Notes under the pieces: model-generated
What the model saw: only the letters and a program-made list of their open reading frames with translations
Told to the model about the DNA's origin: nothing
Databases searched by the model: none
Shown: positions 1 to 32,571 of the stretch, in pieces
Layout of the letters: each line of letters begins with the position of its first letter
Numbering within the stretch: the stretch's first letter is position 1
Made by a program: the position numbers and the translations under genes
From: Oscillatoriales cyanobacterium PMM_0008
Lineage (GTDB): Bacteria; Cyanobacteriota; Cyanobacteriia; Cyanobacteriales; Aerosakkonemataceae
Direction of reading: 5' to 3'
Length of the DNA stretch: 32,571 nucleotides
Assembly: GCA_949128025.1 (NCBI GenBank)
Contig: CASBRD010000145.1
Location: 1 to 32,571 of the forward strand

Positions 1-738
1 CATAATGAAGAAGGTTGTATCCTACAGACCCTTGAGTCTATTTGTCAGTTACTAGCACAAAAGAGTATTCCTTACGAAATTTTGGTTGTCAATGATAATA
101 GTAGCGATCGCACCGAAGAGCTATTACAACAAATAAATTCTGAAAACAGTAAAGTGCGTTATATTAATAACTATTATCCCAATGGCTTTGGCTTTGCCGT
201 GCGCTGCGCCTTGGAAAATTTTCAAGGAGATGTCGTGGCTATTGTAATGGCAGATAGTTCTGACGCTCCAGAAGATCTAGTCGATTACTATTACAAGTTG
301 CAAGAAGGTTATGATTGCGTGTTTGGTTCCCGGTTTATTAAAGGTGGAAAAGTAATCGACTATCCAATTCATAAATTAATGATAAATCGGCTAGCCAACT
401 TATTTATTCAGATCTTATTTGGATTAAAATTTAATGACACAACTAATGCTTTTAAAATATACCGTCGAGAAGTAATTGAGGGAGTATCCCCGCTTTTATC
501 TCACCACTTCAACTTAACCGTAGAAATTCCTCTCAAAGCCATCGTCCGAGGTTATTCTTATACAACAATACCGATTACTTGGCGCAATCGCAAAACAGGA
601 ATTTCCAAGTTAAAAATCAAAGAAATGGGAAGCAGATACTTGTTTATTGTACTATATATTTTTTTAGAGAAATGGCTTTCTAGAGGAGACTATATACGCA
701 AGCATTCTCATAGTAAAATAGGGATAAAAACCAATTAA
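1..738 (+). CDS. Glycosyltransferase family 2, 5'-truncated
   Basis: This gene is cut by the left window edge. Its frame is open from base 1 and begins with HNEEG, the segment that normally follows the first beta strand of GT2 enzymes, so only about 5-15 residues are missing. The next motif is VVNDNSSDRT, the nucleotide-sugar binding loop, and then MADSSDAPED occupies the place of the usual DxD metal site. GSRF follows in the acceptor half. A hydrophobic stretch near the C-terminus (about FIVLYIFLEKWL) suggests membrane contact. The family includes polyprenyl-phosphate sugar synthases and polysaccharide glycosyltransferases; the specific sugar cannot be told. A TTG at 82 is not the real start because homologous sequence continues upstream. 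It is followed 29 bases later by a methyltransferase gene. Confidence 0.85.
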   Translation, partial: HNEEGCILQTLESICQLLAQKSIPYEILVVNDNSSDRTEELLQQINSENSKVRYINNYYPNGFGFAVRCALENFQGDVVAIVMADSSDAPEDLVDYYYKLQEGYDCVFGSRFIKGGKVIDYPIHKLMINRLANLFIQILFGLKFNDTTNAFKIYRREVIEGVSPLLSHHFNLTVEIPLKAIVRGYSYTTIPITWRNRKTGISKLKIKEMGSRYLFIVLYIFLEKWLSRGDYIRKHSHSKIGIKTN

Positions 739-767
739 TCTAGTAGTTACAACTATTACCTTTAACC

Positions 768-1439
768 ATGAACCAAGAAGAATACTTGAAAAAACTATAC
801 TCAAGTCGCTTTGATCCCAAACAACGAAAAGCAAAATTTATTTTGTGGAAGACTTTGACTGAAGAGTTTTTGCAAAAGTATATAGACCCAGAATCAGTTG
901 TTTTAGATATAGGGGGCGGGTATTGTGAATTCATCAATCAAGTTAAGGCTAGAGAAAAATATCTGATAGATTTAAACCCAGACTCTCAACTATTTGCGGC
1001 TCCTAACGTAACAATATTTAACGTTGATATTCTCAACATCAAGGATCAGAACATACTGGCCAAACAGTATGATACGGTTTTTGTGTCAAACTTTTTTGAA
1101 CATTTAAACAGTAAAGAAGATCTAGTGAAGGTTTTATTGTTCTGCTTCAATCACCTAAATCCCGGAGGTTCTATATTGATTATACAGCCAAACTTTAAGT
1201 ACTCAGTTAAGGAATACTATGACTTTATTGACCATCAATTACCAATTACTCATCTTTCTCTTAAAGAAGTGCTAGAGGCTATTGGTTTTGAAATTAGCGT
1301 TTTAATTCCCAGGTTTTTGCCTTTTTCAACTAAAGGTAGACCAAGTTCACCTAAACTTTTGAGATTGTATCTCAAGTTACCCTTTGTCTGGCAGTTTTTG
1401 GGTGGACAGATGTTTGTTAAAGCAACAAAATCTCTTTAG
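768..1439 (+). CDS. Class I SAM-dependent methyltransferase
   Basis: The protein has 223 residues. The SAM-binding glycine loop VLDIGGGYC lies at about residues 45-53, an acidic residue ends strand 2 (LIDLNP, about 67-71), and the SNFFEHL segment at 107-113 resembles the post-II motif of Methyltransf_11/23 enzymes. This makes it a small-molecule or sugar methyltransferase of the class I fold; the acceptor is unknown. Its place between a GT2 enzyme and a sugar epimerase suggests methylation of a nucleotide sugar or of the growing glycan (inference). The ATG start has no strong Shine-Dalgarno sequence. Its stop lies 34 bases before the next gene. Confidence 0.8.
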   Translation: MNQEEYLKKLYSSRFDPKQRKAKFILWKTLTEEFLQKYIDPESVVLDIGGGYCEFINQVKAREKYLIDLNPDSQLFAAPNVTIFNVDILNIKDQNILAKQYDTVFVSNFFEHLNSKEDLVKVLLFCFNHLNPGGSILIIQPNFKYSVKEYYDFIDHQLPITHLSLKEVLEAIGFEISVLIPRFLPFSTKGRPSSPKLLRLYLKLPFVWQFLGGQMFVKATKSL

Positions 1440-1473
1440 ATAATAAATTGATAATAATTAAGAGGAAAAGACA

Positions 1474-2547
1474 GTGAGCAGAAAAGTTTTAATTACAGGA
1501 GGAGCCGGTTTTGTAGGCAGTTTTTTAGGGTTAGGATTAGCACAGCGCTATCCAGACTGGAAAATTATCGCTTTAGATAACTTGAAGCGCCGGGGATCAG
1601 AGTTAAATTTGCCAAGACTGAAGCAGGTAGGAATTGAATTTATTCATGGTGATGTACGTAATAAAGAAGACCTCGATCCGGTAGCACTGCAACCAGATTT
1701 AATCATAGAATGTTCTGCTGAACCATCAGTTTTAGCTGGATATACCTCTCCTGGTTATGTACTGCAAACAAATTTGGTAGGAACTATTAACTGTTTGGAA
1801 TTGGCTAGGCAGACTCAGGCAGATTTTATCTTTTTGTCTACGAGTCGGGTCTATCCGATCGCGCATCTAAGTTCATTGAAATTTACCGAAATAGAAACCC
1901 GCTTTCAACTGTTGGATGGTCAATCTTTGCCGGGAGTATCGAGTCAGGGAATTTCAGAAGAATTTCCCCTAGATGGATCTAGATCACTTTATGGCGCGAC
2001 TAAGTTGGCATCAGAATTACTTATCGCTGAATATGCCGATGCCTATGGTATAATTACATTGATTAATCGCTGTGGAGTGCTAACTGGCCCTTGGCAAATG
2101 GGAAAGGTGGATCAAGGTGTATTTGCTTTATGGATGGCATTTCACTACTTTCAAAAGTCGCTCAAATATATCGGTTATGGAGGAACAGGTAAGCAAGTCA
2201 GAGACTTCCTACATATTGCAGATTTATTAGACTTAATTGATATCCAAATTCATAATTTTGATAAACTGAAAGGACAAACTTTTAATGTGGGAGGTGGAGC
2301 GGAAAATACATTGTCACTTTATGAAACAACTCAGCTTTGCGAAAAAATTACTGGAAATCAGATTACAATTACTCCAGTAGCGGAAACACGAACAGGAGAT
2401 GTACCTATTTTTATTACAGACGCTAGAAAGATTATGCAGGCTACAGGATGGAAGCCTAAAAGAAATGCTGAAACTACCTTGAGGGAAATTTACGAATGGA
2501 TTTATGAATACAAAGATGTAGTTAGTAATGTTTTTGGGGGAGGTTAA
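1474..2547 (+). CDS. NAD-dependent epimerase/dehydratase, CDP-paratose 2-epimerase-like
   Basis: This is an extended short-chain dehydrogenase of 357 residues. The NAD-binding motif GGAGFVGS lies at about residues 9-16, the LSTSRVY segment at 131-137 supplies the Ser/Thr, and SLYGATK supplies Tyr173 and Lys177 of the catalytic triad. The segment DNLKRRGSELNL after strand 2 is typical of the CDP-paratose (tyvelose) 2-epimerase group, which works at C2 of a CDP-dideoxyhexose. That assignment comes from family memory and is less certain than the fold. The start is a GTG preceded by AGAGGAAAAG, a good ribosome binding site. The 3' end runs up against the next gene, whose probable ATG lies 11 bases after the stop. 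Confidence 0.8.
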   Translation: MSRKVLITGGAGFVGSFLGLGLAQRYPDWKIIALDNLKRRGSELNLPRLKQVGIEFIHGDVRNKEDLDPVALQPDLIIECSAEPSVLAGYTSPGYVLQTNLVGTINCLELARQTQADFIFLSTSRVYPIAHLSSLKFTEIETRFQLLDGQSLPGVSSQGISEEFPLDGSRSLYGATKLASELLIAEYADAYGIITLINRCGVLTGPWQMGKVDQGVFALWMAFHYFQKSLKYIGYGGTGKQVRDFLHIADLLDLIDIQIHNFDKLKGQTFNVGGGAENTLSLYETTQLCEKITGNQITITPVAETRTGDVPIFITDARKIMQATGWKPKRNAETTLREIYEWIYEYKDVVSNVFGGG

Positions 2548-2557
2548 TTTTTTCAAT

Positions 2558-4039
2558 ATGAGTAATATGATCGCGACTAATACTTATTCTTTTAAAAAGT
2601 TTACCCTGACAGTAGCTATACCTATTGTTGCATTTTGGACGTTGGTATTTTTGTTGGGTTATCCTTTACCATCTGTAGATGATATTTTCTTTACTGGAGC
2701 AGCAATTAACTTATCTAAAGGAGGAGAATTTACCAACCCCTACTTAGAAGCATGGAACTCTGTATTGAGTAGCGGTAAGTTCTACTTTCAACCTCCTTTT
2801 CACTCGTATACTTTGGCCGGTTGGCTAAAAATTGTGGGGATTAGTACAACTAGCCTACGTCTCTTTCAATACTTATGCTATAATCTTTGTTCTCTGTCTT
2901 CTGCCCTACTTTTAAGATTTTACGGATTTCCCAGACTTACAGCACTTTGTGTAACAGTTCTTTTCGCTCTATGGCATTGTAACCCTAACCCATACTATAC
3001 TACAGGTTTTCGTCACGATGCTTTGGGAATGGCTTTTTTAGCATTAGGTTTATGGCTACTTACAAGGGATAACTGGTGGCGATACTTTCTCGGTTTTAGC
3101 TTTATTGAAAGTGCAGTGTTCACTTCACCTATTACCTCTGCTTACGGATTCTCTTTTAGTGTGGCTATCCTAGCGATAAACTTTATTGATCGAGGTGGCG
3201 TAAATAATATTCTTAGTAAGTATATTCGGCTCAGAACTTTAGCTCTGTTAGCAGCAACCGGGCTAGTCTTCACTCTATTCTTACTCTGCATCAATTTTGA
3301 GTTGAAGCCTTTTTTTTCAGACTTTCTTCTTACTGCTTCGTGGCGACAAGCTGCAACTATCAAGGGAATAATTTTGTTTTTTAGAATGATGACTCAGTAC
3401 TACGGGCCTGTTTTGAACGTACCTAGTTACATTTTATTTTTGTCAATAGCTGTCATAATTTTCTGGAAACGGCATTTCGTTCCTATACACCTGAAGATTT
3501 TATTGGTGGGTTTAACTATGGGGATGATTTTAAATATGTTACTTTATGCTTCTGCATTTTTGTTTAATTTTTTCTTCTGTTGGGTGGGGATTGTCTGTAT
3601 AGTCTCTATGAATGGGAAATCAAAATTCAGGCTATATGCAGCTATAGGGACACTTATTATTTATTTTTCCAGTCAAAGTCTAAATATTATATCTTTGGTT
3701 GAAAGAGAATATGTACCTGAATCTCGATATCGAGAGATTAAAGAGGCTGTTTTAGCTAAACCAAACAGAAAATATGCAATAGATGAAGTAGCCGCGAGGT
3801 TTGTGTTTGACTATAATTTGCCTGCCAATTCTATTGCCTGGAATTTTCTTAAACCAGCACCCGATGCCTTCCCAAACTCAGCGAAAGATAAAACACCCGA
3901 TGTTACATGGATAATTTCTAAATCTAACTTGGGACATTATGTTCCAGAGATGCTTAAAGATTACCCAAGAGTTGAATTTATAGGCCGAACATTCAACTCT
4001 CTACCAAAAAAGCCTTTTGATGTTATTGTGATTCCGTAA
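2558..4039 (+). CDS. Polytopic membrane protein, probable GT-C glycosyltransferase
   Basis: The protein has about 493 residues and roughly ten hydrophobic segments. After the first one comes SVDDIFF, an acidic motif in the position where GT-C glycosyltransferases (PMT/ArnT-like, which use polyprenyl-phosphate sugars) carry their catalytic or metal-binding acids. A soluble tail of roughly 110 residues follows the last membrane segment. No closer family is recognised. I chose the ATG at 2558 because GGGGGAGG lies upstream of it (about 2536-2543). An in-frame ATG at 2528 would overlap the epimerase gene by 20 bases and precede that signal. The context suggests sugar transfer on the outer face of the membrane, but this is inferred from topology. 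Confidence 0.65.
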   Translation: MSNMIATNTYSFKKFTLTVAIPIVAFWTLVFLLGYPLPSVDDIFFTGAAINLSKGGEFTNPYLEAWNSVLSSGKFYFQPPFHSYTLAGWLKIVGISTTSLRLFQYLCYNLCSLSSALLLRFYGFPRLTALCVTVLFALWHCNPNPYYTTGFRHDALGMAFLALGLWLLTRDNWWRYFLGFSFIESAVFTSPITSAYGFSFSVAILAINFIDRGGVNNILSKYIRLRTLALLAATGLVFTLFLLCINFELKPFFSDFLLTASWRQAATIKGIILFFRMMTQYYGPVLNVPSYILFLSIAVIIFWKRHFVPIHLKILLVGLTMGMILNMLLYASAFLFNFFFCWVGIVCIVSMNGKSKFRLYAAIGTLIIYFSSQSLNIISLVEREYVPESRYREIKEAVLAKPNRKYAIDEVAARFVFDYNLPANSIAWNFLKPAPDAFPNSAKDKTPDVTWIISKSNLGHYVPEMLKDYPRVEFIGRTFNSLPKKPFDVIVIP

Positions 4040-4105
4040 GATTAGCCAACAGTCCTATGGTAAAAATTTTAATACTATAGGCAGCTTCTAAAAATTGTGA
4101 GTATA

Positions 4106-5191
4106 ATGCAATTAATCTCTATTGTTTCCGGTCTTCCCCCTATGATCGATGGTGTAGGAGATTATGCCTTCAATATAGCTCGCCAACTCCGCAAGGACTT
4201 CGCCATAAATACTGATTTTATAGTGGGCAATCCCAATTGGGTAGGGGAATCTGAAATCGAAGGATTTTCAGTTAGCAAGGTGAGCGTGCGTTCTGTCGCT
4301 AACCTGTTATCCCTGCTGAATTGTAATGATCATCCATCTACCATTCTGTTACACTACGTTTGCTACGGTTATGCCTTACGCGGCTGTCCTTTTTGGTTAA
4401 TAGATGGCTTACAACAGTGGCGAAGTGCCAGCAGAATTCGCTCTCTGGTAACTATGTTCCACGAAACTTATGCCTTTGGCCCACCTTGGACGAGTGCTTT
4501 TTGGTTATCGCCGGTGCAAAAAAACCTGCTAGCTCGTTTGGCTCGACTGAGTGATCGTTGTCTCACAAGTAAAGAAGGCTATGCTAAAATTATCAGTAAA
4601 TTAAGTTCGGGCAAACAAACGCAAATCCATGCAATACCAGTCTTTTCCACTATTGGAGAGCCAGAACAACCGTCACCACTTGCAGAGCGTCCCCGACGTC
4701 TAGTAGTGTTTGGGGCAGTTCCCACTAGGCAAAGAGTCTATCAAAGATCCTTAGCAGCGTTGGCGCGTACTTGCCAAGAGCTATTAATTGAAGAAATAGT
4801 GGATATTGGGCCAGCCACCGAACTGGAGATTTCCCAAATCAATGGTGTACCAGTTATAGCAATGGGGGAGAGAGGAACAGCAGAGGTTAGTACGATTCTA
4901 TTAAGTTCTATCGTGGGTTTTTTTGATTATCATACGGAGTACCTGGCTAAATCAACTATCTTTGCTGCCTACTGCGCCCATAGGCTAATTCCTGTAGGTA
5001 CATTCTATAGTGATTTCCAGGAGGATGGCCTGCAAGCAGGGAAACATTATTGGCTAGCAGATCGTACCATAGAAAGTCTGAGTTTAGCCGCAGGACAAGT
5101 GATCGCAGATAATGCCTACACTTGGTATCAAAGCCATAATTTATCCAGCCAAGCTAAAGTATTTGCTACACAATTAACAGGCAAGTGCTAG
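4106..5191 (+). CDS. GT-B fold glycosyltransferase-like protein
   Basis: The protein has about 361 residues. The N-terminal strand and glycine-rich turn (LISIVSGLPPMIDGVGDYAF) are typical of GT4-type enzymes, as is a MFHETY segment near one third of the length. The C-terminal half is divergent: the ExxxxxxxE signature of GT4 retaining enzymes is not visible, and MGERGTAEVS stands roughly where it would be expected. It is therefore a distant GT-B protein, and donor and acceptor are unknown. A GTG nine bases upstream (4097) is an equally possible start; neither start has a clear ribosome binding site. The following methyltransferase begins 30 bases after the stop. Confidence 0.6.
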   Translation: MQLISIVSGLPPMIDGVGDYAFNIARQLRKDFAINTDFIVGNPNWVGESEIEGFSVSKVSVRSVANLLSLLNCNDHPSTILLHYVCYGYALRGCPFWLIDGLQQWRSASRIRSLVTMFHETYAFGPPWTSAFWLSPVQKNLLARLARLSDRCLTSKEGYAKIISKLSSGKQTQIHAIPVFSTIGEPEQPSPLAERPRRLVVFGAVPTRQRVYQRSLAALARTCQELLIEEIVDIGPATELEISQINGVPVIAMGERGTAEVSTILLSSIVGFFDYHTEYLAKSTIFAAYCAHRLIPVGTFYSDFQEDGLQAGKHYWLADRTIESLSLAAGQVIADNAYTWYQSHNLSSQAKVFATQLTGKC

Positions 5192-5221
5192 GTTTTTAAC
5201 TTCTTTCTAGAAAGAGAACAA

Positions 5222-5884
5222 ATGCCAGAAAGCCAACTAATTGAACGTACAATAGAAGGACTGCACGAGTCGCTTATACACAAACTTCCCGATATCAGCT
5301 ACGATACACCAGTTTTGGATATTGGCTGTGGTACAGGTGCTTGGTTAGAACGTTTGGCAAATGCAGGATTTACTAACTTATACGGAATAGATAAGTACGC
5401 CGAACAAATTGGGACTAAAAAAGCCACTTGTTGGGCGGCTGACATAGACTGGGATAATGATTTGGGTTTGGGCGATCGAAAATTTGGATTAATCACAGCA
5501 ATAGAAGTAGTAGAACATTTAGAAAATCCCGGACGACTTTATCATTATGTATCAAAATATTTGGACGACGGGGGATATTTCTTGATGACTACTCCCAATA
5601 TTCACTCAGTTGATTGTAGGCTGAAATTCCTAATAACCGGAAGACTGAAATCCTTTGATTACAAAGGCGATCCAACTCATATTTCTCCTGTATTGCTAAG
5701 TTGCATGGAAAGAGTGCTGCCAAGACATTCACTCCAAATTGTCAAAAAAGGGGGATATCCTGAGAAAGGATCGTTGGTTTCTCGCCCTTCTACAAAAATG
5801 ATAGCTGCTCTTTTCAAAACTATATTTAAGGAGGAATACTATGGCGATACATTATGCTTATTGCTCCAACATAAAAAAGGATAG
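5222..5884 (+). CDS. Class I SAM-dependent methyltransferase
   Basis: The protein has 220 residues with a textbook class I layout. Motif I is VLDIGCGTG at residues 31-39, GIDKY ends strand 2 with the ribose-binding acid, AIEVVEHLENP occupies about 93-103, and LMTTPN follows at 121-126. The family (Methyltransf_11/23) includes O- and C-methyltransferases acting on sugars, quinones and lipids. The position between two GT-B genes argues for glycan or nucleotide-sugar methylation (inference). The upstream AGAGAA is a modest ribosome binding site. Confidence 0.8.
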   Translation: MPESQLIERTIEGLHESLIHKLPDISYDTPVLDIGCGTGAWLERLANAGFTNLYGIDKYAEQIGTKKATCWAADIDWDNDLGLGDRKFGLITAIEVVEHLENPGRLYHYVSKYLDDGGYFLMTTPNIHSVDCRLKFLITGRLKSFDYKGDPTHISPVLLSCMERVLPRHSLQIVKKGGYPEKGSLVSRPSTKMIAALFKTIFKEEYYGDTLCLLLQHKKG

Positions 5885-5933
5885 AAGAGCGAGTTTCATA
5901 TAAATAGGATTTATAGATTGTTGAGGAAAGTCA

Positions 5934-7070
5934 ATGAATAAAATCGTACTATTTACAAGCTTTGCTCCAAATATAGGTGGCGGAGCAGTCAACATAAATA
6001 GCATAATTCCATATTTCAAAGAAGTTGATGTAGAGTGGCTTTATTTACACGATAAAGACCTAAAAATTGAGGGTTGCATTCACATAGGAACCCCTTTAAC
6101 GGGTGGAACATTATGGAAAGACTTAAAAAATTCTCTATTCTTATGGTTGGGCATAAAAACCAAAAACTCTCAAAGAATATTAGCTAATATTTTAGCTAGA
6201 AAAGCTAATGTTTACTGGATTGTAGGACTTAACGAAGCAATCCCGATCGCTCGCGAACTAACTATTAGAACCAGTACACCCATACATTTTACAATTCAAG
6301 ATGATGTCCCTTATGGTGTATTTGCCAGATCTCGTCGTTATCAATGGCTTTCGGGAATAGCACAAAAGTGCTTGGTAGAAGTAATGCGCCGCATCAGCAG
6401 CCTAGACGTAACAAGCGACGGTATGCGCGATTACTATCAAAAAACATTAGGTAAGGATGGAATTGTCATTCATCCTTACGTTCCTTGTTTGCCAACATTT
6501 GAACCAATATCTTTAGATGCCAATAATTTAACTGTTGGGCATATCGGCACTATTTATTCTTTGCCAGAATTCCGTTTATTTTGTCAAGCGTTACAGGAAT
6601 ATGCTAAAGTAAAAGGATTAAATGCTCAACTAATTACGATCGGCTTGGCTCGAAAATACGCAACTATTATCGAGGAGTTTCCCGAACTAATTCATGATAT
6701 TCCGCAGCTAACAGAAGCCGAAGCTATTAAGCATCTGTATAGGTGTAATTTTTTGTATGCAATGTATCCTTTTAATCAAGCCTCAGCCATCTTCCGGCAG
6801 ACAAGCTTACCAACAAAGTTAACTACATACATACAAGCTCAAAGACCTATATTTGCCCATACACCAGCAGGCAGTTCTTTAGCCGCAGTTATCACAGAAT
6901 ATAAACTAGGCTTGATATGTGATCGCTTAAACATATCTGACTTGATGGCAGCTATTGAACAGCTTTTTAAATATGATTTAAGTCCAAACTGTTTTGAAAA
7001 TGCTCGTACTGCTTTATATGGATATGATAATGTAACAAAACTAGAAAAGTGCCTTAAGCAAAGTCTATAG
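5934..7070 (+). CDS. GT-B fold glycosyltransferase (GT4-like)
   Basis: The protein has 378 residues. It begins with a short strand and glycine loop (VLFTSFAPNIGGGAV), and the second half starts with the GHIGTIYSLPEF strand-loop typical of the donor-binding domain of GT4 enzymes. LPTKLTTYIQAQRPIF resembles the PSKL-Y-A-G-P segment found in WbuB-like GT4 proteins, where the second acid of the usual ExxxxxxxE motif is replaced. AGGAAA lies seven bases before the ATG, so the start is well supported. It is followed 17 bases later by the O-antigen ligase-like gene, which suggests co-transcription. The sugar specificity is unknown. Confidence 0.7.
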   Translation: MNKIVLFTSFAPNIGGGAVNINSIIPYFKEVDVEWLYLHDKDLKIEGCIHIGTPLTGGTLWKDLKNSLFLWLGIKTKNSQRILANILARKANVYWIVGLNEAIPIARELTIRTSTPIHFTIQDDVPYGVFARSRRYQWLSGIAQKCLVEVMRRISSLDVTSDGMRDYYQKTLGKDGIVIHPYVPCLPTFEPISLDANNLTVGHIGTIYSLPEFRLFCQALQEYAKVKGLNAQLITIGLARKYATIIEEFPELIHDIPQLTEAEAIKHLYRCNFLYAMYPFNQASAIFRQTSLPTKLTTYIQAQRPIFAHTPAGSSLAAVITEYKLGLICDRLNISDLMAAIEQLFKYDLSPNCFENARTALYGYDNVTKLEKCLKQSL

Positions 7071-7087
7071 GTTGAGAGGGAGATTCA

Positions 7088-8509
7088 GTGAAGCTACTAA
7101 TTGGTGGAATAGCTATTTTAGTTATACTATATCTTTCATTTTTCTACTGGAAAAGCGCTATTAAAACAGTATTGTTACTTGTCGTAATTGAAGGAGCATT
7201 GAGAAAATGGGTCTTGCCACAAGCAAGCGAATTAATTTATTTTTTGAAAGATTTCGTACTTTTGGGTGCTTATATTCGATACTATGGAACATTGGTTTTT
7301 CAAAAAAAGCTGGCGATTAAAAATAACTTCATTAATGTGATGTGTTTCCTGGCGGCAGGATGGTGCATATTTCAAGCTTTCAATCCAAGTTTGGGTTCGC
7401 CTATAGTCGGTATATTTGGATTAAAAGCCTACTTATTTTATACCCCATTAATGTGGATATTGACAGATGTATTTGAATCAGAATGGGAACTATATCAGTT
7501 TTTGCGATCGCACCTGTTGTTAATAATTCCAGTCGGAATTATCGGGGCAGTTCAATTTTTTAGTCCTCCTAGTAGCCCTATTAATTCCTATGCTCCCGGA
7601 CTAGAGGCAATCGGAGGAGTAGCCACATTTTCCAAATTTGCTCGGATTACAGGAACTTTTCCCTACATAAACAATTACGCATTATACCTGATTGTATGTT
7701 TTGGTTTATTGATAACTTTTCTTTCAATTAACCAGTCACGCTGGTGGAAGTTAGCCACTATAGGCGAAATTTTCATGGTAGTTATTAACCTAGCTATGAC
7801 TGGTTCTCGCAATCCTGTTATTAGTTCAGCATTATTTTTATGCTGTTATTTAGGTGCTAATTTTCTGACCAATCCTGCCAGAGGATTGCGTTATATTCGG
7901 CAATTTTTACCAATAGCTATTGTGCTTGCTATAGCTGCCTTGATATGGTTTCGACCAGCCATAGACGCCTTTTCAAATCGCGCCAGTTCTAATAATGACG
8001 TATCCCATCGCATTGAAAACAGTTTTACTGAGCCTTTACGCTTTTTTCAATATAAAGACCTTGATGGCTATGGCACTGGAGCAACACATGGAGCAACTCA
8101 ACAACTTCGTAACACACTTGGTTTACCACCAGGAGAGCCTATTGCCACAGGTTTTGAAGGAGAAATGGGTAGAATAGCCTTGGATCTAGGGCCTATAGGC
8201 TTTACTTTATGGTATGGATTTCGAGTTAGTATGATAATTGCCCTTTGGCAAGTTTTCTGGAAATTGCAAAAACCCTTCTTAAAGAATTTAGCAATCGCTG
8301 CTTGTCTAATCCAAGCTATCCAAATAGTAGGACAAGTTGTTACTCTCCATACCTTCTCAGTTTATTACTGGTTCCTCAGTAGCTTCATCTTTTTATTGCC
8401 TCGACTAGAACAAATGGCAAATTGGCAACAACAATTACAATGGTGGCAGATCAATGTCCAATCCACATATCACCCTAATTCATCCGATGGGCAATCCGAA
8501 TTCCCGTGA
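7088..8509 (+). CDS. O-antigen ligase/polymerase-like membrane protein
   Basis: The protein has 473 residues and around ten to twelve hydrophobic segments, with one long hydrophilic loop of roughly 75 residues in the last third (about residues 293-370, containing the RIENS and GTGATHGATQ segments). This layout matches Wzy polymerases and WaaL ligases, which join lipid-linked glycan units at the periplasmic face. The family is defined more by topology than by sequence, so polymerase and ligase cannot be separated here. The GTG start has GAGGGAG just upstream. The 3' end overlaps the next gene by 56 bases. Confidence 0.75.
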   Translation: MKLLIGGIAILVILYLSFFYWKSAIKTVLLLVVIEGALRKWVLPQASELIYFLKDFVLLGAYIRYYGTLVFQKKLAIKNNFINVMCFLAAGWCIFQAFNPSLGSPIVGIFGLKAYLFYTPLMWILTDVFESEWELYQFLRSHLLLIIPVGIIGAVQFFSPPSSPINSYAPGLEAIGGVATFSKFARITGTFPYINNYALYLIVCFGLLITFLSINQSRWWKLATIGEIFMVVINLAMTGSRNPVISSALFLCCYLGANFLTNPARGLRYIRQFLPIAIVLAIAALIWFRPAIDAFSNRASSNNDVSHRIENSFTEPLRFFQYKDLDGYGTGATHGATQQLRNTLGLPPGEPIATGFEGEMGRIALDLGPIGFTLWYGFRVSMIIALWQVFWKLQKPFLKNLAIAACLIQAIQIVGQVVTLHTFSVYYWFLSSFIFLLPRLEQMANWQQQLQWWQINVQSTYHPNSSDGQSEFP

Positions 8510-9728
8510 AGCTGCACTGGCTTTATGGGAGACTGGTTTACTCTACGAAATAATTACGACAATTGCCTACAATCCTAAAGGATGGGTGTCGCGCTACTTA
8601 AATTTACTGCCAAATCCAATTAAAAAACGAGTTGCTGATGAACTCGGACGCCGGACATGGATTGCCCCAAATGGTGTTTTTATTCGCAGTCATCCTTGGC
8701 AAGAAGCGATGCGAATAGCTTTAATCCGAACGGGATTAAACAAACGTTTAGGCTTTAGTTTACAACAAACTGTAGACTGGATTTATGCTGGGATCGATCG
8801 CCATGTCTCCCAGCATCATCTACAAGGTTTAGATGCCGTTTATGCTTATGAAGATGGAGCATCTGCCACATTTCAAGCTGCTAAACAGCAAGGGATTCTC
8901 TGCTTATACGATTTGCCTATTCTTTTTTATCGCATGAGTCGCGATATTCAAACTCAAGAAGCTAACCGCTTTCCAGAATTTGCCTCAGCGTTACAAGCAG
9001 CTAAAGAACCAGCTTGGAAAATTGAGCGAAAAGAACAGGAAATTCAGCTAGCAGACCACATTTTTGTAGCCTCATCATTTGTGAAAAATTCATTGCTGGA
9101 AGCAGGCATTAAAACCGAAAAAATTAGTGTAATTCCCTTTGGCGCACCTATTGATTATTTTACACCAAAACCTCATCAAGATAACCTATTTCGTGCTTTG
9201 TTTGTTGGTCGTATTGGGCCTCGTAAAGGCGTCCATTACTTATTGTCAGCATGGCAGGAATTGAAGTTACCAGAAGCAGAATTACTCCTGGTAGGACTTA
9301 ATGAATTTCCAGAGGGTTATTTAGAGCAATATAAACATGGTGTTAGGTATGTTTCCTCTGTTCCTCATACCTCATTAAACGATTACTATACCAGTGCGAA
9401 AGTTTTTGTTTTGCCAACTTTGGTCGAAGGACTTCCTCTCGTAGTATTAGAAGCAATGGCTTGCGGTATTCCCATTATTACTACGCCCAACTCAGGTGTG
9501 ACTGATATTATCACTAATGGGGTTGAGGGTTTAATCGTACCTGTTCGCGATGTAGAAGGGCTAAAGGAAAAACTTGAATGGTGTTATTGTCATCCTTTAG
9601 AATTAGCGGAAATGGGAAAAGCTGCTCGTCATAAAGCCGAACAGTTAACCTGGAATTTATATCGCCAAAAACTAGCGAATCGGGTTAAGGAAATTTTAGG
9701 TCATGGCAAAAATAGTCCATTAGTATAA
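8454..9728 (+). CDS. Glycosyltransferase family 4
   Basis: The protein has 424 residues. The donor domain opens with LFVGRIGPRKG (about 249-259), and the GT4 signature ExxxxxxxE is E325 and E333 within VEGLPLVVLEAMACGIP. These are retaining enzymes that use nucleotide sugars on the cytoplasmic face. I placed the start inside the previous gene because the residues encoded there (HITLIHP) form the first Rossmann strand; the next ATG at 8487 would remove it. The resulting 56-base overlap is larger than usual and suggests translational coupling. The 3' end overlaps by 28 bases, tail to tail, with the FkbM gene on the other strand. Confidence 0.88.
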   Translation: MSNPHITLIHPMGNPNSREAALALWETGLLYEIITTIAYNPKGWVSRYLNLLPNPIKKRVADELGRRTWIAPNGVFIRSHPWQEAMRIALIRTGLNKRLGFSLQQTVDWIYAGIDRHVSQHHLQGLDAVYAYEDGASATFQAAKQQGILCLYDLPILFYRMSRDIQTQEANRFPEFASALQAAKEPAWKIERKEQEIQLADHIFVASSFVKNSLLEAGIKTEKISVIPFGAPIDYFTPKPHQDNLFRALFVGRIGPRKGVHYLLSAWQELKLPEAELLLVGLNEFPEGYLEQYKHGVRYVSSVPHTSLNDYYTSAKVFVLPTLVEGLPLVVLEAMACGIPIITTPNSGVTDIITNGVEGLIVPVRDVEGLKEKLEWCYCHPLELAEMGKAARHKAEQLTWNLYRQKLANRVKEILGHGKNSPLV

Positions 9729-10504
9729 ACAGGTAACTGGGAAGGAATATATAGCTTTCCATTTGGCTTAAATAGGTGGCATTGATACCCAAAATTAGCT
9801 AAGTATTCTCTCACTCGCTGACCATTATCGGTCATTAGTTCAGCATAAATAGCGCGAATTCGCTTCTCCTTAATTAGTTGTTCTGCCCCTTGTAATGCAG
9901 GTATTTCATAACCTTCAACATCCAATTTCCACAAATCAACTTTTTCAATCGAACGTGCTGCTAATTCATCCGCCAGTCGGACAATTTGAATCGGTTCGCC
10001 TTCGGTTTCGGATACTTGGCACCAGTAACCGTGAATATAATCGGGGCCATGAGTACGCAGGCGGAGTTGAGTATTAGCTGCACCTAAACCACACCGAATC
10101 AGTTCTACGGGGAGTGTGGGATTAACAGCCAGACATTCGGCTAGCCAGTCTCCTTGCTCTTTTCCAGGCTCAAATGCCAACACTTTCCCTTGCGGTACGT
10201 ACTGAGCAAGATATAGTAGTATTTGACCAATGTTTGCACCAGAATCTACAATGATGGCATCTGACGGCAAAAATTGACGCGCCCAGTTAATAAACTCTGG
10301 GCCTTCGTATTTGCCATACACGATCCACCGATGGACGGGGTTTGCTAAATCCAGTTTCCAGGGGATGCCAGCAGCAGTATCAGCCCAACAAATTTTCTGA
10401 TTGGTGAGGGCTTTTCCGAATATGCGATCGCATATTCCCAATTTGTAAGGAAAGTCTACAGGTTGCAACCAAGTCAAGGGAAATGGCAAAGAAATAGTAT
10501 CCAT
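9701..10504 (-). CDS. FkbM family methyltransferase
   Basis: The protein has 267 residues. VDSGANIGQ at 86-94 is the SAM-binding loop in the form typical of FkbM enzymes, FEPG follows at 111-114, and WKLDVEGYEIPALQGAE matches the conserved C-terminal segment of the family. FkbM proteins are O-methyltransferases, often found in polysaccharide loci where they methylate sugar hydroxyls. This is the only minus-strand gene in the first 17 kb. Its end overlaps the preceding GT4 gene tail to tail, and its start lies only 36 bases from the start of the next plus-strand GT4 gene, so promoters for both must be very compact or lie inside the genes. Confidence 0.85.
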   Translation of the reverse strand: MDTISLPFPLTWLQPVDFPYKLGICDRIFGKALTNQKICWADTAAGIPWKLDLANPVHRWIVYGKYEGPEFINWARQFLPSDAIIVDSGANIGQILLYLAQYVPQGKVLAFEPGKEQGDWLAECLAVNPTLPVELIRCGLGAANTQLRLRTHGPDYIHGYWCQVSETEGEPIQIVRLADELAARSIEKVDLWKLDVEGYEIPALQGAEQLIKEKRIRAIYAELMTDNGQRVREYLANFGYQCHLFKPNGKLYIPSQLPVYTNGLFLP

Positions 10505-10540
10505 GTAAAATCCGTTTTTGGTTTCTAGACAATTAATCTA

Positions 10541-11728
10541 ATGATAACTCAGATAACTCCTAAAACTAAAAGTGCAATGTCTGTTAAATCACCCCTAATA
10601 CATCTATGGTTCCCTAATATCTTTCAATTTAAAGGTGGAATTCAAACTTACTCAGCTTTTTTGTTGGAAGCATTACAAAGTTTAGAGCCAGATATTAATT
10701 ATGATGTTTTCCTCAAACATGATACTTGTTCCTCTACAGATTTTTCTTTTTTACCTACTACCCGCTTCCACTTTGCCGGAACTACACCTCATATTTTACG
10801 CACGCCATTTTATGCTTCTCAACTAATTGGATATGGACTATGGCAAAGACCAAATTTAGTTATATCTACCCATCTCAATTTTACAATTGCTGCTTACTGG
10901 TTGAAACAAATGGCAAATATTCCCTATTGGGCCGTTGCTCATGGTGTTGATGCCTGGAATATTGAGCGTCCTGCTTTAAAAACTGCTCTCAGCCACGCCG
11001 ATCGCATTATCGCAGTAAGTGGCTACACTCGCGATCGCCTCTTGCAAGAGCAAAATCTTGACCCGGAAAAAGTGGTACTCTTGCCAAACACTTTTGACGC
11101 AAATCGCTTTAAAATTGCACCCAAGCCGGAATACTTGCTCAAACGTTATGGACTTACCGCCGATCATTCTATTATTCTAACAGTAGCTAGACTTGACAAG
11201 AGCGAACAATATAAAGGATATGATCAAATTATCCAAGCCTTATCTGAAATTCGTCATCAGATCCCAAATGTTCATTATATCTTAGTGGGCAAAGGAAACG
11301 ATTCCCATCGAATTATGCAGCTAATTACACAACTAGGTTTACAAGATTGTGTAACATTAACAGGGTTTATTCCCGATCAGGAATTGAACGATCATTACAA
11401 TCTTTGCGATGTTTTTGCAATGCCTAGCAAAGGAGAAGGATTTGGCATCGTTTATTTAGAAGCCTTGGCTTGTGGCAAACCTACTTTAGGAGGTAATCAA
11501 GATGGAGCAATTGATGCACTTTGTCAAGGTGAACTAGGAGCTTTAGTTGCTCCAGATAATCTGACAGAAATTAGCCAAACTATCGTGAATATTTTACAAG
11601 GTAATTATCCCAATCCTATCATGTATCAACCACAAAAATTACGTCAGAAAATAATCGAAATTTATGGCTTTGAAAAATTCAAACAAACCCTGGCAAAATT
11701 AATTGAAACCGCTGAAAAGAGAGGATAA
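10541..11728 (+). CDS. Glycosyltransferase family 4
   Basis: The protein has 395 residues. The acceptor domain begins with HLWFPNIFQFKGGIQTYSAF, a glycine-rich first loop, and the donor domain carries TVARLDKSEQYKGYD (about 214-228). The ExxxxxxxE signature is E299 and E307 within EGFGIVYLEALACGKP. It is a retaining GT-B enzyme of unknown specificity. A second in-frame ATG at 10577 would still keep the whole fold, and neither ATG has a clear ribosome binding site. The next GT4 gene starts three bases after its stop. Confidence 0.88.
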   Translation: MITQITPKTKSAMSVKSPLIHLWFPNIFQFKGGIQTYSAFLLEALQSLEPDINYDVFLKHDTCSSTDFSFLPTTRFHFAGTTPHILRTPFYASQLIGYGLWQRPNLVISTHLNFTIAAYWLKQMANIPYWAVAHGVDAWNIERPALKTALSHADRIIAVSGYTRDRLLQEQNLDPEKVVLLPNTFDANRFKIAPKPEYLLKRYGLTADHSIILTVARLDKSEQYKGYDQIIQALSEIRHQIPNVHYILVGKGNDSHRIMQLITQLGLQDCVTLTGFIPDQELNDHYNLCDVFAMPSKGEGFGIVYLEALACGKPTLGGNQDGAIDALCQGELGALVAPDNLTEISQTIVNILQGNYPNPIMYQPQKLRQKIIEIYGFEKFKQTLAKLIETAEKRG

Positions 11729-11731
11729 TAA

Positions 11732-12931
11732 GTGAAAGTTTTGCACGTTATTCCTTCCATCAGTCCCGCTATGGGTGGCCCTACACAAGTAGTTTTAAAT
11801 TTAGTTAAATCTTTGCGGGAATACGGGGTGGATGCAGAGATAGTCACTACTAATGATAATGGCGTTAATTTGTTAGATGTACCTCTGAATGAACGCATTG
11901 AATATGAGAAAGTACCAGTCTGGTTTTTGCCTCGGTTTTCTCCACCGTTGAAAGAGTATATTTTTTCGACTGCTATTACTCAATGGTTGTGGCAAAATAT
12001 CAGAAATTACGACATTTTAGATCACCATTATCTGTTTTCATACGCTTCTACTTGTTCTGCTGCGATCGCACGTTCTCAAAATATTCCCTATACAGTGCGG
12101 ACAATGGGACAACTTGCGCCTTGGGCACTAGCTCAAAGTCGCCTCAAAAAGCAAATCTATACCTTTCTAATTGAACGCAATAATTTAAATCGCGCCGCCG
12201 CCATTCATTGCACCTCAAATGGCGAAGCAGAAGATGTAAGAAACTTTGGGATCAAAACTCCTACAGTTACTCTACCATTAGGAGTAAATCCGCCAATATA
12301 TTGGCAGCACGCTAAACAAAAATTATGCGAAATATATGGTATTTCAATAGATGCGCCAATTGTTTTATTTCTTTCTCGTCTCCACTACAAGAAACGTCCA
12401 GATTTACTGATTCAATCCCTTGGCAAATTGGCAGAGGCAAATTATCAATTTCACCTGATATTAGCAGGTTCAGGAGAATCAGATTACCTCGCATACTTAG
12501 AAAATTTGGTATCATCTTTAGGTTTAGCAAATCGCACAACTTTTCCCGGCTTTGTGGTTGGGCAAGATAAAGAGATCATGTTGCAAGGATCGGATATATT
12601 TGTATTACCATCTTTTTCGGAAAATTTTGGGATTGCTGTTGCAGAAGCACTCGCTTATGGATTACCCGTAATCTTAACTCCAGATATCCAAATTGCCCCA
12701 GAAATTGCCGACGCGAAAGCAGGATTAGTTGTAACTGGGGAAATCGAACCGCTAGCAAATGCGATCGCGCAATTGCTAACATATCCCGAACAGCGGCAAA
12801 ATTTGGGAGAAAATGGGAAAAATCTGGTGAAATCTCGCTACTCCTGGAGTGCGATCGCTTCACCCCTTACCGACGTTTATCGCTCTATAATTGAAAAGAA
12901 AACACTTCCAAAAACAATCACTTTTTCCTAA
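11732..12931 (+). CDS. Glycosyltransferase family 4
   Basis: The protein has 399 residues. The N-terminus (LHVIPSISPAMGGPTQVVLN) is the classic GT4 first strand and glycine loop. The donor domain has LFLSRLHYKKRPDLL, and the ENFGIAVAE segment supplies the two glutamates of the ExxxxxxxE signature. The GTG start is preceded by GAGAGGA at the very end of the upstream gene, so the two genes are probably translated together. The next gene most likely begins at the ATG eight bases after this stop. Confidence 0.88.
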   Translation: MKVLHVIPSISPAMGGPTQVVLNLVKSLREYGVDAEIVTTNDNGVNLLDVPLNERIEYEKVPVWFLPRFSPPLKEYIFSTAITQWLWQNIRNYDILDHHYLFSYASTCSAAIARSQNIPYTVRTMGQLAPWALAQSRLKKQIYTFLIERNNLNRAAAIHCTSNGEAEDVRNFGIKTPTVTLPLGVNPPIYWQHAKQKLCEIYGISIDAPIVLFLSRLHYKKRPDLLIQSLGKLAEANYQFHLILAGSGESDYLAYLENLVSSLGLANRTTFPGFVVGQDKEIMLQGSDIFVLPSFSENFGIAVAEALAYGLPVILTPDIQIAPEIADAKAGLVVTGEIEPLANAIAQLLTYPEQRQNLGENGKNLVKSRYSWSAIASPLTDVYRSIIEKKTLPKTITFS

Positions 12932-12938
12932 CCCCAAA

Positions 12939-13667
12939 ATGTCCTACTCTCAACGTCTACTTGAACTGGGTAATCCCCTAACTCGCCTAGCACATCGCTC
13001 TCGTTTTAGCGCTGTTCTCAATATCCTTGGCCATACTAAATATAGCCAAGCACTCGATTATGGCTGCGGCGACGGTTGGTTGCTCAAAACCGCTTACGAT
13101 CAAGGCATAATCCATTCTGGAATCGGCGTTGATGTCGCCGACTATATGCTATCAGCTTGCCAGGAAATTTTTGCTGGTATATCAGACTTTCAATTCGGCA
13201 AACCAGATGAAATATCTAAAAAAATATCCCCCAAAAGTTGCGATTTAATTTTTTGTACTGAAACTCTAGAACATATCGGTAATCCTGACGGAGCTTTGGA
13301 GCAAATTTTGATTTATTGCCAGCCAGGAGCAAAATTAGTAATTTCCGTGCCAATCGAAATAGGGCCATCACTTTTATTCAAACAAATTGGGCGTTATTTT
13401 GCCAACCTAAAAGGCAATTATGGCTACGAACGTTATACATTAAAAGAGTTGTTTGATGCTACAATTTTATGGAAGGCTAATACTTTTCCATCATCTCATT
13501 CGGAGAATTCCGAATATACGGGACATAAAGGATTTGATTATCGGAAACTGGAAAAATTGCTCCAAGAAAAAGTCAAAATCGAGCGGCGAATTTTCTCGCC
13601 GTTTCCCTGGAGTGGCAATCTGCTTAACAGCACGGTAATTTGGGTATGTAGCGTCAAAAGTTCCTAA
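12939..13667 (+). CDS. Class I SAM-dependent methyltransferase
   Basis: The protein has 242 residues from the chosen start. ALDYGCGDG at 38-46 is motif I, GVDVADYML carries the acid after strand 2, and CTETLEHIGNP at about 106-116 is the usual post-II segment. I chose the ATG at 12939, eight bases after the previous stop; a TTG at 12891 would overlap the GT4 gene by 41 bases and add residues unlike the family. It is the third class I methyltransferase of the cluster besides the FkbM enzyme, so the glycan is probably heavily methylated (inference). Its acceptor is unknown. Confidence 0.8.
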   Translation: MSYSQRLLELGNPLTRLAHRSRFSAVLNILGHTKYSQALDYGCGDGWLLKTAYDQGIIHSGIGVDVADYMLSACQEIFAGISDFQFGKPDEISKKISPKSCDLIFCTETLEHIGNPDGALEQILIYCQPGAKLVISVPIEIGPSLLFKQIGRYFANLKGNYGYERYTLKELFDATILWKANTFPSSHSENSEYTGHKGFDYRKLEKLLQEKVKIERRIFSPFPWSGNLLNSTVIWVCSVKSS

Positions 13668-13676
13668 GCTCGGCTG

Positions 13677-14264
13677 ATGTTTTTACGCCCTAAATTTAAG
13701 CGATTTCGGCTATTTTGTTTAGTTAGTGCTACTTTTTTCGCGGTTCTAGTTAGCATAATTCCGGTGCGACTAGCGATCGCAAATCTGCAAGCACCCCAAC
13801 CCCAAGCTATACTAACTCTCGGTAGCTGGCTAGATCGTGAAGTATTCACCGCCCAATTCGCCTTAGAACATCCTAATCTAGAAATATGGGTTTCTACCGG
13901 CACACCGCCAGAATCTGCTAACCCCATTTTTCGCGCCTTTGGTATCCCAGAAAACAGAGTACATCTTGACCGTCGTGCCGTCGATACTGTTACAAACTTT
14001 ACAACTTTAGTGGCTGATTTTAAATCTCGCCAGATTCAACATCTCTACATGATTACCTCCGCTTATCATATGCCACGAGCGAAAGCGATCGCTACTCTAA
14101 TTCTTGGCAGCCAAGGCATTACCTTCACCCCCGTTAGCCTTCCATCGGGAGAACCACCAGAATCTCGACTTCGCATTATTCGCGATATTGGTCGTTCCTT
14201 ACTTTGGATTGTGACAGGTCGTACTGGAGCAAATCTCAATCCTAACTTACAGGCTTCCCGATGA
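13677..14264 (+). CDS. YdcF/ElyC-type DUF218 protein
   Basis: The protein has 195 residues. One membrane segment lies near the N-terminus (about 10-32). It is followed by AILTLGS, by DTVTNFTTL, and by MITSAYHMPRA, which are the conserved blocks of DUF218 proteins. ElyC in Escherichia coli affects envelope and peptidoglycan metabolism; the biochemical activity of the family is poorly defined. The downstream SGNH hydrolase gene overlaps its last four bases (ATGA), so the two are almost certainly co-translated. A link to the upstream polysaccharide genes is suggested by position only. Confidence 0.8.
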   Translation: MFLRPKFKRFRLFCLVSATFFAVLVSIIPVRLAIANLQAPQPQAILTLGSWLDREVFTAQFALEHPNLEIWVSTGTPPESANPIFRAFGIPENRVHLDRRAVDTVTNFTTLVADFKSRQIQHLYMITSAYHMPRAKAIATLILGSQGITFTPVSLPSGEPPESRLRIIRDIGRSLLWIVTGRTGANLNPNLQASR

Positions 14265-15271
14265 AAATAAAAGCCAAATACTGGATACCCGGTTTAATAG
14301 TTGGAATCTTTACTTTCACCGAATTAACATTACGACTAGGTTTTGGATTCGGCAATCCAGTTTTATCACAAGCTGACCCTTATACTGGCTACCGATTTCA
14401 ACCCAATCAAAAAATATTTCGATTTGGCAAAAATGTTCAGTATAACCAATACTCTCAACGTTCCGAACCAATTACCCTTAAAAAACTGCCTGGAAAACTC
14501 AGAATATTAATGACCGGCGACTCAGTTCTTAACGGTGGTAATCCTACAGATCAGAGTCAAACTATTACAGAACTTTTTGAGACAAAACTATCTGTATCTG
14601 GACATCCGGCTGAAGTTCTCAACGCCTCAGCCGGTTCTTGGGGAATTGGGAACGCATTGGGATATCTGCGGGAATTCGGTACTTTTAACGCGGATGCAGT
14701 CATTCTGCAAATTGGAACTCACGATCTAACTCAGCCTACCAGTACTAGCGATGTGGTTGGGCATCACCCATCTTATCCCACCCATCCCCCACTGCTGGCA
14801 ATTCAGGAAGCTTGGACTCGCTACGCTTGGCCGAACTTAGCTCTTAGGTTAGGGCTTAACGCTACCTCAAGCGATCTCCCTCCGCCTACATCTTCCAACC
14901 CGGATGGGCAGTTTAAGCAGAATATGGAGAGCTTAAAACAGATAGTGAAGCTGGTTCGGGCTAAGAAAATACCAGTTTTTGTTTTATATACACCAAATTT
15001 TGATGACGTAGTGCCGACACCTAAGCAGCCTCAGTACAAATCCGCGTTTTTACGGTTGCTAAAAAGTTTACAGGTTCCTATGATTGACAGTCATGCCGCT
15101 TGGTCAACTTTGCCACCAAAGACGGTAGAAACATATTTTCGAGATTGGGTGCATCTGACCGAGCCAGGAAATCAAGCTTTAGCCCAAAAGCTGTTCGATC
15201 GACTCTGTGTAGCTCGCCAGTTACCAGCCTGCCTACCTAAGAAGCCTCCTCCAAAGCCAACCAGCCCCTGA
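14261..15271 (+). CDS. SGNH/GDSL-family hydrolase, membrane-anchored
   Basis: The protein has 336 residues. A hydrophobic segment at about 9-26 looks like a signal anchor, placing the catalytic domain outside the cytoplasm. Block I is TGDSVLNGG with the nucleophile Ser88; block II is the glycine in SAGSWGIGN; block III is GTHDL at about 152-156, where His replaces the usual Asn; and block V is DWVHLT near residue 295, with the catalytic Asp and His. SGNH enzymes remove or transfer acyl groups, so modification of a surface glycan is plausible. The C-terminus ends in a proline- and lysine-rich tail. The gene overlaps the YdcF gene by four bases. Confidence 0.8.
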   Translation: MKIKAKYWIPGLIVGIFTFTELTLRLGFGFGNPVLSQADPYTGYRFQPNQKIFRFGKNVQYNQYSQRSEPITLKKLPGKLRILMTGDSVLNGGNPTDQSQTITELFETKLSVSGHPAEVLNASAGSWGIGNALGYLREFGTFNADAVILQIGTHDLTQPTSTSDVVGHHPSYPTHPPLLAIQEAWTRYAWPNLALRLGLNATSSDLPPPTSSNPDGQFKQNMESLKQIVKLVRAKKIPVFVLYTPNFDDVVPTPKQPQYKSAFLRLLKSLQVPMIDSHAAWSTLPPKTVETYFRDWVHLTEPGNQALAQKLFDRLCVARQLPACLPKKPPPKPTSP

Positions 15272-15827
15272 CCGAGTTGATTTTAAATTTTGGAATAGCA
15301 CACTCACTGCTGACGCGCTACCGCGAGAGTACGGATTTGGCAACGCTGATCTATATTTATACACTCTCTTCAGTAGGATATCCGGAATAATGGCGGAGTG
15401 TTTTGTAGAGGTTATAGGTAAAGTACTTTACCCAGGGGGGGATAGAGCTACCTGATTCTGAACACCGCGAAATAGCTCACTATGTACAAAACTGGGATTT
15501 CAGACGGGTTTAAAAAACTACCCCAAAAGGGCTGATGTCAGTTACTGCACTGCGTTAGATCCTTTCGCCGAAATTAAAGGCTTTACCAGGAAGCGCTACA
15601 CCCCGCCTTGCTTCCTCCCTCCTCATTCTTGTGAGGGGGTATCCAACGGGGAACCCTCAGTAAACGAATTTAGGGATGAAGGTTTGGGACGCTAAAGATC
15701 GAGCTTCTCAACCCAGATCTCCCCTTCTTTTGGCTGGATATGGAAAAATTAACAGTCCTGCGGGAAGGGATTGCTCTGGTTGCGTCATTATTTTTTTGAC
15801 CTCATAGAAACCTTTAGGGCATGATAA
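15272..15827. other. 556-base gap with structured sequence, no gene seen
   Basis: No convincing reading frame occurs on either strand. The stretch contains a perfect 16-base palindrome at 15417-15432, an inverted repeat AGGAAGC/GCTTCCT at 15588-15594 and 15610-15616, and a small CCTCA/TGAGG hairpin just after it. It separates the SGNH hydrolase from the WbuB-like glycosyltransferase, so it probably contains the promoter and a long leader of the latter. I recognise no known riboswitch. Confidence 0.5.
15417..15432. repeat. Perfect 16-base palindrome
   Basis: GGTAAAGTACTTTACC reads the same on both strands. It lies about 400 bases upstream of the WbuB-like glycosyltransferase in a gene-free stretch. 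It could be an operator for a dimeric regulator; nothing in the window identifies that regulator. Confidence 0.5.
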
Positions 15828-17204
15828 ATGGGAATTCTACAAGGGGAACATACGTTGCACCAGTTCTTGACTCAGTTGCACCAGTTAGTGACTCAGCCGC
15901 AAGGTGGCACAAGTAATGGAAATATTCCAAAACAGCAGCATCCAGTGAGACTATCTATCATTACCCAGTTTTATCCGCCGGACTATGCCGCTACCGGGCA
16001 GCTGATCGAAGAGTTAGCCGATCGGTTGAGGCTTGAAGGTGTATATGTCCACATCTTTACGGGACAGCCTGGATACGCCTTCCAAAAAGAAACGGCTCCA
16101 ACGATCGAACGAAAAGACAAGATGCTGATTAGGCGATCGCGCACCGGGAGGCTTTGGCCCCGACGGATTCGCGGTAAAGCCGTCAACGGCCTGTTATTTT
16201 GTGTGCGATCGGCATTTCATTTACTCAAAAACTGTTGGCGAGGCGACGTTTTACTAATTACCACCGCACCCCCCTTCTTACCCCTGCTGGGCTACCTAGC
16301 CCACCTCTGCTTTGGCTTGCCCTATGTGTGTTTGCTGTACGATCTATATCCCGATGTCGCAGTCGAACTGCAAGTCGTCCCCGTTCACCACTGGTTAGTT
16401 CGCTTGTGGAACCTAGTTAACCAACAAATCTGGAAAAATGCCAAGGGGGTTATAGTCCTCAGCCCCTCTATGAAAGAGCGTATCGTAGCCAAATGTCCAG
16501 AAGTAGCTGACAAGGTTGCCGTGATTCACAGCTGGGCCGATCCGAGTTGGATCGTACCTATCCCCAAACAAAATAACTGGTTTGCCCAGCAATACGACCT
16601 GGTAGAGAAATTTACGGTTCTCTACTCCGGCAACATGGGTCGCTGTCACGATATGGAGACAATTATGGAAGTGGCGAAACTTCTGGAAGATGAGCCGATC
16701 CAGTTTGTCTTTATTGGCGATGGCGCAAAGCGTCAGGCTACTAAGGAGCAAATTGCCGCTATGGGTTTGAAGAATTGTCTCCTCTTACCCTATCAGGACA
16801 AGCAGAACCTTCCTCACTCCCTGACTGCTTGCGACTTATCTTTAGTCAGCATCAGTCCGGGGATGGAAGGATTGGTCGCTCCCAGCAAGCTTTACGGCAT
16901 TTTAGCGGCTGGACGTCCGGTGGGAGTGATTTGTGAAGAAGGTTCCTATTTATGCCAGCTGATTGAGCAAGCTAAATGCGGTGAAACCTTCAACAATGGA
17001 GACGCAACGGGGCTAGCTAATTTTATTCGCCGCTTGGCTAGCGATACTCAGTTGGCTCATCAGATGGGTAAGGCTGGTCGTTGCTACCTCAAATCAAACT
17101 TTACGCTGGAAATTATTGCCCAGCAATACTCAGAGGTATTGAACCAAGCCTTATTGACAGACGTGAAATCAGAAGACTCGATCGCTGTTACAGAAGCTCA
17201 TTAA
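15828..17204 (+). CDS. WbuB-like glycosyltransferase family 4
   Basis: The protein has 458 residues. The GT-B core starts at about residue 41 with LSIITQFYPPDYAATGQLIEEL, a segment typical of WbuB-like enzymes. The donor domain begins at LYSGNMGRCHDME, and APSKLYGILAAGRPVGV replaces the classic ExxxxxxxE signature, as is normal in this subgroup. The first 40 residues are an unusual, Gln-rich extension containing two copies of a heptapeptide (LHQFLTQ, LHQLVTQ). An in-frame GTG at 15945 would skip the extension but lacks a ribosome binding site, whereas AGGG lies upstream of 15828. WbuB-type enzymes transfer amino sugars during O-antigen synthesis; specificity here is unknown. Confidence 0.85.
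   Translation: MGILQGEHTLHQFLTQLHQLVTQPQGGTSNGNIPKQQHPVRLSIITQFYPPDYAATGQLIEELADRLRLEGVYVHIFTGQPGYAFQKETAPTIERKDKMLIRRSRTGRLWPRRIRGKAVNGLLFCVRSAFHLLKNCWRGDVLLITTAPPFLPLLGYLAHLCFGLPYVCLLYDLYPDVAVELQVVPVHHWLVRLWNLVNQQIWKNAKGVIVLSPSMKERIVAKCPEVADKVAVIHSWADPSWIVPIPKQNNWFAQQYDLVEKFTVLYSGNMGRCHDMETIMEVAKLLEDEPIQFVFIGDGAKRQATKEQIAAMGLKNCLLLPYQDKQNLPHSLTACDLSLVSISPGMEGLVAPSKLYGILAAGRPVGVICEEGSYLCQLIEQAKCGETFNNGDATGLANFIRRLASDTQLAHQMGKAGRCYLKSNFTLEIIAQQYSEVLNQALLTDVKSEDSIAVTEAH
15855..15896 (+). repeat. Two tandem 21-base repeats inside a glycosyltransferase gene
   Basis: The units at 15855-15875 and 15876-15896 differ at two of 21 positions and keep the reading frame. They encode LHQFLTQ and LHQLVTQ in the N-terminal extension of the WbuB-like enzyme. 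Confidence 0.8.
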
Positions 17205-17287
17205 TAAAATACCGATTTCGCAGATGGGTGCGTCTGTTGCTGGCAGCATTTGAATGCTAATGCCTCTGGCGCACTACGCGAAAGCCC

Positions 17288-17761
17288 CTACTCGTCTTCT
17301 GGATTGAGGCGAATCATCTCCCAAGTTGTGTAAGTTCCGATCGGACTCCAAATTACATAAGGGAGTAACAATAGAGCTGCCCAGCCAGAAACAGACCAGA
17401 CCGTTAGTGCCAAAATAATCCCTAAGATAGAACCAATAGCGCCAACAATGGTGCCACCTTTAAGACTGCGAAGCCTTAACATCACTGGGGGGTAGGCGAC
17501 GATCGCAATTTCTACTAGCAGATAGAACGCCATCAGCCACCAAGTTTTGGCGCTGCCTGGGTCTTTTTCCCACACAATATAAGCAGACCAAGCTCCACAA
17601 ATAAAAACTACCGTCCAAATGATCGGGATTGCGCCCTCAAAAGTTAGCCACTTCGGACGCTGCAAGCGTTTGAACCACTTGACATCGCTAGGCGCAATCA
17701 AGTTGCTAGCTAAGGCAACTAATAATGTTACTGCCCCAATTACCATCCAGGATTTAATCAT
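17288..17761 (-). CDS. TspO/MBR family membrane protein
   Basis: The protein has 157 residues, the usual TspO size, with about five hydrophobic segments. RPKWLTFEGAIPIIWTVVF corresponds to the conserved first-loop/helix-2 region (the family's P-x-W and P-x-W-T pattern), and LLLPYVIWSPIGTYTTWEM to helix 5. TspO proteins bind tetrapyrroles and related ligands in the membrane; in cyanobacteria they have been linked to stress responses. The ATG at 17761 is preceded by AGGTAGGGG; a TTG at 17788 would add nine residues without better support. It converges with the WbuB-like gene, leaving 83 bases between the stops. Confidence 0.8.
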   Translation of the reverse strand: MIKSWMVIGAVTLLVALASNLIAPSDVKWFKRLQRPKWLTFEGAIPIIWTVVFICGAWSAYIVWEKDPGSAKTWWLMAFYLLVEIAIVAYPPVMLRLRSLKGGTIVGAIGSILGIILALTVWSVSGWAALLLLPYVIWSPIGTYTTWEMIRLNPEDE

Positions 17762-18105
17762 GCCCCTACCTTTGCTGTTCGGCACCAAGCCATAGCCTGT
17801 AGCGATCGTGCCAATTTAAAGAGTGAATTAAATCAGTCAATGGGGAGAATATCTATTGTCATCCACCTTTAGGCAGATCCTAACTCAAGTTGCTAGTTGC
17901 TTGCATTCGCTGTTGTTTGGAATGGTTAATGGCTACGTAGTTGCGATGCCGCGCTAAAGCGCAACTACGTACCTGCGAGATCTCAATTAAAACTATTTTG
18001 AGTTAATTGCGCTCGCCCCGATCGGCTTTTTATTGAAATAGCTACCACAAAAGTTTTTTCTACCCACCGTATTTTTATCACCGATGAAAAAAAAGAATTT
18101 ATCGC
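17762..18105. other. 344-base gap with one long hairpin
   Basis: No gene is seen. It must hold the promoter of the TspO gene (minus strand) and the end of the small gene starting at 18327. A strong inverted repeat occupies 17934-17971, and the right half is AT-rich with several A and T runs. Confidence 0.45.
17934..17971. repeat. Inverted repeat with 12-base arms
   Basis: TACGTAGTTGCG (17934-17945) is matched perfectly by its complement at 17960-17971. The 14-base centre overlaps a smaller GCGC-TAAA-GCGC hairpin. I recognise this kind of sequence as a dispersed palindrome of filamentous cyanobacteria, which would need a genome search to confirm. Confidence 0.6.
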
Positions 18106-18327
18106 TCAATTGCTTAAGTGTGGTTGCTTCGACTCAGACTCATCTTCTTCACCCCATTTTTCCAGCCAATCACCCTCTATATCTTCATAGTAAACTTCAA
18201 CACGCCTAACACCATGAGTACGCCTGTCGCGTTCGTAAGTCCGAATAGCTTTTAGAGAGAGGAGAGCGCTTTCCACTGCGTCTTTATTAAGGATACTGTT
18301 TTCGATTCCCATCACTACCTCAAACAT
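18106..18327 (-). CDS. Hypothetical protein, 73 residues
   Basis: I do not recognise this family. The protein is highly charged, with an acidic C-terminal third (the GDWLEKWGEEDESES region) and a central Arg-rich segment (TYERDRRTHGVRRVEV). It has no membrane segment. The ATG at 18327 begins 13 bases after the stop of the 246-residue gene upstream, so the two are very likely one operon. A small DNA- or RNA-interacting or partner protein is conceivable but not supported. Confidence 0.6.
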   Translation of the reverse strand: MFEVVMGIENSILNKDAVESALLSLKAIRTYERDRRTHGVRRVEVYYEDIEGDWLEKWGEEDESESKQPHLSN

Positions 18328-18340
18328 AGCACTCTTTTAT

Positions 18341-19081
18341 TCAATAAATGTGTAGGTCATAACAGCTTTCTGGAAGAGATTCTCCTTTCTGTAGAATGGC
18401 ATCTGCCAAAAGACTGAGGTTATCATCCAGATTTTTTGGATTGACGCTCAATAGCAGTCCTCTGGTTATACCCCAATAACGGAGAGTTGCTTCCCAATGA
18501 TCCTTTTTATTTGCCAACCATTCAGGAGAACTTATCGTCATTTGAACGCATAACGGTTCATCCGAGTTCCCGCTAGTCAGTAAGTCGGTCGCCATCGACA
18601 AATCGATGATATAGCGCCATAAACAAGCGCCTCCAGAACTTTCTATTTGAGCGGAAAGGGCATTGATTAATCTTACATCTTGCTGAGTGTATTCTCCTGA
18701 CATCATCTTACTTTTCCATGTGTCAAGTTTTGGATCGCACTCGTTAAACCATTGAGGAAATAAAAACTCATACCAGTATTTCTCAGCTTGTGTCATTTGA
18801 GCTTTTTCCAAAAACCTCTGCTTTTCTTGTGAGGGTAATTGTTTAAGCTTGAGCCACAATCTAGTATCTAAAATCAGTTCGCTCACAAAGTCAAGTAGCA
18901 AGGGCTTTCTTGTCAGTAGGCCAACTTTTTTGTCCTTAATCCAACGGCGGAGTTCATCTAGCCGTTTAGCCAAAGCAGGATCTATCAACAAAGCATCGTT
19001 AATCAGGGATTCTAGTTCAGCCTTAATATATTTTGCTTGTAAGCGCTGTGTTAACAAATGTGAACTCCCAACAGTCGCCAC
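18341..19081 (-). CDS. Hypothetical protein, 246 residues
   Basis: I recognise no family. The protein looks cytoplasmic and mostly helical, with Leu/Lys-rich N-terminal helices (the RWIKDKKVGLLTRKPLLLDF region), then a Trp-rich middle (KYWYEFLFPQWFNECD) and a Cys-Leu-Trp segment (SSGGACLWRYIIDLS). It has no signal peptide. The start is a GTG at 19081 with a weak GGGG upstream; no better start is available early in the frame. Its partner gene follows after 13 bases. Both sit next to a MazEF pair but read as a separate unit. Confidence 0.6.
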   Translation of the reverse strand: MATVGSSHLLTQRLQAKYIKAELESLINDALLIDPALAKRLDELRRWIKDKKVGLLTRKPLLLDFVSELILDTRLWLKLKQLPSQEKQRFLEKAQMTQAEKYWYEFLFPQWFNECDPKLDTWKSKMMSGEYTQQDVRLINALSAQIESSGGACLWRYIIDLSMATDLLTSGNSDEPLCVQMTISSPEWLANKKDHWEATLRYWGITRGLLLSVNPKNLDDNLSLLADAILQKGESLPESCYDLHIY

Positions 19082-19258
19082 TCAACCCCAATAATCTTTG
19101 ATTTTATAATTTTACTGCCCAATCGGTACCAATTATAACTTAAATTGCTAAATCTCTATGGTGTAGGGTATCACCCCTCATGGAGGTTATGGTGGGCGGG
19201 GGTGCGATCGACTGTCGATCGGTTTTGGGACTGGTGTTTGACAAGGTTACTTGAAGAT

Positions 19259-19588
19259 TCACTCAGCAAACATCTCAGCCAAGGTATCGAGAACTCCTCT
19301 TTGCTCATCGGGGCTGATTTGACCGAGGTGTTTGACCAATCGAGTTTTGTCTACTGTTCGGATCTGATCGAGAACAATTTGCCCATCTTTGCCCTGAAAC
19401 TGACAAACTATACGAGTGGGATATGCTTGACCCTTGGTGGTCATTGGTGCAACGATGACGGTAGCAATGTGGTGGTTCATCTCATCTGGCGAAATCACTA
19501 CACAGGGTCGGGTTTTCTGAATTTCACTGCCTACTGTAGGATCTAGATTAACTAGAAAAACATCGAAACGTTGGCCTACCATTCCCAT
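19259..19588 (-). CDS. mazF: MazF/PemK-family mRNA interferase toxin
   Basis: The protein has 109 residues. DVFLVNLDPTVGSEIQKTRP is the family's N-terminal signature, with the catalytic Arg in KTRPCVVIS, and VAPMTTK carries the second conserved Thr. C-terminal ISPDEQRGVLDTLAEMF matches the last helix. These toxins cut mRNA at short sequences when free of antitoxin. The gene overlaps the end of the antitoxin gene by 13 bases, the usual coupled order with antitoxin first. It appears intact. An open frame on the opposite strand over this gene is only a shadow. Confidence 0.92.
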   Translation of the reverse strand: MGMVGQRFDVFLVNLDPTVGSEIQKTRPCVVISPDEMNHHIATVIVAPMTTKGQAYPTRIVCQFQGKDGQIVLDQIRTVDKTRLVKHLGQISPDEQRGVLDTLAEMFAE

Positions 19589-19836
19589 TCAACTCGCTCC
19601 CAGTTTGTAGTGCTTACATCATCTAGGAGAACATCATCTTTTTGATATGCCATTGTTGCAAATGCTTCATTCCATCCTACACGCGATCGCGTTGCTGGGC
19701 GAACAATAAGGCGATCGCCTTCCACCTCAATTTCAACTTCTTCGTGAATACCGCTTTGCTCTAAAAGCGGTTTAGGAATACGAATGCCTTGAGAGTTGCC
19801 GATTTTAACAATTCGGCTTCTGATTGTTGCGCCCAT
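19576..19836 (-). CDS. mazE: MazE-like antitoxin, AbrB/SpoVT DNA-binding
   Basis: The protein has 86 residues. The N-terminal swapped-hairpin domain is clear: IRSRIVKIGNSQGIRIPKPLLEQSGI, then EVEIEVEGDRLIVRP. The acidic and aromatic C-terminus (DDVLLDDV and the final Trp-rich residues) would wrap the toxin. MazE binds MazF and represses the operon. The ATG at 19836 lies 26 bases below a likely transcription start. The toxin gene overlaps its last 13 bases. Confidence 0.9.
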   Translation of the reverse strand: MGATIRSRIVKIGNSQGIRIPKPLLEQSGIHEEVEIEVEGDRLIVRPATRSRVGWNEAFATMAYQKDDVLLDDVSTTNWERVEWEW

Positions 19837-19868
19837 GTCTAGGTAGCTTGGTCAGTTATAGTAATTAC

Positions 19869-19897
19869 ATTGTTAACACATTTAGTGTGATTGTCAA
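19869..19897 (-). promoter_or_regulatory. Likely mazEF promoter
   Basis: On the minus strand TTGACA (19892-19897) is separated by 17 bases from AACAAT (19869-19874). GTAATTAC and GTTAAC, two short palindromes at 19861-19868 and 19872-19877, overlap the probable start region and could be the MazE operator. Confidence 0.45.
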
Positions 19898-19917
19898 GGG
19901 TCGCGGGTGAAAGTGGC

Positions 19918-19949
19918 AAAAAGCGATCGCTCTTTTGGGAACGATCGCT
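19918..19949 (-). terminator. Rho-independent terminator of ndhD
   Basis: Read on the minus strand, AGCGATCG and CGATCGCT form an 8-base stem with a 12-base loop, directly followed by TTTTT. It begins 26 bases after the ndhD stop. The stem is built from a HIP1 octamer and a near copy of it. Confidence 0.7.
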
Positions 19950-19974
19950 CAATTATCAACAGCAGTCGCTCGAA

Positions 19975-21681
19975 TTACTTAGAAATTCCCGCAACAGCAG
20001 CTACTTCAGACGCTGCGATTTGAGGAAACAAGACACTGTGGGCATAAATCTGGGGATTTGCTTGTGCTAATTGGGTATAGGACTCGCGGACTTGAGCATT
20101 CACCGCCACAGTCGTTACGTCGTACACCTGCATCGCCATCTTGGGGTACAACCCAATCCCGATAATCAGCACCAAAAAGCAAGCAGCAATAAATATTTCC
20201 CGTGGTTTGGCATCTATAAACTCTGCCTGACTTGGGAGGACGCAGCTTGTACCGAAGCAAACGGCTTCCTCAGATCCCTGATTTTTCAAGCTTAAATCAT
20301 TAATGTCGCAGGAAGGTACAATGTCGCAAGTGCTTGCTTCACCAGAATTGTAAAATATCTGTCGCAGCATGGAGAGTAAATAAATCGGCGTGAGTATCAA
20401 TCCGACTGCGGCTAGGAAAACCGTTACGGTGCGGAATGACGAGCTGTAGATATCGCTAGTTGTCACACCAAGAAAGACGGTGATTTCGCTAGCAAAGCCG
20501 CTCATACCGGGAAGTGCCAGGGAAGCCATCGCTGCTATGGTAAACAAGGCAAACACTTTGGGCATCACCTGACCGATACCGCCCATCTCTTCCAATGACA
20601 GGGTATGAGTGCGATCGTAAGTCACCCCTGCTAGAAAGAACAACACTGCTGCAATCAAACCGTGGGAAATCATCTGTAGCATCGCGCCGTTGATTCCCAA
20701 GTCAGTGAAAGATGCAATTCCCAGCAGTACGAATCCCATGTGGGAAACAGAAGAATAAGCTAGACGGCGTTTCATGTTCGACTGGGCAAAAGAATTTAAA
20801 GCCCCATAAATAATATTGACAACGCCCAGAATCGCCAGAACTGGTGCAAAGTAAATATGTGCATCCGGGAGAAGCCCCATATTCACCCGAATTAGTCCGT
20901 ATCCGCCCATCTTCAGCAGCACGCCAGCCAGAATCATCGATACGGGAGCGGATGCTTCGCCGTGGGCGTCAGGCAGCCAGGTGTGTAGGGGGAAAACAGC
21001 TAGCTTAAGACCAAAGGAAATCAGCAATCCGGCGTAAAGCAGCAGTTCTAAAGTTAGCGGGTAATCCTTGAGGGCAAGTTCCGCCATATCGAAGGTGATA
21101 TTAGTGCCGCCGTAGAGCGCCATTGCCAGCCCTGCCACTAAAATAAATACGGACGTCGCTGCGGTGTAGATCAAGAATTTTGTAGCGGCATAGCGACGCT
21201 TTTGGCCGCCCCAAATCGAGACAAGCAAGTAGACGGGAACCAGTTCCAGTTCCCACACAATGAATAGCAGCATCAAGTCTTGCGCGACGAACACGCCTAC
21301 CTGTGCGGAATACAGCACCAGCATCAGGAAATAGAAGAGGCGGGGTTTCATATCGATTTGCCACGCCGACAGAATCGCCAGTGTAGTCACTAATCCTGCC
21401 AGAAGCACAAGTGGGACAGATAGCCCATCGACCGAAACGGCCCAGTATATACCTAACTGAGGCACCCAGGCATACTTTTCCGCGAGTTGAAAAGTAGCGC
21501 TGCTCGCATCGTAATGCTTCCAAAAGGCGTAGCACATCAAGAAAAAGTCCGCAATGCCTACACCCAGGGCATACCACCGCACATTCTTGCCGTTTTTATC
21601 GGGCAGTACGGGGATAAGGAAGGAAGCAACCAGTGGGAGCAGGACAATCGCTGTAAGCCAGGGAAATCGATCGGCCATCAT
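19975..21681 (-). CDS. ndhD: NAD(P)H-quinone oxidoreductase subunit 4 (NdhD)
   Basis: This antiporter-like membrane subunit of the cyanobacterial NDH-1 complex takes part in proton pumping from ferredoxin to plastoquinone. The protein has 568 residues and about 14 membrane segments. [11 protein letters not shown] holds the conserved Glu144, [21 protein letters not shown] holds Lys226 and the helix 7 loop, and [11 protein letters not shown] holds Lys257. Together with the DRTHTL segment this is the D1/D2 respiratory type. It carries an unusual loop at residues about 446-489 with four cysteines (452, 458, 475, 480). No ndhF or other ndh gene is adjacent. Starts at 21681 and 21678 (ATGATG) are both possible. 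Confidence 0.93.
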
Positions 21682-21891
21682 AGCAATGAGAATAAATACT
21701 TACCTGTTACAAAAACTATTCTACTAAGTTTTAGTAATATTTCTTCATATCTTTTTTGCCCAGGTAATCATAGGCACATTTATATAGATGTCGATCTGCC
21801 GTTCGTCAGCTACGCGATCTGCCTACAGCACGCATCGCGATCGCACCCTAAATCGCGCTCTAACGCTCAAAAACGTTGGCTGGCTTTGGTT

Positions 21892-22332
21892 TTAGTCATT
21901 TAGGGGGTTGGCTGTCCTGTACTGTTTTAGGGGGTGAGGAGGCGATCGGTCTTTTTTTAACGAACCGCAAAGGCCAGCCGCCAGTAGCTCAACTTTTTGA
22001 TTGAATTGGGTCACAGTCATAATTTGCCATCCCTGTTCCCTCAATGCTTGAATTTCCGGATCGAACTCCTCATTGTCTTCGACAATGGTAATTGCTTGAG
22101 TGGGATCGTTAGGCTCTACACTGCTGGGCCAAGCTTCATCGGGTGTTTGGAGTGCTGCTTCTGAAACTCGGTGGATGCGACGCAATAAGTCTTGATGCGC
22201 TTTGCGATCGCTTGGCGCTACATCAAGTTCCATCTCCAGACTTTTGACTAAGTATTCTAAGTCTTTAAGTACAGTTTCTAGGGGATGGTGTATGATTTTT
22301 TCTGCCTGCTGCGGGGTGCTGACTTCTGACAT
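21892..22332 (-). CDS. Hypothetical protein, 146 residues
   Basis: I recognise no family. The N-terminal half is predicted helical with heptad-like leucines (LETVLKDLEYLVKSLEMEL, then HQDLLRRIHRVSEAAL). The middle is acidic (TIVEDNEEFDPE) and is followed by a small alpha/beta-looking segment (IQALREQGWQIMTVTQFNQKVELL). The tail is basic and proline-rich. There is no signal or membrane segment. It reads toward ndhD but with a 210-base gap, so it is probably its own unit. It is likely a cyanobacterial protein of unknown function. Confidence 0.65.
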   Translation of the reverse strand: MSEVSTPQQAEKIIHHPLETVLKDLEYLVKSLEMELDVAPSDRKAHQDLLRRIHRVSEAALQTPDEAWPSSVEPNDPTQAITIVEDNEEFDPEIQALREQGWQIMTVTQFNQKVELLAAGLCGSLKKDRSPPHPLKQYRTANPLND

Positions 22333-22404
22333 GGCTTGATGTCTGGTACTGTTGGGACTATTTTAACTGAATGGGAATGGAGAGTGCGATCGCTTTTTTA
22401 TTTA

Positions 22405-22430
22405 AACCGCAGATGAACGCTGATGAAGAA
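22405..22430 (+). repeat. Degenerate 26-base dispersed repeat, copy 1
   Basis: This copy begins AACCGCAGATGAACGC and ends GATGAAGAA. A second copy at 23052-23077 matches at 22 of 26 positions. The sequence resembles a motif I remember as scattered between genes in many cyanobacteria. Confidence 0.5.
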
Positions 22431-22449
22431 AGGGCGATCGATCGCCCTT
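22430..22449. terminator. Perfect 20-base palindrome after a small gene
   Basis: AAGGGCGATCGATCGCCCTT is fully self-complementary and starts nine bases after the stop of the gene that ends at 22459. It could act as a terminator or mRNA 3' end hairpin on the minus strand, although the following T run is short. Confidence 0.5.
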
Positions 22450-22458
22450 ATATTGTCA

Positions 22459-22710
22459 TTATTTAGATGATGCGACTTCACTGTTACGGTTAATATCGTC
22501 CTCTTTATCTGTGTACCAGTGATGAAAACCAAGTAACCGAGCAATGCCAGAACTTTTGAGAAAGGCTAATCTTTCAGCATGGGTCATTATGGCATTTGTT
22601 CCCACCCGCACTTGCTCAGGTGTCAAGAGGCGTGGGAACTCCCCATTGTCTTTCTTGTCTTCCACAGAAGGCTGCGGCGTTGTCTGTTGAGAATTTAAAT
22701 ATGTATCCAT
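22459..22710 (-). CDS. Hypothetical protein, 83 residues
   Basis: I recognise no family. The first 30 residues are polar and look disordered. The remainder (LLTPEQVRVGTNAIMTHAERLAFLKSSGIARLLGFHHWY) looks like two short helices and a His/Trp cluster. I chose the ATG at 22710 because AGGAGAGG lies directly before it; an ATG at 22743 would add 11 residues. Upstream in another frame an overlapping open frame starts only with TTG and stops early, so it was not called. Confidence 0.55.
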   Translation of the reverse strand: MDTYLNSQQTTPQPSVEDKKDNGEFPRLLTPEQVRVGTNAIMTHAERLAFLKSSGIARLLGFHHWYTDKEDDINRNSEVASSK

Positions 22711-22866
22711 CCTCTCCTGGCGCAATATTTGTCGCCCCCACATACTCCATCTCTATTATGTCTCTATAATAGTCAACGGCGGAATCGAGTGATATTAGGA
22801 AAACAAGAGTATCGTTTACATCCACTGAACAGTATCGCAAAGCTACCTGTGTCGCATACCATATTA

Positions 22867-23049
22867 GCGGGACTTAGACAAAATTCAGCTTAAAAATAAG
22901 ATCAACCCCAGTCACCAAGCGAATTTGAGGTTTATTTGTGTTTTTTCTTGCTGCGACTGGGTTTGAGCCTCATTTACCCCAGTCAAGCTAAATCCCTTTC
23001 CCAGAGCGCAATACAGGTCGATTTCAGCCCATAATTTGTCTAAGTCCCG
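22867..23049. mobile_element. Probable MITE with 15-base inverted ends
   Basis: CGGGACTTAGACAAA at 22868-22882 is matched by its exact complement at 23035-23049. The sequence TTA flanks both sides (22864-22866 and 23050-23052), consistent with a TTA or TA target duplication. The 183-base interior has no gene and holds GACTGGG/CCCAGTC repeats that can pair. Ends of the form GGGACTTA are common on small cyanobacterial elements moved by transposases elsewhere. No transposase gene is nearby. Confidence 0.7.
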
Positions 23050-23525
23050 TTAACCACAGACGAACGCAAATGAAGAATCTCTCGATGGTAGTTGACAATC
23101 GGCCTAGAGGGTGTTAGATTTAATTTGGAATTTAAACTGATCAAGCTCAGTGACTAGGGCGTGGTTAGGGACTACGCAAAATCTTTAGGTTTGGACTGAT
23201 TTGTTGAAACTGCTTGTTTTCTTCTTAAAAAAGAGCGGCGAAGTAATAGTCACACTTTAGCGGCCTTCATTACGAAGAAACCTCTTAGGTTCAAGAAAGC
23301 ACTCGTAACCAAAAGAATTTCATCCGGCGGGGATAAATGGTCAGTTTAAATTTTCCCCAATTTTAGATATGAATCAAAGGCAACAGTGTAAGAGAATTAG
23401 ATCGGATCGTATATTTAAACAATATTAAATTTTGTCAAAAAAGTAGAGAGCAGGGGCGACATTGCCAACCCGGCTTTATTATTCAAAAGTATTACCACAA
23501 AATCTGATCGCTTTTTAATTCTTAA
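23050..23525. other. Gene-free stretch after the MITE
   Basis: No open frame or RNA gene is recognised in this 476-base stretch between the MITE and the end of the RNase III-like gene. It begins with copy 2 of the 26-base repeat. The bases from 22711 to 22866, left of the MITE, likewise show nothing convincing. Confidence 0.4.
23052..23077 (+). repeat. Degenerate 26-base dispersed repeat, copy 2
   Basis: This copy begins AACCACAGACGAACGC and ends AATGAAGAA. It differs from the copy at 22405-22430 at four of 26 positions and abuts the right end of the MITE. Confidence 0.5.
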
Positions 23526-24719
23526 TTAAGATTCTTTAGGCAAAAACAAACTTTCCAAAATTTCCTCTTTCACTTCTGAGCTAACATTAGCAGCACCGAT
23601 ACACTCTAGTAGCAGCTTATTATCAGCATAATACTGTTTAAGCAAATCTTTTTGCTGATCACTGAACTGCAAATTGTGACCGATCGCTAATCTTAATTGC
23701 TTAAGCCAATTTTCACCGTTAGCTTTTCGCCAAGTCTCAAATCTTTCTTTTTCTTCCTTCGGATCTGGCATTTCAGCTTGTAGTTTTTGCAGCGCTTGTT
23801 TCAGTTCAGGTTCAAAGTTAATAGCATAGATAGATGCAAGAACATTTGCGGGAGAGAGATTAGGATTAGCGTTAAAGGCAAGGTCAAGAGCAATATCATT
23901 GGCACGACTAAAGTTAGTAGCAAACTGACGAGCTTTAGCACCTCCACGATTAGGGTCAAAATTACGGGCAAAAGCACGACCAAGGATACGGATTAAGACC
24001 AGGTAAAAAGCTCTAACTTTTCTTGGCTTGTAAGAAGAATCAACTGATAGAGATTTCTGTTTTACCCAGGTAAGAAGTTGCTGAAATTCCTCATTACCAT
24101 CAACTAAGGAATCAATTTGTCGTTTCATCTGCCATAATAGTTGAGTGGCTTCGTCAGCATTCATATTGCTAACTGCCAATAAACTATCTGCTGGCAATTG
24201 TTGTTCTCCTATAGAACTATCTGTCAATAGTGCGTCTACAGCATTAGCAATGAAGTGCTTAACAAGCCAGTCACGGGTAGGAGAAAAATCACGGTTAAAG
24301 TGCAGGTAAATGGCACCCAACAAAGCTTCAAACATCTCAGCAAAGAGATCCTTTTGCTCACTTTCATCTTTCGTCTCCTCGCTTCGCCCAAGCAAACATA
24401 ACTGCCTTAGATTCAAATTTAGTGCAAATTCATAAGCCTTATTTCTCCTCACAAGGTCACTTTTCCATAGCGTTAGCTCACCTTGATTTAGATTGTGAAA
24501 TTTTTCATGTAAGTAGTCGATGACAACAGCACCGAGAATCGAGTCTCCTAGTATTGCGAGCCGTCTGTATTCACGCTCCTGTAAATCTTGTTGTTGCCGA
24601 TTCAGGCTGGGGTTTTCGTAGATGTACGACGAATGAGTCAGGGCAATTTCAAGCAGCTTTATTTGGTCAAAGTCGGGGATAGCGATCGCTTTTTTAACAG
24701 CTTCGATGTTTACAGTCAT
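23526..24719 (-). CDS. RNase III-domain protein with unknown C-terminal half
   Basis: The protein has 397 residues. Residues about 20-160 form an RNase III domain: IALTHSSY (25-32), YRRLAILGDSILG (51-63), GELTLWKSDLVRR (80-92), and FAEMFEALLGAIYL (126-139). Against the E. coli enzyme, the second catalytic Asp (Asp59) and the last Glu (Glu131) are kept, the third acid is Glu128 instead of Asp, and the first Glu of the NERLEFLGD motif is Arg52. There is no double-stranded RNA-binding domain. Instead about 230 residues of unrecognised helical sequence follow. The ATG at 24719 has AAGGAG upstream; earlier starts would overlap sufS. It lies 94 bases after sufS, beyond a hairpin, so it may be a separate unit. 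Confidence 0.75.
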   Translation of the reverse strand: MTVNIEAVKKAIAIPDFDQIKLLEIALTHSSYIYENPSLNRQQQDLQEREYRRLAILGDSILGAVVIDYLHEKFHNLNQGELTLWKSDLVRRNKAYEFALNLNLRQLCLLGRSEETKDESEQKDLFAEMFEALLGAIYLHFNRDFSPTRDWLVKHFIANAVDALLTDSSIGEQQLPADSLLAVSNMNADEATQLLWQMKRQIDSLVDGNEEFQQLLTWVKQKSLSVDSSYKPRKVRAFYLVLIRILGRAFARNFDPNRGGAKARQFATNFSRANDIALDLAFNANPNLSPANVLASIYAINFEPELKQALQKLQAEMPDPKEEKERFETWRKANGENWLKQLRLAIGHNLQFSDQQKDLLKQYYADNKLLLECIGAANVSSEVKEEILESLFLPKES

Positions 24720-24786
24720 CTTTACATTGCTCCTTCTAATTTGTAGTAGTACATTTTCATGGGATTTCTGATTACCATACCAAATA

Positions 24787-24806
24787 GGGTGGGCTTTTGC
24801 CCACCC
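24787..24806. terminator. Hairpin between sufS and the RNase III-like gene
   Basis: GGGTGGGC and GCCCACCC form a perfect 8-base stem with a TTTT loop, starting seven bases after the sufS stop on the minus strand. No long T run follows, so it may be a dispersed GGGTGGGC palindrome acting as an mRNA end. Confidence 0.5.
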
Positions 24807-24813
24807 AACCATC

Positions 24814-26076
24814 TTACCCAAAAATCCCACCAAAAAAGTCGATCGCCTCCTTCAACGCCGCAATAAACACATCAATCTCTTCCCGCGTGTTGTAGAAATA
24901 CAAACTCGCTCTCGCAGTAGACTGAGCCTTTATATAACGGTGTAAAGGTTGAGTACAATGATGCCCAGCCCTAATAGCAACCCCAGCTTGATCTAGAATC
25001 GTAGACAAGTCATGTGGATGCACTTCACCAGCAGTGAAAGCAGCGAGTGCGGCTCTACCTTCGCCATTACTATTAGGTTGTGGCCCATAAAGTCGAAGTT
25101 CGGGAATTTGTCGCAATTGTTCAAATAAATATGCTGTCAATTCTGCTTCGTAAGCGTGGATTTTATCCATGCCAATATTGGTGAGATAATCAACAGCAGC
25201 ACCGAGTCCGATCGCAGAAGCGATCGCAGGCGTTCCCGCTTCAAACTTATGCGGCAAATCAGCATAAGTAGAATGCTCTAAAAACACATCCGCAATCATT
25301 TCTCCACCACCCATAAAGGGAGGCATTGCTCGCAGCACATCTCGCTTACCATAGAGGAAGCCGATACCAGTAGGCCCACACATCTTGTGGCTGGAAGCAA
25401 CTAGCCAATCGCAATCAATTTGCTGCACGTCGATAGCCAAATGAGGCACGCTTTGGCAGGCATCAATTAATACTTTCGATCCGTAGTGGTGAGCAATTTC
25501 GGTAATCTCTTTCACCGGATTAATACAGCCAAGCGTGTTGGAAACGTGAACCAGAGAAACCAGTTTTGTTTTATCCGAAACCAGCGTTTTGTAATGAGCG
25601 AAATCAAATTCTTGGTTTGGTGTCAGTTCCACAAATTTAAGTACTGCGCCAGTGGTTTTGGCGACAAGTTGCCAAGGAACTAAATTGCTGTGGTGTTCCA
25701 TCACCGAAAGGATAACTTCATCTCCCGGTTGCAAATTTGTTAGTCCCCAAGCATAAGCTACTAAGTTAATTGCCTCGGAAGCATTGCGCGTGTAAATAAT
25801 TTCCTGGGGGAAAGTTGCATTAACAAATTTAGCAATTTTTTCCCTAGCACCTTCATAAGCATCTGTCGCCCTAGCACTAAGGGTATGAGCGCCGCGATGC
25901 ACGTTAGAATTATCATGTTCGTAATAATTTCGCAGCGCATCCAGAACCGCCACAGGTTTTTGCGAGGTGGCGGCGTTATCTAAATAAACTAAAGGTTTGC
26001 CGTTAACTTCTTGCTTCAAAATGGGGAAGTCAGCACGGACGCGATCGGCTAATGTTTTTTCTTGAGTAATAGTCAT
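24814..26076 (-). CDS. sufS: Cysteine desulfurase SufS
   Basis: SufS is the PLP enzyme that takes sulfur from cysteine for iron-sulfur cluster assembly. The protein has 420 residues. Lys231 in [11 protein letters not shown] binds [11 protein letters not shown] (205-212) holds the pyridine-contacting Asp, and Cys374 in RAGHHCTQP carries the persulfide. RASLYFYNT is the conserved C-terminal substrate segment. It is the last gene of the sufB-C-D-S series on this strand and is separated from sufD by 126 bases rich in repeats, so it may have a promoter of its own. No sufE partner gene is in view. Confidence 0.95.
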
Positions 26077-26088
26077 GGCAGGAAAAAA

Positions 26089-26121
26089 GGGACTAGGGAC
26101 TACGGGCGTGGGGCTAGGGGG
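26089..26121 (+). repeat. G-run array upstream of sufS
   Basis: Five runs of three to five G at 26089-26091, 26096-26098, 26104-26106, 26110-26113 and 26117-26121 are separated by 3-5 bases, which fits the consensus for a G-quadruplex. It lies 12 bases upstream of the sufS start on the strand opposite to the gene. Confidence 0.55.
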
Positions 26122-26160
26122 AGAATTTCAGATTTAAAATTGTAGATTGCAGATTGAAAT

Positions 26161-26187
26161 AAAATCTAAAATCTAAAATCTAAAATT
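26161..26187. repeat. Heptamer tandem repeat (AAAATCT)
   Basis: Three full units of AAAATCT and a partial fourth lie between sufD and sufS. Such short tandemly repeated heptamers are well known in filamentous cyanobacteria. The same heptamer recurs at 31050-31068. Confidence 0.8.
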
Positions 26188-26202
26188 TCCAATACCCCAA
26201 TA

Positions 26203-27615
26203 TTAAATTGTTCGACAAGCAATACACTGAGAAAGCATTATTCCCACAGAATTCAACGGAATTTGGTTAAGAATCTCCGCTGCAAAAGCATCAACCAGCA
26301 AATTGTAGGCGCTGACTTTATCTAAACCGCGACTTTGCAGATAAAACACTTCCTCATCATCTAACTGACTCACGGTTGCGCCGTGACTGCATTTGACGTT
26401 ATCGGCAATAATTTCCAGTTGAGGTTTTGTATCAATTCTGGCTTTTGGCGATAGCAACAAATTGCGGTTAAGTTGTCCAGCATCTGTCAATTGTGCTGCT
26501 TTGGCAACAAAAACTCTGCCGTTAAATACAACATGAGATCGATCGCGTGCAATATTCTTCTGCAACTGACGACTTGTGCTGTGGGGGTGGTTAAGAATTA
26601 AAGCACTGTGAGTATCCGCCAATTGTTCGCCAGCAATCATCGTCAAACCATTGAGGGTAGTTTCTGTTTCTTGGCCCGTCTGGTAGACTTCCAAATTGTG
26701 CCGCGATATTTTGCCACCCAAATTAATCGCATTGCAGGTATAGCGACTGTGACGCGCTTGAGAAATAGCCGTCTTGCCAATGTGAAACGCGACATTGCTA
26801 TTTCTTTGAATCCGACTGTGGTTAATTTGAGCGTTTTCTTGAGCCCAAATTTCTGTCACTGTATTGACAAAGTACGGATGAGACTTATCTGCACACCAGT
26901 CACTTATAGTCAAGTAATCTTCAATTAAAGTTACTTGACTGTTAGTTTCAGCTACTACCAGACAGCGCGGTTGAGAAATCGTCGGCGAGTCACTCAGCGT
27001 AGAGATAAACAGCAGGTGGATAGGAGTTTCAATTACCTGATTTTTCGACACCCATACGACTGCTGCATCTGTCAATCCCGCTGTATTGAGGGCGGTGAAA
27101 ACTTCGGTCGCCCCATGTTGCTTGCCCAAATAATTCGGGATACTGGAGCGATAATTTTCAGGTAATGCTGTTAAATTGCCCGCAAATACTCCCACTGGCA
27201 AACCAGCAACAGAAGATAGTTGGGGCGCATAAACGCCATTAACAAATACCAACCGACTATCCGCTGCTTCCGAGAAAATTAGCGGCGTAATCTCCGATGA
27301 TGGTATAGACGCGACATTGCTAGTTTCTGGTAGCTGAAACGTCACCTGCAAAAGAGGAGACAAATCGGTAAAGCGCCATGCTTCATCCTTTGTGCTAGGG
27401 AAAGTTTCTTCGAGAAGGATAGCAGAAGATCGATCGCGCAATCCCTCCAACCAACCCTCCAACTCCTCCAACCAACCCTCCAACACCCTCTCCGGCCCCC
27501 TCCCCGCAGGCGGGGAGGGTTGGGGTGGGGTGACTCTAGAAACCAGATTTAACAGCCCAGTCAAATAGGCATCGCGATTTATAGAAGTAGATTTTAACAC
27601 CTGACTGTTCATCAC
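26203..27615 (-). CDS. sufD: Fe-S cluster assembly protein SufD
   Basis: SufD pairs with SufB in the SufBC2D scaffold that builds iron-sulfur clusters. The protein has 470 residues. [12 protein letters not shown] near residue 85 is the conserved N-terminal segment, and [22 protein letters not shown] holds His411, equivalent to the key histidine of E. coli SufD. Residues about 28-58 are an in-frame insertion of low-complexity sequence ([12 protein letters not shown], then two LEGWLE repeats) encoded by a repeat element; most SufD proteins should have only a short linker there. The start (ATGATG) overlaps the sufC stop by four bases, so the two genes are coupled. Confidence 0.93.
27443..27532. 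repeat. Palindromic repeat plus tandem 21-mers inside sufD
   Basis: A hairpin with arms CCCTCCCCG (27498-27506) and CGGGGAGGG (27511-27519) sits in a C/G-rich block of the kind found between genes in many cyanobacteria. Beside it, two 21-base units (27443-27463 and 27464-27484) differ at one position. Both parts keep the sufD frame and encode about 30 extra residues. Confidence 0.75.
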
Positions 27616-28400
27616 ACTCCCACCTCAGATGCTTCTTCTTCCCGTACCCACTCATAACCGCGTTCTTCCAATTCCAGCGCCAATTCCTTAGTTCCACTGC
27701 TGATAATTCGCCCGCCTTCCATCACGTGAACAAAGTCAGGCACAATGTAACTCAGCAATCGCTGATAGTGAGTAATCATTAGAGTTGCATTATCAGGTTT
27801 TGCCAACTGATTAACGCCATTCGCCACAATCTTCAGCGCGTCGATATCCAAACCCGAATCCGTCTCATCCAGAATTGCTAACTTTGGTTCCAGCAATGCC
27901 ATTTGCAGAATCTCATTCCGCTTCTTTTCACCACCAGAAAAACCTTCATTAACGCTGCGGCTAAGGAAAGAGGGATTCATCTTTACCACATCCAACTTTT
28001 CCTGAATTAACTCATCAAAATCAAACGCATCCAGTTCCTCCAAACCCTTAGCCTTGCGACCAGAATTATAGGCAACGCGCAGAAAATCCACATTACTTAC
28101 ACCCGGAATTTCCAGGGGGTATTGAAAAGCCAAAAACACACCACCCCGCGCACGTTCTTGTGGTTCCATTTCCAAAAGATTCTGCCCCTGGAAAATCACC
28201 TCACCGCCAGTCACCTCATAAGCAGGATGTCCAGCCAAAACCTTCGATAACGTACTCTTACCAGAGCCATTTGGGCCCATGATGGCATGGATTTCTCCAG
28301 CCTTCAGTTCCAAATTCACACCCTTCAAAATCTGATTGCTATCAACATTCGCTGTCAGATCGCGAACTGATAGAATCACCTCACTATTCTCAATAATCAT
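27612..28400 (-). CDS. sufC: Fe-S cluster assembly ATPase SufC
   Basis: SufC is the ABC-type ATPase that drives shape changes in the SufBC2D scaffold. The protein has 262 residues. The Walker A motif is GPNGSGKST at 42-50, the Q-loop is FQYPLEIPG, the signature is [10 protein letters not shown] at 154-163, and Walker B is [12 protein letters not shown] at 174-185. It has no membrane part, as expected. sufD overlaps its stop by four bases. The gap back to sufB is 293 bases and full of dispersed repeats, which is long for a tight operon. Confidence 0.96.
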
Positions 28401-28412
28401 CTTTCTTCTCTT

Positions 28413-28447
28413 CTTCCTTCGCGCCCTTCGCGTCTTCGTGGTTCGTT
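28413..28447. repeat. Dispersed repeat between sufB and sufC
   Basis: This 35-base stretch, containing TTCGCGCCCTTCGCGTCTTC and GTGGTTCGTT, is a sequence I recognise as a common intergenic repeat in cyanobacteria (its complement reads AACGAACCACGAAGACGCG). It ends 13 bases upstream of the sufC start. Confidence 0.55.
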
Positions 28448-28460
28448 ATCCTCTTGTGGC

Positions 28461-28477
28461 ACAGGCGTCTCGCCTGT
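28461..28477. repeat. Short hairpin repeat ACAGGCG-TCT-CGCCTGT
   Basis: A perfect 7-base stem with a 3-base loop, probably another dispersed palindrome. It lies upstream of sufC. Confidence 0.5.
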
Positions 28478-28664
28478 AACTGCATTGTTAGCAGACCAAA
28501 TGCCTACTAATTAGCCGATCGCATTTCTATTGTCGTTTCTTTTTCTGGTGTTACTTGAGTAACATCCTAGTCGGAAAGTGACTCTAGGGATTGAAAATCA
28601 ATCTTTCGTTTTTTTGGATCGATTAAAACAGTTTTTTTAAACTAAATCAATCCTCGAAGTAGTT

Positions 28665-28685
28665 GGGCAGGCAAGATGCCCGCCC
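28665..28685. repeat. Hairpin just downstream of sufB
   Basis: GGGCAGGC and GCCCGCCC pair at seven of eight positions around the loop AAGAT. It starts eight bases after the sufB stop on the minus strand and may end or stabilise the sufB transcript; no T run follows. The form is that of a dispersed cyanobacterial palindrome. Confidence 0.5.
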
Positions 28686-28693
28686 CACAAGAA

Positions 28694-30133
28694 TTAGCCA
28701 ACACTTCCTTCCAACTTCAAACTCAACAATCTGTCAGCTTCCACAGCAAATTCCATCGGCAATTGATTGAACACATCCTTACAGAAACCGCTAATCATCA
28801 TCGAGATAGCATCTTCTAGGGAAATGCCCCGCTGGGAGAAATAGAATAATTGATCTTCCCCAATCTTGGAAGTAGAAGCCTCATGCTCCACTTTGCCGGT
28901 GTTATTCTGCACTTGAATATATGGGAAAGTGTTCGCTTGAGCATTATCGCCAATTAACATTGAGTCGCACTGGGAATAATTCCGTGCGCCGTTGGCTTTG
29001 GGGCCGATTTTAACTAAACCGCGATAGCTATTCTGGGACTTCCCGGCAGAAATACCTTTAGAAATGATCGTGCTGCGGGTATTTTTGCCGATATGGATCA
29101 TCTTAGTTCCAGTGTCGGCTTGCTGTTTGTGATTAGTCAGCGCCACTGAGTAGAATTCGCCGACGGAATTATCGCCTACTAATACGCAGCTTGGATATTT
29201 CCAAGTAATAGCAGAACCAGTTTCAACTTGCGTCCAAGAAATCTTAGAATTGACTCCTTGGCAGAGTCCCCGTTTGGTGACAAAGTTGTAAATGCCGCCT
29301 TTGCCGTTTTCGTCTCCGGCGTACCAGTTTTGGACGGTAGAGTATTTGATTTCCGCGTTATCTAGGGCAACTAATTCTACTACGGCGGCGTGCAGCTGGT
29401 TGGTGTCGAACATTGGAGCTGTACAGCCCTCCAAATATGACACTTGGCTGCCTTCTTCGGCAATAATTAATGTCCGCTCGAACTGACCGCTATCGCCTGT
29501 GTTGATGCGGAAGTAGGTGGACAATTCCATCGGGCAGCGGGTATTCTTTGGAATGTAGACGAAGGAGCCATCGCTGAATACGGCTGAGTTGAGGGCGGCA
29601 TAGAAGTTATCTGCGATCGGCACTACGCTGCCAAGATACTTCTGTATCAACTCTGGATGTTCTCTTAAGGCTTCGGAAATCGAACAGAAGATGACGCCTT
29701 CTTTGGCTAACTTTTCTTTGAAGGTGGTGGCTACGGAGACGCTATCGAAGATGGCATCTACTGCTACGTTGGAGAGGCGCTTCTGTTCAGACAGCGAAAT
29801 GCCCAGTTTCTCGAAGGCTTCCAGCAGAGTTGGGTCTACTTCGTCCAAGCTGTTGAGCTTCTTGGGCTTTTGCTTGGGAGCTGAGTAGTAGATGATGTCT
29901 TGGTAGTTAATGGGAGGATACTTTACTTGGGGCCAGGTTGGCTCTGTCATTTTCAGCCACTGGCGGTATGCTTTGAGGCGAAACTCCAGCATGAATTCTG
30001 GCTCGTTCTTTTTGGCGGAGATGAGGCGAACTACATCCTCGCTGAGACCGCGAGGAATGGTGTCAGACTCAATATCGGTGACAAACCCGTACTTGTAGGG
30101 CTGGTTGACTAAGGTTTTGACCGTTGCGCTCAT
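28694..30133 (-). CDS. sufB: Fe-S cluster assembly protein SufB
   Basis: SufB is the scaffold subunit on which clusters are built with SufC and SufD. The protein has 479 residues. YSQCDSML holds Cys389 and KVEHEAS holds Glu418; their spacing of 29 equals that of the catalytic Cys405 and Glu434 in E. coli SufB. The start is the ATG at 30133 (MSATVKTLV), matching known cyanobacterial SufB proteins; an open frame continues upstream to 30268 but adds 45 residues of poor sequence. A 10-base tandem repeat fills the leader just upstream, and two SufR-type operators lie about 130-185 bases before the start. Confidence 0.96.
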
Positions 30134-30140
30134 GTTTATC

Positions 30141-30167
30141 GTGTTCTCTGGTGTTCTCTGGTGTTCT
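30141..30167. repeat. 10-base tandem repeat in the sufB leader
   Basis: GTGTTCTCTG is present twice and then seven bases of a third copy follow (plus-strand reading). The array ends seven bases upstream of the sufB ATG, where the ribosome binding site should be, and no AGGAG-like sequence is visible there. Confidence 0.75.
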
Positions 30168-30262
30168 AAACAAATCTTTAAGGATGGCAGAGGTGTGGGC
30201 TTGGATTTGGGCGGGTGAGGTTGATGCCAACACTTGCCCTGTGGTATTACAATAGACTTAAA

Positions 30263-30276
30263 CAACAAATTTGTTG
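30263..30276. promoter_or_regulatory. SufR operator, sufB-proximal
   Basis: CAAC-AAATTT-GTTG is a perfect palindrome matching the CAAC-N6-GTTG sequence reported for the cyanobacterial repressor SufR. Its centre is exactly 40 bases from that of the second copy. Confidence 0.8.
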
Positions 30277-30302
30277 CCCAACTCTATTTTAAGCTACATT
30301 AA

Positions 30303-30316
30303 CAACAACTAAGTTG
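30303..30316. promoter_or_regulatory. SufR operator, sufR-proximal
   Basis: CAAC-AACTAA-GTTG matches the CAAC-N6-GTTG pattern. It overlaps a TTGACA (minus strand, 30315-30320) that could be the -35 box for sufB, and it lies 28 bases before the sufR start, so binding could repress both directions. Confidence 0.8.
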
Positions 30317-30343
30317 TCAAAGTTAAATTTTGGTCGTTGACTT

Positions 30344-31051
30344 ATGGAAGCCGCCATGACGATCTGTGAAACAGATCTGGGTAAAACCCAGATCTCTCAG
30401 CAACCCTCCACTAAAGAAGACATCCTGCAACATTTGATGAAGCGGGGTCAAGCAAGGGCGCAGGAGTTGGCTGATTCTCTGAATATTAGCCCACAAGCGA
30501 TTCGCCGCCACCTCAAGGATTTGGAGGCGGAGGAGCTGATCGAGTATCAATCGGTTCAGGTTGGGATGGGGCGTCCGCAGCACATCTACCGCCTGAGTCG
30601 CAAGGGACGCGATCGCTTCCCCAACAGTCACGGTAAATTCGCCGTGGCGCTGCTGGATACGATCGCACAAACCCTCGGTCACGAGCAGGTCGATCTAATA
30701 CTACACAAACAGTGGGAGCGCAAGGCGATGGAATATTGCGATCGCTTAGGTACTGGTTCTCTGCAAGATCGCGTCGCCAACTTAGTAGATCTCCGTCGTG
30801 CCGAAGGCTATATGGCTGAGTGGTATCCTTTAGAGACTGATGGTTCCAAAAATGGTCATTCCTCCCAGTTCATGTTGATCGAGCATAACTGTGCCATTTC
30901 TGATGTAGCCGTCTCTTTCCCCAGGGTTTGCAGCCACGAATTAGATATGTTTGCAGCTGTGTTCCCAGATTCTACGGTAGAACGGACGCACTCGTTGATT
31001 AACGGACAACACCTCTGCGGTTATTTAATTACCGGGAAATCCCGAATTTAA
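30344..31051 (+). CDS. sufR: SUF operon repressor SufR
   Basis: SufR is a dimeric Fe-S-containing repressor of sufBCDS and itself. The protein has 235 residues. Residues about 23-95 are a winged helix (TKEDILQHLMKRGQARAQELADSL, then SPQAIRRHLKDLE). The C-terminal cluster site reads Cys183, x12, Cys196, x13, Ser210, x14, Cys225. From memory the family pattern is C-x12-C-x13-C-x14-C, so the third ligand position is Ser (codon TCT). The gene is divergent from sufB with two operators between. The second ATG at 30356 has GGAAG six bases upstream and is an equally good start. Confidence 0.93.
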   Translation: MEAAMTICETDLGKTQISQQPSTKEDILQHLMKRGQARAQELADSLNISPQAIRRHLKDLEAEELIEYQSVQVGMGRPQHIYRLSRKGRDRFPNSHGKFAVALLDTIAQTLGHEQVDLILHKQWERKAMEYCDRLGTGSLQDRVANLVDLRRAEGYMAEWYPLETDGSKNGHSSQFMLIEHNCAISDVAVSFPRVCSHELDMFAAVFPDSTVERTHSLINGQHLCGYLITGKSRI

Positions 31052-31068
31052 AATCTAAAATCTAAAAT
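31050..31068. repeat. Heptamer tandem repeat (AAAATCT), second site
   Basis: Two full AAAATCT units and a partial third overlap the sufR stop codon and lie just before the next gene. The same heptamer occurs at 26161-26187. Confidence 0.75.
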
Positions 31069-31072
31069 TGAT

Positions 31073-31330
31073 ATGAATCAACCACCGCAACCAGGCTCTC
31101 AATTTTTAACACTAGAAGAATCTGCTAGGGTTGACGCTGCAATGCTTGCTTCCCATGAGAAATTTTTAACGAGATTAACTATTTCATCTTTAAAGCTGTT
31201 GAAGCATATCGCCCAAGAGTACGGCGTTACCGTTGAGGGCTTGACATCTGAACAAATAATTACATGGTTTGAAAAGGATGGTAAGATTAGAAGAGAACAC
31301 GGGCCTGATGCAGCGTTCCTGAACTGGTAA
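31073..31330 (+). CDS. Hypothetical protein, 85 residues
   Basis: The protein is small and soluble. TLEESARVDAAMLASHEKFLTRLTISSLKLLKHIAQEYG is a pair of amphipathic helices, followed by TSEQIITWFEKDGKIRREHGPDAAFLNW. I believe similar short proteins occur widely in cyanobacteria without known function. It begins 21 bases after sufR and ends 16 bases before a small TPR gene, so the three may be read together. A broken second copy of its C-terminal coding sequence lies at 31670-31714. Confidence 0.65.
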   Translation: MNQPPQPGSQFLTLEESARVDAAMLASHEKFLTRLTISSLKLLKHIAQEYGVTVEGLTSEQIITWFEKDGKIRREHGPDAAFLNW

Positions 31331-31346
31331 ACGGGGAAAACTATAA

Positions 31347-31649
31347 ATGGTTAAGAAAATTAACGAATCTTATAAGCTCATTAAGCAAGCAGAGATTTTC
31401 GCCAAATGCGGTAACTGGGGAGAAGAGGCTAGGCAAGTAAATAGTTCCATCATTAAATTAGACCCGAAAAATGCCGATGCCTACACACGCTTGGCAAGAT
31501 GTCATATTTTACTAGGAAATCTTGCTAGTGCTGAACAAGTCTATCAAGAAGTTCTGATAATTTATCCCGATAACTTAGTTGCTAAAAACAATTTGTCTAG
31601 GCTCAAGAAGAATCTTCCTCTATTTAATGGGGACAAATTATTACAGTAG
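31347..31649 (+). CDS. Small TPR-repeat protein
   Basis: The protein has 100 residues with about two tetratricopeptide repeats. The clearest spans residues about 46-79 (ADAYTRLARCHILLGNLASA, then EQVYQEVLIIYPDN), with the conserved small residues and final Pro. TPR proteins are protein-binding adaptors; the partner is unknown. The ATG has no strong ribosome binding site and follows the preceding gene by 16 bases, suggesting coupling. The protein has no signal peptide. Confidence 0.65.
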   Translation: MVKKINESYKLIKQAEIFAKCGNWGEEARQVNSSIIKLDPKNADAYTRLARCHILLGNLASAEQVYQEVLIIYPDNLVAKNNLSRLKKNLPLFNGDKLLQ

Positions 31650-31669
31650 CCGATCAAGAGTGAAGATAT

Positions 31670-31714
31670 GCGATCGCTTGGTTTGAAAAGGATGGGAAAA
31701 TTAGGCGGCAGGGT
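31670..31714 (+). pseudogene. Broken C-terminal copy of the 85-residue gene
   Basis: The frame encodes AIAWFEKDGKIRRQG, matching IITWFEKDGKIRREHG of the gene at 31073-31330. At the DNA level 24 of 26 bases from 31679 agree with those from 31265. A stop lies just upstream, and after RRQG the similarity ends at a TAGCGAGG/CCTCGCTA hairpin (31714-31735). It looks like the remnant of a lost paralogue; a HIP1 octamer sits at its left edge. Confidence 0.6.
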
Positions 31715-31740
31715 AGCGAGGCAAGATCCTCGCTATCGGC

Positions 31741-31755
31741 GTTAAGGAACTTAAC
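31741..31755. promoter_or_regulatory. Inverted repeat upstream of the second toxin-antitoxin pair
   Basis: GTTAAG-GAA-CTTAAC has perfect 6-base arms, about 85 bases before the antitoxin start. It could be an outer operator. Confidence 0.4.
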
Positions 31756-31791
31756 CAAGTACGGATTGGATAGCGATACTATGCACCTGCA

Positions 31792-31807
31792 ATCCTAAAG
31801 TTAGGAT
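31792..31807. promoter_or_regulatory. Probable antitoxin operator
   Basis: ATCCTAA-AG-TTAGGAT has perfect 7-base arms and runs into TAAAAT, a likely -10 box, about 30 bases before the antitoxin ATG. Phd-type antitoxins repress their own promoter at such sites. Confidence 0.5.
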
Positions 31808-31822
31808 AAAATTTGACTACAA

Positions 31823-31832
31823 CCTCCGGAGG
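31823..31832 (+). promoter_or_regulatory. Ribosome binding site within a palindrome
   Basis: CCTCCGGAGG is a perfect palindrome. Its right half GGAGG is a strong Shine-Dalgarno sequence six bases before the ATG at 31839, so a hairpin or bound protein could hide it. Confidence 0.55.
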
Positions 31833-31838
31833 TGGAGT

Positions 31839-32102
31839 ATGAAGCAAGTGGCAGTAAGAGAATTACAGGAGAAAGCAGCCGTTTACCTAACTGGCAGCGA
31901 ATCTTTAGCAATAGAGCATAATGGCGAAGTAGTAGGATTTTATTACCCAAAGAAGCAGTCGAAGCAGGAAGAAGTCGATCGCGCCGTTAAGCAATTGAGC
32001 GAGACGGTACAGCAAATAATGGCTAGAACTGGTATGACTGAGGATGAGTTAGCTGACCTTTTTGATACAAGTAAGCCTTTTCCCTATGATATTGATAGTT
32101 GA
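31839..32102 (+). CDS. Phd/YefM-like antitoxin
   Basis: The protein has 87 residues. VAVRELQEKAAVYLTGSESLAIEHNGEVVGFYYP follows the Phd/YefM plan of an N-terminal DNA-binding fold, with a strand pair near IEHNGEVVGFY. The second half is helical and acidic (TVQQIMARTGMTEDELADLFD) and would bind the toxin. It is followed by a PIN toxin gene that overlaps its last 17 bases, the typical order and coupling of antitoxin and toxin. The ribosome binding site is strong. The family assignment is from motif memory, but the context makes the role likely. Confidence 0.8.
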   Translation: MKQVAVRELQEKAAVYLTGSESLAIEHNGEVVGFYYPKKQSKQEEVDRAVKQLSETVQQIMARTGMTEDELADLFDTSKPFPYDIDS

Positions 32103-32463
32103 CGCTAATATTCTGATTGGGGAACTGCTGCGGCAAAGAGGACAGGAATTAATCCAAAATCCTGTACTAATGCTTTATGTTACGGCGCGAGTTTTGGATG
32201 AAACTCAGTATGAGATAGAACGACGAATCCCGCTAATGGTAAGTCGGGGTAGACTTACTGAGGCAGAAGCACAACTTTTACTCGCTCAAGCAAAACATCT
32301 GATTGAAACTAAGATCGAGGTCGTTTCTGAGTCGAACTACAGTCACCTAGAAACGGAAGCTAAAAATCGCATTCCCAGAGATCTGGATGATTGGCCTACA
32401 GTAGCTTTAGCATTGGCAATGAACGCAGCAATTTGGACTCAAGATTGCGATTTTTTAGCTTAG
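32086..32463 (+). CDS. PIN-domain toxin
   Basis: The protein has 125 residues. ILIVDANILIG at the N-terminus supplies the first conserved Asp of PIN nucleases, a Glu follows in the central helices, and RDLDDWPTVALALAMNAAIWTQDCDFL supplies the later acids that complete the metal site. PIN toxins cut RNA when free of antitoxin. I chose the ATG at 32086; a TTG at 32062 would add eight residues and deepen the overlap with the antitoxin gene. The stop TAG begins a set of nested inverted repeats. Confidence 0.85.
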   Translation: MILIVDANILIGELLRQRGQELIQNPVLMLYVTARVLDETQYEIERRIPLMVSRGRLTEAEAQLLLAQAKHLIETKIEVVSESNYSHLETEAKNRIPRDLDDWPTVALALAMNAAIWTQDCDFLA

Positions 32464-32558
32464 CGCCGTCAGCCCCGCACCATATCGGTACTCCGATTGG
32501 TGTCGGGATGGATAGGCGGGTTGTCGTAGGTACGGAGACAACCAATTAATTGGCGCTA
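32461..32558. repeat. Nested inverted repeats after the PIN toxin
   Basis: Three repeats lie here. TAGCGCC (32461-32467) pairs with GGCGCTA (32552-32558). GGTTGTC (32519-32525) pairs with GACAACC (32537-32543). CCAATTAATTGG (32542-32553) is a perfect 12-base palindrome. No gene is seen in the last 108 bases of the window. Confidence 0.5.
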
Positions 32559-32571
32559 GTTTGGAGAATCC

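Follow-up and report, generated by a model that had tools for sequence, protein, structure and literature searches.

The RNase III fold normally dimerises and lies on double-stranded RNA, and F41 and E37 form the ball-and-socket contact of the dimer. Inactive members of the fold are known from organelles, among them RNC1 of plant chloroplasts and mitoribosomal proteins such as mL44 and mL57. In the Escherichia coli enzyme the metal ligands are E41, D45, D114 and E117 (PMC3839596). The E. coli substitutions E41A, E38A and D114A show weak activity in excess magnesium, D45A shows low or no activity, and E117A, E117K (rnc70) and E117Q show none and retain dsRNA binding (PMC8708148, Table 1). In cyanobacteria, Anabaena 7120 has two RNase IIIs and one Mini-III (PMC10989914), and the words 'NACHT' and 'catalytically inactive' do not occur in that text. 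A trio of vWA, PP2C and kinase genes has been described in actinobacterial conflict systems (PMC7159879); 'RNase III' occurs neither in that paper nor in PMC8195603.

Here we describe P0001, a protein in which a degenerate RNase III domain is joined to the tail of cyanobacterial NACHT proteins. No description of such an RNase III-NCH protein was found in the open-access papers searched. The gene lies in the window, that is, the whole stretch of 32,571 nucleotides analysed from Oscillatoriales cyanobacterium PMM_0008.

The two halves of P0001

The 397-aa frame runs without interruption from 24719 to 23526 on the minus strand, and its ATG at 24719 agrees with the ortholog start points; frame 1 of the plus strand has numerous stops across the same stretch. 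Comparison with an 82% identical ortholog gave a dN/dS of about 0.29 (dN 0.091, dS 0.311). The features of the gene are collected in Table 1.

Table 1. Coordinates of the P0001 gene, its parts and the adjacent gene in the window
Feature	Position	Strand	Basis or remark
CDS, degenerate RNase III-NCH protein P0001	23526..24719	-	Open frame, ortholog starts, dN/dS; 397 aa + stop
RNase III-like domain, residues 1-165	24225..24719	-	Pfam/NCBIfam; AF2 model vs 2nug
Degenerate signature RRLAILGD, residues 52-59 (canonical ERLEFLGD)	24543..24566	-	Alignment columns, 10 full-length-type and 22 catalytic-type rows
Second acidic motif EMFE, residues 128-131	24327..24338	-	Alignment columns; D107 = E128, E110 = E131
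NACHT-tail region, residues 176-397, all-helical	23529..24194	-	Identity to C269; AF2 model
First conserved helical tail block, residues 190-239	24003..24152	-	47% mean identity, 43 NACHT-length rows
Hypervariable block, residues 240-304	23808..24002	-	18% mean identity; low-confidence stretch in both models
NCH2 domain PF22727, residues 306-394	23538..23804	-	E 6.6e-27; 98.3 bits in genome search
sufS	24814..26076	-	Directly upstream of the P0001 gene, 94-base gap; end of sufBCDS cluster

The N-terminal half matched PF14622 (1.8e-22) and PF00636 (2.9e-17) in Pfam and, over residues 16-159, TIGR02191 in NCBIfam (4.9e-29), where its 101.4 bits against an equivalog cut-off of 166.25 mean that P0001 fails the equivalog test. 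PF22935, the mL44 endonuclease domain, appeared as a weak secondary match (1.4e-4), below its cut-off. Structural matches also assigned the RNase III fold: the best was Aquifex RNase III (2nug; Z 19.8, rmsd 1.7 over 145 residues, VIA-align), and bacterial and Dicer RNase IIIs scored higher than the mitoribosomal chains (Z 15.2-16.6). The AF2 model of the whole protein, based on a 16-row alignment, had a pLDDT of 77.9 and a pTM of 0.48, so the relative placement of the two halves is unreliable. The absence of a dsRNA-binding domain, asserted in the preliminary description of this DNA, was borne out, as neither Pfam nor NCBIfam matched one in P0001. The protein thus has neither the class I layout, with a C-terminal dsRBD, nor the Mini-III layout of an RNase III domain alone; its tail is NCH2.

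That C-terminal half had been called unplaceable, but it could be placed as a NACHT tail. NCH2 (PF22727, NACHT C-terminal helical domain 2) matched with 93.9 bits against a cut-off of 27, and residues 186-394 share 40% identity with the tail of the own-genome C269 protein, which has an HTH-NACHT-NCH2 architecture (L153:2667-4979). Residues from about 180 to 394 align with the C-terminal ends of frames of 750-800 aa, both in this genome and in related ones; the own genome encodes four 750-800-aa proteins with such a tail, and the two that were scanned (C269 = L020/L153 and C212 = L031) both have a NACHT domain. P0001 shares the helical tail of ~215 aa with these cyanobacterial HTH-NACHT-NCH2 proteins, which are NLR-like STAND NTPases; unlike them, it has no HTH and no NACHT NTPase domain (PF05729, no match up to E 10). 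The profile search of this half returned the NACHT-associated helical tail and no known RNA-binding domain of a described RNase III subfamily.

Within the tail, the second conserved block (residues 305-394, 45% mean identity in the 43 NACHT-length rows) is separated from the first by a hypervariable block whose length ranges from 63 to 122 aa in those rows. Folded alone with AF2, the tail is all-helical (pLDDT 80.9, pTM 0.75); Foldseek found no match for this structure at E <= 0.001 (best 0.52), and VIA-align gave Z values of at most 6.3, within the tool's common range for helical bundles. A match between NLRP3 (605-683) and the tail profile among PDB sequences was attractive in position but not significant (E 0.24), and was not used. 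In some NCH tails, for example L081:10001-10774, the hypervariable block contains short A-, L- and D-rich repeats, which suggests repeat expansion as a source of diversity.

Upstream of P0001 lie what we take, from their sequences, to be suf genes. A suf cluster is likewise upstream in L117 and L065, there with one extra intervening gene, and these three are the full-length loci with suf genes upstream. Elsewhere in the window, positions 8454-17204 hold several glycosyltransferase genes and a GDSL lipase-like gene, probably for polysaccharide biosynthesis, and 19259-19836 (-) holds a MazE/MazF-like toxin-antitoxin pair, named from the sequences.

The ORF at 18344-19081 (-) was considered as a linked partner of P0001 and rejected. 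It encodes 246 aa without a Pfam match, is single-copy in the genome, and is 39-45% identical to a ~230-aa protein encoded beside the tandem genes described below. Homologs occur in 16 of 26 other genomes; they are absent from the full-length loci of G004 and G329, lying on another contig in the former and ~2 Mb away in the latter, and in 4 of 6 loci the homolog is followed by a ~160-aa protein that matches the N-terminus of the tandem protein only (within residues 6-125). Given this wide spread, the distance from the full-length gene and the ~160-aa partner of its own, its proximity to P0001 is probably chance.

The active site and the degenerate family

Alignment columns are named here by Aquifex residue numbers. 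The alignment held 22 catalytic-type RNase III domains from the phylum, including the own-genome RNase IIIs and no row identified as Mini-III, and 10 distinct full-length-type members, that is, proteins built like P0001. At E40 (E41 in E. coli), all 22 catalytic-type rows have E and the 10 full-length-type rows have A (9) or S (1), with Ala55 in P0001; at E37 (E38 in E. coli), all 22 have E or D and all 10 have R, which is Arg52 in P0001. In the F41 column (P0001 56, Ile), F stands in 21 of the 22 catalytic-type rows, against I (9) or L (1) in the full-length type, and the E64 column has Q in nine of the 10 full-length-type rows, against E in 17 and V in 5 catalytic-type rows. D44 and E110 are kept in all 10, as Asp59 and Glu131 in P0001. 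The D107 column is E in all 10; among the catalytic-type rows it varies between N (7), D (7), S (6) and C (2). Set against the E. coli ligands, P0001 has A55 at E41 and E128 at D114 and keeps D59 and E131: two ligands kept, one lost and one changed from D to E, hence not the full set. Four orthologs, 52-82% identical to P0001, carry the same active-site changes, which, together with the dN/dS, makes these changes more than chance.

The residues Asp59, Glu131, Arg52 and Glu128 had all been read correctly in the preliminary description. Its statement that Arg52 replaces the first catalytic glutamate holds for the residue but not for the position, since Arg52 stands at E37/E38, and the metal-binding E40/E41, which is Ala55, had been missed. 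Glu128 does stand in for an aspartate, as stated, and it carries little weight, because 15 of the 22 catalytic-type rows have N, S or C in the D107 column. The proposal of an RNase III-like protein with changed activity gains support beyond its own argument, as E40 and E37 are both lost. As far as the alignment tells, the metal site of P0001 is damaged and not erased, so that little or no catalytic activity is likely.

The D114 position of E. coli is called highly conserved. In our alignment, however, 13 of the 22 catalytic-type rows carry N or S there, for example N in the own-genome L001.

Whether the genome also has an ordinary RNase III, a check proposed alongside the preliminary description, was answered by the PF14622 genome search, which found L001 (399 aa) and L003 (240 aa). 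Both have E37, E40, D44 and E110 intact and, by eye, a dsRBD-like stretch at the C-terminal end. With bacterial class I RNase III and Mini-III, P0001 shares the fold, D44 and E110 and the conserved surrounding motif; it differs from them in the missing E40 and E37, the lack of a matched dsRBD, the NACHT-type tail, and a place in the tree apart from the 22 catalytic-type rows.

This tree of 88 RNase III domains, from which identical domains, L039 and L068 (their genomes being represented by L065 and L040) and L044 were removed, separates 66 degenerate from 22 catalytic-type domains (100/99), at a point where, as the tool warned, long branches meet. The degenerate set contains the full-length RNase III-NCH type (10 distinct; L071 lacks the last ~70 residues), single-domain proteins of ~215 aa, which keep D44 in L121-L124 and have lost it in 11 rows (L046/L100 type), and 20 tandem proteins, ~340 or ~590 aa long, in which one RNase III domain follows another; nine of these 20 also have an NCH tail. 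In bacteria it is unusual for one protein to carry two RNase III domains. The set also contains one GUN4 fusion, L103 (PF05419 5.8e-41), the GUN4 domain being described as a tetrapyrrole sensor (PMC7159879).

In the tandem proteins, D44 is lost from both domains. Domain 1 lacks E40 as well as D44 in 20 of 20; domain 2 is shortened, which makes its columns less certain, and shows E at the E40 position in 14 of 20 and K/K in the D107/E110 columns in 17 of 20 (K/Q in 2, K/H in 1). No degenerate row keeps E40, D44 and E110 together where these are covered (L124 is without the E40 stretch). Tandem domain 2 joins the full-length type (95/88) and nests inside it on a long branch (1.31), so that here the full-length proteins alone do not make up a clade.

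The tail tree had 65 rows, with duplicates, the truncated L071 and rows that do not span the tail left out. In it, a single clade (99/85) unites the full-length and the tandem fusions with a tail-only protein of G005, and the sister group of this clade (100/98) consists of three NACHT-type proteins, one of them the own-genome C269; the bootstrap of this tree was unsettled (0.919). The fusion clade spans named records of Nostocaceae, Microcoleaceae and Coleofasciculaceae, and both halves are complete in nine distinct members. The simplest history would be that a degenerate RNase III was joined to a NACHT tail once.

The tandem relatives recall Drosha and Dicer in having two RNase III domains in a row; they differ in that both domains are degenerate and that no helicase, PAZ or dsRBD was matched in those scanned, and P0001 itself has a single RNase III domain. 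The degenerate fold also resembles the effector-associated adaptor domains (EADs) of cyanobacterial conflict systems, being small, placed in several architectures (NCH, GUN4, alone) and in some genomes encoded beside NACHT or defence genes. EADs, however, occur on both the effector and the sensor of one system, whereas the degenerate RNase III is known here from architecture and neighbours. Among the matches listed in the order scan, which was not a search designed for this, no frame longer than 700 aa had an RNase III-only match.

Distribution and genomic company

The order scan covered 388 genomes drawn from a larger group, the own genome included, with at most four candidates scored per genome. 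Among the matches listed, intact full-length copies were present in G000, G004, G266, G099 and G329, that is, in at least 5 of the 388 genomes, while the G377 copy has three stops inside the match, G257 has only fragments on two contigs, and G005 has a split pair. At L120:439-1074 and G005:C62:10396-12294, the NACHT-tail half is in G005 a separate 212-aa gene, whose contig carries, by eye, recombinase-like and cytosine-methyltransferase-like genes and also a second DrmA match. A scan of named genomes gave 25 loci, 7 of them with the RNase III half (Coleofasciculus, four Nostoc/Anabaena records, Symplocastrum and Cylindrospermum); two of the 7 coincide with order-scan copies. In the phylum search of 386 genomes, full-length proteins among the matches listed were confined to the order (G000, G099, G329). 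Of 72,556 plasmid records 42 matched, none covering 80% of the query, and the best 15 of these 42 included RNase III-half matches on two Calothrix plasmids, one of them, a single-domain relative, labelled 'ribonuclease III'.

Three relatives stand among immunity genes. In G005, the degenerate RNase III L121 lies between DrmMI and DrmA of a complete DISARM anti-phage operon (L121:1043-14546), 28 bases from DrmMI, in the order DrmMI (1843 bits), RNase III, two small genes, a small opposite ORF, DrmA (1144), DrmB (265) and DrmC (404); its residues at E37, E40, D44, D107 and E110 are K, A, D, E and K. L122 follows an HKD-SNF2 helicase gene (231 bits) after 100 bases, in a same-strand run with DEDDh-type (42 bits), HEC-05-like (160), BstA-like (85) and type IIG enzyme (435) genes. 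At L161:5848-9839 (G011) the GUN4 fusion (L103/L161) is divergent from an HTH-NACHT-HEAT gene, with 113 bases between the starts, and this neighbour has a weak NCC-H tail match. Against this picture, L123 has an HEC-05-like gene only at ~5.7 kb and L124 a weak LeoA-like match, and at L125-L127 and L100-L102 the neighbours look metabolic by eye.

The tandem genes sit in an operon-like run of VWA, PP2C, membrane protein, ~230-aa protein, tandem RNase III and kinase. Neighbourhoods were compared for 16 of the 20 loci (L104:4024-11778 of G041, L090-L099 and L105-L109, leaving out L045, L052, L057 and L062); several stretches are short, and VWA was present in 6 of 6 long ones, PP2C in 11 of 16, the ~230-aa protein in 15 of 16 and the kinase in 14 of 16, L108 having no kinase despite a long flank. 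A vWA-PP2C-kinase trio of this kind goes by the name TerY-P triad. PADLOC gave nothing at E <= 0.01 for five of the six proteins of the L104 operon and weak kinase-type matches for the kinase.

No common defence context was found at the full-length loci, where neighbourhoods differ and members are sparse. An alpha/beta-hydrolase-like family lies near L066, L067 and L119, and no other partner is common to the remaining full-length loci. Downstream of full-length orthologs there are a MafB19-like deaminase with Imm1 (L117:11934-12742) and an Imm1 gene (L065:7784-8224). No PADLOC model matches P0001 at E <= 0.01, and the own genome gave no match to DrmA, nor to the tandem-operon kinase in a search without a positive control. 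The defence-gene company of the relatives is a set of associations without a matched control and not an enrichment test; for several relatives it points to NLR-like defence and signalling, where the preliminary description had suggested an RNA-binding or RNA-processing factor.

Possible functions of P0001

According to the above-described analysis, we favour with middling confidence the reading that P0001 works in defence or stress signalling as an adaptor or sensor, in which an RNase III fold with no catalytic activity, or at most a feeble one, is fused to a NACHT tail. The RNase III fold would serve as an interaction platform for a protein partner or dsRNA, and RNA binding by P0001 may be possible judging from the fold. 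The NCH tail, which in NACHT proteins sits at the position of the helical and sensing C-terminus of NLRs, would either recognise whatever cue the HTH-NACHT protein of the same genome (C269) recognises or dock onto that protein. In this way P0001, without an NTPase of its own, could feed into, set the threshold of, or compete with an NLR-type defence switch. The DISARM-embedded L121 speaks for an adaptor, since its Lys at E110 is a change that stops cleavage and not binding in E. coli. Against an adaptor stand D44 and E110, whose loss hurts most in E. coli and which are kept in 10 of 10 full-length-type rows together with an acid at D107, and against a defence role stands the place of the window gene after sufS, outside any defence operon.

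The same retained acids are an argument that P0001 is still a nuclease, whose reduced metal site (D59, E128, E131) cuts structured RNA while the NACHT-type tail gates a toxic effector. Their fixation contrasts with the loss of D44 in the short L046/L100 rows and the tandem domains, the dN/dS is ~0.29, and in E. coli the E41A and E38A enzymes keep weak activity in excess Mg2+ (PMC8708148). We nevertheless consider this reading unlikely, given that E40 is lost and E37 is Arg in all 10 rows and that the E64 column is Gln in 9 of 10; moreover, sister groups without D44 persist and the DISARM copy has Lys at E110, which argues that the fold is kept without a full metal site. It is more doubtful still that P0001 is a structural or RNA-chaperone factor like RNC1 or mL44, binding house-keeping RNA, with the NCH tail adding a helical bundle. 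Such proteins, RNC1 being compared by description, combine an RNase III fold with lost catalytic residues, which P0001 may share in part, having two of the four metal ligands kept, one lost and one changed; PF22935 was matched weakly, below its cut-off, the mitoribosomal chains were matched as well, and the two inactive RNase III domains of RNC1 (PMC8708148) have a counterpart in the tandem relatives. P0001, however, is bacterial, its tail is a NACHT tail, some of its relatives stand in defence operons, the bacterial and Dicer RNase IIIs outscore the mitoribosomal chains, and the patchy presence of intact copies, at least 5 among the 388 genomes by the matches listed, does not suit a house-keeping role.

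Since RNase III domains act as dimers and the genome encodes two possible partners, P0001 might also be a dominant-negative subunit that forms heterodimers with the cell's own RNase III under control of the tail; we hold this to be very improbable, because the ball-and-socket residues F41 and E37 are both changed in 10 of 10 (I in nine and L in one at column 56, R at column 52), which argues against the usual dimer interface. Least probable of all, and in our judgement hardly credible, is a chance fusion or decaying gene without function: the protein is rare, the G377 copy has stops, G257 only fragments and L071 a truncated end, but nine distinct members have both halves complete, the dN/dS is about 0.29, and the fusions form one tail clade across three families.

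Returning to the adaptor reading, we put forward a wider version of it only tentatively and with more doubt than trust, namely that the dead RNase III fold is a mobile adaptor or sensor in a cyanobacterial NLR-type conflict network, paired once or twice over with NACHT tails, with GUN4 or with a VWA-PP2C-kinase operon and inserted into DISARM, and may sense viral dsRNA without cutting it. If true, this would be a bacterial counterpart of RNA sensors that do not catalyse, attached to the tail of an NLR. Because the NACHT tail keeps its frame constant on both sides of a hypervariable block, a model of ligand recognition can be put to the test. The 'ribonuclease III' label on the Calothrix plasmid relative is also a warning for annotation. 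The family described here, a bacterial clade without the full catalytic set that includes tandem proteins, NLR tails and some members in anti-phage operons, would bring an RNA-shaped input to bacterial NLR biology.
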